Shown: one piece after another, positions 1 to 44,549 of the stretch | Layout: each line of letters opens with the position of its first letter | Numbering within the stretch: the first letter of the stretch is position 1 | Source: Bacillus sp. ISL-55 | Lineage (GTDB): Bacteria; Bacillota; Bacilli; Bacillales; Cytobacillaceae | DNA: 44,549 nt | Reading direction: 5' to 3' | Assembly: GCF_018613155.1 (NCBI RefSeq) | Contig: NZ_JAGGQU010000018.1 | Coordinates: 139,144 to 183,692, forward strand | Notes under the pieces: generated by a model | The model's input: only the letters and a program-made list of their open reading frames with translations | Told to the model about the DNA's origin: nothing | Database searches by the model: none | Program-made: the position numbers and the translations under genes

Positions 1-34
1 TGCTTCTGCCGGCGGAGTTGAAGTTTCGGAGTTT

Positions 35-87
35 CTAGGAGGCGACACTAGACAAGCGACTCGAGGGGCTAGGCGCTGGAGCTGGAC
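35..87 (-). repeat. Dispersed repeat, left copy
   Basis: Read on the minus strand this begins GTCCAGCTCCAGCGC and ends TTGTCTAGTGTCGCCTCCTAG. The same two blocks occur in the opposite orientation at the right edge (44492-44549), with different sequence between them. I recall similar sequences scattered in Bacillaceae genomes. Bases 1-34 and 88-195 hold nothing else I can name. Confidence 0.75.
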
Positions 88-195
88 AATTCTCGAAGTG
101 AAAACTATACGTTCCTATCTTATAAAAAAAACTGTCAACACTACCGTGCTAACAGCCAATTATAGCACACTATTGTACTATTCTCAATGACTGCT

Positions 196-1089
196 CTAAT
201 GGTTGCGCAGTCCAATCAAATCGGTGATCTGGTCAAGAATCCCTACCTCAAGTCCGCTTTTGGCAAGTGAATCTTTCGCGCTTCGCAAATGGTAATCAAG
301 CGCTTCTTTAGCTCCTGCTAATCCAAGCAAAGCAGGATACGTACTTTTTTCGTTAGCTGTATCGCTGCCCACCGGCTTGCCGATCATTTCTTCAGTACCC
401 TCAAGGTCAAGGATATCATCACGTATCTGAAATGCAAGGCCAATATGATAGGCAAACTTGGACAGTACTTTCTTTTGCTCCGCAGTTGCCCCGGCAATTT
501 CTGCGCCGGCAATGATACTGTACTCGAGCAATTTCCCAGTTTTATTAATATGGATGTATTCAAGCTGATCGAGAGTCAGCTCTTTATTTTCCCCTTCCAT
601 ATCCGCAACCTGACCGCCCACCATACCCGGAGCACCAGCGGCAGCTGATAATCCCTTGATCAAGGCAAGCTTAACCGTTGCAGTTGCGGCAGTCTCAGGG
701 ATATCCGCCAGCATGTTGAAACTCAAGGTTAGTAAAGCGTCCCCTGCAAGGATGGCAGTCGCTTCACCGAATACTTTATGGTTCGTCGGCTTCCCTCTTC
801 TCAAATCATCATCATCCATACTCGGCAAATCATCGTGAATAAGTGAATAGGTATGGACCATTTCAATTGCCGCGGCAGCATCAAGTCCATCCTGCGGGTC
901 TTTTCCGAATGCCTCCAATACAGCGAAAACGAGTAGCGGACGGATTCTTTTCCCGCCTGCCTGCAATGAATAAAGCATTGCCTTGGCAAGATTCTCCGGT
1001 GTCTCCAGGGTATCAACAGCCTCTTTTAGCCGTTCCTCTACGAGTGTCTTATATTTTTGTGAAAAAGAATCAAGTGATACAGGATGCAA
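196..1089 (-). CDS. ispA: Farnesyl diphosphate synthase (polyprenyl synthetase)
   Basis: Cytosolic prenyltransferase that condenses isopentenyl diphosphate with dimethylallyl and geranyl diphosphate to give farnesyl diphosphate, the precursor of undecaprenyl phosphate and menaquinone side chains. The 297-aa protein has both Asp-rich motifs of the all-alpha family: HDDLPSMDDDD (residues 85-95) and RDDILD (223-228), plus the substrate-binding GGKRIRP near residue 45. The start is TTG with a strong GAGGAGG site 7 nt upstream. That site lies in the last codons of xseB, so the two genes are probably translationally coupled. Last visible gene of the xseA-xseB-ispA group; dxs, which follows in B. 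subtilis, would lie outside the window. Confidence 0.96.
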   Translation of the reverse strand: MHPVSLDSFSQKYKTLVEERLKEAVDTLETPENLAKAMLYSLQAGGKRIRPLLVFAVLEAFGKDPQDGLDAAAAIEMVHTYSLIHDDLPSMDDDDLRRGKPTNHKVFGEATAILAGDALLTLSFNMLADIPETAATATVKLALIKGLSAAAGAPGMVGGQVADMEGENKELTLDQLEYIHINKTGKLLEYSIIAGAEIAGATAEQKKVLSKFAYHIGLAFQIRDDILDLEGTEEMIGKPVGSDTANEKSTYPALLGLAGAKEALDYHLRSAKDSLAKSGLEVGILDQITDLIGLRNH

Positions 1090-1091
1090 TA

Positions 1092-1328
1092 CTATTCCTC
1101 CTCATTTATGGAGAAACCTTCAGTCCGTCCATCTTCAGTAATGATCTGGGCCAGTTGTTCTTCCACATTCTTTAGCTTATCATGGCAAAGCTTGGATAAT
1201 TCCATTCCGTCTTTATAAAAAGAGATCGCTTCTTCCAAAGGCACGTCGCCTTCTTCAAGTTTTTCAACTATAGTTTCCAGTTGCTCCATCGCCTGTTCAA
1301 AACTTAGTTTTTTTTCATCTGCCATCAT
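1092..1328 (-). CDS. xseB: Exodeoxyribonuclease VII small subunit
   Basis: Small subunit of exonuclease VII, which degrades single-stranded DNA to oligonucleotides with XseA. The protein is about 78 residues, normal for the family, and has the conserved pattern [26 protein letters not shown] in its first half (described in part; a short alpha-helical hairpin) and a Glu-rich tail. The ATG at 1326-1328 lies 7 nt after AAGGAG and is preferred over an in-frame GTG two codons upstream. The start overlaps the end of xseA and the stop is 2 nt before the ispA start, so the three genes form one translationally coupled unit. Confidence 0.93.
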
Positions 1329-2673
1329 TTTCACTCTCCTTGATATCTGTCACGACACATTGAATGCTTCCATCAGAAAGCTTTACCTTTATTTTCCGTT
1401 CTGGTTTTACCTGGGTGACCGTTTTGATTAGTTCCCCATCTTCTGTGTATGCAAGGCTATAGCCACGGTCCATGATCTTTAACGGGCTTAAGGCTTCAAG
1501 CGTAGATACGATTCCATTGAACTCTTTTCGCTTTTCAGATAAGACGGCCGTCATGGCCCTGTTTAAAGCCCTCGCAGTCCTTATATGCCTTTCAGCAGAC
1601 ACTTTCCTCAGTTCTTCTGGGTGACTTCGTTCCAGTCTCCGTTTCAACTGAAGAAGCGCATCATTTTTTGAAGAATACAGTTTTCCAGCTCCTCGGGTCA
1701 GCGATTCCGTCAGCTTGTCCACTTGTTCAAGTTTTTGTTCATAAAGCTTCCTAGGATAACGGAAGGCATATGACCTGATCAGCCGCTGATACCGCTCCTG
1801 CTGGAAGAATACTTTTTCCCGCATCGCCCTCATCAGCCTTGTTTCCCTGTTCATAACCCTCTCAATGAGCTCCTGGATATGAGGGACGGCCAGCTCTGCA
1901 GCTCCAGTTGGCGTCGGCGCTCTCATGTCTGCGACAAAGTCAGCGATCGTGAAGTCTGTTTCATGGCCGACTGCTGAAATAATAGGAATTTTCGAGGCGA
2001 AAATTGCCCTGGCAACTGATTCCTCATTAAAATTCCATAGCTCCTCAATCGATCCGCCCCCGCGGCCGATGATCAGAACATCAATATCTGTTCTTGCATT
2101 CGCCTTCTCGATTGCCTTCACAATCGATGGACCTCCCTGGTCTCCCTGAACAAGGGCTGGGAAAATCATTACTTTCGTAACAGGATATCTTCTTTTAATC
2201 GTTGTTAATATATCGCGGATTGCTGCCCCAGTTGGAGATGTAACAATGCCGACTGCTTTTGGATATTTCGGAATAGGCTGCTTATATTTTGGAGAAAAAA
2301 GCCCTTCTTGCTCAAGCTTCTTCTTCAGCTGCTCATAAGCAACAAATAAATCGCCCACACCATCGGTTTTCATTTCTTTTATGTATACCTGGTACTGGCC
2401 ACTGCCTTCGTACACAGAGATATCTCCCCTGACCAGAACCTTCATGCCATTCTCAGGCTTGAACTTCATGGACCTGGCAGCACCCGCGAACATAACAGCA
2501 AGTATTCGTGCTTTCTCATCCTTGAGGGTAAAATACATATGCCCGCTCGAATGCCTTTTGAAGTTGGAAATTTCCCCTTTGATATAAACGCCCTGAAGAT
2601 GCGGATCGGCATCAAATTTTCGTTTTATGTATTTGGTTAACGCGTTGACGGTTAGATAACGCTGATTATCCAT
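1315..2673 (-). CDS. xseA: Exodeoxyribonuclease VII large subunit
   Basis: Catalytic subunit of exonuclease VII in DNA repair and single-strand degradation. The 452-aa protein has an N-terminal OB-fold (about residues 1-105, with [21 protein letters not shown]), then the nuclease domain with [34 protein letters not shown] and [24 protein letters not shown] (quoted in pieces), followed by a long coiled-coil region. The ATG of MDNQRYLTV is chosen because AAAGGAG lies 7 nt upstream; a longer reading frame adds 11 unlikely residues. The 136 nt before it show no clear promoter to my eye, so the gene may be read from folD or a local weak promoter. Confidence 0.95.
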
Positions 2674-2809
2674 TGGTAAACTCCTTTTGTGGTGCTTTGA
2701 TCTCAAAAAAACTGCCCATACCCATTATAAATTTAGAATCCCGATTCGTCACTTAACATAAGTGGATTTTCAGTTTCTAACTTATAACAGATATGGACAG
2801 AATCACGCC

Positions 2810-3682
2810 TTATAGATTTGAGTTTTGAAGTCTGTTCATATGGTTCTTTGCAGACTTTAATGTATTGTACATCAACATGGCGATGGTCATAGGGCCGACT
2901 CCGCCAGGCACAGGAGTGATATACCCGGCTTTTTCTTTGACTTCATCATAAGCTACATCACCGCAAAGCTTGCCATGCTGATTGCGGTTCATGCCAACAT
3001 CGATGACCACAGCGCCCGGCTTGATATGGTCAGCTGTAATCAAGTCCACTTTCCCGACTGCTGCAATGACTACATCTGCCTGTTTCGTATGTTCTTTTAA
3101 ATCTTTTGTCCTCGAATGGCAATATGTAACGGTTGCATTTTCATTTAAGAAGAGTTGCCCTGCAGGCTTGCCGACAATATTGCTCCTGCCTACGACAACC
3201 ACATGCTTCCCGGAAAGATCCATCTCTATTTCATTCATCATGACCATTACACCATATGGCGTGCATGGTAAAAAAGCATCCTGGCCAGTCATCATCCTGC
3301 CGATATTGATTGGATGGAAGCCATCAACATCTTTTTCAGGAGAAATAGCTTCAATCAGGTTCTTTTCACTGATATGATCCGGAAGCGGAAGCTGCACTAA
3401 AATCCCGTGAATATCTTCATCCTTATTGAGTTCGTCTATCTTGGCCAGTAGCTCTTGCTCAGTAATGGAGACGGGATACTCAATCAGGACATTATGCATA
3501 CCAAGTTCCCTTGCCGTTTTTTGCTTGCTGTTGACATACGTTCTCGATGCCTGGTTATCACCGACAAGAATCACAGCCAGGCCTGGAGTTACTCCCTGTT
3601 TTTTCAACTCCTGGACCTGGTCGGCGATTTCAAGTTTCTTCTTTTTAGCAATTTCTTTTCCATCAATAATAATAGCAGCCAT
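2810..3682 (-). CDS. folD: Bifunctional methylenetetrahydrofolate dehydrogenase/cyclohydrolase
   Basis: Interconverts 5,10-methylene-, 5,10-methenyl- and 10-formyl-tetrahydrofolate with NADP, supplying one-carbon units for purines and formyl-Met-tRNA; cytosolic homodimer. The 290-aa protein has the catalytic Tyr-Lys region [14 protein letters not shown], the PLP-signature-like [27 protein letters not shown], the dinucleotide site [14 protein letters not shown] and the C-terminal [13 protein letters not shown]. The ATG is preceded by GGGGGAG at suitable distance. It follows nusB by 54 nt on the same strand, as in B. subtilis. The C terminus is a few residues longer than usual, which is not unusual for the family. 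Confidence 0.97.
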
Positions 3683-3736
3683 ACTTTCTCCCCCTATGTG
3701 TTCAGGGAAGGTCCAACCTGCCTGCTTCCAATGGTT

Positions 3737-4129
3737 TTAGGATATGCTCTGCTTTACTTTAGACAGAACACCATTAATAAATCGGCTTGATTGGTCATCC
3801 CCATATAATTTAGCAATTTCGATCGCTTCATCAAGAACGACATTCATCGGTACCTCTTCGTTGCAATACTTCAACTCGTATACGGCCAGACGAAGGAGAT
3901 TACGGTCAACCGCTGCAAGTCGGTCGAGGGACCACTTTTCCAGGTAGACCTTGATCTCCTCGTCAATTTCCTGCTGGTGCTCCACTGTGCCGTTTACAAG
4001 CTTGTTCAAATAATCATCCCCGGCTTCTTCTTCAAGCACATGTTCAATCGCGTCTGAAATTTCCACCTTGCTTATATCAATCTGGAATAAGGCTTGTAAT
4101 GCCTTTTCTCGTGCTGTTCTTCTTTTCAT
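3737..4129 (-). CDS. nusB: Transcription antitermination factor NusB
   Basis: RNA-binding factor that, with NusE (S10), binds boxA RNA and keeps polymerase processive on rRNA operons. The 130-aa, all-helical protein has the family start MKRRTAREKALQALFQID and the C-terminal blocks RNLLRLAVYEL and NEAIEIAKLYG-like DEAIEIAKLYGDDQSSRFING. The start ATG follows a purine-rich stretch with AAGGAG. It heads the nusB-folD-xseAB-ispA run. Upstream, where B. subtilis has yqhY directly, this genome has the 52-bp repeat array. Confidence 0.95.
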   Translation of the reverse strand: MKRRTAREKALQALFQIDISKVEISDAIEHVLEEEAGDDYLNKLVNGTVEHQQEIDEEIKVYLEKWSLDRLAAVDRNLLRLAVYELKYCNEEVPMNVVLDEAIEIAKLYGDDQSSRFINGVLSKVKQSIS

Positions 4130-4333
4130 TTAATTCCTTAGCTCCTTTACGGCTTGTCTGATTCTAACAAAATAATAGCATATCATATCTCTTTACGCAT
4201 GATTTCCTATTATTTTTCACTTTTTAGAAAAAAGTTAATCAAAACAAAAGAAAATATCTCCTATAAGCTAAGGGATTTCGGTGTGAGATAAGGTCCCGGG
4301 AGTAGTTTTGACAGCTTTTGCAGGTGAGCACGG

Positions 4334-4980
4334 TTTTTTTGTCCGAACCTGGGTCTGCTGCGGAAAGCTTTCCCTCTACAGCATGAGATTTTGTCCGAAC
4401 CTGGGTCTACTTTGGACAACTTTCCCTCTACAGCATGAGATTTTGTCCGAACTTGGGGCTGCTTCGGACAACTTTTCCTCTACACCCCGAGATTTTGTCC
4501 GAACCTGGGCCTACTTCGGACAGCTTTTCCTCTACAGCATGAGATTTTGTCCGAACATGGGCCTACTTCGGACAGCTTTCACTCTACAGCACGAAATCCT
4601 GTCCGAACTTGGGCCTACTTCGGACAGCTTTTCCTCTACAGCACGAGATTTTGTCCGAACCTGGACCTACTTCGGACAGCTTTTCCTCTACAGCATGAGA
4701 TTTTGTCCGAACATGGGCCTACTTCGGACAACTTTTCCTCTACACCCCGAGATTTTGTCCGAACCTGGGCCTACTTCGGACAGCTTTTCCTCTACAGCAT
4801 GAGATTTTGTCCGAACTTGAGCCTACTTCGGACAGCTTTCACTCTACAGCACGAAATCCTGTCCGAACTTGGGCCTACTTCAGACAGCTTTTCCTCTACA
4901 GCATGAGATTTTGTCCGAACATGGGCCTACTTCAGACAGCTTTCCCTCTACAGCATGAGATTTTATCCGAACTTTAGCTA
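4334..4980. repeat. Tandem 52-bp stem-loop repeat, array 1
   Basis: Thirteen units in exact 52-bp register starting at 4337, 4389, 4441 and so on to 4961. Each unit begins TTTT, then the arm GTCCGAA, an 11-nt spacer (often CCTGGGCCTAC), the arm TTCGGACA, then about 22 nt such as GCTTTTCCTCTACAGCATGA. The arms can pair over 8 bp. The first and last units have a decayed arm; the eleven inner ones keep it, with a few G-T or C-A pairs. Because 52 is not a multiple of three, long open frames run through the array in two phases, but they lack ribosome sites and only mirror the repeat. The array sits between the yqhY terminator and nusB. The flanks 4130-4333 and 4981-5030 have no gene; 5011-5023 is the palindrome GGAAAATTTCCTC, also found at the edge of array 2. 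Confidence 0.95.
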
Positions 4981-5030
4981 ACTGTCGATTACTTAATCCT
5001 AAACTTTGAAGGAAAATTTCCTCAACCAAC

Positions 5031-5065
5031 AAAAAAACCAAAGGCATGCATAATTATGCCTTTGG
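5031..5065 (-). terminator. Terminator after yqhY
   Basis: Ten-base-pair stem (CCAAAGGCAT with ATGCCTTTGG, loop of 8 nt) followed on the minus strand by a run of seven U. It closes the accB-accC-yqhY operon and separates it from array 1 and nusB. Confidence 0.9.
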
Positions 5066-5073
5066 TTCGGTGG

Positions 5074-5484
5074 TTAAACTTCTTGTTCTACTTCAGGTTC
5101 TACTTTTTGGTTTTCGAACTGGACGCCGACTACATGGATATTTACTTCAGTTGCATCGAGTGCAGTCATGTTCAATAATGCCTGGCGGATATTATCCTGG
5201 ATTTTTTGGGCAACCACAGGAATGGAAACGCCAAACTTCATGACACAATAAACGTCAACCTTGATTCCTTCTTCGGCAAGCTCGACTTTTACACCTTTGC
5301 CGTGATTTTTCTTGCCTAGTCTTTCAACCACTCCAGCCGCGAAGCTGCCGCGCATTTGCGTGACACCTTCTACTTCGGATGCAGCGATGCTTGCAATGAC
5401 TTCGATTACTTCAGGTGCAATTTCCACTTTCCCTAAGCCGTTCTCATCATGGCTCATTTCAAGTAAATGTTGCTGTTCACTCAT
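5074..5484 (-). CDS. yqhY: Asp23/Gls24 family protein YqhY
   Basis: Member of the Asp23 (DUF322) family encoded with accBC. In B. subtilis YqhY is reported to influence acetyl-CoA carboxylase activity; that role is from knowledge of the family, not visible here. The 136-aa protein shows the family core GKVEIAPEVIEVIASIAASEVEGV, then VERLGKKNHGKGVKVEL and VDVYCVMKFGVSIPVVAQKIQ, and an acidic tail. No signal peptide or membrane segment is present. It lies 14 nt downstream of accC on the same strand and is followed by a strong terminator, so it is the last gene of the carboxylase operon. Confidence 0.9.
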   Translation of the reverse strand: MSEQQHLLEMSHDENGLGKVEIAPEVIEVIASIAASEVEGVTQMRGSFAAGVVERLGKKNHGKGVKVELAEEGIKVDVYCVMKFGVSIPVVAQKIQDNIRQALLNMTALDATEVNIHVVGVQFENQKVEPEVEQEV

Positions 5485-5498
5485 GGCTAGACCTCCTA

Positions 5499-6854
5499 TT
5501 ATTCTTCTGTCATAAGATCATGCATTTCTAAAAATTTAGTATTGAACTGCCCTTCCACGAACTTCTCATGATTCAGCAGCTTGAGATGGAACGGGATGGT
5601 TGTGTGGATGCCTTCAACCACAAACTCACCAAGCGCTCTCTTCATGCGATCAATCGCTTCTTCCCGGCTGCTTCCATAAGTAATGACCTTCGCAATCATT
5701 GAATCATAGTAAGGCGGGATTGTATAACCAGGATATGCCGCTGAGTCTATTCTAACACCAAATCCGCCTGGAGGGAGATACATTTTGATTTTACCTGCTG
5801 ATGGCATAAAGTTTTTCGCAGGATTTTCTGCGTTGATACGGCATTCAATCGCCCATCCATTGAACTGTACGTCTTCCTGCTTAAGGTTCAGCCTTTCACC
5901 AGAGGCAATCTTGATCTGTTCCTTGATTAAGTCGACGCCTGTTACCATTTCAGTTACAGGATGTTCAACCTGTATCCGCGTATTCATTTCCATGAAATAA
6001 AATTTTCGATTGCGATAATCATAAATAAATTCTACCGTGCCTGCTCCTGTATAATCAACTGCTTTTGCCGCTTTGACTGCAGCAGCGCCCATTTCAGCCC
6101 TGACTTCTCCGTCAAGCGCGGGTGATGGTGTTTCCTCAAGAAGCTTTTGAAGGCGTCTCTGGATCGAACAATCACGCTCGCCGAGATGAATAGTGTGGCC
6201 ATAGCTGTCTGCAAGCACTTGGATTTCAACATGGCGGAAGTCTTCGATATATTTTTCAATATAAACACCCGGGTTCCCGAACGCTGTCATCGCTTCCTGC
6301 TGGGTGATATTGATTCCTTTGATCATCTCCTGTTCCGTCCTGGCAACGCGGATCCCTTTACCTCCGCCTCCAGCAGTCGCTTTGATGATGACAGGATAAC
6401 CGATTTCGTTAGCAAGGCTGACAGCATCTTCTGTGCTCTCTATGATCCCCTGTGATCCCGGAACGATTGGAACATTTGCATGCTTCATTGTTTCCCTTGC
6501 AACATCTTTAGTTCCCATCTTTTGAATTGCTTCAGGGGATGGTCCGACGAAAATGATGTTGCACTCTCTGCAAAGCTCAGCGAAATCTGCATTTTCAGCA
6601 AGGAAACCATATCCAGGGTGGATGGCGTCACAACCAGTCAATTTCGCTACGCTGATAATATTAGTGAAATTCAAGTAGCTATCTTTTGAAGCTTTCGGAC
6701 CAATACAATATGCTTCATCAGCAAGCTGTACATGGAGTGATTCTTTGTCAGCTTCAGAGTATACAGCTACAGATTCGACTCCCAATTCCCTGCAGGCACG
6801 GATGACCCGGACTGCGATTTCTCCTCTATTGGCTATCAGTAATTTTTTTATCAT
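5499..6854 (-). CDS. accC: Acetyl-CoA carboxylase, biotin carboxylase subunit
   Basis: Carboxylates the biotin on AccB using ATP and bicarbonate, the first half-reaction of malonyl-CoA synthesis. The 451-aa protein has the N-terminal [17 protein letters not shown], the ATP-grasp glycine loop [12 protein letters not shown] (about 158-169), [16 protein letters not shown] and [14 protein letters not shown], and the C-terminal cap with YDSMIAKVI. The ATG of MIKKLL has AAGGAG 8 nt upstream; a TTG one codon earlier is possible. It follows accB by 12 nt, so the two subunits are made together. Confidence 0.97.
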
Positions 6855-6866
6855 CAATATCGCTCC

Positions 6867-7373
6867 TTATTCGGGCTTGACCAGGAATAAAGCTTGGCCG
6901 TATTCAACCAGCTGGCCGTCTTTAACAAGAACTTCAACAATTTCCCCATTCACTTCTGCTTCGATTTCGTTAAAGAGCTTCATGGCTTCTACTATGCATA
7001 CAATTGAATCTTTGCTGACCTTTGAACCTGCTTTTACATACGCATCTGCTTCAGGTGAAGAAGATTGATAGAAAGTCCCAACCATTGGTGAAACGATCTT
7101 ATGTAAATTGGAAGTATCCTGGACTTCTTCCTGCTTCACTTCCTGCACTGCTGCCGCTTCGACCTTAGGCTCAGTGCGTGGCGCTTCCTGAACTGCCGGT
7201 ACTGGCTGTGGCGCAGGTGCTGGCGCAGCTGGCTGAACGTGCTCAACTACAGATTTGACCTCTCCATGCTTCTTCATCTTGATTTTTGATCCTTCATATT
7301 CATATGAAAATTCGTCAATGCTTGATTGGTCCACTAATTTGATTAACTCTCTGATTTCCTGTACTTTTAACAT
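6867..7373 (-). CDS. accB: Acetyl-CoA carboxylase, biotin carboxyl carrier protein
   Basis: Carrier of the biotin that shuttles carboxyl groups between AccC and the AccDA transferase. The 168-aa protein begins [17 protein letters not shown], has a Pro/Ala/Gln-rich flexible linker (about residues 47-85) and ends in the biotinyl domain with the VEAMKLFNE motif; Lys132 is the expected biotinylated residue. The chosen ATG lies 7 nt after AGGGGTG; an upstream extension of 16 codons has no ribosome site. First gene of accB-accC-yqhY. Confidence 0.95.
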
Positions 7374-7401
7374 CTTTAGGCACCCCTTGTCCATTTCATA
7401 A

Positions 7402-7449
7402 TTAAGACTAGATACTAACACTATACGATAATACCATGTAAAAATTCAA
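7402..7449 (-). promoter_or_regulatory. Promoter of accB-accC-yqhY with possible FapR-like site
   Basis: On the minus strand, -35 TTGAAT (7444-7449), an 18-nt spacer and -10 TATAGT (7420-7425). Directly downstream, over the likely transcription start, is TTAGTATCTAGTCTTAA (7402-7418), an imperfect dyad that resembles the FapR operator as I remember it, which begins TTAGTA. The promoter is a fair match; the FapR reading is tentative. Confidence 0.5.
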
Positions 7450-7581
7450 TATGTAACGCTGTTTCTTGTCTTCCTTCTCTATTTTAATATTTTCTGAAAA
7501 AAAAGTGAATTCATACGACAGGAATCGTGAAATTTCTAGCGAATATAACATTAGTTTGATATTTAGAGGAGAATACAATCG

Positions 7582-9063
7582 ATGAAAAGTATTGAAGAAA
7601 TTAAGAGAGATGATTTGGAAAGAAAAAATTCATTAATCGTCAAAGCCACTTTGGTGTCTGTCATTTTGGCAACAGTTGTTGATATTGCAATGCAGAAGGA
7701 ACTTGCAGTGATTCTTTCAATCATTGTTGGAGGTGGAGCCGGAGTCGGAGTTGTCGCAATGCTTCACTATACAAAAAAGCTGACGAATTTCATCCCTTAT
7801 CTTTCCGTTGTCATAGTTTCCGCTGTACTGTTTTTAATTATGGAAACTAGCGTTTCACCTACAGCCTATACCCTTCTTTATTTTATTCTTGCAGCGGCAG
7901 CGATCTATATGGACAGGAAATTACTGATACTGGCTTCCGGCCTTGGGTTTGTAATTATTACGGCATTCACATTGATGCATAACCACGAGCTGCCTTTGGA
8001 AGCGAAAAATTATGTAACCATTTATCTATTGTATATGCTGGTCACGATCATGCTTGGCTTCCAGTTTTCCATCTCCAAAAAACTCGCTCAAACGATTGAG
8101 TCAGCACAAAAGGAAACAGAGAGTCTATTGATGAAAGATTTAGAGACACGCAAAGTAATCGAAAGCAATACGAGGAGCATTGCAAAGCTGATTGATGATG
8201 TTAGATTCAAGAGTAAGGAAAATTATCAATCTTCCATTGAAATGACCCAGTCGGTGACAGAGATTTCTGCAGGGATCAATATCCAATCGGATTCAGTTGT
8301 GGACATTACCCAATCCCTTGAAAAAACTAATCAGGTCATCTCCAGGACATCTCAACTTGTCAAAAAGCTGCATCAGGACTCAATGGCGGCTGAGAAAGTC
8401 TCCGATAAAGGCGATGAGCTAATGTCCAGCCTTATTTCAGAATTGACAGCTTCCTATGAAAATATGCAAAATGTCAATACACACATCTTGTCTCTTTCCT
8501 CCCTGATCAAGGAAACAACCAGCTTTGCATCGGATATTCAGGGGATTGCTTCCCAAACTAATTTGCTCGCACTGAACGCATCGATTGAGGCCGCCCGTGC
8601 AGGAGACAGCGGCAAAGGATTTGCTGTCGTTGCCGAAGAAGTAAGGAAACTCGCTGACATCACAAGTAATACAGCAACCCAAATTACCGAAAACTTAAAA
8701 AGCGTCATGAGTGATACTTCTAAAACAAAAGAAGGAGTCAACCTGACAGCTGAAAAACTAACCCAAAACCTCGAATTAGCAGCAGAGACAATGGAAGCAT
8801 TTGAAACAATACACCAAACTTTCAAAGTCTTGAAAAGTGATATCTCTGAGCAGGAGGGACTGACAAATACCATTTTGGATTCCTCGATGACAATTGAAAG
8901 TTCCATTACCGGCTTCAGCTCCGTCATCCAGCAGGCAAGCGCTGCGCTGGAGGAAATCTCAGCAGCAGCTATTTCGCAGAGTGAACATCACGAACATTTA
9001 TTTAAATCCGTTGAAGCAGCACATCAATCACTTGATAACTTAATTAAGTTGCAGCAAAAATAA
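7582..9063 (+). CDS. Methyl-accepting chemotaxis protein with multi-pass membrane input
   Basis: Chemoreceptor that would control the CheA kinase through its cytoplasmic coiled-coil domain. The 493-aa protein starts with about six hydrophobic segments (roughly residues 20-40, 44-64, 70-89, 92-110, 113-132 and 145-165) separated by very short loops, so there is no large extracellular sensor, and no clear HAMP domain follows. The signalling domain fills the rest, with the conserved hairpin tip [22 protein letters not shown] at about 318-340 and [15 protein letters not shown] after it. The start follows GAGGAG. It is alone on the plus strand between accB and spoIIIAH, a place with no receptor in B. 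subtilis. The ligand cannot be told from sequence; a membrane or redox signal is possible. Confidence 0.93.
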
Positions 9064-9088
9064 AGGGAAGGCCACCGCCTTCCCTTTT
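9062..9088. terminator. Bidirectional terminator between chemoreceptor and spoIIIAH
   Basis: AAAGGGAAGG pairs with CCTTCCCTTT over a 6-nt loop, with T on the right and A on the left, so it can end both the plus-strand receptor transcript and the minus-strand spoIIIA operon. Confidence 0.85.
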
Positions 9089-9101
9089 ACTTATTGTTCT
9101 A

Positions 9102-9647
9102 TTATTTTACAGGCTCAAATTGTACAGCGACAGGCTGTAATGACCCAAGCTCTGTGCGCACCATCTGAATGATTTCATTGGCTGCAGATGCTGAATGCTC
9201 CTGAGCCTTCACTGTGATTCTCACATTCTCTCCGTCTGCACGGACAAGGGCATCTTCATAGCCCATTGATTTGATTAAAGTTTCAAGTACGCCTTCCTTT
9301 TGTGCTACTTCATCAAGCTCGTTCATCTTTTCAATAGCATCGCTGCGGTCTTGAGCCGGCAGATCAGTGGAAGCCACGATAGCCTGAAGATCTTCCTTCA
9401 TTTTAGTACGCTGTTCTTCAAGCTTCATGCGAAGTGCCTCAAACTTTTCATCGCTAGCAACGCCAGAGATAACTGTTTTGCCATCCTTGGATTCAGTTGC
9501 TGCCGTTTCTGTTCCTTCTGCCTTCTGTTCTTCAACACCGGCCAAATCTGCTTTTTGCTGTTCAGGTGCAGTAATATAATACACAGACAGCACCACTACA
9601 AGACTTAACATTGTCAATAACCAAACTGTTTGCTTTTTCAATAACAT
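9102..9647 (-). CDS. spoIIIAH: Stage III sporulation protein AH
   Basis: Mother-cell component of the feeding-tube channel between mother cell and forespore; its extracellular domain binds SpoIIQ from the forespore. The 181-aa protein has an N-terminal membrane anchor (LLTMLSLVVVLSVYYIT, about residues 9-25), an acidic linker, and a C-terminal ring-forming domain related to the YscJ/FliF fold ending with RTELGSLQPVAVQFEPVK. Last gene of the eight-gene operon, 3 nt after spoIIIAG and followed by a terminator. Confidence 0.95.
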   Translation of the reverse strand: MLLKKQTVWLLTMLSLVVVLSVYYITAPEQQKADLAGVEEQKAEGTETAATESKDGKTVISGVASDEKFEALRMKLEEQRTKMKEDLQAIVASTDLPAQDRSDAIEKMNELDEVAQKEGVLETLIKSMGYEDALVRADGENVRITVKAQEHSASAANEIIQMVRTELGSLQPVAVQFEPVK

Positions 9648-9650
9648 CTA

Positions 9651-10310
9651 TTATTCCCCCTTAGATTTTTTAGGCATGACTGCCACACGATGGTTCGGTA
9701 CATCCAAAGCCCTTGTGACGGCCTCGATAATCCATTTTTTCACTTGTATATTTTCGGCACCATTGGCTACAACGAGGACTCCTCTGATTTCCGGCTTCTT
9801 TGTCTCAAGAACGATTGGAACCTCTTTTTCACCGTTACGGATAATGACCAGCTGCTCATCCTGTGAAGCGTCCTGAACCTTGCGTTTGCCGCCTTCACGG
9901 TCGGTTTCATCCGTAGTCTGTGATTGGATCACCGTGTTCTTCTCCAGAACCTTTTTTTCAGTGGCATCTACGTTTACGAGGACTGTGACATCCCCGACGC
10001 CATTTATACCTTCGAGCATTTCTGTAAGCTGAGCTTCATAAGCCTCTTCATACTCGGAAATGATGTCATTTCCTGCCGATTTCTTTTGCCCGAATACCGC
10101 CGCATCCTCTTCAGTCTCTGTCTCCTTAGTGGCTGTAACTGCCATATCAGGCTTTTGATCTCCAAGGATATTGCCTATGAGCATGATTGCTGCCCCGAAC
10201 AGGACGACAATCATTAAGTATTGGTATTTGCCAGATTTCTTTTCTGGCGGTCCTTCCTTGCCGCTCAATTGCTTCTTAAGCCAGCTTAGTGGACCCTTCT
10301 CATTGTCCAT
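9651..10310 (-). CDS. spoIIIAG: Stage III sporulation protein AG
   Basis: Forms the large ring of the SpoIIIA-SpoIIQ channel in the space between the two sporulation membranes. The 219-aa protein has a short cytoplasmic start, one membrane helix (YLMIVVLFGAAIMLIGNIL, about residues 26-44) and the ring-building motif region with LEGINGVGDVTVLVNVD and a C-terminal domain VKKWIIEAVTRALDVPNHRVAVMPK. The ATG of MDNEKG is chosen because a GGGGGGAG site lies 8 nt upstream; an in-frame GTG three codons earlier is too close to it. It overlaps the end of spoIIIAF. Confidence 0.94.
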   Translation of the reverse strand: MDNEKGPLSWLKKQLSGKEGPPEKKSGKYQYLMIVVLFGAAIMLIGNILGDQKPDMAVTATKETETEEDAAVFGQKKSAGNDIISEYEEAYEAQLTEMLEGINGVGDVTVLVNVDATEKKVLEKNTVIQSQTTDETDREGGKRKVQDASQDEQLVIIRNGEKEVPIVLETKKPEIRGVLVVANGAENIQVKKWIIEAVTRALDVPNHRVAVMPKKSKGE

Positions 10311-10929
10311 GCTCGTCACTCCCCCCTTCTATCATTATTTGAATAGACTTTTCAGGAACATTCCATTTCTCTGACAGAAGAGAAGATATTTGATCTGTAT
10401 TCTGAGAGGTTTGTTTTGATGGAAGGGGTGCGTCCGTATCAATTTCTACTTCTCTTACTACTGCCACAGTCTCTCCCTCATCTTCGGCTTTTTTTACATG
10501 CACGATGACATACTTCAGGTTTTCAGGGAAAGGCCGCTGATCCTGATCATTTACTTCAAGTTCGATCTTAGCAATCTCCATTCCTTGCTGTTCCATCAAC
10601 TCCTCCTCTGCGGCTGTTTGCAATTGGACAGCCATTGTTTCTAAAATATATGCATGCTGGGATGCTTGTATTTCTTTTTTCTGAAATTCTATTGAATTTT
10701 TTATATTTTCATCCTCCAAACTATTGAATTGGCCCATTGAAGCGATGGCTGATTCAAAGTCAGAAGTAAACAGTTTCATGACCGGAGACAGGATGATGGC
10801 GATTAAAATCAATCCGGTGACAATTTTCGTATATTTCTGGAAGCTGGAATTAGGCAGCAGCATGTCAAGGACAGTCGCCAGGAGAATGAAGATAATAATA
10901 TTGGTAATCCACTCTTTAATAAAATCCAT
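10300..10929 (-). CDS. spoIIIAF: Stage III sporulation protein AF
   Basis: Membrane component of the SpoIIIA complex with a soluble ring-like domain. The 209-aa protein has two N-terminal membrane helices (about 7-26 and 37-54), with the family signature YTKIVTGLILIAIILSPVMKLF, followed by a hydrophilic domain of about 150 residues. A GGGGGGAG ribosome site precedes the ATG. The stop overlaps the spoIIIAG start, consistent with coupled translation. Confidence 0.93.
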   Translation of the reverse strand: MDFIKEWITNIIIFILLATVLDMLLPNSSFQKYTKIVTGLILIAIILSPVMKLFTSDFESAIASMGQFNSLEDENIKNSIEFQKKEIQASQHAYILETMAVQLQTAAEEELMEQQGMEIAKIELEVNDQDQRPFPENLKYVIVHVKKAEDEGETVAVVREVEIDTDAPLPSKQTSQNTDQISSLLSEKWNVPEKSIQIMIEGGSDEHGQ

Positions 10930-10942
10930 TTCTTCTCCCCCC

Positions 10943-12151
10943 TTACCTCACCATCATCGTTAGATTTCCAGCGGCAATAATGACCGTGATCGTCAGGAAA
11001 AACATCAATGAAACAATCCCCAGCGCTGCAAATACATAGATGATACTTTTGCTGATAATATCCAGACAGGTAATGACTGGCCCGCCTCCCAAAGGCTGCA
11101 GGATGGCGGCTGCGAATTTATAAATAAATGCGACCATCAGGATTTTTACTGCTGGAAAGGCAGCTATAATTAGCAAAATGGCCACACCCGCAAGACCGAC
11201 TGTATTCTTAAGCAGCATCGAGGCGCTAATGACAGTGTCCGTCGCATCCGTGAACACTCTGCCAATTACTGGTACAAAGTTTCCGGTAATGAATTTGGCC
11301 GTCTTGACTGTCACCCCATCTGTCACTGCCGCAGACGCCCCCTGGACAGAAATGACTCCCAGGAATACGGTCAGTAAAATTCCCAGCAGTCCGACACTCC
11401 AGTTCCTGAGCATACTGGCCAGCTGTGTGACCTTGTAATGCTCCGACAGGACACTGACAATGCTTAAAAGTGTGGAGAGAAACAAAAGTGGCAGCACCAC
11501 ATACTGGATGAATAGCCCGCTCGTGTTCATCATGAAAAGGATAACTGGATGGAAAAAAGCTGCGGATATCAGGCCGCCAGAAGTTGCCATCAGGGCCAGG
11601 AGCAGCGGTATCAAAGCCAGGATGAATTGAATCATTGTACTTATCGTGTCATTTGTGTAATCTACTACAACATGGAAACTGTTGAGCGCAATTATGATGA
11701 GAACCATGAACACAATTGAATAGGCAACTTTGCTTATGGTGCTTTTTTCAAAGGAATTTTGCAGGGCTTGAAGAAACATGCTGAATACGGTGAGCAATAT
11801 CAGCGATCCTAACAATTTCCCATTGACGATAAACTCATGGAATGCAAAGTTCAGTATGCCTTTGAACCATTCTTTCAGTGAAAACTTTTTTTCACCGCTG
11901 ATGAAATCATATAGACTGCCTTTCTGGCTTTCTGGTAAATAGCCATCATATTTATTGATGATATCCTCCCAGAATGCTTTCAGTTCATCGATATTCAAGT
12001 CCTCAAGCTGGGCTCCGGCGATTTTATCCGGATTGATCAAAGAGCTGGTTTTCTCTTCATCTCCAGCAGCTTGTACACCCGGAGTGAGAAAAAATAACTG
12101 GATCAATACAATGCCAAGTATGAACTGCAAACGCTGCTTCAACTTTTTCAC
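10943..12151 (-). CDS. spoIIIAE: Stage III sporulation protein AE
   Basis: Polytopic membrane protein of the mother-cell channel complex. The 402-aa product has a cleavable-looking signal (residues 7-28, ending PGVQAA), a periplasm-side segment and about six to eight further hydrophobic segments; QGASAAVTDGVTVKTAKF and NFVPVIGRVFTDATDTVI are family-like. The start is uncertain: a GTG at 12149-12151 is itself part of the sequence AGAGGTG, which would serve as ribosome site for a TTG at 12140-12142. It is separated from spoIIIAD by a 211-nt gap, unusual inside this operon. Confidence 0.92.
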   Translation of the reverse strand: MKKLKQRLQFILGIVLIQLFFLTPGVQAAGDEEKTSSLINPDKIAGAQLEDLNIDELKAFWEDIINKYDGYLPESQKGSLYDFISGEKKFSLKEWFKGILNFAFHEFIVNGKLLGSLILLTVFSMFLQALQNSFEKSTISKVAYSIVFMVLIIIALNSFHVVVDYTNDTISTMIQFILALIPLLLALMATSGGLISAAFFHPVILFMMNTSGLFIQYVVLPLLFLSTLLSIVSVLSEHYKVTQLASMLRNWSVGLLGILLTVFLGVISVQGASAAVTDGVTVKTAKFITGNFVPVIGRVFTDATDTVISASMLLKNTVGLAGVAILLIIAAFPAVKILMVAFIYKFAAAILQPLGGGPVITCLDIISKSIIYVFAALGIVSLMFFLTITVIIAAGNLTMMVR

Positions 12152-12164
12152 CTCTTTATGAAAG

Positions 12165-12256
12165 GCTCTTTTCTCAAATTTCGTTGCTATTTGACTACAA
12201 AACAGGATTTTATGACCATTTTTCTGGTAAAGTTGTCTTTTTTATGAGAAAAGAGC
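12165..12256 (-). repeat. Perfect 12-bp inverted repeat in the spoIIIAD-spoIIIAE gap
   Basis: GCTCTTTTCTCA (12165-12176) and its exact complement TGAGAAAAGAGC (12245-12256) are 68 nt apart. In the operon RNA they could form a long-range hairpin whose 3' arm ends about ten nt before the spoIIIAE ribosome site. A smaller dyad, TAAAATC and GATTTTA, lies at about 12299-12320. There is no U-run after the large stem, so it is not a classic terminator. No reading frame fits the gap 12152-12362. Confidence 0.7.
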
Positions 12257-12362
12257 ATGCAAACTTTATTCCGAACTGCAAAATGGCCTTATATTAGGTT
12301 AAAATCGGCTTTAGGATTTTAACAACAATCTTTACGAAAACAGCCTTATGAAAAGGCCTGGG

Positions 12363-12752
12363 TCAGCCCGGAATCAAGCGAATGATTGTTTCGATCATTA
12401 CAGTGAGAATCGGAATAGCCATTGCCAGAATAAGAATCTTCCCGCCTAATTCTATTTTGGAAGCAATAGCTCCCTGGCCTGCATCTTTTGTGATTTGGGC
12501 CGCGAATTCGGCGATATAGGCGATTCCGATGATTTTCAGGATTGTTTCAACATAAACGAGATTTACTTTTGCATTCGCCGCCAGCTTCTGGATCATTGAT
12601 ATGATCTGGTAGATTTGGTCAACCAGAAAAAGGAAAATGGCCGAACCAGTGAACACAATCAGTAAGAAGGCAAAGTTTGGCTTTTGTTCCTTGACAATCA
12701 AGGCCAGGAAAGTCGCAATCAGTGCTACACCTGTTATTTGAAGGATCTCAAT
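12363..12752 (-). CDS. spoIIIAD: Stage III sporulation protein AD, apparent ATT start
   Basis: Small membrane protein of the SpoIIIA complex. Starting at ATT (12750-12752) gives a 129-aa protein beginning M-E-I-L-Q-I-T-G-V-A-L-I-A-T-F-L, which lines up with the known N terminus of the B. subtilis protein. A strong AAGGGAGGG site lies 7 nt upstream of the ATT. The first in-frame ATG, GTG or TTG is a TTG at 12699-12701, inside the first membrane helix and without a ribosome site; it would cut off 17 residues. The rest (IVKEQKPNFAF, VDQIYQII, TKDAGQGAIASKIELGGK) is highly conserved. It follows spoIIIAC by 14 nt. Confidence 0.9.
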   Translation of the reverse strand: MEILQITGVALIATFLALIVKEQKPNFAFLLIVFTGSAIFLFLVDQIYQIISMIQKLAANAKVNLVYVETILKIIGIAYIAEFAAQITKDAGQGAIASKIELGGKILILAMAIPILTVMIETIIRLIPG

Positions 12753-12766
12753 GGCAAAGCCCTCCC

Positions 12767-12973
12767 TTACCCTTGAAATAGGAAAACAGATTTAATTTTT
12801 TGAAAGAGGTCGTCGACAATCGAAGCGACCATGAAAAGGATGTAGATGAACCCAAACAAGGTTACCCACTGCGCATATTCCTTCTTTCCCACCTGATCGA
12901 GAATAGTGTGTAAAAATGCAACGACGATGCCTACACCTGCGATTTTAAAAATAATATCCACTTCAAGACCCAT
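12767..12973 (-). CDS. spoIIIAC: Stage III sporulation protein AC
   Basis: A 68-aa protein with two membrane helices (about 7-26 and 36-53), the normal size for SpoIIIAC. It starts MGLEVDIIFKIAGVGIVVAF and carries DQVGKKEYAQWVTLFGF between the helices. Part of the mother-cell side of the forespore channel. It lies between spoIIIAB and spoIIIAD with short spacers and a GGAGGA site just upstream. Confidence 0.94.
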   Translation of the reverse strand: MGLEVDIIFKIAGVGIVVAFLHTILDQVGKKEYAQWVTLFGFIYILFMVASIVDDLFQKIKSVFLFQG

Positions 12974-12992
12974 CTTGTCCTCCTCCTATACG

Positions 12993-13508
12993 CTATATCA
13001 GTAAGATGATTAATAGTAAGCCAGATAAAAAGCCGATACTTTTCACCATTTTTTCGTACTTCATTTGTTTTTCGCAGGCATCTGCTTCTTCTCTTTCCAG
13101 ATGCGAGATCGTCAGCAGGATTTGTTTTTGCTGAGAATGCCGGTCATGCCTGCCGAGCGTCTCACCAAATTGCTTCATAATTTCAAACTCTCCCTGTTTG
13201 AAGGCTGTCAGTTTCCATACTTCTTTCAAGCTTTCTTCCCATGCGGCTTTCACCGTTGTATCTGATTCTGTCAGCTTTTTAGAAAAGGCTTCAAAAAACC
13301 AGGATAAAGGCTTAGACATCTGGGCAGCGAGTTTTCTTGAGGCATCATGCAGCGGTGTGTGACCATACATGATCTCTGCTTCCAAAGATTGCAATGCCGA
13401 CTTCAGGAGCCGAAGCTGTCTTGGACGCTCGCTAAGATGCCTTGATGCCTCGAAACCTGTCCAAGTCGTGGCCAGGATAATTAAAATAGCGCCAATTATT
13501 TTTACCAT
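12993..13508 (-). CDS. spoIIIAB: Stage III sporulation protein AB
   Basis: SpoIIIAB resembles GspF-type inner-membrane platform proteins. The 171-aa product has an N-terminal helix (VKIIGAILIILATTWTGF), the conserved RPRQLRLLKSALQSLEAEI, GHTPLHDASRKLA and ETLGRHDRHSQQKQI, and a C-terminal helix (SIGFLSGLLLIILLI). Its ATG directly follows the spoIIIAA stop (TAA then ATG), so it is translationally coupled to the ATPase. Confidence 0.94.
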   Translation of the reverse strand: MVKIIGAILIILATTWTGFEASRHLSERPRQLRLLKSALQSLEAEIMYGHTPLHDASRKLAAQMSKPLSWFFEAFSKKLTESDTTVKAAWEESLKEVWKLTAFKQGEFEIMKQFGETLGRHDRHSQQKQILLTISHLEREEADACEKQMKYEKMVKSIGFLSGLLLIILLI

Positions 13509-14432
13509 TTATGTCACTCTCACTTTTTGGCGAATTTCTTTCCCGCTTGCTTCCCTGATCGAGGTAATTGTTCCCGGGCCAGAAATCCTTCCAAGCTCCA
13601 CAAACCTATCAAAAATCCCCATCTCCAAAATTGGCTTCAAAGTTGGCCTTTTTTTTATATCCTCGAGTGAATCTCCATGTGTTGTCATGATTAATTTTAT
13701 TCCCGCATTAACGGCTTCAAGAATTGCTTCTCCGTCTTCTTTGCGGCCAATCTCATCAACGACCAGAACATCGGGGCTCATTGAGCGGATCATCATCATC
13801 ATCCCCTCGGCCTTGGGGCAAGAATCCAGGATATCAACTCTTGGTCCAAATGTAAGTTGAGGAACTCCTTTTACACACCCAGCTATTTCCGATCTTTCAT
13901 CCACAATGCCAGCTTTTAGAGGAGGTAATTTTTTATCTGGAATTCCGCTGGAAATCATCCTTGCTATATCCCTGAGCAGCGTGGTTTTTCCTGTCTGTGG
14001 CGGCCCGATGATCATCGTATGTTTCCAGCCATTCTGGTAAATGTATGGAAGCAACGGCTCTGCGATCCCGATTTTTTCTCTTGCTATCCTCAGATTAAAG
14101 GAGGAGATATCCCTGATTGCTTTGACAAAGCCATTTTCAAGAATTACCTTTCCTGCAAGACCGACACGATGGCCTCCAGCAATAGTGATATAGCCACGCT
14201 TTAATTCTTCCTCCAAGGTATACATAGAAAAATGCCCTAGCTTGTTCAATAGCTGGACAGCATCCTCAGGCGGAATGATATACGGCAGGAATTGTGGCTT
14301 TCCTCTCACCGTTATTTCAAGCGGCCGGTTAATCCGTATCCGCACTTCTTCCATTCCATCTTTGTCATAAGGAGGCACTGCATCCAGCAATTCCGCAATT
14401 CGTTTCGGCAAAAAAGATAAGATATCGTCCAT
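13509..14432 (-). CDS. spoIIIAA: Stage III sporulation protein AA, secretion-type ATPase
   Basis: ATPase that energises the SpoIIIA-SpoIIQ channel. The 307-aa protein (the same length as in B. subtilis) has Walker A GPPQTGKTT (143-151), Walker B VLVVDEIGR (222-230) and the upstream AGGHRVGLAGK region. The start is one of two adjacent ATG codons (14430-14435) after AGGAGG; the second has the better 7-nt spacing. A longer open frame runs upstream to 14660, but it would cross the sigma-E promoter and is not coding. First gene of the operon. Confidence 0.95.
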   Translation of the reverse strand: MDDILSFLPKRIAELLDAVPPYDKDGMEEVRIRINRPLEITVRGKPQFLPYIIPPEDAVQLLNKLGHFSMYTLEEELKRGYITIAGGHRVGLAGKVILENGFVKAIRDISSFNLRIAREKIGIAEPLLPYIYQNGWKHTMIIGPPQTGKTTLLRDIARMISSGIPDKKLPPLKAGIVDERSEIAGCVKGVPQLTFGPRVDILDSCPKAEGMMMMIRSMSPDVLVVDEIGRKEDGEAILEAVNAGIKLIMTTHGDSLEDIKKRPTLKPILEMGIFDRFVELGRISGPGTITSIREASGKEIRQKVRVT

Positions 14433-14462
14433 CATCGATCCTCCTGACATACGCTTACTTAA

Positions 14463-14491
14463 TATGTATGCCTGCTTGGCCACTTTATGAC
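14463..14491 (-). promoter_or_regulatory. Sigma-E promoter of spoIIIA
   Basis: On the minus strand GTCATAA (14485-14491), 14 nt, then CATACATA (14463-14470). Both boxes and the spacing agree with the sigma-E consensus, and the spoIIIA operon of B. subtilis is known to be sigma-E dependent. Transcription would start near 14456, about 20 nt before the ribosome site of spoIIIAA. Confidence 0.8.
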
Positions 14492-14645
14492 CGGCAGATT
14501 CGCGAATGGTTGATAGAGAGATTTTATTGAATTTGATTAAATATGATGGTGAGCTATTTTTCAGAAAAGCTTTTTGCTGCATCGCGCAAAACGAAATAAT
14601 ATCTCTTTTAAACGAAAAGAATAGTATCGAAAGGAGTTGATCACT

Positions 14646-14798
14646 ATGAATGAGGATCACAAGAAGTTCCAGAAAGTCCAGAGAGACGACCGTGCTTCCT
14701 ATCTTGGGGGTGGCAGAAGTCCAAAGGAATCACCGATGACAGACCCTAAATATAACAACAAGAATGACACTGACAAATCACCTGGAGCTGGAGAGTAA
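14646..14798 (+). CDS. Small hydrophilic protein of unknown function
   Basis: A 50-aa frame with ATG 9 nt after a clear AAAGGAG. The product (MNEDHKKFQKVQRDDRASYL at the N terminus) is rich in Lys, Asp, Asn, Gly and Pro, has no hydrophobic segment and looks disordered; it contains a Gly-Gly-Gly stretch and ends in Ala-Gly-Glu. I do not recognise a family. Size and composition resemble small spore proteins, but no SASP motif is visible. It sits divergently from spoIIIA, with about 155 nt between the sigma-E promoter and its start, so sporulation expression is possible but not shown. Confidence 0.6.
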   Translation: MNEDHKKFQKVQRDDRASYLGGGRSPKESPMTDPKYNNKNDTDKSPGAGE

Positions 14799-14907
14799 TA
14801 CATTCAGTTCCTTTTATCCAGTCCATGCTTTTTTCTATGACCGTTATTTGTTTTTCAATAACAACATAGAAATAGGTAATAGAAAAAGTAGTGTGGAGGG
14901 ATAATGG

Positions 14908-15573
14908 ATGGGTAATGGATTGTATACAGGCTACCGTGGCAACAGTAACGGAAATGGAAAGAAGATCACTGTTAGTGGAGAAGGTTCTGTGTTCGCTGCG
15001 CCAAACAGGGGGACAGCAACGGTTGGCGTTCGGACAGAAAATCAAAACCTGCAAACTGCACAGGCTGAAAATGCCGAAAAATCTAATGGAATGTTAGCAG
15101 CCATACAAAAACTTGGGATTGCAAAGGATGATATTAAAACGGCCGATTTCCGGATCGATCCGATTTACACCTATGAGGACGGCAAGCAGTTCTTTCAGGG
15201 ATATCGCGTCACACATCTGTACAGTATCACGATCAGAAACCTTGCACAGGCAGGCCTGATCATCGACACTGCTGTTGAAAATGGTGCAAACGAGATCATG
15301 AACATACAATTTTCAGTTGCAGAGCCTCAGGAATTGTACAATCGGGCACTTTCCATGGCAGTGGTCGATTCATACACCAAAGCCCAAACTGTAGCCAGGA
15401 CAATCGGAATCCAAACTGCCATTTCCCCTCTCACGATTACCGAAGAAACACAGAAAGGTTCACCAGGCCCCTTCCTGGTTGCTTCATTAGATACAAGCAG
15501 CGGAAGCGGGACGCCGATTGAACCAGGACAACTGGAAATCAAAGCAACAGTTACAGGAACATATATTGGTTAA
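14908..15573 (+). CDS. SIMPL domain-containing protein (DUF541)
   Basis: A 221-aa protein with the SIMPL/DUF541 pattern: an early KKITVSGEGSVFAAPNRGTA strand pair, a helical AENAEKSNGMLAAIQKLGI, then IKTADFRIDPIY, the ISNAVDTAVENGANEI-like IIDTAVENGANEIMNIQF, and the C-terminal ALSMAVVDSYTKAQTVARTIG. Family members are mostly cell-envelope proteins of unclear function. Here I see no signal peptide or membrane segment, so it may be cytoplasmic or spore-located. ATG follows GGAGGG by 7 nt. It is not at this place in B. subtilis. Confidence 0.85.
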   Translation: MGNGLYTGYRGNSNGNGKKITVSGEGSVFAAPNRGTATVGVRTENQNLQTAQAENAEKSNGMLAAIQKLGIAKDDIKTADFRIDPIYTYEDGKQFFQGYRVTHLYSITIRNLAQAGLIIDTAVENGANEIMNIQFSVAEPQELYNRALSMAVVDSYTKAQTVARTIGIQTAISPLTITEETQKGSPGPFLVASLDTSSGSGTPIEPGQLEIKATVTGTYIG

Positions 15574-15583
15574 TAACTCTGCA

Positions 15584-15611
15584 AAAGTCAGGCCTATTGC
15601 CTGGCTTTTTT
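15584..15611 (+). terminator. Terminator after SIMPL gene
   Basis: GTCAGGC pairs with GCCTGGC across a 5-nt loop, followed by six T on the plus strand. Confidence 0.85.
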
Positions 15612-15727
15612 GTGGTATGACAGTATAAGATGAACATGCAAAGCTCAGCTGACACAATTTGTCTATATCCACTTAAAAATTTTTAGGTTAAAATACCTCT
15701 ATATGTATTTATCAAGGAGAGATGATC

Positions 15728-16093
15728 ATGAAGAAATTAATTGCGGCATTTATGTTACTATTGTTGATTACCGGCTGTTCGAGCGGCGGTTCCTATACTG
15801 ATGTTTCTGTCGATGAGGCAAAAGAATTGATAGATAGTGGAGATGTACAGGTTTTGGATGTACGTACACCTGAAGAACTCGCAGCAGGACATATTCCAGG
15901 TGCGAAATTAGTTCCATTGCAAGTCATTGAGAGCATGCTTTCCGAGCTGGATAAAGACCAAAAATATTTAGTCGTCTGCCGCAGCGGCAACCGCTCTACG
16001 GAGGCAAGCGGAATCCTGGTGAAAAATGGCTTCAAGAATATTTACAATATGACCGGCGGTATGAATGAGTGGAAGTTTGAGATTGAGCAATAA
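15728..16093 (+). CDS. Rhodanese-domain lipoprotein
   Basis: A 121-aa membrane-anchored rhodanese. The first 17 residues are a lipoprotein signal ending in the lipobox LITGC (Cys17). The remaining residues form one rhodanese domain with VLDVRTPEELAAGHIPGA and the active-site loop CRSGNRS (catalytic Cys84), ending in MTGGMNEWK. It would handle sulfane sulfur or act in redox chemistry outside the membrane; the substrate is unknown. The second ATG is chosen because AAGGAG is 8 nt upstream of it and only 2 nt from the first. Followed by its own terminator. Confidence 0.9.
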   Translation: MKKLIAAFMLLLLITGCSSGGSYTDVSVDEAKELIDSGDVQVLDVRTPEELAAGHIPGAKLVPLQVIESMLSELDKDQKYLVVCRSGNRSTEASGILVKNGFKNIYNMTGGMNEWKFEIEQ

Positions 16094-16141
16094 GAAAAGT
16101 GAATGCACCTTGGCAGCCGGGACAGGCGACGCAAATCAATC

Positions 16142-16169
16142 AGCATCTCGTTAAGAAGAGATGCTTTTT
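16142..16169 (+). terminator. Terminator after rhodanese lipoprotein
   Basis: GCATCTC pairs with GAGATGC over an 8-nt loop, followed by five T on the plus strand. Confidence 0.8.
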
Positions 16170-16175
16170 GCATAT

Positions 16176-16203
16176 AAAAAAACCTGCTTTTCAGCAGGTT
16201 TTT
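16176..16203 (-). terminator. Terminator after efp
   Basis: AAACCTGC pairs with GCAGGTTT around a 6-nt loop; on the minus strand a U-run follows. It ends the efp transcript and may also act as a second stop for the plus strand. Confidence 0.85.
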
Positions 16204-16213
16204 AGATTATGAA

Positions 16214-16771
16214 TTAAGCACGAGATACATAAGATGCATCAGTTGTGTTGATGATCAGTTTGTCGCCCTGGTTGATGAAGAAAGGAACCTGTACTGTAAG
16301 GCCAGTTTCCAATGTAGCAGACTTAGTACCGCCAGAAGAAGTGTCACCTTTGATACCAGGTTCTGTTTCTGTTACTTCAAGTTCAACAGAGTTTGGAAGC
16401 TCGACACCAAGAGTTTCGTGTCCAAATTGCATGATGTATACTTCCATGTTTTCCTTAAGGAATTTCAACTCATATTCAATAGAAGAACCTGGCAATTCAA
16501 TTTGCTCGTAGGATTCATTATCCATGAATACGTGCTGGTCGCCGCTAGCATACAGGTATTGCATTTTGCGGTTTTCGATTTGTGCTTTCGCTACTTTCTC
16601 ACCAGCGCGGAAAGTTTTTTCCTGGATCGCTCCTGTACGAAGGTTGCGAAGCTTTGAGCGAACAAAAGCCGCTCCTTTTCCTGGCTTTACGTGTTGGAAA
16701 TCAAGGACACGCCAAATGCCATTGTCCACTTCGATTGTTAATCCGGTACGGAAATCGTTAACTGAAATCAT
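16214..16771 (-). CDS. efp: Elongation factor P
   Basis: Translation factor that relieves ribosomes stalled on polyproline. The 185-aa protein has the three-domain EF-P layout: the N-terminal KOW-like domain with [12 protein letters not shown], where Lys32 is the residue modified in Bacillus; the OB domain with [20 protein letters not shown]; and the C-terminal [20 protein letters not shown] with [21 protein letters not shown] lies 7 nt upstream of the ATG. It is 21 nt downstream of the aminopeptidase gene on the same strand, as in B. subtilis. Confidence 0.97.
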
Positions 16772-16792
16772 TATTCGTCCTCCTAATGTGTC

Positions 16793-17854
16793 CTATAGTA
16801 TGATGAGTTCCTTAGTAGAATGTGTCAGTGACTCATTATGGTCTTTCGTAATAACAGTATCATCCTCTATTCTTACTCCGCCAAGTCCAGCAATGTAGAT
16901 TCCTGGCTCAACAGTCACAACCATGCCAGTTTCAAGGACGGTATCGGATCTGAAAGAAAGACCAGGTCCTTCATGTACTTCCAGTCCAATTCCATGGCCT
17001 GTAGAATGGCCAAAATACTCTCCGTATCCTTTTTCCGTGATAAAGTTGCGGGTAAGCGCATCAGCTTCCTTGCCCGTCATGCCCGGCTTGATGCCTGCCA
17101 TTCCGCGGAGCTGAGCTTCAAGTACAATATCATAGATTTCCTTTAGCTTGTCTGAAGGGCTGCCTACTGCTAATGTACGGGTAATATCGGATACATATCC
17201 ATTATAATATGCCCCATAATCCAGGGTTACAAAGTCTCCTGCCTCGATCACTTTGTCACTTGCTACTCCGTGTGGAAGTGCTGAACGGTAGCCGGAAGCT
17301 ACAATGATATCGAATGAAGAGGATGTTGCTCCTTGTTTTCTCATGAAGAATTCCAGTTCATTTGATACTTCCAGCTCTGTTCTGCCCGGACGGATAAACT
17401 CAATTATATGTGTAAACGCAGCATCTGCGATGGCTGCTGCTTCCTTTAATATCTTAATCTCTGAATCGGTCTTAATCAAGCGTAACTTTTCGATTTCACC
17501 TGATACGGGCACTAATTCAGCTTCCACGACCTTATCGAAAGTTTTATAAGCTGAATATGTAACATGGTTTTCTTCGAAGCCGAGCTTTTTTATTCCAAGG
17601 TTTTTGGCTTGTGAAGCCACTTCATCCTGAATCAGTCCTTTATGCAGGACCACATCGTACCCTTCGCATTGTTTTGCAGCCTGCTCAGTGTACCTGAAAT
17701 CCGTGATGAATAATGCTTTTTCTGCACTGATCAACACCATGCCGGCAGAACCAGTGAACCCTGTCATATATCTTCGATTGTAATCACTTGTGACCAGCAT
17801 GCCATCGATTCCGAGCCTTTGAAAGCTCTCACGCAATTTTTGAATTTTTTCCAT
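16793..17854 (-). CDS. yqhT: Xaa-Pro aminopeptidase family (M24) YqhT
   Basis: Cytosolic metallopeptidase of the M24B family that should cleave bonds next to proline. The 353-aa protein has an N-terminal creatinase-like domain (about 1-125) and the pita-bread catalytic domain with expected metal ligands Asp212 and Asp223 (LDYGAYYNGYVSDITRT), His287 (HSTGHGIG), Glu316 (TVEPGIY) and Glu330 (VRIEDD). It lies between aroQ and efp, and the pairing with efp, both dealing with proline, is conserved in Bacillus. Confidence 0.93.
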   Translation of the reverse strand: MEKIQKLRESFQRLGIDGMLVTSDYNRRYMTGFTGSAGMVLISAEKALFITDFRYTEQAAKQCEGYDVVLHKGLIQDEVASQAKNLGIKKLGFEENHVTYSAYKTFDKVVEAELVPVSGEIEKLRLIKTDSEIKILKEAAAIADAAFTHIIEFIRPGRTELEVSNELEFFMRKQGATSSSFDIIVASGYRSALPHGVASDKVIEAGDFVTLDYGAYYNGYVSDITRTLAVGSPSDKLKEIYDIVLEAQLRGMAGIKPGMTGKEADALTRNFITEKGYGEYFGHSTGHGIGLEVHEGPGLSFRSDTVLETGMVVTVEPGIYIAGLGGVRIEDDTVITKDHNESLTHSTKELIIL

Positions 17855-17857
17855 AAC

Positions 17858-18304
17858 CTATTCCTCCCCTTTTGCTTCTCTTTTGAATGCTTCAAGCGCC
17901 AGTTCATAGCCAAGAAAGCCTAGACCAGCAATTTGCCCCTTTGATACTGGAGCAATCACCGATTTGTGCCTGAATTCCTCTCTTTGATAAACATTGGAAA
18001 TATGTACTTCGATCACGGGACAGTTAATCCCTGCAATCGCATCCCTGATGGCGTAGCTATAATGCGTGAAGGCTCCTGGGTTAAAAATAATGCCATCCAT
18101 ACCAGTGTCTTCTGCCTCATGGAGTTTGTCTATCAGATCTCCTTCATGATTCGATTGGAAGCAAACAACCTCAATCTGGCTTTCCACTCCCAGCTGGACC
18201 ATCCGTTTTTCCAAATCCTCCAAAGATCTGACACCGTATATTCCGGGTTCTCTTTTCCCCAAACGGTTTAAGTTTGGGCCATTGAGCATAAGTATTTTTT
18301 TCAT
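17858..18304 (-). CDS. aroQ: Type II 3-dehydroquinate dehydratase
   Basis: Converts 3-dehydroquinate to 3-dehydroshikimate in the shikimate pathway; forms a dodecamer. The 148-aa protein has the type II signature ILMLNGPNLNRLGKREPGIYG with the catalytic Tyr, the QSNHEGDLIDKLH block, and the catalytic His in NPGAFTHYSYAIRDA. The ATG of MKKIL is chosen; a GGGAG site lies 6 nt upstream. A terminator-like hairpin ends just before that site. The gene abuts yqhT (3 nt), so one transcript probably covers aroQ-yqhT-efp. Confidence 0.96.
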   Translation of the reverse strand: MKKILMLNGPNLNRLGKREPGIYGVRSLEDLEKRMVQLGVESQIEVVCFQSNHEGDLIDKLHEAEDTGMDGIIFNPGAFTHYSYAIRDAIAGINCPVIEVHISNVYQREEFRHKSVIAPVSKGQIAGLGFLGYELALEAFKREAKGEE

Positions 18305-18316
18305 GACAGGCTCCCG

Positions 18317-18346
18317 TAAAAAAAGAATGTTCAATAAGAACATTCT
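18317..18346 (-). terminator. Terminator-like hairpin directly before aroQ
   Basis: AGAATGTTC pairs with GAACATTCT (9 bp, 5-nt loop), followed on the minus strand by seven U and then immediately by the aroQ ribosome site ACGGGAG. It can end the yqhR transcript, or work as an attenuator for aroQ-yqhT-efp. Confidence 0.8.
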
Positions 18347-18382
18347 ATCACAATTGATTTCGCTAAAACTACCATGAGACGC

Positions 18383-18898
18383 TCAGGAGGTAACTTCCTG
18401 CTGATTATTCTCACTGTTGCGATTTTCATTTTCTTCATATGATATGGAATAACCAACAAAAACACCGTAAAGAACATAAATGCAAATTGATGTGACCAAC
18501 GTGTTCTTTGACAAGTCCCAGAACGGTTTAATACCGGGAAACAACGGATTGAGCACATAGAAAACAAGGAAAAACAGCGCCAGCCCGAATGCTGCACCAG
18601 CCCATAAGGACTTAAGCTTTCTCATTGCTGCATAATACACAAGAGCCGCGCCCGTTGAAAAAAGACCAATCACTACAATAGATATAACAGTACCAAGCCA
18701 TTGCTCCTTCCATTCTCCAAGTGCCCATGGCTCGAGGATGACATTCGGACGGATTTCAGTAAAGTGAAAGATATAGGCTAAATAGGCAAGCGCACTCCAA
18801 AAAATCCCTCCAAACAACCCGGTGACGATGCTCATCGTGATGAAAGACATTGGTTTTTCCCTTTGATTCTGTTCAAGGTTTTCATGATTTTCTGCCAT
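18383..18898 (-). CDS. yqhR: YqhR family membrane protein
   Basis: Predicted 171-aa integral membrane protein with four hydrophobic segments at about residues 17-42, 68-90, 97-117 and 135-155, and hydrophilic ends. The order next to aroQ matches yqhR of B. subtilis, as does the protein type; its function is unknown. The ATG follows GGAGGTGC by 5 nt. A longer open frame upstream has no support. It is divergent from yqhP. In B. subtilis yqhQ lies between the two; it is absent here. Confidence 0.85.
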   Translation of the reverse strand: MAENHENLEQNQREKPMSFITMSIVTGLFGGIFWSALAYLAYIFHFTEIRPNVILEPWALGEWKEQWLGTVISIVVIGLFSTGAALVYYAAMRKLKSLWAGAAFGLALFFLVFYVLNPLFPGIKPFWDLSKNTLVTSICIYVLYGVFVGYSISYEENENRNSENNQQEVTS

Positions 18899-19064
18899 TA
18901 GTTGCACCTCCAACCTTAGTATGTCCCGGACAGACCAATCAATTGCACAACTGGAAAAATTGTTGCATAGGCTGTCCACTATATAGAGGTTTGTGCTAAT
19001 TTTTAGTAAAATAAGAGTAACAGAACAAGTGGCTGCCATAATATGAAATGAGAATCTCTCGTTT

Positions 19065-19074
19065 AAAGCGCTTT
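19065..19074. promoter_or_regulatory. Palindrome AAAGCGCTTT in yqhR-yqhP intergenic region
   Basis: Perfect 10-bp dyad in the otherwise unassigned divergent region 18899-19192. The flanks give TTAAAGCGCTTTTA, which differs from the CcpA (cre) consensus at the two outer G and C positions, so it is only cre-like. Confidence 0.25.
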
Positions 19075-19192
19075 TAAAAAGGAAAAAGTAGCAGGAGAAG
19101 AGTATAAAATCGGAGAATTTGTATAAAGTAATCGTTGGCAAGTTTAAAAGCTGGAAAAATTGCTCATGATGCTAGTAGGGAGGTGGCTTTCA

Positions 19193-19564
19193 TTGAAGAA
19201 TCGGGCTTCTACGTATATTGTTTCAGGACTGATCATTCTTGCAATCTTTGGTTTCGCCTTTAAGTTATTTACCGATCCATTAAGTATTCTAATTATGCTT
19301 GCAACAATCGCCCTGGTTGGTGCGTTAATTTATTTCCTTGTTACCCGCCTGACAATTTCGAGTTCGGGAAGACAGCAGCAACGTGCATTCCAAAAGGCTG
19401 CAAAGCGTTCCAAAAAGCGGTTTCAGACAAAAGACGCAAATACTTCCTCTAAACGGTCAAAAATAAAGTCGCTCGCATCCGCGCGCAACAAAAAGAAGGA
19501 TGCGTCACATTTAACGGTCATAGAAGGTAAAAAGAGCAGAAAAAAAAATCGGGCTTCGTTTTAA
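19193..19564 (+). CDS. yqhP: SA1362/YqhP family membrane protein
   Basis: A 123-aa protein with two membrane helices (about residues 7-24 and 30-50) and a strongly basic tail of about 70 residues rich in Lys, Arg and Ser. I call it by family and position: YqhP lies beside yqhO and yqhR in B. subtilis. Function unknown; the tail could bind nucleic acid or acidic lipids. The start is a TTG 6 nt after GGGAGGTGG; an ATG further upstream has no ribosome site. A terminator overlaps the stop codon. Confidence 0.75.
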   Translation: MKNRASTYIVSGLIILAIFGFAFKLFTDPLSILIMLATIALVGALIYFLVTRLTISSSGRQQQRAFQKAAKRSKKRFQTKDANTSSKRSKIKSLASARNKKKDASHLTVIEGKKSRKKNRASF

Positions 19565-19577
19565 GCTCGATTTTTTG
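19547..19577 (+). terminator. Terminator after yqhP
   Basis: AATCGGGCTT pairs with AAGCTCGATT (one G-T pair), followed by six T. The stem includes the last codons of yqhP. Confidence 0.8.
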
Positions 19578-19588
19578 TGTTTTATAAG

Positions 19589-20473
19589 CTAATAACACCA
19601 GGATTTAAAAAACTTCTCTGTGTTCATTTTACCAAGATCAATCAGTTCCTGTTTCTTTTCATCTGAAAGCTGAAATTCAGTTGTCAAATTGCCTTCTGTC
19701 GGAATGAAAATGATATTCTTTTCAAGCTTCCTGGAAATATATCGGGAGTCATGCGCATCTTTCATTGTTTCGAACAAAGCTTCGAACAAATTCAAGGCGT
19801 TCTTGATTTTGTTGGTAGGCTGCTGGATCAAATTTTGGCTCAGCTTGACTCCAAGTACCGGTCTGACTTTTTTCACGTTATCTTTATCAAATAACCACAT
19901 TGGAAAATTGCTTAACACTCCACCATCCACAACGATATTTATGCCAACCCGGTCACGCAGCTTTACCGGCTCAAAGAAGAACGGAAGACTGCAGCTCATT
20001 CTGATTGCCTTTGCTACAGGAAAGGTTCTCGGATCAACACCGTATTTTGGCAAATCATCTGGGAGGATTAGCAGCCGGCCATTCGTAAGATCTGACGCGA
20101 TAATCCTTAATGCATCCGGAGCAAGATCCCCAAAAGTGCGCAGCCCTCTGGCAGCCAATACATCCGCTATCCAGCACTCCAATTCATCACCTTTATAAAG
20201 TCCCAGCCGCCAGTATACAAAAAGCCACTTGGTCAACGCGGATGGGATGACCGTTTTTCTTGAATCGAGAAATTTCTTCAGGTCGAGTTCATCCAAAAGA
20301 TTGGCCATCTCTGTGCTAGTGTAGCCAGCGGCGATCAGGCCAGCTATCAATGAACCCGCACTGGTTCCGGCAACCCTTTTAAAACGGAATCCCCGTTCTT
20401 CGATTGCGGCACAGGCACCCACCAATGCTAATCCTTTAATTCCTCCGCCGGAAAAAACGCCGTCAATATACAT
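19589..20473 (-). CDS. yqhO: Patatin-like phospholipase YqhO
   Basis: Predicted cytosolic serine lipid hydrolase. The 294-aa protein has the oxyanion loop FSGGGIKGLA (8-17), the nucleophile elbow GTSAG with Ser38, and the catalytic Asp in VVDGGVLSNFP, so the Ser-Asp dyad of the patatin family is complete. The ATG of MYIDGV lies 8 nt after GGGAG; a GTG three codons upstream is less likely. It lies next to yqhP as in B. subtilis. In B. subtilis mntR would follow on the other side; here splB does. Confidence 0.9.
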   Translation of the reverse strand: MYIDGVFSGGGIKGLALVGACAAIEERGFRFKRVAGTSAGSLIAGLIAAGYTSTEMANLLDELDLKKFLDSRKTVIPSALTKWLFVYWRLGLYKGDELECWIADVLAARGLRTFGDLAPDALRIIASDLTNGRLLILPDDLPKYGVDPRTFPVAKAIRMSCSLPFFFEPVKLRDRVGINIVVDGGVLSNFPMWLFDKDNVKKVRPVLGVKLSQNLIQQPTNKIKNALNLFEALFETMKDAHDSRYISRKLEKNIIFIPTEGNLTTEFQLSDEKKQELIDLGKMNTEKFFKSWCY

Positions 20474-20564
20474 ATGAGCCACTCCCGTCGATGTAATCCC
20501 ATCTTTACATCTTTAAGCGCTCAATTTACAAAATAGTACGGCGTACAGGTTAAAAATTTCAGCT

Positions 20565-21590
20565 TTATGTGAAATATTGGATCTCGGCTTCTGGGAAAAA
20601 AGAATGGATATAACCCCGGATCGTTGACTCAAGGTCCTTTGCTTCATCATTCTGGTAGACGTACTTCCCTATCCCGTAACGTCCCCACTTATATTTTCGT
20701 TTCTCTTCATCCATTTGAAGCTTGGATTTAGGATATCGTTTTTGAATCACATTTTTTGCAGGCTTAGTGAAACGATGCTGGATAAGTTCAAAGCTAAGGC
20801 CAGTCAGATCGATTCCTTCAAGGGAATGGCTGAGTCTTTCAAATAATTCGTGATAGCCCTCTCTCCAGCCTTCATGTATATAAATTGGCGCAACGATGAA
20901 CCCAAGCGGGTAACCTGCCTTTGCCACCTTTCTTGCTGCCTCCAATCTTTCATCAAAGGAAGAAGTTCCTGGTTCAAAGTTTTTGATCACATAACGGGCA
21001 TTGACACTGAACCGGAATCTTGTTTTACCATTATGCTTTGCATCAAGCAGATGATCGACATGATGGTATTTGGTCACAAACCTTAATTGTCCATATTCCG
21101 ACTCCCCGAAAAATTCGATTGTTTTCTTTAGAGCGTGGGTTAAATGGTCAATACCCACAATATCTGATGTACATGCTGCTTCAAATCTTGTGATTTCAGG
21201 TTTTCTTTCGTCCATGTATTTTTGCGCCTGATCGAAAATTTCATCAAGGTTTACGTATGTGCGGATATAAGGCTTGCTTCCAAGCGTCGTCTGCAGATAA
21301 CAGTAATGACAATGGCCCATGCACCCGGTAGCAAGCGGGATCGCATATTCAGCAGAGGGTTTGGAGGTATCGAATTTCAATGTCTTTCTGATACCAACAA
21401 CAAGAGTTGATTTCGCATTCCGGTATTGCTGTAGTTCATTCTCTCCAGGGATGCCGCGAACCTGGTTATGCGAAGTAGTCTCCCTGATTTCCAGTCCCAT
21501 CTTTTCGAACTTTTCCTTTAGCTCCCGCCCAAGCGGGTATTCCAAAGCCCTTGGCTCAATGTATACAAGCTGTGGTACAAAAGCTTTCAT
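20565..21590 (-). CDS. splB: Spore photoproduct lyase
   Basis: Radical-SAM enzyme that repairs the thymine dimer 'spore photoproduct' in germinating spores. The 341-aa protein, the usual length, has the cluster motif CMGHCHYC with Cys90, Cys94 and Cys97, and the hydrogen-donor cysteine Cys140 in EAACTSD. Tyr residues needed for radical transfer are present next to the cluster (HYCYL). The ATG follows GAGGAAA by 5 nt. No splA-like gene is seen upstream. A 17-bp palindrome lies just before the ribosome site. In B. subtilis splAB is elsewhere in the genome. Confidence 0.96.
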   Translation of the reverse strand: MKAFVPQLVYIEPRALEYPLGRELKEKFEKMGLEIRETTSHNQVRGIPGENELQQYRNAKSTLVVGIRKTLKFDTSKPSAEYAIPLATGCMGHCHYCYLQTTLGSKPYIRTYVNLDEIFDQAQKYMDERKPEITRFEAACTSDIVGIDHLTHALKKTIEFFGESEYGQLRFVTKYHHVDHLLDAKHNGKTRFRFSVNARYVIKNFEPGTSSFDERLEAARKVAKAGYPLGFIVAPIYIHEGWREGYHELFERLSHSLEGIDLTGLSFELIQHRFTKPAKNVIQKRYPKSKLQMDEEKRKYKWGRYGIGKYVYQNDEAKDLESTIRGYIHSFFPEAEIQYFT

Positions 21591-21610
21591 TTCAATTTCC
21601 TCATTTCATT

Positions 21611-21627
21611 CCATATTGTCAATATGG
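21611..21627. promoter_or_regulatory. Palindrome upstream of splB
   Basis: CCATATTG, T, CAATATGG: a perfect 8-bp dyad with one central base, about 20 nt upstream of the splB start. It could be an operator or an RNA hairpin covering the leader. I could not find a convincing sigma-G promoter, only a CATACTA at a suitable place without a -35 match. Confidence 0.5.
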
Positions 21628-21644
21628 TTAGTATGGGCAGAAAT

Positions 21645-21680
21645 GAAAAAAGAGGATGGGAAAAATTTTTCCATCCTCTT
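21645..21680 (-). terminator. Terminator after nrdJ
   Basis: AGAGGATGG pairs with CCATCCTCT (9 bp), followed on the minus strand by six U. It separates nrdJ from splB. Confidence 0.85.
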
Positions 21681-21690
21681 AGGTACCATA

Positions 21691-24600
21691 TTATAAACCG
21701 CATTTCAACTGTGCGTTACAGTTTGTACATGTGTTGCAGCCGCCGATTTCTTTTACTTCACCTTTGCGGCAGACTGGGCATGTGTTTCCGACTTCAGAGC
21801 CGATTGTTACGTTGGTTGAACGCAATTCATTGATCGTGTCGACAAGGACAACATGCTGCTTTTGTCTTTCTTTCTTGTCGATTTCCTCTTCCATCGTGTT
21901 TTCTTCCGCTTTAAGCGTCAATACTTGAGAATCGCGGGAGCCGTCTACATAAACGGTTCCGCCCTTCGCTCCGCCTTTATACAGGCGCTCATATACCTTT
22001 TCAACCTGCTCTACACTGTAACCCTTCGGCGCGTTGACCGTCTTGCTGATTGAGCTGTCAATCCAGCGCTGGATGACACATTGAACATCAGCATGTGCTT
22101 CAGGCGCCAATTCCATCGCGGAAACGAACCAGTTCGGCAGGTTCTCAGGATCAGCATCCGGATTGCGGTCCAGATATTCCTGAACGATATCAGCCTTCAC
22201 TTCAATGAACTTGCCAAGACGGCCGCTTCGGAAGTAAGAGAAGCTGAAGTAAGGCTCAAGTCCAGTTGAAACGCCAACCATTGTTCCAGTTGATCCCGTG
22301 GGAGCCACAGTCAACAAGTGTGAGTTGCGAATTCCGTTTTCAAGAATCGACTCGCGAATATCCTCAGGCATTTTCTTCATGAAACCAGTGTTCGTGAATG
22401 CCTTACGAAGCCTGTTTGTTTCTTCTTCTGTACCGCCTTGAAGGAATGGGAAGCTTCCTTTTTCCTTGCCCAATTCCACAGATGCTCTGTAGGCAGAAGT
22501 CGCAATTGTTTCAAATACCTTATCGACAAGCTGGTTTCCTTCTTCAGAACCGTATTCTGTTTCACAGTAGATCAGAAGATCGTGAAGTCCCATTACACCA
22601 AGACCGACACGGCGTTCACCCAATGCTTGTCTCTTATTATCTTCTAGGAAGTAGGGAGTCGCATCGATGACATTGTCCTGCATGCGCACGCCAACTTCTA
22701 CAGTACGCTTCAATTTTTCAAAGTTAACTGTTTTTGTTTCCTTGTCCGCCATTTCTGCAAGGTTCACAGCAGCGAGGTTGCAGACAGAATTTGGTGCGAG
22801 AGGCTGTTCCATTTTGTTACCCTAAAGGCTTTTTATCCCTTAGTTCTAACGGTTCGTTTCCCGTTAGTTCAGCATATCTTTTCATTACAAACACTTTTCA
22901 TAAATAGCAGGAGCTCTTTTCTTCCTCGATCTTCTCCAAATACAGCTTTAGAAATAACTCTTAAATCCTTAACTCCAAATGAACTTTCAATTTGGTCAAT
23001 CATGCTACTAATTGTAGTACTAACCTTATTTAAAGGAGTACTTAAAACTAAACTTGAATTGGCAATTGACCATTCGACAATGAATTGCTTAATTTCTCTA
23101 TGAAGAACCTTTCTCTTGTTAACATATATATTAGTTGCATTTTGAATTGCACTTTTTCCAGCACATACTTTATTACAAAACTTCTTAGGGGAACTTACAA
23201 GGGTTATAAACTCGGAGTTACAAATCAAGCATCTTCTTTTTTCCCTCGGAGTTTTGATCTTGCCTTTTTGTGAAAGACCTGATTTTTTTAACCCGTCTAA
23301 CATTCTTTGTTTTGCTGGACTATTAGAATTCCATAATTGTTTTGTATGCTCCCCGATTTTTCTCTTAGTAGCTGGAGAATGTTTTACATTAAAGTGCCCA
23401 TTCAATGACCCTGATAACGATTTGTTAATAGTAGTATCTTTTGATTTAATCCAATTCGTTATAACAGAGTTTAAAGTGAAAGGTAGGTATTCATATAAGT
23501 TTAAAAGTTCTTCATAGGAAATCAATTCACCATCTATTCCATATAGAGTTTTTATTCTTTCTAAAGCCATCCTGGCGCATTTTTTAGCTTCTCTGTTCCG
23601 AGATTTTATTTCAACAATCTTTGACAAAGAGCCGTTTTGATCGAAGATGAAAAAATCAGGTTTATAAATCTTATATCCTATATCAAAGGTTTTAGCTTCG
23701 TAAGTCCAATTGACCTTATAATAGTCCAGATATACGGCGTATGCATACTCATAGGAACTTCTTAAATAGAAACCTTTATAGTAGCCTGCATAGCCTCTAT
23801 TCATAAAAACCTCTCCATTATTTTTTGTGTTGTAATGTTGCGGCCTCGTGGATGGATTATATTCTGCTCAAGCAGGTTCACCATCTATGCGTTGCCCCTG
23901 ACCTTGTTTTTAACCAAGGCCTTCGGTTCGGATTCCCATCTCAGGGTTCCCGCTTTATTCCGCAATTTTTAACGTGAGGCAAACTAAGCTACTCTACCAC
24001 ACGGATTTGTTGCTACAACTTTCTGTCCATATGCCTGTGCGTTTGTCATGTCATTGGCATTGTCGATGAAGAAAATGCCTGGTTCAGCTGAGTATGTCGC
24101 ACAGATATTTATCAGGTTCCATAGTTCTTTTGCTTTGATTTTTCTATAAGTGCGCACTTTATATCCGAGCTTTTCCCACTCGCGGACGTCGCCGATCTTA
24201 TGCCATTCTTCGTTATAAACCTTCATTGTCTCAGCATCATAGCTTTCGACATCTGGGAAGCGAAGTTCATAATCTGCATCGTTATCGACTGCGTCCATGA
24301 AATCCTTCGTCAATGTGACGGAAATGTTTGCACCTGTAAGGAATTCGGAGTTATGGACTGTATAGGTTCCGCCTGTTGCAAGCTTTTCTTCAGCCGCTTT
24401 AATGATATCTGCGCTGAATCCACCGTAACCCGGGATGCTCTTATAGTTCACGATTCCCTGGTACATTGCTTCTTCCTGCAAAGTCAGCGGTGTGAATTTT
24501 AATTTCTCTTTCGCCATTCTCTTGATTGATTCATCATTTGTGCTTTCAATCAGGAAGCGAAGGATTCTTGGGTTTTGCATTTTTGAAATTATGAATTCCA

Positions 24601-25435
24601 CAATGTCAGGATGCCAGTCAGAAAGCATGATCATCTGTGCGCCGCGTCTTGACCCGCCCTGCTCTACTAAATGCGTCAGCTTGGCGATGTCATCAAGCCA
24701 TGAAACCGAGCCGGAAGATTTTCCATTTACGCCCTTGGCTAGTGTGTTGCGCGGTCTTAATGTTGAACCGTTCGTTCCGACTCCGCCGCCGCGGCTCATG
24801 ATTTCCATGACCTGCTTACGGTGCTCGGAAATTCCTTCGCGTGAATCTTTTACAAACGGCATTACATAACAGTTGAAGTAAGTCACGTCTGTTGCCGCGC
24901 CCGCTCCGTAGAGAACACGTCCTGCCGGGATGAAGTTCATTGATACAAGCTCTTGATAGAACTTCTCAAACCATTCCTGGCGCTTCTCTTCTGTTTTTTC
25001 CACAGCTGCCAGCCCTGTGGCGTTACGTTTTGCGATTTGCTCGTAGAATATTTCCAGCGGCTTTTCGATGACGTCCAGTGACTTTGTGATCACGCCGGTT
25101 GCTGCTTCTTCCGGGTCATCCAGCACACCGCGGAATTCTTCGTCTACAAGCACTTTGGCTTTTTTATTTTCCCAATCAATATCTTGTATGAATCCAAGTC
25201 CGCGTGCCGGAAATTTTGGATCCTCTTTGATGGTAAGGACGACGAAATCACCATTTGATAGAGTAATTTTTTCAGTGTCTTTAAAAGTATAGCGGTCCAG
25301 CATGACTAGTCGGGAGACGCCTTTGTGGGTAAGTTTCATGTCAGAGGTAATCGGGTGAACCTGCGGGAACAGCTTAATATCCTTGTTCAGACTTTCTACA
25401 TCCAGGCTCATTTTTTGTCCAATAGTTACAGACAT
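21691..25435 (-). CDS. nrdJ: Adenosylcobalamin-dependent ribonucleotide reductase, split by a group I intron (exons 25435-23996 and 22809-21691)
   Basis: Class II reductase that makes deoxyribonucleotides with adenosylcobalamin as radical source, so it works with or without oxygen. Exon 1 gives 480 codons and exon 2 gives 372; joined they make an 852-aa protein, a usual size. The junction restores the active-site motif ATNPCG-EQPLAPNSVCNL exactly. Other motifs: DVTYFNCYVMPF, GGGVGTNGSTLRPRN, GGSRRGAQM, and a C-terminal Cys-rich tail with CPVC and CTNC pairs used to re-reduce the site. Start: ATG 8 nt after AAGGAG; a start 24 codons upstream has no ribosome site. Exon 2 is not a separate gene: its apparent ATG contains the last intron base. 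Two NrdR boxes precede the gene. Confidence 0.95.
22810..23995 (-). mobile_element. Group I intron in nrdJ
   Basis: 1186-nt insertion between the GGT and GAA codons of NPCGEQ. The 5' exon ends in U and the intron ends in G, as group I splicing requires. On the minus strand I find P3 as GUUUGCC (23978-23984) with GGUGAAC (23876-23882); P4 as GCGGA (23959-23963) with a UCCG segment near 23929-23932; P7 as GCAUA (23886-23890) with UAUGC (22872-22876); a P8-like hairpin CUGC/GCAG (23864-23875); and two hairpins after P7, CUAACGG/CCGUUAG and CUAAGG/CCUUUAG, as P9 elements. P1 is weak. The endonuclease gene lies between P8 and the 3' strand of P7. Confidence 0.9.
22869..23804 (-). CDS. Intron-encoded homing endonuclease, PD-(D/E)XK-like with NUMOD3 and zinc finger
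   Basis: A 311-aa protein. The first 70 residues have the pattern SSYE19 ... WTYE36 ... YKPD50FFI ... VE65IK67S, which fits a PD-(D/E)XK (or the related EDxHD/Vsr-like) nuclease. Residues about 130-175 resemble NUMOD3 DNA-binding repeats (HSPATKRKIGEHTKQLW, then SPAKQRMLDGLKKSG). A zinc-binding CLIC ... CNKVC follows at about 190-212. The C-terminal 90 residues are unassigned. GGAGAGG precedes the ATG. The gene is visibly AT-richer than nrdJ. Its last codons AAG-AUA-UGC-UGA are also the P7 3' strand of the intron core. The usual role is to cut intronless nrdJ and spread the intron. Confidence 0.85.
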   Translation of the reverse strand: MNRGYAGYYKGFYLRSSYEYAYAVYLDYYKVNWTYEAKTFDIGYKIYKPDFFIFDQNGSLSKIVEIKSRNREAKKCARMALERIKTLYGIDGELISYEELLNLYEYLPFTLNSVITNWIKSKDTTINKSLSGSLNGHFNVKHSPATKRKIGEHTKQLWNSNSPAKQRMLDGLKKSGLSQKGKIKTPREKRRCLICNSEFITLVSSPKKFCNKVCAGKSAIQNATNIYVNKRKVLHREIKQFIVEWSIANSSLVLSTPLNKVSTTISSMIDQIESSFGVKDLRVISKAVFGEDRGRKELLLFMKSVCNEKIC

Positions 25436-25546
25436 TTCTACAACTCCTTCTACGGTTTTAAATCTTTTCTCTAATGGATTACTAGAAGTATGTAATTCTA
25501 GCTGCATTTTTGAATTACCCTTACGTTATCATATCGAAACACCAAA

Positions 25547-25595
25547 AATCAATATATAGTGTATTTTTTATTTTCGACAACACTACATATGGTGT
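25547..25595 (-). promoter_or_regulatory. nrdJ promoter with two NrdR boxes
   Basis: Two 16-bp sites match the NrdR consensus acaCwAtATaTwGTGt: AATCAATATATAGTGT (25547-25562, 14 of 16) and ACACTACATATGGTGT (25580-25595, near-perfect). Their starts are 33 bp apart, three helical turns, as in known NrdR pairs. Between and over them is a minus-strand promoter: -35 TTGTCG, 16 nt, -10 TATATA. The rest of the 25436-25757 region, AT-rich, has no other feature I can support. Confidence 0.8.
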
Positions 25596-25757
25596 TAAGG
25601 TCAAAGGATGGTGTTTTTGTCAAACATGAAAACTATTAAAAAATAGAGATATAAAGAGAGAAAGATAGAATTTCTCCAGTAAATGATAAAAAACAACAAA
25701 TTTCGAGGGTTGCACTTTTTTATAAATCCTCAGAGCCTAGAAAATACTGGATACAAA

Positions 25758-25783
25758 CAAAAAAAGCGGAAAATCCGCTTTTA
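25758..25783 (-). terminator. Terminator after lipM
   Basis: AAAAGCGGA pairs with TCCGCTTTT around a short loop, with a U-run on the minus strand. Confidence 0.85.
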
Positions 25784-25789
25784 AATATT

Positions 25790-26626
25790 TTATCTTTTGA
25801 AATTCCACTCATCAGATTCGTACTTATTTTTGGCCAGTTCATTTACATAATCCAATTCTTCGTCACTTAAGGTGTATGGCTCCAAAATAATTCCCAAACC
25901 ATCTTCAAAACCTTCCTTGAATGCTTTCTTCGCTTCTTCAAGATTAATGTTGCGGTTGCTGATCTCATTAATGGCAACAGCTTTTGTCTTAAAGGCCTTC
26001 TGCATTCTCTCCTTAACTCGGTCATTCGGATACTTGAATAAACTGAAAAGCTTATCCTCATCTAAATCAAGCAAAATAGAGCCATGCTGAAGGATAACCC
26101 CTTTTTGCCGGGTCTGTGCGCTGCCTGCCACTTTTCGTCCCTCAACAACAAGCTCATACCAGCTTGGAGCATCGAAACAAACTGCCGACCGCGGGTTTTT
26201 CAATGCTTCTTTTTCAGTAGAAGTTTTCGGTACAGCAAAATAAGCTTCCAGTCCTAACTTCTGGAACCCTTGTAAAATCCCTTCCGATATCACACGGTAT
26301 GCTTCTGTTACTGTTTTCGGCATTTCTGGGTGTTCTTCAGATACGATCACGCTGTATGTAAGTTCATGTTCATGCAAAACGCCCCTGCCGCCAGTAGGTC
26401 TCCTTACAAAACCAAGACCGTGCTGCTTCACCGCTTCCATATCAATTTCTCTTTCAATCCTTTGGAAATAGCCAACGGATAGTGTCGCCGGGTTCCATCC
26501 ATAAAAACGGACCACCGGAGGAATTTTCCCTGCACCATGCCAATCAAGCAAGGCCTCATCCAGCGCCATATTAAAAGAAGGTGAACAGTCTCCTGAATCA
26601 ATAAATCCCCATACCTCATTATTCAT
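25790..26626 (-). CDS. lipM: Octanoyltransferase LipM
   Basis: Transfers octanoyl from acyl carrier protein to the lipoyl domain of GcvH, the first step of lipoate assembly in Bacillus. The 278-aa protein has the BPL/LPL catalytic fold with [19 protein letters not shown] (75-93), the acyl-enzyme cysteine Cys150 in [13 protein letters not shown] and the conserved Lys165 in GRKVAGSAQ. Cys150 is at the same number as in B. subtilis LipM. The ribosome site (GGGGT) is weak. The nearby glycine cleavage genes use the lipoylated GcvH, so the context fits. Confidence 0.95.
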
Positions 26627-26733
26627 AAAATTTTTACCCCATTTAAAATAGTTTAAAGCTAAGATTTTTTTAGTCTAACAAAATAAATTTCAAAAGCAAA
26701 GCAAGTTGATTTAAAGAAATTTACTAATTTCCT

Positions 26734-26762
26734 TTGCTCTCTGCCATGAAGGCTTATATAAT
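26734..26762 (+). promoter_or_regulatory. Sigma-A promoter of yqhL
   Basis: TTGCTC, exactly 17 nt, TATAAT on the plus strand, 40 nt upstream of the yqhL start and well placed for it. Confidence 0.75.
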
Positions 26763-26801
26763 TAAAAGTGGCTCAGCTAAGCTTGAAAGGAGAAATATGT
26801 T

Positions 26802-27182
26802 TTGGATACACTTATCTTTTTAATCGTCCTAACAGTTGCGGTTATTCTTTACTCTGTGTTTATGTATTTCCGCCAGAAAAAAATCCTCAAGACCCTGACA
26901 GAGGAAGAATTTATTGCAGGTTACCGTAAAGCGCAGTTAATTGATGTCCGTGAACCGAATGAATTCGCTGGTGGACACATTTTAGGCGCAAGAAATATCC
27001 CGCTTACCCAGCTTAAGACACGCCTGAAGGAAATCAGACCGGACAAGCCAGTCTACCTATACTGCCAGAGCGGATCTCGCAGCGGACGTGCTGCACAGAT
27101 GCTTTACAAAAAAGGCTATAAGGATCTCAACCAGCTACAAGGCGGCTTCAAAAAATGGGGCGGCAAAGTCAAAGCTAAATAA
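26802..27182 (+). CDS. yqhL: Membrane-anchored rhodanese YqhL
   Basis: A 126-aa protein with one N-terminal membrane helix (about residues 3-22) and a cytoplasmic rhodanese domain with LIDVREPNEFAGGHILGA and the active-site loop CQSGSRSGR (Cys88), ending QGGFKKWGG. Likely a sulfur carrier or redox protein. The start is TTG with AAAGGAG about 10 nt upstream; an ATG between them is out of frame and stops after eight codons. The position next to lipM is the same as in B. subtilis. Confidence 0.9.
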   Translation: MDTLIFLIVLTVAVILYSVFMYFRQKKILKTLTEEEFIAGYRKAQLIDVREPNEFAGGHILGARNIPLTQLKTRLKEIRPDKPVYLYCQSGSRSGRAAQMLYKKGYKDLNQLQGGFKKWGGKVKAK

Positions 27183-27201
27183 GCAATAATCCCATAAAAT
27201 T

Positions 27202-27236
27202 ACCCCTCAGCTATGCTGGGGGGTTTAGCTTTTTTA
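27202..27236 (+). terminator. Terminator after yqhL
   Basis: ACCCCTCAGC pairs with GCTGGGGGGT (10 bp, one G-T), loop of 3 nt, followed by a T-rich tract. Array 2 starts about 30 nt beyond. Confidence 0.85.
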
Positions 27237-27268
27237 ATTCAGGAAATAATCAAACTGAATTTTTACCG

Positions 27269-28020
27269 GACCAAGGAAAATTCCTCTTGGTTCGGACAAT
27301 ATCTCGGATTTCCCTCTTTATTTTGTCTGAAGTCATACTAGGTTCAGACAAAACCACAGCTTCTCCTCATTGTTTTGTCTGAAGTGACACCAAGTTCAGA
27401 CATAATCTCAATGTTTCCTCATCATTTTGTCTGAAGTCATACTAGGTTCAGACAAAACCACAGCTTCTCCTCGTTGTTTTGTCTGAAGTGACACCAAGTT
27501 CAGACATAATCTCAATGTTTCCTCATCATTTTGTCTGAATTCATACCAGGTTCGGACATAATCTCAGCTTCTCCTCGTTGTTTTGTCTGAAGTGACACCA
27601 AGTTCAGACAAAGTCTCTGCGCTTCCTCTTAATTTTGTCTGAAGACATACCAGGTTCGGACAAAACCACAGCTTCTCCTCGTTGTTTTGTCTGAAGTGAC
27701 ACCAATTTCAAACAAAATCTCAATGTTTCCTCATCATTTTGTCCGAAGTCATACTAGGTTCGGACAAAACCACAGCTTCTCCTCGTTGTTTTGTCTGAAG
27801 TGACACCAAGTTCAGACATAATCTCCATGTTCCCTCATCATTTTGTCTGAAGTCATACTAGGTTCGGACATAATCTCAGCTTCTCCTCGTTGTTTTGTCT
27901 GAAGTGACACCAATTTCAAACAAAATCTCAATGTTTCCTCATCATTTTGTCTGAAGTCATACTAGGTTCGGACAAAGTCACAGCTACCTCTTCTAACTTT
28001 GTCCGAAGCCTCTAGGATAC
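27269..28020. repeat. Tandem 52-bp stem-loop repeat, array 2
   Basis: Units start at 27321 and every 52 bp to 27997 without a single slip. Each has TTTT, arm GTCTGAA (some GTCCGAA), an 11-nt spacer, arm TTCAGACA or TTCGGACA, then about 22 nt. Thirteen units are complete; a left half-unit (3' arm at 27291) and a right half-unit (5' arm at 27997) border them. Two unit types alternate: one with spacer GTCATACTAGG and linker AAACCACAGCTTCTCCTCGT, the other with spacer GTGACACCAAG and linker TAATCTCAATGTTTCCTCAT, giving a 104-bp higher period. It lies between the converging yqhL and gcvPB genes, outside both terminators. A GGAAAATTCCTC palindrome marks its left edge. The 900-nt gap contains no gene. 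Confidence 0.95.
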
Positions 28021-28039
28021 ATCACCACAACAGGTTCAA

Positions 28040-28076
28040 TAAAAAAAGTCCTGCCAATAACAAACCTGGCAGGACT
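28040..28076 (-). terminator. Terminator after gcvPB
   Basis: AGTCCTGCCA pairs with TGGCAGGACT (10 bp), followed on the minus strand by a run of U. It ends the glycine cleavage operon. Confidence 0.9.
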
Positions 28077-28085
28077 CTTATCATA

Positions 28086-29549
28086 CTATTCTGCTTTCTG
28101 GTAGCGCAAAATCGGCTTCCTTGCAGCTGTGGTTTCATCCATTCTGCCGACCACTGTGGAGTGTGGCGCTTCCTGAACGATCTCTGGATTCTCTTCTGCT
28201 TCTTTGGCGATCTGGATCATCGCGTCGATGAAGGCATCGAGGGTTTCCTTAGATTCTGTTTCTGTCGGCTCGATCATGATTGCCTCTTCCACATTCAATG
28301 GGAAGTAGATTGTCGGCGGGTGATAGCCGAAGTCAAGCAGGCGTTTTGCGATATCCAATGTACGGACGCCAAGCTTCTTCTGGCGCTTGCCGCTTAGTAC
28401 GAATTCGTGCTTGCAATGCCTGTTGAATGGCAGGTCATAGTACTCTGCAAGTCTTCTCATCATATAGTTCGCGTTCAGCACTGCATACTCCGTCACGGCC
28501 TTCAAGCCATCAGGACCCATTGTGCGGATGTAGGTATATGCACGTACATTGATGCCGAAGTTGCCAAAGTATGGCTTAACCCTTCCGATTGACTGCGGAC
28601 GGTCGTAGTCGAACTTATAAACGCCATCCTGCTTTGTCAAGATTGGCTTTGGCAGGAATGGAATCAAATCTGCTTTGACACCGACTGGTCCTGAACCTGG
28701 ACCGCCGCCGCCGTGTGGGCCTGTGAATGTCTTATGAAGGTTCAAGTGAACAACGTCGAAGCCCATGTCGCCAGGACGTGCCTTCGACATAACAGCGTTA
28801 AGGTTCGCTCCATCATAGTAAAGCTTTCCGCCTGCGCCATGGACGATTTCAGCCATTTCAAGAATGTTTTCTTCGAATAGACCAAGAGTGTTCGGGTTAG
28901 TCAGCATTAATGCCGCTGTATCTTCACCGACAACCTTCTTCAGGTCTTCCAAATCAACAAGGCCGTTTTCATCTGATTTTACAGTGATCGTCTCAAAACC
29001 AGCTACTGTTGCGGATGCTGGGTTTGTTCCGTGAGCGGAGTCAGGAACGATTACCTTCGTACGCTTGTCGTCACCATTTGCTTCGTGATAAGCGCGGATC
29101 ATCATCAAGCCCGTCCACTCGCCGTGTGCACCGGCTGCCGGCTGAAGAGTCACTTCGTCCATGCCAGTGATTTCAATCAGGTGTTCCTGCAAGTCGTACA
29201 TCAATTCAAGCGCACCCTGGACAGAACTTTCATCCTGCAATGGATGCAAATGTGCAAAACCATTGAAGCGCGCAACATTTTCATTCATCTTTGGATTATA
29301 TTTCATCGTACATGATCCAAGCGGATAGAACCCGGAATCAACGCCGTGGTTGCGCTTGGATAGTGCAGTATAATGGCGCATGATATCAAGCTCGGAAGCC
29401 TCTGGAAGTTCTGGTTCTTCTTCGCGAAGGAATCCTTCTGGCAATAGCTCAGATAAGTCGGCTTCTGGAATATCCATTTCCGGCAGGCTGTATCCTACAC
29501 GGCCCGGTGTACTTAATTCAAAAATGAGTGGCTGATCTTCCTTATGCAT
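28086..29549 (-). CDS. gcvPB: Glycine dehydrogenase (decarboxylating), subunit 2
   Basis: PLP-binding subunit of the P-protein, which decarboxylates glycine and passes aminomethyl to lipoyl-GcvH. The 487-aa protein has [33 protein letters not shown], and the PLP lysine in [20 protein letters not shown]. The ATG of MHKEDQPL follows GGGGGAT by 5 nt and overlaps the end of gcvPA by 8 nt, so the two halves are made together. Third and last gene of the operon. Confidence 0.97.
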
Positions 29550-30888
29550 TGATATCCCCCATTTCCTTAACAAATGTATCGATTTCTTCTTTTGTTCTTA
29601 ATTCAGTTATCGCAACAAGCATGTGGTTTTCGAAATTGGAATCATCACGTCCAAGGTCATAGCCGCCGATTATGCCTTTTTCAAGAAGCATTTGGTTGAC
29701 TTCTTTTACCGGCTTATTCAGCTTGACAACGAACTCATTGAAAGTAGGTCCATCAAATGCGATTTCGAAGCCATTCTCTTTAAAAGCTTTCTTCGCATAA
29801 TGAGCTTTTTGAATATTGGCCACAGCCATTTCGCGAACGCCTTTTTTGCCAAGAGCAGTCATCGCTACTGAGGCAGCAAGTGCATTCAATGCCTGGTTTG
29901 AACAAATATTGGAAGTCGCTTTGTCACGGCGGATATGCTGTTCTCTCGCCTGAAGCGTCAATACGAATCCGCGGCGGCCCTGGTCATCCTTTGTCTGGCC
30001 GACTAGTCTGCCTGGAACTTTTCTCATGAGCTTTCCTGATACAGCGAAGTATCCACAGTGAGGGCCGCCGAATGCTGTCGGGATTCCGAAAGGCTGGGCG
30101 TCTCCAGTAACGATATCAGCACCGAACTTCCCTGGAGGCGTTAATGCTCCAAGTGCAAGCGGGTTACTTGATACAACGAACAATGATTTATTCTCATGTG
30201 CGATTGCTTCAATTTCCTTCATTGATTCAATGCTGCCGAAGAAGTTTGGATACTGAACGATGACAGCAGCTACTTCTTCACTTGCCATATCCTTCAGTGC
30301 TTCGAGGTCCGTTACGCCATCCTTGTGGGGTACTTCCACAACGTCAATATATTGACCTTTGGCGTATGATTTTACGACATCCTTGTATTCAGGATGGACA
30401 GCACTTGAAATCAAGACTTTCTTACGTCTTGTATGGCCTGCACTAAGCATCGCTGCTTCAGCAAGAGCTGTTCCACCGTCATACATGGATGAATTTGCTA
30501 CTTCCATGCCAGTCAATTCACAGATCATCGTCTGGAATTCAAAGATTGCCTGAAGTTCACCCTGGGAAATCTCTGGCTGGTAAGGTGTATAAGCAGTGTA
30601 AAACTCTGAGCGTGAAAGAACATGGTCAACAATTACTGGAATGTAGTGATCATATACACCAGCGCCTATAAATGAAGTATTCATTTTTAAATCGGCATTT
30701 TTTGCAGCCATCTTTGTCAGTTCTTTCATTAGAGCTGTTTCAGACTTGGCTGGTTTGATGTTGTATTCTCCGGCAAAACGGACTTTTTCAGGAATATCGC
30801 TGAACAGTTCATCGATCGATGAAACGCCGATGCTTTCCAACATTGCGGTTTTATCACTTTCAGTCAGCGGTAAATAGCGATGCTTCAT
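29542..30888 (-). CDS. gcvPA: Glycine dehydrogenase (decarboxylating), subunit 1
   Basis: N-terminal half of the P-protein in organisms with a split enzyme. The 448-aa protein starts [21 protein letters not shown] and has [53 protein letters not shown] and [19 protein letters not shown] (each in part). It lacks the PLP lysine, which is in subunit 2, as expected. It follows gcvT by 22 nt and overlaps gcvPB. Confidence 0.97.
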
Positions 30889-30910
30889 AACTTTTTCCCC
30901 TCTCCGGCTT

Positions 30911-32017
30911 TTACTTTTTATCTCTTTTATAAAAAGGTGTAGCTGAAACAGCAGCTTTTAAGCGTTTTCCGCGGATTTCAACTTCCACTTCGTTACCTAA
31001 CTCAGTTTCTTTTGCATCAATCAGTGCAAGCCCGATATTTTTCTTGAGCGTCGGGGATTGCGTGCCAGTCGTTACTTCGCCAATCTGAGTATCACCTTTG
31101 AAAACGGGATAACCATGGCGCGGGATTCCCCTGTCGATCATTTCAATACCAACAAGCTTCCTAGGCAGACCATTTTCTTTTTGCTGCTTAAGTGCTTCTT
31201 TTCCAATGAAATCAGCTTCTTTATTCAGCTTGACCGCGAAGCCTATTCCAGCTTCAAGCGGGCTGATCTCAGATGAAAGCTCCTGGCCGTACAAAGCCAG
31301 ATTAGCTTCAAAGCGAAGTGTATCCCTGGCACCCAGGCCGCATGGAATGACACCCTCATCTTTGCCTGCTTCAAGGATTTCCTTCCAGAGGTTTGCAGCA
31401 TCCTTTGAATCGCAGTAAATTTCGAATCCATCTTCGCCTGTGTATCCTGTTCGTGATACAAGCGCTTTCTTGCCGTTCAGGTCAACTTCCTCACTGAACT
31501 TGAAGAAACCAATTGTGCTTAAGTCATGATCCTTTGCCAACTTTTGAAGGACTCCCTCAGCAAGCGGTCCCTGCAGGGCAAGCTGCGCCATGCCTTCGGA
31601 CAGATTCTTAATTTGCACATTGCCTTCAAGGTGATCTTGCATCCAATCGAAATCTTTTTCGATATTGGAAGCATTCACTACAAGAAGATAATGCTCATCC
31701 TCGAGTTTATAAATTAACAAATCATCAACAGTGCCGCCGGTCTCATAACACATTGCTGTATATTGGGCTCCGCCGTTTTTAAGCTTTGAAACATCATTCG
31801 TCATCATTTTTTGTAGATATTCAAGACTATCGGGGCCTTTCACCTCGATTTCTCCCATATGAGAAACATCGAATAGACCAGCTTTTGTCCTAACTGCTTC
31901 ATGCTCTTCCTTTATGCTTGAAAATTGGACCGGAAGCTCCCAGCCTCCAAAATCAACCGTCTTCCCACCGTATTCCTTGTAAACTTCAAATAGCGGTGTT
32001 CGTTTTAATTCACTCAT
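30911..32017 (-). CDS. gcvT: Aminomethyltransferase (T-protein)
   Basis: Transfers the methylene from aminomethyl-GcvH to tetrahydrofolate, releasing ammonia; the product feeds the FolD step encoded in the same window. The 368-aa protein has [32 protein letters not shown], the [19 protein letters not shown] block, [33 protein letters not shown] and the OB-like C-terminal domain. First gene of gcvT-gcvPA-gcvPB, behind a glycine riboswitch. Confidence 0.97.
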
Positions 32018-32099
32018 TATGTATCCCCCTTCGTCCTATAGCTAAAAACCAGTTTTCGCCCACGTTCTAGTGAGTCAAAATACTCTGTCAATGGACCAT

Positions 32100-32144
32100 A
32101 AAAAAGGACAGAGTCCCCCCCTGAATCTGAGAAGGTCTCTGTCC
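32100..32144 (-). terminator. Riboswitch-linked hairpin before gcvT
   Basis: GGACAGAG pairs with CTCTGTCC, followed on the minus strand by six U. The 5' arm is also the last stem strand of the second glycine aptamer, which is how glycine binding can prevent termination. Confidence 0.85.
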
Positions 32145-32301
32145 TTTCACCTGAAAGTTTACCTGTTTAGGCTTTCCCCTTGGGTGGCTCCCACTAATAA
32201 AGCGCTCTCCAGAGATGCGTCAAACAAGAGTTCTTTTGCCTGAGAGATTCACAAAGTTTGCTTGCTCCTTCGGCGCTACGTAAGTAGTCTCTCCCCTTGT
32301 T
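32137..32301 (-). promoter_or_regulatory. Tandem glycine riboswitch
   Basis: Two consecutive aptamers on the minus strand. The first starts GGGGAGAGACTAC, has GCGCCGAAGGAGCAAGC and CTCAGGCAAAAGAACTC. The second starts CTCTGGAGAGCGC, has GGGAGCCACCCAAGGGG and AAAGCC, and closes with CTTTCAGGTGAAAGGACAG. These are the hallmark segments of the gcvT element. Glycine binding should turn on the gcv operon by disrupting the terminator at 32100-32144. The rest of 32018-32480 has the gcvT leader, the riboswitch promoter region (no box I trust) and the yqhH promoter region. Confidence 0.95.
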
Positions 32302-32480
32302 GTCATCCGCATTTATATTATTTTCACAATTGGGCATGCTAGACGTTATTACACATGTCTGTAAACTGACTATTTAAAGCTATAAAATGACAAATTTCAA
32401 AACATTCAAAAGCTAACTTCATCCTACCATTAGAGAGCCAATTTCGGCAATATATTTATACTTTAAAAGAGGTGGATAAA

Positions 32481-34169
32481 ATGACCGTTCAAATTAACTT
32501 TGATTCTTCCTGGCAGGACGAAATGGCTGAAAGAATTGAGAATGACGGCCCATGGGGAAATTGGGAGCTCTATAAGCTTGCCGTTGAGATAGAAAAGCAT
32601 ACCATTATCCCGGAATTCGAGGGACTTCAGGCACCGGCGCATTTGCCAGAACTCACTCCTTTGCCACATCAGCTGGAGGTAGCAAAGCAGGTCGTTGAGA
32701 ACATGAACGGAAAAGCAATACTGGCTGATGAAGTTGGTCTGGGGAAAACAATCGAGGCTGGATTGATTTTAAAAGAATACATGATCAGGGGTCTGGTCAA
32801 AAAAGTATTGATCCTTGTTCCTGCCTCCCTTGTCTCTCAGTGGGCCATGGAGTTGAATACCAAATTCCATATCCCTGCCATTGCCCAGAAGAAAAGCTAC
32901 GTTTGGGAGCAGTGTGATGTTGTCGTATCTTCAATTGACACGGCGAAACGCGCGCCGCACAAGGATATCATCAACAACTTAAATTATGACCTTATCATTA
33001 TTGATGAAGCTCACAAGCTAAAAAATAACAAAACAAAAAACTATGAATTTGTCCAAAATCTTAAGAAGAGATTTTGTCTTCTGCTTACAGCAACACCGAT
33101 ACAAAACCGGATTGAAGAAATTTTCAATCTCGTTTCACTCTTAAAACCAGGACATCTGGGCAGTGAATCGGTATTCTATGACAAGTATAAGAAGGATGCC
33201 AGATCTGTTAATGATGATGAACACCTTAGGGAACTGGTCAATAAAGTAATGATCCGCAACAGGCGCTCTGATACCGGAATCGAATGGACTAAACGCCATG
33301 TAGAGACTATTCCTATCCACTTCTCAGAAGAAGAGCGGGCACTGTACGATTCGGTTCAAACCTTAAGAGGTGCTGAAGCCGGTCTCAGCTCCAGTCAATT
33401 CTCGTTAATGACACTTCAACGGGAAGCTTGCAGCAGCAGGGAAGCTGTTTTCTACACCCTCAGGAACATGCTTCAAAGACAGGAGAATCCATCAGTGGGA
33501 TTCCAGAATACTATCGCCCAGCTGATAAAACGCGTCGAGGGGGTTACGAAAAACTCTAAGGCTGAAAAAGCGCTTGAATTAATAAAGCAGATTGATGACA
33601 AAGTGATTATTTTTACCGAATACAGGGCCACACAGCTATACCTTCAATGGTTTTTGAAGCAGCATGGCATCACTTCTGTTCCATTTCGTGGAGGATTCAA
33701 ACGCGGCAAAAAGGATTGGATGAGGGAGTTATTCCAGAAGAATGTCCAGGTCCTGATCGCAACAGAAGCGGGCGGTGAAGGAATTAACCTGCAATTCTGC
33801 AGCCACATCATCAACTTTGACCTCCCCTGGAATCCGATGAGACTTGAACAAAGAATCGGAAGGATTCATCGCCTCGGGCAGGAAAAAGATGTAAAAATAT
33901 ATAATTTCGCGACAAAAGATACAGTTGAAGAACATGTCCTGAAACTGCTATACGAAAAAATCAACCTTTTCGAAAAAGTTATCGGTGAACTTGATGATAT
34001 TCTTACGAAATTGGAATTTGGGAATATCGAAGATCATTTGACCGATATTTTCGGAAAATCGACTTCTGAAGGGGAGATTCGGATCAAGATGGAAAACCTG
34101 ACATCGATGATTCAGTTCGCAGAGGAAATGAAGGAGGGAAATCAGCGTGCAGCAACCGGAAATCCATAA
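32481..34169 (+). CDS. yqhH: SNF2-family helicase YqhH
   Basis: ATP-dependent DNA or chromatin-like remodelling protein of the SNF2/RapA superfamily. The 562-aa protein has motif I LADEVGLGKTIEAG (about 73-86), motif II IIDEAHKLKN (about 172-181), motif III LLLTATPIQN and, in the second RecA lobe, ATEAGGEGINLQ and RLEQRIGRIHRLGQ. The ATG lies 5 nt after AGAGGTGG; three codons of upstream frame are not needed. It overlaps yqhG by 23 nt, so the two are cotranslated, as in B. subtilis. Exact role unknown. Confidence 0.93.
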   Translation: MTVQINFDSSWQDEMAERIENDGPWGNWELYKLAVEIEKHTIIPEFEGLQAPAHLPELTPLPHQLEVAKQVVENMNGKAILADEVGLGKTIEAGLILKEYMIRGLVKKVLILVPASLVSQWAMELNTKFHIPAIAQKKSYVWEQCDVVVSSIDTAKRAPHKDIINNLNYDLIIIDEAHKLKNNKTKNYEFVQNLKKRFCLLLTATPIQNRIEEIFNLVSLLKPGHLGSESVFYDKYKKDARSVNDDEHLRELVNKVMIRNRRSDTGIEWTKRHVETIPIHFSEEERALYDSVQTLRGAEAGLSSSQFSLMTLQREACSSREAVFYTLRNMLQRQENPSVGFQNTIAQLIKRVEGVTKNSKAEKALELIKQIDDKVIIFTEYRATQLYLQWFLKQHGITSVPFRGGFKRGKKDWMRELFQKNVQVLIATEAGGEGINLQFCSHIINFDLPWNPMRLEQRIGRIHRLGQEKDVKIYNFATKDTVEEHVLKLLYEKINLFEKVIGELDDILTKLEFGNIEDHLTDIFGKSTSEGEIRIKMENLTSMIQFAEEMKEGNQRAATGNP

Positions 34170-34935
34170 TTTTCTCGAAAAATATTTTACCGCGAATAAC
34201 TGTGACTTAATGGAGAATAACAAGGGATATATGACAGTACAGTTAACTGTTGATCTTGATAAGGAATTGATGAACCGCCCTTTTTACTGGCATTACCTCG
34301 AGAAAACGGGCGGCGTTCCCAATCCAATGAAGCTGACCTTCATTACCAATAAACAGAAGGCACCAGACGATATCAAAGGTGAGGTCATCCACTTTGGGTC
34401 ACCTCGCCTTCATCAAATCTTTGCATCGACAAAAAATCTTGCCGGATATATACGATTGTATCAAAACAACCAATTTCCTACCCAGACACCGCTTATACCC
34501 TGGATAGGGTTGAATATGAAAATATCGTATCAATGTGACAGGAAGCGGGATGTTTTCCATTCGATCGGCCTGCAGCTGATCAACGGAATGATGGTAGAAG
34601 ATTTTCATGACAAACTATTGAAGCTGCCGCTGAATTCAAAAATTCCTGATTATGCTTATACTCTTTCTCCATTAATAAAGCCAAAAAGCGGAGTTAACAG
34701 GATTCAGTCTTTTTTGACAACAAGGGTAGAGCAAGAGGATCACACCTGGGCAGAAGAGGCAAGAAAACGCTGGCAGAAGGACCTGGAATTGCTCCATCAC
34801 TTTTATGAAGACGAAGAAGAAGAGTCTGAAAGCTTTAAAACTGAAAAAGCTGCATTACAGGAGCAATATGAACCGAAGGTCAATATCGAAATCGTCAACG
34901 GCGGATTATTTTATTTAACAGAAAATGCTTTATGA
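34147..34935 (+). CDS. yqhG: YqhG family protein
   Basis: A 262-aa protein of the DUF3907-like YqhG group that always follows the SNF2 helicase YqhH in Bacillus; function unknown, presumably a partner of the helicase. Visible blocks: EIHNFLEKYFTANNCDL, NRPFYWHYLEKTGGVPNPM, IHFGSPRLHQIF, PLIPWIGLNMKISYQCDRK. A Glu-rich helix lies near 215-235. There is no signal peptide or membrane segment. The start is GTG, with GGAGGG 8 nt upstream inside the yqhH end. The DUF number is from memory. Confidence 0.85.
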   Translation: MQQPEIHNFLEKYFTANNCDLMENNKGYMTVQLTVDLDKELMNRPFYWHYLEKTGGVPNPMKLTFITNKQKAPDDIKGEVIHFGSPRLHQIFASTKNLAGYIRLYQNNQFPTQTPLIPWIGLNMKISYQCDRKRDVFHSIGLQLINGMMVEDFHDKLLKLPLNSKIPDYAYTLSPLIKPKSGVNRIQSFLTTRVEQEDHTWAEEARKRWQKDLELLHHFYEDEEEESESFKTEKAALQEQYEPKVNIEIVNGGLFYLTENAL

Positions 34936-34948
34936 GTGATCCTGCAGC

Positions 34949-34982
34949 AAAAAAACAAACCCGGCTATCGCTTTAGCCGGGC
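34949..34982. terminator. Bidirectional terminator between yqhG and yqzE
   Basis: CCCGGCTA pairs with TAGCCGGG (8 bp); the minus strand has a strong U-run after it, the plus strand only a weak one. It mainly ends the yqzE transcript. Confidence 0.8.
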
Positions 34983-34989
34983 TTACCAA

Positions 34990-35175
34990 TTATTTGTTCT
35001 TTTTCTTTTTCATGCTCGACATCAACATGAACGGCAGGATGCCAAACCACCTGAACAAGAAGGTAGCTTCCGCTTCTTTTTTCGCCTGCTTCATCTTCCG
35101 GCGTTCTTCCTTAGGTTGATCAATATATTTTACAACAGTCTGGGTAAGGTATTTAACATAATCATTTGTTTTCAT
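34990..35175 (-). CDS. yqzE: YqzE family protein
   Basis: A 61-aa basic protein that matches the YqzE family found after the comG genes in Bacillus: MKTNDYVKYLTQTVVKYIDQ followed by PKEERRKMKQ, a short hydrophobic stretch FLFRWFGILPFML and a Lys-rich end. The hydrophobic stretch may lie on the membrane. Function unknown. The ATG of MKTND follows AAGGATGGTG; a longer version would add six residues. Here aroK separates it from comGG. Confidence 0.8.
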   Translation of the reverse strand: MKTNDYVKYLTQTVVKYIDQPKEERRKMKQAKKEAEATFLFRWFGILPFMLMSSMKKKKNK

Positions 35176-35216
35176 GGTTACACCATCCTTCATACTTTAT
35201 AAAGTATAACCACGAC

Positions 35217-35717
35217 TTACTTTTTCATACGCCGAATGATTTCATCGGTGATTATTGAAACTGATTTACCGGTTACATTGACCTCAATATTTGCAGCCTC
35301 TCGATATAATGGAAGCCTGAGATGGTACAGTTTTTCAGCAGCTCCCAAGTTGTCTTGACTTAATAACGGCCTGGTATCGTCATCTTTCAGCCTCTCCATA
35401 ATGGTGCTGAAATCTGCATTCAAGAATACTACATTCATTTTTTCTTTTAAGAACAATCTGTTCTTTTCCGAGCCAATAATTCCTCCTCCGGTGGAGACAA
35501 CGGCATTACCTAAAGGCATAGAATGTAAAACTTCAGACTCCAGATTACGGAATTTTTCTTCACCATCAATGTCAAAAATTTGTTTTATAGTCTTGCCTGC
35601 CAACTTGACAATCTCACGGTCTGTGTCGTATACGTCTATTTCCAGCTTTTCAGCCAGTTCCTGTGATACGGTAGTCTTGCCAGACCCCATGAATCCAATT
35701 AAATATATAGCTTCCAT
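35217..35717 (-). CDS. aroK: Shikimate kinase
   Basis: Phosphorylates shikimate with ATP. The 166-aa protein has the P-loop GFMGSGKTT (8-16), DTDREIVKLAGKTIKQIF (shikimate-site DxD), FRNLESEVL, the GGG loop VSTGGGIIG and the lid region RPLL. The ATG of MEAIYL is chosen; an in-frame GTG four codons upstream overlaps its GGGTGAT site. The stop of comGG is 15 nt upstream, so aroK is probably transcribed with the comG operon, an arrangement that differs from B. subtilis. Confidence 0.94.
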   Translation of the reverse strand: MEAIYLIGFMGSGKTTVSQELAEKLEIDVYDTDREIVKLAGKTIKQIFDIDGEEKFRNLESEVLHSMPLGNAVVSTGGGIIGSEKNRLFLKEKMNVVFLNADFSTIMERLKDDDTRPLLSQDNLGAAEKLYHLRLPLYREAANIEVNVTGKSVSIITDEIIRRMKK

Positions 35718-35732
35718 ATCTTTAATCACCCG

Positions 35733-36107
35733 TCAGTTCTTTTCCCTCCATCTTACCATCGCACCCGTAACCTTGTCATATTGGCCAATGCCAAGAGTTT
35801 TCTCCCCACTGTCAAGCTTAAGATTAAAAGTCACTTCCTCCACACTTACAGACAGAGATTGTTTTTGGAATGCAACATTTCCTAACTCATAGTCCATTAT
35901 TCCTGAAGTTGGCAAATATCCATCATGCAGCATCTTCTCAGCCTGTTTGACCGAACAAAGCATATAGTATTCCTGCAGCCGTATCGTCTCTGTTTCTTTC
36001 GCGAATCTTTTCCCCGCTAGATAATTCTCTGTCAGTATCAACAAATAAAACGAAATAAGGAGCAAAAAGATCATCGTTAGCGGATAAACAAAACCTTTTT
36101 GATTTAT
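35733..36107 (-). CDS. comGG: Competence protein ComGG, apparent ATA start
   Basis: Minor pseudopilin-like protein of the competence pilus. With ATA (36105-36107) as start the product is 124 aa, the length of B. subtilis ComGG, and begins M-N-Q-K-GFVYPLTMIFLLL, which aligns with the known start ...RGFIYPAVLFV. The first ATG (36072-36074) would remove the GFVYP segment and the beginning of the membrane helix. GGGGGTG lies 7 nt before the ATA, and the comGF stop codon overlaps it, so coupling is likely. The rest is poorly conserved, as usual for ComGG. Confidence 0.8.
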   Translation of the reverse strand: MNQKGFVYPLTMIFLLLISFYLLILTENYLAGKRFAKETETIRLQEYYMLCSVKQAEKMLHDGYLPTSGIMDYELGNVAFQKQSLSVSVEEVTFNLKLDSGEKTLGIGQYDKVTGAMVRWREKN

Positions 36108-36556
36108 GGCTCCACACCCCCGGTTTGATAAAATTGATGGATTTTAACAGAATAATCTTTTCCGTTTACATCCTTAGCTTTTATCTCTACGCCATCAGCT
36201 ATTTTGCCAAAGCTGAAGCTTGTTAGATTTTGCACCAAGATTTCATGCCCCTGGTAATTCACCCTTCTCCTCATGCTGTCACCATATTTTTCATAAAGAA
36301 TGATTTGCCCATCAACCTTCATTAAAAGCTTATCAGGCTGGACATTCAACTGCTGTGCAGACCGAATTTCCTTTTTCACCTGGCTGTTGAAGACCTCCCA
36401 CTCCATCCTCCTCACTACAGTATCAGCAACACGCTGATCAAGGATAATTTTCATACCTAACGGCAGCATCGAGGCGATCAGAAGAAAGAGCAGAACAGAT
36501 AGAAGCATCTCCACCATGGTAAAGCCTCGTTCACTCTGCGGGAGCACATTTTTCAT
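36104..36556 (-). CDS. comGF: Competence pseudopilin ComGF
   Basis: Minor pseudopilin. The 150-aa protein has the prepilin cleavage motif ERGFTMVEMLLSVLLFLLIASML near its N terminus, followed by an alpha-beta domain (VRRMEWEVFNSQVKKEIRSAQ, GQIILYEKYGDSMRRRVNYQG). The start is uncertain: ATG at 36556 is 4 nt after AGAGG, and ATG at 36577 is 12 nt after GGGAGG. The gene overlaps comGE by 26 nt. It ends where comGG starts. Confidence 0.88.
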   Translation of the reverse strand: MKNVLPQSERGFTMVEMLLSVLLFLLIASMLPLGMKIILDQRVADTVVRRMEWEVFNSQVKKEIRSAQQLNVQPDKLLMKVDGQIILYEKYGDSMRRRVNYQGHEILVQNLTSFSFGKIADGVEIKAKDVNGKDYSVKIHQFYQTGGVEP

Positions 36557-36863
36557 AATGCCTCTGAGCGATATCATAATGAATACAAACCTCCCATGAA
36601 GAATCTTCCTCAATCTTGGTGACCACTACTTCATACTTGTCTCCATTCTGTTCAATGAATCTTCTGCCGAAATCAGTTCCTGTGATTTTCAAATACATCA
36701 GTTCGTCATATAACAAATTAATCGCCGTTGCCTTTTTTTCAGACTCCACTGTCTGGTTGATGACATGAATGGCAATCGGAAGCAATATTGCACTCCCCAT
36801 TAAAAACGCAGCCAGCGATAGCAGCATTTCACTGAGAAAAAAACCATCATTCCTCCAAAACAT
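36531..36863 (-). CDS. comGE: Competence pseudopilin ComGE
   Basis: Minor pseudopilin of 110 aa. N-terminal NDGFFLSEMLLSLAAFLMGSAILLP is a degenerate prepilin signal plus membrane helix. The remainder, with two cysteines (VCIHYD and EKCAPAE) near the end, is typical in size. The ATG of MFWRND follows AAAGG by about 9 nt and overlaps the end of comGD by 17 nt. Confidence 0.87.
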   Translation of the reverse strand: MFWRNDGFFLSEMLLSLAAFLMGSAILLPIAIHVINQTVESEKKATAINLLYDELMYLKITGTDFGRRFIEQNGDKYEVVVTKIEEDSSWEVCIHYDIAQRHYEKCAPAE

Positions 36864-37287
36864 AGAACCTGCCCTTTCCAATTTGAATCATCAGCTTGTA
36901 TTTTTTTGAACCAGCCGTGACATATAATGACCCGAAGCTATCGATATTCCCATCCGGCATGTAGTGAAATAATAAATTCATCGTCCCTTTTTTCAATTTA
37001 ATCTGGGAAGAATAATGTCTCTGAGCCAAATACGGAGAAGCATAATCCGTTCCGCGGATATAATAATAGTTATTTTCCGGCATGATATGGACAGTAATTG
37101 TTTCTTGATGGGAAATCGCATATTGCTGGCTGTATAGAAGGTCAGATTTGAATTGTGAAAAGAAAAGGTCTTTCTCAAGGATGTCCTTATGCGGTGAAAA
37201 CAGGAAGGCTGATGTGAGGGAAAGCATCAGGAAGGCTGAAAGCACAATCAGCATTTCGACCATGGTAAAACCGCCAGAGTGGTTCAT
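36847..37287 (-). CDS. comGD: Competence pseudopilin ComGD
   Basis: Minor pseudopilin of 146 aa with a clear type IV prepilin signal GGFTMVEMLIVLSAFLMLSL (cleavage after Gly, Glu at +5) and a globular domain with FSQFKSDLLYSQQYAISHQE. The start ATG overlaps the comGC stop as ATGA, a strong coupling signal. ComC peptidase, which would process it, is not in this window. Confidence 0.92.
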   Translation of the reverse strand: MNHSGGFTMVEMLIVLSAFLMLSLTSAFLFSPHKDILEKDLFFSQFKSDLLYSQQYAISHQETITVHIMPENNYYYIRGTDYASPYLAQRHYSSQIKLKKGTMNLLFHYMPDGNIDSFGSLYVTAGSKKYKLMIQIGKGRFYVLEE

Positions 37288-37610
37288 TGGCCGGTTGCAG
37301 TGATATCATCTTTCTTTACCACCGCACCTTCAGCAGTAATGACAAGTTCAGTTTTACCGTCTGGACAAGTAGAGCCCGTGTTTTTTAGGTACTTGTCAGT
37401 TTGAAGCTGTTCAAAGGTAGGATTTGTATTTTTGTCAATTTTGTACGCCTGCACCTGCGCCTCAACCATTTTTATATACCCTTCACACCCCTTTGAATTG
37501 ATATTCGAACTATGTGTAGCAATATTCGGGACTGTAATAATAAGCAGAACAGAGATCACGAGCAATACAATCATCATTTCTATCAATGTGAAGCCTTTTT
37601 GGTTTTTCAT
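37284..37610 (-). CDS. comGC: Major competence pseudopilin ComGC
   Basis: Main subunit of the competence pilus that binds DNA outside the cell. The 108-aa preprotein has KNQKGFTLIEMMIVLLVISVLLII (cleavage G|F, Glu +5) and two cysteines (KGCEGY and STCPDG) that form the known intramolecular disulfide. The ATG of MKNQKG follows AAAGGAG by 8 nt; the longer frame is not needed. Confidence 0.95.
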   Translation of the reverse strand: MKNQKGFTLIEMMIVLLVISVLLIITVPNIATHSSNINSKGCEGYIKMVEAQVQAYKIDKNTNPTFEQLQTDKYLKNTGSTCPDGKTELVITAEGAVVKKDDITATGQ

Positions 37611-37647
37611 TATGCATTCTCCTTTATTTTTCTGCATCAATAGATGA

Positions 37648-38679
37648 TTAAATTCCTTTCATCATCTGGAACATCGGCAGTAATATGGCTAGGTACAGTG
37701 AAACGACTAGCAAGCCAATGAAGCTATACAAAATCGGTTGCACTGTCTTCATGGCTTTTTCCGATTTTTCTTCAAGCTCTTTCAGGCAGTGCCTGCTGTA
37801 AAAATAAAGTTCCTGGTCCAACTTCCCGTTCTCCTGCCCATGCTTAATAATCCTCGGCAGCTCTGCTTCAAAAAACAGATACTCCCCGACTGCTTTGTCG
37901 AAATCCTGGCCGGCAGCCAGTTTTGAAATCATATCCTTTCCTATCTCCCTTGCAAAAGGTTCATGAACGTTTTGCTCAAAAATCCGCAATGCCGCAAGGA
38001 CGGAAAGGCCGCCAGAAAATAAATAGCTTAACTGGACAGAGAAGTAGTGGGAGTAAAGAAGACTGACAAATTTTCCGGCAATCGGCAGCCTGACAAGCAT
38101 CATTTTTTGTTTCAATGGATGGATGTTTTTAAAGCTCGAAATGTAGTATACGGCAAGCAATGTGAGGAAACTAAGAAGAAAATAGAGCAGGTTTGGAAGA
38201 AAAGAGGCTGTTGCCCCAATGATTTTCATAAAAATATTCGGAGCCAGGTTCATGTCTAAAAATAGTGAATTGAATTTCGGCAGTAAAATCCTATTCACGA
38301 AAAAAAATAAAATAAACGTAAGCAATACTAGAAAAATTGGATATGCGGCAAGCCTTTTTAATCTCTGGTAGTCAGCTTCCCGCTTAAGGACCATGTCGCT
38401 CCCCTCTGTTAAGGTACGGGCCAGTCCGCCATGCTGCTCGGCAAAGTAAACATAGCTGACAAGATCCTTTTTAAAATTCAATTCTGCAAGAATCAGATAT
38501 AACGGAAATCCCTCTCGCAGCTTTTCAAGGCTTCTTTTAACCTCCTCTTTCCTTTTCTTTTCCAAATAAAACGTCATGGATTCAATCGCTTCAGCCAATG
38601 AATAACCTCGCGACAGAAGCTCCCCACTCCTTTTGAGAAATCTGGCCTGTTCAGCGACAGGCCATTTACTCTCCATCAT
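37648..38679 (-). CDS. comGB: Competence pilus platform protein ComGB
   Basis: GspF/PilC-type inner-membrane platform on which the pilus assembles. The 343-aa protein has two GspF repeats, each with a cytoplasmic helix bundle (LLSRGYSLAEAIESMTFYL; LFSGGLSVLAALRIFEQNV) and membrane helices near residues 108-127, 153-173 and 318-338. The ATG follows GAGGTGGG by 6 nt and overlaps the end of comGA. A second ATG follows directly. Confidence 0.94.
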   Translation of the reverse strand: MMESKWPVAEQARFLKRSGELLSRGYSLAEAIESMTFYLEKKRKEEVKRSLEKLREGFPLYLILAELNFKKDLVSYVYFAEQHGGLARTLTEGSDMVLKREADYQRLKRLAAYPIFLVLLTFILFFFVNRILLPKFNSLFLDMNLAPNIFMKIIGATASFLPNLLYFLLSFLTLLAVYYISSFKNIHPLKQKMMLVRLPIAGKFVSLLYSHYFSVQLSYLFSGGLSVLAALRIFEQNVHEPFAREIGKDMISKLAAGQDFDKAVGEYLFFEAELPRIIKHGQENGKLDQELYFYSRHCLKELEEKSEKAMKTVQPILYSFIGLLVVSLYLAILLPMFQMMKGI

Positions 38680-39736
38680 TGAGAACCCACCTCTGGTATT
38701 CTGATTCCTTTATGAACCCCAGAGCGATGCCTTTCATGATCGCATCTTTGAGCGTCTTGTAATGATAGCTGTGACACTCCCCCTTTGCTTCCTTCAGTAC
38801 CGCAGATAAATCCTTCCCCGTAAGGATTTCGAAAACATTTCCCCTTTTACCGCCGCCTGATGAAAAGCAAAATGGCGAGCAAGTCCCTTCGCAGTAAGGA
38901 CAAGTCAATTCCACGAGTCTCTGTGCCGTTACTGCAATCAGGGTCTGTTCAATCTCAAGCCAATTAATCCCGAATTCAATCAGCCTGTAAATCGCTCCTC
39001 TGGCATCCCTTGTATGCATAGTCGTGAGCACCAAATGTCCTGTCAGCGAGGCCCTTATAGCCGTTTCAGCCGTCTCTTTATCCCTTATTTCCCCAACCAT
39101 TATAATATCCGGATCATGCCGCAGGATTGCTTTCAATCCCGCAGAATATGAAATTCCTGCCCGCTCATTAACCTGGACCTGCAGCACTGTGTCACTCGGT
39201 TTTTCAATTGGATCTTCCAGCGTAATGACATTGCGATTCACCAAATCCGAGGTTTCAGAAAGCATGGAATATAAAGTTGTTGTTTTACCACTCCCAGTAG
39301 GACCAGTAAAAATGATCAAGCCATGTGCGTGTTTTAGTAGGGAAATCAGTTTTTTTGATGTGGATGGGAATAATGAAATTTGGTATGAAGGAGTTTGATT
39401 TTGTTCGGGAAGGAGACGAATGACCATGCTTTCACTCTGGTAGGCAGGAAGCGTGGAGATTCTTAAGCCTATTTTCATTTCTTGATACTGATAGGTAAAA
39501 GCACCACTTTGTGGCCGCCTTTTTTCACCAATATCCATCGAAGCTGTGAATTTGAAGTGTGAAATGAGCCGCTCACAATCTGCTTGTTCTAGTGTGTACC
39601 GGGGAAGCAGCTGATTGCCAAGCCTGAATTTAATCAATGTGTCTTTCTCGCGAGGGATAATATGAATGTCAGACGCTCCACTTCTTAAAGCATCTTTCAG
39701 CACATTATCCGCTAGCTGTTCAATTGATTTAACAAT
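38666..39736 (-). CDS. comGA: Competence ATPase ComGA, apparent ATT start
   Basis: Secretion-type ATPase that drives pilus assembly. Starting at ATT (39734-39736) the protein is 356 aa, the same as B. subtilis ComGA, and reads M-V-K-S-I-E-Q-L-A-D-N, which aligns with the known start. AAAGGTGGTG lies 7 nt upstream. The first usual start is a GTG at 39701-39703, which lacks a ribosome site and loses 11 residues. Motifs: GASDIHIIPRE, Walker A GPTGSGKTTT, Asp box TLEDPIE, Walker B IIMVGEIRDKETAE, His box LTTMHTRDA and a Cys pair CPYCEG. No ComK boxes (two AAAA-N5-TTTT) are evident upstream. Confidence 0.92.
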   Translation of the reverse strand: MVKSIEQLADNVLKDALRSGASDIHIIPREKDTLIKFRLGNQLLPRYTLEQADCERLISHFKFTASMDIGEKRRPQSGAFTYQYQEMKIGLRISTLPAYQSESMVIRLLPEQNQTPSYQISLFPSTSKKLISLLKHAHGLIIFTGPTGSGKTTTLYSMLSETSDLVNRNVITLEDPIEKPSDTVLQVQVNERAGISYSAGLKAILRHDPDIIMVGEIRDKETAETAIRASLTGHLVLTTMHTRDARGAIYRLIEFGINWLEIEQTLIAVTAQRLVELTCPYCEGTCSPFCFSSGGGKRGNVFEILTGKDLSAVLKEAKGECHSYHYKTLKDAIMKGIALGFIKESEYQRWVLNDGE

Positions 39737-39827
39737 AAGGATGCACCACCTTTTTCGGTTATAGAAAGAGATTTCGTCAAAATCCTTTTGTTTCCTGCAA
39801 AAAATCCGGCTTAAATGTGTATAAAAA

Positions 39828-39856
39828 GTGACAATTCAATTCATAATAACTATCGT
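39828..39856 (+). promoter_or_regulatory. Possible promoter of tRNA-Gln
   Basis: GTGACA, 17 nt, TATCGT on the plus strand, ending 21 nt before the tRNA. Correct spacing, moderate box match. Confidence 0.45.
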
Positions 39857-39877
39857 AACGTCAGCAAGTCATATTAT

Positions 39878-39949
39878 TGGGCTATAGCCAAGCGGTAAGG
39901 CAACGGACTTTGACTCCGTCATGCGTTGGTTCGAATCCAGCTAGCCCAG
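39878..39949 (+). tRNA. tRNA-Gln (anticodon TTG)
   Basis: A 72-nt cloverleaf: acceptor TGGGCTA/TAGCCCA with discriminator G, D-arm with AGCGGTAAGG, anticodon stem ACGGA/TCCGT with loop CTTTGAC (anticodon TTG, reads CAA and CAG), and T-arm GGTTCGAATCC. CCA is not encoded. It lies alone between the divergent or convergent neighbours comGA and mgsR. Confidence 0.97.
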
Positions 39950-39954
39950 TTCCT

Positions 39955-39987
39955 AAAAAAAACGGAAGCATCCGCTTCCGTTTTTTT
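39955..39987. terminator. Terminator between tRNA-Gln and mgsR
   Basis: AACGGAAGC pairs with GCTTCCGTT around 4 nt, with T-runs on both strands; it ends both the tRNA and mgsR transcripts. Confidence 0.9.
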
Positions 39988-40339
39988 ATTTAGCTATTTT
40001 TTTCAAGGCATCTGGGTTAAATCCAACAATCAGCTTTTTGCCATCTGTCAGGATCGGACGTCTCAACAGTTTCGGTTCTTCAATGACAAGTTTGATTACT
40101 TCCGAAAGTGGCAGATCTTCCATATCCACTCCCAAATTTTTATAAGTTTCTCCCCTTGTTGCAAGCAGTTCATCAAAGCCCTCAGTCGTCAGAGATAAAA
40201 TTTGCAGCAGTTCATTTTTTGATGGAGTATCTTTGAACATGTGACGTTCATTAAATTTCACGCTGTTAGAGACCAGCCACTTTTTTGTTTTACGGCATGA
40301 AGTACAGCTTGGATATGAATAAAACGTCAGCTCTTCCAT
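39986..40339 (-). CDS. mgsR: Spx/MgsR-type redox regulator
   Basis: ArsC-like transcription regulator that binds the alpha subunit of RNA polymerase; MgsR (YqgZ) of B. subtilis controls part of the general stress response. The 117-aa protein has the redox switch CTSC (Cys12, Cys15) in [11 protein letters not shown], then [18 protein letters not shown] and the [16 protein letters not shown] block, which are typical. Spx itself is also possible, but the comG neighbourhood favours MgsR. AGGAGG precedes the ATG by 8 nt. No clear sigma-B promoter was seen. Confidence 0.85.
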
Positions 40340-40380
40340 TAAGTTAACCTCCTGGCGATCAAAATTATCTTATATACGTA

Positions 40381-40411
40381 TTGTATAACTTTTGTATAAC
40401 ATTTGTATACT
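40381..40411. promoter_or_regulatory. Three phased direct repeats upstream of mgsR and HTH gene
   Basis: TTGTATAAC at 40381 and 40392 and TTGTATACT at 40403, spaced exactly 11 bp, one helical turn. They lie 42 nt upstream of mgsR and 122 nt upstream of the divergent HTH gene. Likely a binding site for a regulator; which one is unknown. Confidence 0.55.
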
Positions 40412-40459
40412 ATTTTGTCATCAATTCGCCATTTAGTTGTGAACATTTTCTAAACATAT

Positions 40460-40500
40460 AGTGTAAACAGTGTAAACCTTATTTTCCTCTGTATTATAAT
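40460..40500 (+). promoter_or_regulatory. Tandem repeat and -10 box before HTH gene
   Basis: Two adjacent copies of AGTGTAAAC (40460-40468 and 40469-40477), then 17 nt and TATAAT (40495-40500). The second copy covers the -35 position (TGTAAA or GTAAAC is a poor -35). This is what a self-regulated promoter would look like. Confidence 0.55.
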
Positions 40501-40532
40501 GAAAGCAAATTAGTGGTCTGAGGTGAACTAAG

Positions 40533-41234
40533 GTGGAGCAAACATTAAAAATTACAAGTGTTTTGTCTGATCCAACGCGTTATTATATTTATCAATACAT
40601 CACAAAAAGACATAAGGACGTAACCGTACAGGAAATTGCCGACAATTTCGATATCCATCCAAATGTGGCAAGGCTTCATTTATCAAAACTCGAAGATGTC
40701 AACATGCTGATTTCAGAAACAAAAAAGACTGGCAAAGGGGGACGTCCAAGCAGACTGTACCGACTTTCCGATGAAGTGATCCAGCTGCACTTCCCATTCC
40801 GCGATTATCAGTTATTGTCCAAAATCGCGATGACAACAATGATGTCTCTTGGAGAATCAGGAAAGACAGCGTTGTACTTGACAGGAAAACGTTTCGGGGA
40901 AGAACTGATTGAACAAGAAGTATCCCGAAACTCACATATGTCAGCTGAAATGACGTTCGAACATAAACTGAACTCAATCAAGAACGCTGCAACTCTTGCT
41001 GGCTTTTATCCTGAATTCGAGTCTAACAGCGAAAAGACCAAGATTTATTTCCAAATCTTTAACTGTCCTTTCAAGGAAGTGGCAATGGAACATACGGAAA
41101 CAGTGTGCAATATGCATTATGAATTTTTGCGCGGTATGTTCGAATCACTGTTTGGTGAGATCGAACTGATCGAAAAAGAGAATATGTTCACAGGCTGTGA
41201 CTCTTGTTCATATCAAGCTGTTATTGCACAATAA
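40533..41234 (+). CDS. HTH transcriptional regulator with cysteine-bearing C-terminal domain
   Basis: A 233-aa DNA-binding protein. The winged HTH is at the N terminus (about 5-85): LSDPTRYYIYQYITKR, VTVQEIADNFDIHPNVARLHLSKLE, then the wing GKGGRPSRLYRL. This type is seen in ArsR-like and SufR-like regulators. The C-terminal domain has four cysteines, Cys178, Cys192, Cys222 and Cys225, at places comparable to the metal or iron-sulfur site of SufR/V4R-type proteins, though the spacing is not the SufR one. The start is GTG, 6 nt after GAGGTGA. Likely a metal-, iron-sulfur- or redox-sensing regulator; target unknown. It is divergent from mgsR. Confidence 0.8.
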   Translation: MEQTLKITSVLSDPTRYYIYQYITKRHKDVTVQEIADNFDIHPNVARLHLSKLEDVNMLISETKKTGKGGRPSRLYRLSDEVIQLHFPFRDYQLLSKIAMTTMMSLGESGKTALYLTGKRFGEELIEQEVSRNSHMSAEMTFEHKLNSIKNAATLAGFYPEFESNSEKTKIYFQIFNCPFKEVAMEHTETVCNMHYEFLRGMFESLFGEIELIEKENMFTGCDSCSYQAVIAQ

Positions 41235-41313
41235 TCAATCCTTGTTTACTTTTCACTCCACTTTACTTTATAATATGATAGTGATGGACTTGTAGGGTAA
41301 AGGAGGGATATCT

Positions 41314-41559
41314 TTGGATCGTATGTACAGAGTTTTAGGATTCTGGACGGGAATCTTTGCTGTCATGTTTTTCTTAGGTGACATGTATACGACGTCCTTG
41401 ATTTTCTTTGGTCAAACTGGATTTTTCTTGCTTTTAAGTTACTTGAAACTGTCTGAGCGTATGTACATTTACGTCTTCGGCGCATACTTAACGATTTTCT
41501 TTGCTGGATTTACTTACTGGTCAACATTTATGATGCCATTAGGTGGAACTGGACATTGA
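41314..41559 (+). CDS. yqgY: DUF2626 membrane protein YqgY
   Basis: An 81-aa protein with three hydrophobic segments (about 7-22, 27-42 and 49-70) and the DUF2626 pattern MYRVLGFWTGIFAVMFFLGDM and a C-terminal MPLGGTGH. Function unknown. The start is TTG, with AAAGGAGGG 6 nt upstream. It lies between the HTH gene and a strong terminator. In B. subtilis yqgY is also beside yqgZ (mgsR) and yqgX. Confidence 0.88.
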   Translation: MDRMYRVLGFWTGIFAVMFFLGDMYTTSLIFFGQTGFFLLLSYLKLSERMYIYVFGAYLTIFFAGFTYWSTFMMPLGGTGH

Positions 41560-41575
41560 TCGATTGTTAGGTCAA

Positions 41576-41609
41576 ATAAAAAAAGCGATGTTCATACATC
41601 GCTTTTTTT
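41576..41609. terminator. Bidirectional terminator between yqgY and methyltransferase gene
   Basis: AAAAGCGATG pairs with CATCGCTTTT (10 bp, 6-nt loop) with A and T runs on either side. Confidence 0.92.
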
Positions 41610-41625
41610 ATTTTCTAAGCGTATA

Positions 41626-42717
41626 TTAAAATAATTTCCCAATCGAGGGATCCAGACCCTTCGCCTGAACAACCACATCAAAGGACTGGCTGATCCCCCC
41701 TGGCAAGATTAGGCTTCGTATAGCGCGATTCCGCTTACTAGCTTCAGAAAACGGATTGGGGTCATTGTGTTCCGCAAGCTCTTCTAAAATGCCAGCAGCC
41801 ATAAGGAACTTATCCTGTCTCATTTTTTGCACAAAGTTCAGGCTGTATTTCTCACCAATTAATTTTAGTGCATCAAAATGCACATGACTGGTAATATCCA
41901 TCTCTCCCGGATGCTGCAAAACGTCATGATGCATCTGGTGCTGGTAATATCCCCTTAAGCTGCCGCGCCTCCTTGATGGGTGCATCCATTCTTCTTTCGT
42001 ATATCCGTAATCTACAGTCACCATGAGGCCTTTCGTTAAGTTATCAGAGATCGATTTAATGAACGGTTCAAAGGCAAGCGGAATCTCAATCCTTTGCCCT
42101 TCAGCCAGTTCAAGTTCCTGGTCATTTAAAAATGCGGTAATCCGGTCATCCATTACTGGAAACATGATTTCTTTTAATTGTCCATCGTCATGGCCTACGA
42201 AAACTTCTCTCAAAATGCCATCGCTTTTTTCGACGACCTGGACAGGGAAAGCATCAAATAATTCATTCGAAAAAATCAGCCCTTCTTTCATGCCTGTATC
42301 TGCAAATGTACTACCATAAAGTAAATTTACATCTTCTAGACCGTTCAACTCTGCTTCCTGAAGCTTCCGATGATAAGGGCTGGCTTCAACTATACAGTAT
42401 GTTAGCCTCTCATCATTCAAGTCATTCCAACCCTCAATAAATGCGCGGGCAAACCGACCATTCCCAGCTCCTATTTCACAAACAGATGGCGGCAGGGCAA
42501 GATTTCCAGAATGTTTCGCAAACCATTTGCCAATCAATCTGCCAAATACATCAGATACATTGCTTGTTGTATAAAAGTCCCCTTCTTTCCCTATTTTTTG
42601 GCGTTCCTTTATGTAATAACCTTCCTCAGGATGATAAAGTGCAAGTTCCATATACTCAGCATATGAAATCATTTTATCCGGGGAGGCGTCAATAAACTGT
42701 CTAATAATTTCTTTCAT
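41626..42717 (-). CDS. SAM-dependent methyltransferase, MidA/NDUFAF7 family
   Basis: A 363-aa protein of the COG1565 family. Relatives (MidA, NDUFAF7) methylate an arginine of respiratory complex I in mitochondria; the bacterial target is unknown. Visible motifs: ISYAEYMELALYHPEEGYY at the N terminus, the SAM-binding VCEIGAGNGRFARAF (about 82-96), FSNELFDAFPVQVVE and MVTVDYGYTKEEW. The ATG of MKEIIRQF follows AAGGAG by 5 nt; the longer frame upstream has no ribosome site. Likely transcribed with yqgX, although a strong hairpin lies between them. Confidence 0.88.
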   Translation of the reverse strand: MKEIIRQFIDASPDKMISYAEYMELALYHPEEGYYIKERQKIGKEGDFYTTSNVSDVFGRLIGKWFAKHSGNLALPPSVCEIGAGNGRFARAFIEGWNDLNDERLTYCIVEASPYHRKLQEAELNGLEDVNLLYGSTFADTGMKEGLIFSNELFDAFPVQVVEKSDGILREVFVGHDDGQLKEIMFPVMDDRITAFLNDQELELAEGQRIEIPLAFEPFIKSISDNLTKGLMVTVDYGYTKEEWMHPSRRRGSLRGYYQHQMHHDVLQHPGEMDITSHVHFDALKLIGEKYSLNFVQKMRQDKFLMAAGILEELAEHNDPNPFSEASKRNRAIRSLILPGGISQSFDVVVQAKGLDPSIGKLF

Positions 42718-42829
42718 ATTAGCTCCTTGAAAAAAAGTTTTCACTATTGACATAGTGTTTTCGGTATTATATTGTTTTAGTAGTAGCTTAACTATATCCC
42801 CTCCCATGATATGAATAGAACATCCCCCA

Positions 42830-42860
42830 GGAAAGCCCTTCTCTTTGAGAAGGGCTTTCC
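42830..42860 (-). terminator. Perfect 14-bp hairpin between yqgX and methyltransferase gene
   Basis: GGAAAGCCCTTCTC pairs with GAGAAGGGCTTTCC around TTT. No U-run follows on the minus strand, so it may be a weak terminator, an RNA stability element or a processing site. Confidence 0.7.
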
Positions 42861-42876
42861 TTGTTCTGCTAGGTTT

Positions 42877-43515
42877 TTAAAATCCGTTTAAAAAAGGATT
42901 TGAATCCATCTCTAAACCAATCGAGGTTGCTGGTCCATGACCGGGAAGGACTTCAGTTTGTTCTGGCAATACCAGGAGCTTGTCATGGATGCTTCTGATT
43001 AGTTGATTATGGTTGCCACCCGGCAAGTCCGTCCTTCCTATACTGCCATTAAACAGAGCATCTCCTGCCAGGACAAACTCTGCTTCAGGAAAGTAGATCG
43101 ATATACTCCCAGGAGAATGCCCCGGTGTTTCAAACACTTCGAACTCAAAACTGCCTATTGACATTACACCTTCATCGCCAATCAAATGGTCAGCAGGACG
43201 CGCTTTGATTGGCTCGTTAAGCATAAAATGCTTTGAACCATTCAAAGAAGGGTCTGATAGCCAGTCCTTTTCTTTTTCATGAATATATACCTTGATTCCG
43301 TATTTATCTCTTATTCTATCCACTGACCCGATATGATCGAAATGAGCATGAGTGAGCACAATTGCTTCTGGCTTCAATTCTAGCTGTTCAAGCACTGTTG
43401 CCAGCTTTTTTGGATTATCGCCAGGATCCACAATCAGGCATGATTTGTTTTCATCATCATAGACGATATAGCAATTTGTTTGTAAAGGACCTAGGGGAAT
43501 CTGTTTCCATTTCAT
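42877..43515 (-). CDS. yqgX: MBL-fold hydrolase YqgX (glyoxalase II-like)
   Basis: Metallo-beta-lactamase fold hydrolase. The 212-aa protein has THAHFDHIG with His56, His58, Asp60 and His61, the second metal His in TPGHSPGSI, the bridging Asp in LAGDALFNGSIGR and the last His in LPGHGPAT. All metal ligands are present, so it should be active, probably as a thioester hydrolase of the bacillithiol glyoxalase type or similar; the substrate is inferred. GGAGG lies upstream of the ATG. Position equals yqgX in B. subtilis. Confidence 0.9.
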   Translation of the reverse strand: MKWKQIPLGPLQTNCYIVYDDENKSCLIVDPGDNPKKLATVLEQLELKPEAIVLTHAHFDHIGSVDRIRDKYGIKVYIHEKEKDWLSDPSLNGSKHFMLNEPIKARPADHLIGDEGVMSIGSFEFEVFETPGHSPGSISIYFPEAEFVLAGDALFNGSIGRTDLPGGNHNQLIRSIHDKLLVLPEQTEVLPGHGPATSIGLEMDSNPFLNGF

Positions 43516-43664
43516 TAAAATAGCCTCCAGCTTCTAGTGGTATTATCAATATGTTTATTTTACACTATTGTCAGGCAAGTTTTAAGGATCGATTAGAAAA
43601 GCAATCCGGATGGCAAGAAGCATTTCCCGAATCGCAATCAATATTCCTGGAAGGAGACTGTAAA

Positions 43665-44129
43665 ATGCAAAATTTCATTGGAGTCGAAGCCAACCCAATA
43701 ATATCGGACTTGACTGACTTTGAAGAGCTTCTTCTTTCAGCAGCTCCTCCTCTTCTTGTTCACAAAAATATTTATATATATAGTGAGCAGAAAGTGGCAG
43801 ATATAGCTTCCAGTTTCCTCGCAGAAGCAGACCTTCATGAAGAGACACATCAATTGATAAAAACAAGCGGAACAGTTGGAGAAGAATTTTACGATTATGG
43901 ATTTCATTCTGGTGTCGATTTCTTTCTATTCAGTAATGATTTGTCAGCCTTCAGATTAACAGGCTGCAGCGAAGTTCAGACTGAAATGGCCCTCCTACAG
44001 CTGGAAGAACATCTTGTTTTTACAACTGTAGAAGGCATTTATTTTACCATAGACCATTATACTGACCTGGTATTGGGTATAGTAAAAGCATATGGGGTGA
44101 AAGTAGCGTTATTAGACCTCGACAAATGA
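43665..44129 (+). CDS. Hypothetical protein
   Basis: A 154-aa acidic, soluble-looking protein that I do not recognise. It starts MQNFIGVEANPIISDLTDFEE and ends VKAYGVKVALLDLDK, with several alternating hydrophobic strands (LLVHKNIYIYSEQ, VVFT-like HLVFTTVEGIYFTIDHY), no signal peptide and no membrane segment. The ATG lies 8 nt after AAGGAG; the open frame continues 38 codons upstream but has no ribosome site. It stands alone on the plus strand between yqgX and the DUF2759 gene. Confidence 0.7.
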   Translation: MQNFIGVEANPIISDLTDFEELLLSAAPPLLVHKNIYIYSEQKVADIASSFLAEADLHEETHQLIKTSGTVGEEFYDYGFHSGVDFFLFSNDLSAFRLTGCSEVQTEMALLQLEEHLVFTTVEGIYFTIDHYTDLVLGIVKAYGVKVALLDLDK

Positions 44130-44247
44130 TGTAAAAAATTATAAAATATAAAACGAGTGTATGCTTGTCATTACATAACAGGCTGCCGCCTAATTTCTTT
44201 AATCCAACAGGCTGATAATCTGCCTAATATTATAAGGGGGCTTTTTC

Positions 44248-44421
44248 ATGGGTTTTGCGATTATTTGCGCATTAGTTACACTGCTTGCCGGCTATGCAAC
44301 ATTCTCGGCACTTAAAAACAAAAACATTCTTGGAATCGTATTTGGTGGAGGAACATTCCTGGTTATTGGCTGGTTCACAGTCATGACGATTCTTAACTCC
44401 GGATTCCCAGTAGCGCATTAA
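44248..44421 (+). CDS. DUF2759 family small membrane protein (YqgW-like)
   Basis: A 57-aa protein with two hydrophobic helices (about residues 3-20 and 27-48) joined by KNKNILG, and a short end GFPVAH. Sequence type and place next to yqgX fit DUF2759, of which B. subtilis YqgW is probably a member; I am not certain of the symbol. ATG lies 7 nt after AAGGGGG. Function unknown. A terminator follows. Confidence 0.8.
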   Translation: MGFAIICALVTLLAGYATFSALKNKNILGIVFGGGTFLVIGWFTVMTILNSGFPVAH

Positions 44422-44424
44422 TTC

Positions 44425-44459
44425 AAAAAAAAGACCACCCTTTGCTGGTGGTCTTTTTT
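44425..44459 (+). terminator. Terminator after DUF2759 gene
   Basis: AAGACCACC pairs with GGTGGTCTT (9 bp, 7-nt loop), followed by a T-run on the plus strand. Confidence 0.9.
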
Positions 44460-44491
44460 CAATTTCAGAAGCTTTACTCAACAAGATTAGT

Positions 44492-44549
44492 GTCCAGCTC
44501 CAGCGCTTGTCGGGGCTGACCGAGGCGCTTGTCTAGTGTCGCCTCCTAG
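44492..44549 (+). repeat. Dispersed repeat, right copy
   Basis: Begins GTCCAGCTCCAGCGC and ends TTGTCTAGTGTCGCCTCCTAG at the last base. Inverted relative to the copy at 35-87; the middle part differs in sequence and is 5 nt longer. Confidence 0.75.

Follow-up and report, generated by a model that had tools for sequence, protein, structure and literature searches.

Two repeat arrays of a Mesobacillus genome suggest that 52-nt repeats thought to be unrelated in sequence often share a hidden inverted repeat of fixed size, on the same helix face in each copy

Two arrays of 52-bp tandem repeats are present in the window, that is, the whole analyzed stretch of 44,549 nucleotides from Bacillus sp. 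ISL-55. Array 1 is located between the genes of NusB-like (3737..4129, minus strand) and Asp23/YqhY-like (5074..5484, minus strand) proteins, and array 2, between convergent genes of a rhodanese-like protein, YqhL (26802..27182, plus strand), and a GcvPB-like glycine dehydrogenase subunit (28086..29573, minus strand); the names NusB, Asp23/YqhY, rhodanese YqhL and GcvPB are those that we presume from the sequences. The best match of the GcvPB-like protein among the 80 loci kept comes from M. subterraneus (97%), and the window is part of a Mesobacillus draft genome. As stated in the first-pass annotation, both arrays lie just outside terminators: terminator-like hairpins face array 1 from the 3′ side of the Asp23/YqhY-type gene (5035..5068, minus strand) and array 2 from the 3′ sides of the rhodanese-type gene (27202..27224, plus strand) and gcvPB (28044..28079, minus strand). 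The scan for terminator-like sites reports none within array 1 or 2, and hence the arrays themselves were rejected as intrinsic terminators. When the whole window is compared to Rfam, just a glycine riboswitch near the gcv genes (32218–32306, minus strand) and a tRNA gene (39878–39949, plus strand) reach gathering scores, and array 2 has sub-threshold matches only; as no Rfam match at the gathering threshold covers the arrays, a known structured-RNA family was rejected as well.

Both arrays are real, the excess over chance being very large: the motif TTTTGTCNGAA-N11-TTCNGACA has 49 matches in the window (both strands, at most three mismatches), compared to the mean of 0.36 and maximum of 4 in 100 shuffles. 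The arrays follow the same plan, with head-to-tail units of 52 bp, each comprised of a 27-bp inverted repeat (8-bp arms and an 11-bp middle) and a 25-bp linker. Array 1 (4337..4938, stems at 4340–4938, plus strand by intrinsic orientation) has 12 recognized units of the form TTTTGTCCGAA-N11-TTCRGACA, and array 2 (27324..27974, minus strand by intrinsic orientation), 13 recognized units, mostly TGTCTGAA with TTCRGACA; all 11 spacings in the former and all 12 in the latter equal 52 bp, in line with the identical period noted earlier for the two arrays. Reading of the sequence adds a degenerate 13th unit of array 1 (TTTATCCGAA, 4961..4990, plus strand), which has lost its right arm, and two lone arms in register with array 2, the right one, TTCGGACA, one unit before it (27291..27298), and the left one, TGTCCGAA, one unit after it (28000..28007).

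The two arrays point in opposite directions, and once array 2 is turned to the orientation of array 1, both match the consensus of 48 arrays, TGTCYGAAC-M-TGG-NNNNN-ACTTCRGACA, including its positions 9 (C), 11 (T), 12 (G), 18 (A) and 19 (C), so the earlier statement that their loops differ almost completely does not stand. In array 2, the exact TGTCTGAA/TTCAGACA stem is present in 6 of 13 units, and TTCAAACA, in two of the eight units with a T-A fifth pair. At this fifth pair (plus strand), array 2 indeed has mainly T-A (8 of 13 units), with T-G in four units and C-G in one, and array 1, described as C-G, has C-G in 10 of 12 units and C-A in two. The palindrome GGAAAATT(T)CCTC noted at one edge of each array is near both of them, but it is found within 120 bp of just these two among 50 arrays, and was therefore rejected as a trait of the family.

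We searched the own genome of the window, the genus, the order and the class, as well as viral contigs. The whole-genome scan suggested in the first-pass annotation reveals plentiful further copies, 240 forward and 188 reverse pattern matches with at most two mismatches in 4,519,545 bases of 69 contigs, compared to 0 and 1 in controls. The proposed common family of elements, which a lack of further copies in the genus would have spoken against, is supported by matches with at most one mismatch in 19 of 21 genus genomes (range 1–474, none in controls); Mesobacillus genomes poor in arrays are G008 and G014, with no matches, and G012, with one. Order-wide, matches are found in 27 of 397 genomes representing 13 of 135 genera, some genomes having a single match. 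A three-unit pattern occurs in one stretch of the viral contigs; IMGVR_UViG_3300007759_000741, filed as viral, contains three TGTC-N19-GACA units at 52 bp (L314, 3519–3649). Among 80 named gcvPB loci, the scan for paired arms with any loop and any period finds the 52/11 geometry in one, from Peribacillus tepidiphilus. A 51-bp array with TCTGGCATC...GATGCCAGA arms is seen in Bacillus sp. RO2 (L084, 3690–3946).

Comparison of positions in relatives gives a mixed picture, as both sites recur in some species and arrays are lost or absent at them in others. The nusB gap of 16 genus genomes holds at least two units in eight, one unit in two and none in six, and the recognized copy number at the nusB-yqhY site varies by species from 2 to 20 units. 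The yqhL gap, analyzed in 13 genomes, has at least two units (degenerate ones included) in six, is cut by a contig end in two and has none in five; in M. subterraneus DSM 13966, no array was found within 10 kb of gcvPB. Since this strain lacks the gcvPB array and some genomes are free of arrays or poor in them, no array need be essential. On the chromosome scale, pattern matches are seemingly depleted around the origin (dnaA at base 1; L261, L263, L264), which is suggestive only, as these genomes share ancestry: the 43 listed places in G016 (4.81 Mb) all fall in the interval 0.35–3.80 Mb, and exact matches are located within 0.89–3.62 Mb in G009 (4.63 Mb) and within 0.43–4.08 Mb in G011 (4.80 Mb). 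The intrinsic orientation of arrays in G016 tends to be minus in the first part of the chromosome and plus in the last, as if tied to the direction of replication or of genes.

The geometry is nearly constant. Neighboring units are spaced by 52 bp in 341 of 361 cases (51 arrays from the window and stretches of three Mesobacillus genomes), the middle is 11 bp long in 403 of 410 and the linker 25 bp long in 401 of 426. As units of one array copy each other, the meaningful count is that of arrays, and the modal spacing is 52 bp in 61 of 64 arrays with at least three units. These include 10 of the 11 examined outside Mesobacillus, the remaining one (L260) having the spacing of 50; loops and linkers of the arrays from outside the genus differ from the Mesobacillus ones.

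None of 49 arrays overlaps a gene predicted with our home-made codon score, and, given that the period of 52 is not a multiple of three, a coding role was rejected. The gaps holding these arrays are convergent in 16 cases, co-directional in 31 and divergent in two, compared to 33, 124 and 46, respectively, among all gaps of at least 50 bp in the same loci, arrays included; hence arrays avoid divergent gaps. A terminator-like hairpin separates the gene end from the array in 43 of 61 cases, compared to 39 of 95 other gene ends, and the median distance from the stop codon to the first unit is 117 bp. In co-directional gaps, the orientation of arrays is opposite to that of the genes in 21 of 31 cases.

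The main argument of the first-pass annotation was compensatory change at the fifth pair, and it was rejected. In the TGTCYGAA subfamily this pair is C-G in 214 units, C-A in 79, T-G in 57 and T-A in 29, close to independence, with mismatches in 136 of 379 units and both mismatch types on one strand in nine arrays. A shuffle test of covariation shows no significant pairing, as the observed level is reached by 762 of 5000 shuffles within arrays and by 1131 of 5000 between arrays. Thus, the difference between C-G in array 1 and T-A in array 2 is no evidence of compensation, and the arms vary independently at this pair. One true two-sided change occurs in G001 at the site of array 1, where all 20 units have TGTCCAAA with TTTGGACA, but these units have been copied from one another. 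At the level of arrays, pairing immediately beyond the 8-bp arms (T-A or C-G) does exceed shuffles, 44.0 compared to 31.9 with standard deviation 3.4 in 68 arrays, possibly due to subfamily ancestry.

Between subfamilies, in contrast, two-sided change with pairing retained is observed. The pattern TGTC-N19-GACA-N25-TGTC-N19-GACA is present in 9 of 398 genomes of the class, from 6 of 145 genera, with 615 matches in the own genome, and the reversed TGTC-N19-GACA tandem pattern has no matches in all 398 class genomes. Arrays of this type with quite different inner arms occur in the own genome and five other genera, for instance, the own genome has both TGTCAAGATT...ATCTTGACA and TGTCCGTCAT...ATGACGGACA, G195 has TGTCCAGTAGAA...TTCTACTGGACA, and G539 has TGTCCTTCAT...ATGAAGGACA; the TGTC and GACA ends are invariant among them by construction of the search. 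We considered 23 distinct arrays among the matches listed, nine from the own-genome sample of 395,819 bases, three from other Mesobacillus and 11 from other genera. They form 97 Watson-Crick pairs at pairs 5–10, and this level was never reached when right arms were reassigned at random between arrays 2000 times; the same (0 of 2000) is true for the nine own-genome arrays alone and for 19 arrays representing one per distinct inner 5-mer, though such shuffles take no account of relatedness, and the arrays within a genome have a common ancestry. Counting pairs in one unit per array yields 84.3% standard pairs, compared to 68.9% after shuffling and 25.5–45.2% for slid partners, and 37 cells with two-sided change, compared to 15.2 (0 of 500 shuffles); two of the five measures, namely, pairs in which both members have changed (6 versus 5.6) and further pair types (16 versus 16.1), stay at the level of shuffles. 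Hence the inner arms remain complementary between subfamilies. Arm pairing alone does not prove an RNA fold, as a dyad-symmetric DNA site or template-switch correction is equal in effect.

Five turns of the 10.4-bp helix make 52 bp. Linkers of 45 Mesobacillus arrays have AT profiles in phase with the arms at 10.4 bp (r 0.71, p 0.0002), and this trend is weaker in nine arrays from other genera (r 0.48, p 0.006), where the best period of linkers taken alone is 8.8. In 19 non-CGAA arrays the 52/5 harmonic dominates over the whole unit (power 30 versus 4 for the next one) and the linker follows the arm phase (r 0.75, 0 of 4000 permutations), the linker alone being fitted slightly better by 52/6 than by 52/5. 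When 13 genus-level groups are averaged equally, r is 0.73, a value reached in 18 of 4000 permutations; in single groups, r at 10.4 ranges from 0.00 to 0.63. We regard the AT register as moderate evidence for a function at the level of duplex DNA.

The window arrays are members of the class of 52-nt tandem repeats described in Bacillus by Subirana and Messeguer in 2021. According to the accessible part of their study (PMC8161180), these Firmicutes-only repeats have a constant size and variable sequence and are present in approximately 30% of 176 Bacillus genomes, the class being defined by a 52-nt unit (51–53), at least four repeats and at least 60% of identical length; the species sharing them include B. 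subterraneus (Table 1 note). For B. subtilis 168, in contrast, one genome is listed there with a single tandem repeat, located in a coding region. The likeness comprises the unit size, given 12 and 13 units with all spacings equal to 52, non-coding location, given the lack of overlap with predicted genes and a period that is no multiple of three, patchy distribution among species, and the presence of several families in one genome. Indeed, Tandem Repeats Finder reports 19 rows of period 52, 53, 104 or 105 with different units in 395,819 bases of the own genome, one array being split into two rows; 10 of these 19 rows have tandem TGTC-N19-GACA units, and 15 of 18 arrays with period 51–53 hold an inverted repeat equaled in no more than 3 of 60 shuffles. 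These 15 include a second, 53-bp family of the own genome, with ACCCTTAT/ATAAGGGT arms and without TGTC (L293 1530, L294 5944, L302 1083, L303 4661). The own genome also has repeats of 40–41 bp formed by halves of about 20 bp (L299 10256, L302 16339, L305 14566), which resemble the 20–21-nt class of the same authors.

The published sequences offer a comparison free of our search pattern. Among 24 published consensi of 51–53 nt, TGTC-N19-GACA is exact in five and has one mismatch in two, compared to about 0.02 exact fits expected by chance (our own arithmetic, assuming equal base frequencies), and this is unbiased support for the TGTC/GACA core; the TGTCTGAA...TTCGGACA arms recur in one published family, alkalitelluris 71_52_7. 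Of the 24 consensi, 15 hold an inverted repeat equaled in no more than 5 of 100 shuffles and nine do not, and thus the inverted-repeat design is common among 52-nt repeats, but not universal. In its accessible part PMC8161180 reports no sequence conservation between species, states that signals and their reverse often occur in one repeat, and proposes a polymerizing nucleoid protein that needs a constant repeat size, or small RNAs; it does not state a shared inverted-repeat core, complementarity between families or the helical register, and the words hairpin and palindrom- are absent from its main text. The J. Bacteriol. 2020 paper lies outside this comparison, and no further literature on a 52-nt inverted repeat was found among the matches listed.

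Other repeat systems are similar in part. STAR elements of staphylococci, as far as the accessible text describes them (PMC3532100), also form intergenic locus-specific arrays of approximately 50-nt tandem units, in which a short motif is conserved and the spacers vary, but this motif is a GC-rich direct repeat of 14 bp, T(G/A/T)TGTTG(G/T)GGCCC(C/A), not described as a 27-bp inverted repeat. CRISPR arrays share a palindromic repeat with a spacer at fixed spacing, whereas here the 25-bp linker repeats together with the unit, there are no unique spacers, and a genome has dozens of arrays.

The span, linker and period fixed across genera, the AT phasing and the location behind terminators favor duplex DNA read by a protein on one face. 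We tentatively suggest, with somewhat less than even confidence, that the arrays are one-face DNA scaffolds for a putative dyad-symmetric nucleoid or boundary protein. Dyad-symmetric 27-bp sites, with invariant TGTC...GACA and variable complementary inner arms, would be offered at intervals of 52 bp, equal to five helical turns; a putative symmetric DNA-binding protein might bind along a single helix face, its copies aligning or polymerizing, and the protein-coated stretches just outside transcription units could then serve nucleoid organization or delimit transcription units. Protein binding, the dimer state of the protein and nucleoid organization are the steps that we infer. Speaking against the scaffold, arrays are missing from some genomes and sites, as described above, linker-only spectra single out no 10.4-bp period, and complementary inner arms that are free in sequence are explained more naturally by strand pairing than by contacts of one protein; being complementary and sequence-free, the inner arms favor either strand pairing or a symmetric site with drifting specificity.

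Pairing could be selected in a transcript, if the arrays were transcribed as strings of short hairpins acting as an RNA sponge, RNase/Hfq-type sites or small RNAs, which we consider unlikely. It would fit the covariation of inner arms between subfamilies, the folding of single units as hairpins (–8 to –12 kcal/mol, z from –1.1 to –2.5) and the occurrence of B. coagulans 52-nt repeats in RNA-seq reads, as given in the accessible text of a Genes 2021 paper of Subirana and Messeguer (PMC8625621). One-strand wobble could also explain the many C-A and T-G cells, with a weak lean in this direction on the read-through strand of co-directional settings (U-G in 45 mixed units and C-A in 26; 11 versus 6 arrays), but in the nine arrays mentioned above a single strand carries mismatches of both types, and in a 15-unit array of G009 the fifth pair is C-A in 15 of 15 units, the listed units having mostly TGG versus ACA at pair 3, so that two of eight pairs are broken. 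Moreover, the arrays are usually behind terminators, no Rfam family covers them in the window at the gathering threshold, with no meaningful score for array 2, and a hairpin has no evident need of the fixed loop, linker and period, which this reading leaves unexplained.

Alternatively, the arrays may be functionless as such, with units amplified by slippage or unequal crossing-over and arms kept complementary by template-switch (quasipalindrome) correction; we judge this rather improbable. Units of one array are near copies, their number varies by species at one site (the 2–20 units of nusB-yqhY), presence across genomes is patchy, and the uniform 20 units of G001 are as expected from copying one changed unit, all of which agrees with a mutational origin. 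Avoidance of divergent gaps does not discriminate, since harm to promoters makes it compatible with neutrality too. Conversely, the recurrence of one period and one 27-bp span among unrelated sequences from several genera and the in-register AT phasing of linkers speak against it, and correction would have left the fifth-pair mismatches in more than a third of units (136 of 379). Far less probable is the spread of REP/BIME-like non-autonomous elements by a RAYT (TnpA-REP) transposase. Enterobacterial REP/BIME are likewise intergenic palindromes 3′ of genes, in tandem clusters, and the genomes studied here have many intergenic palindromes downstream of genes; however, accessible descriptions give alternating orientation for BIMEs and a GTAG/CGTC tag beside the REP palindrome, whereas our arrays are strictly head-to-tail at 52 bp. 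The RAYT (Y1) association is not seen in the array-rich genomes G006 and G015, with no Y1_Tnp matches despite 333 and 455 pattern matches, while G012 has six Y1_Tnp matches and one pattern match; as Y1_Tnp counts do not track arrays, this spread was rejected.

Taken further, the one-face scaffold reading leads to a speculative and rather doubtful generalization, namely, that many seemingly unrelated 52-nt satellites of Bacillales are one chromatin-like element, built of TGTC-N19-GACA sites in which the two inner arms co-vary and which are read by co-evolving relatives of one dyad-symmetric protein, polymerizing with five helical turns per site and insulating behind terminators. If true, this would be a bacterial satellite-based chromatin system, and a chromosome-structuring protein bound to satellites would be unusual in bacteria. 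If the arrays are purely mutational, they would clearly exemplify how palindromes can stay perfect in the absence of selection. The 52-nt satellites were published in 2020–2021 without a common sequence or function. Our data suggest that such repeats, thought to be unrelated in sequence, often share a hidden inverted repeat of fixed size on the same helix face in each copy, and a shared 27-bp inverted repeat in a helically phased frame, if true of many of them, would make their function directly testable.
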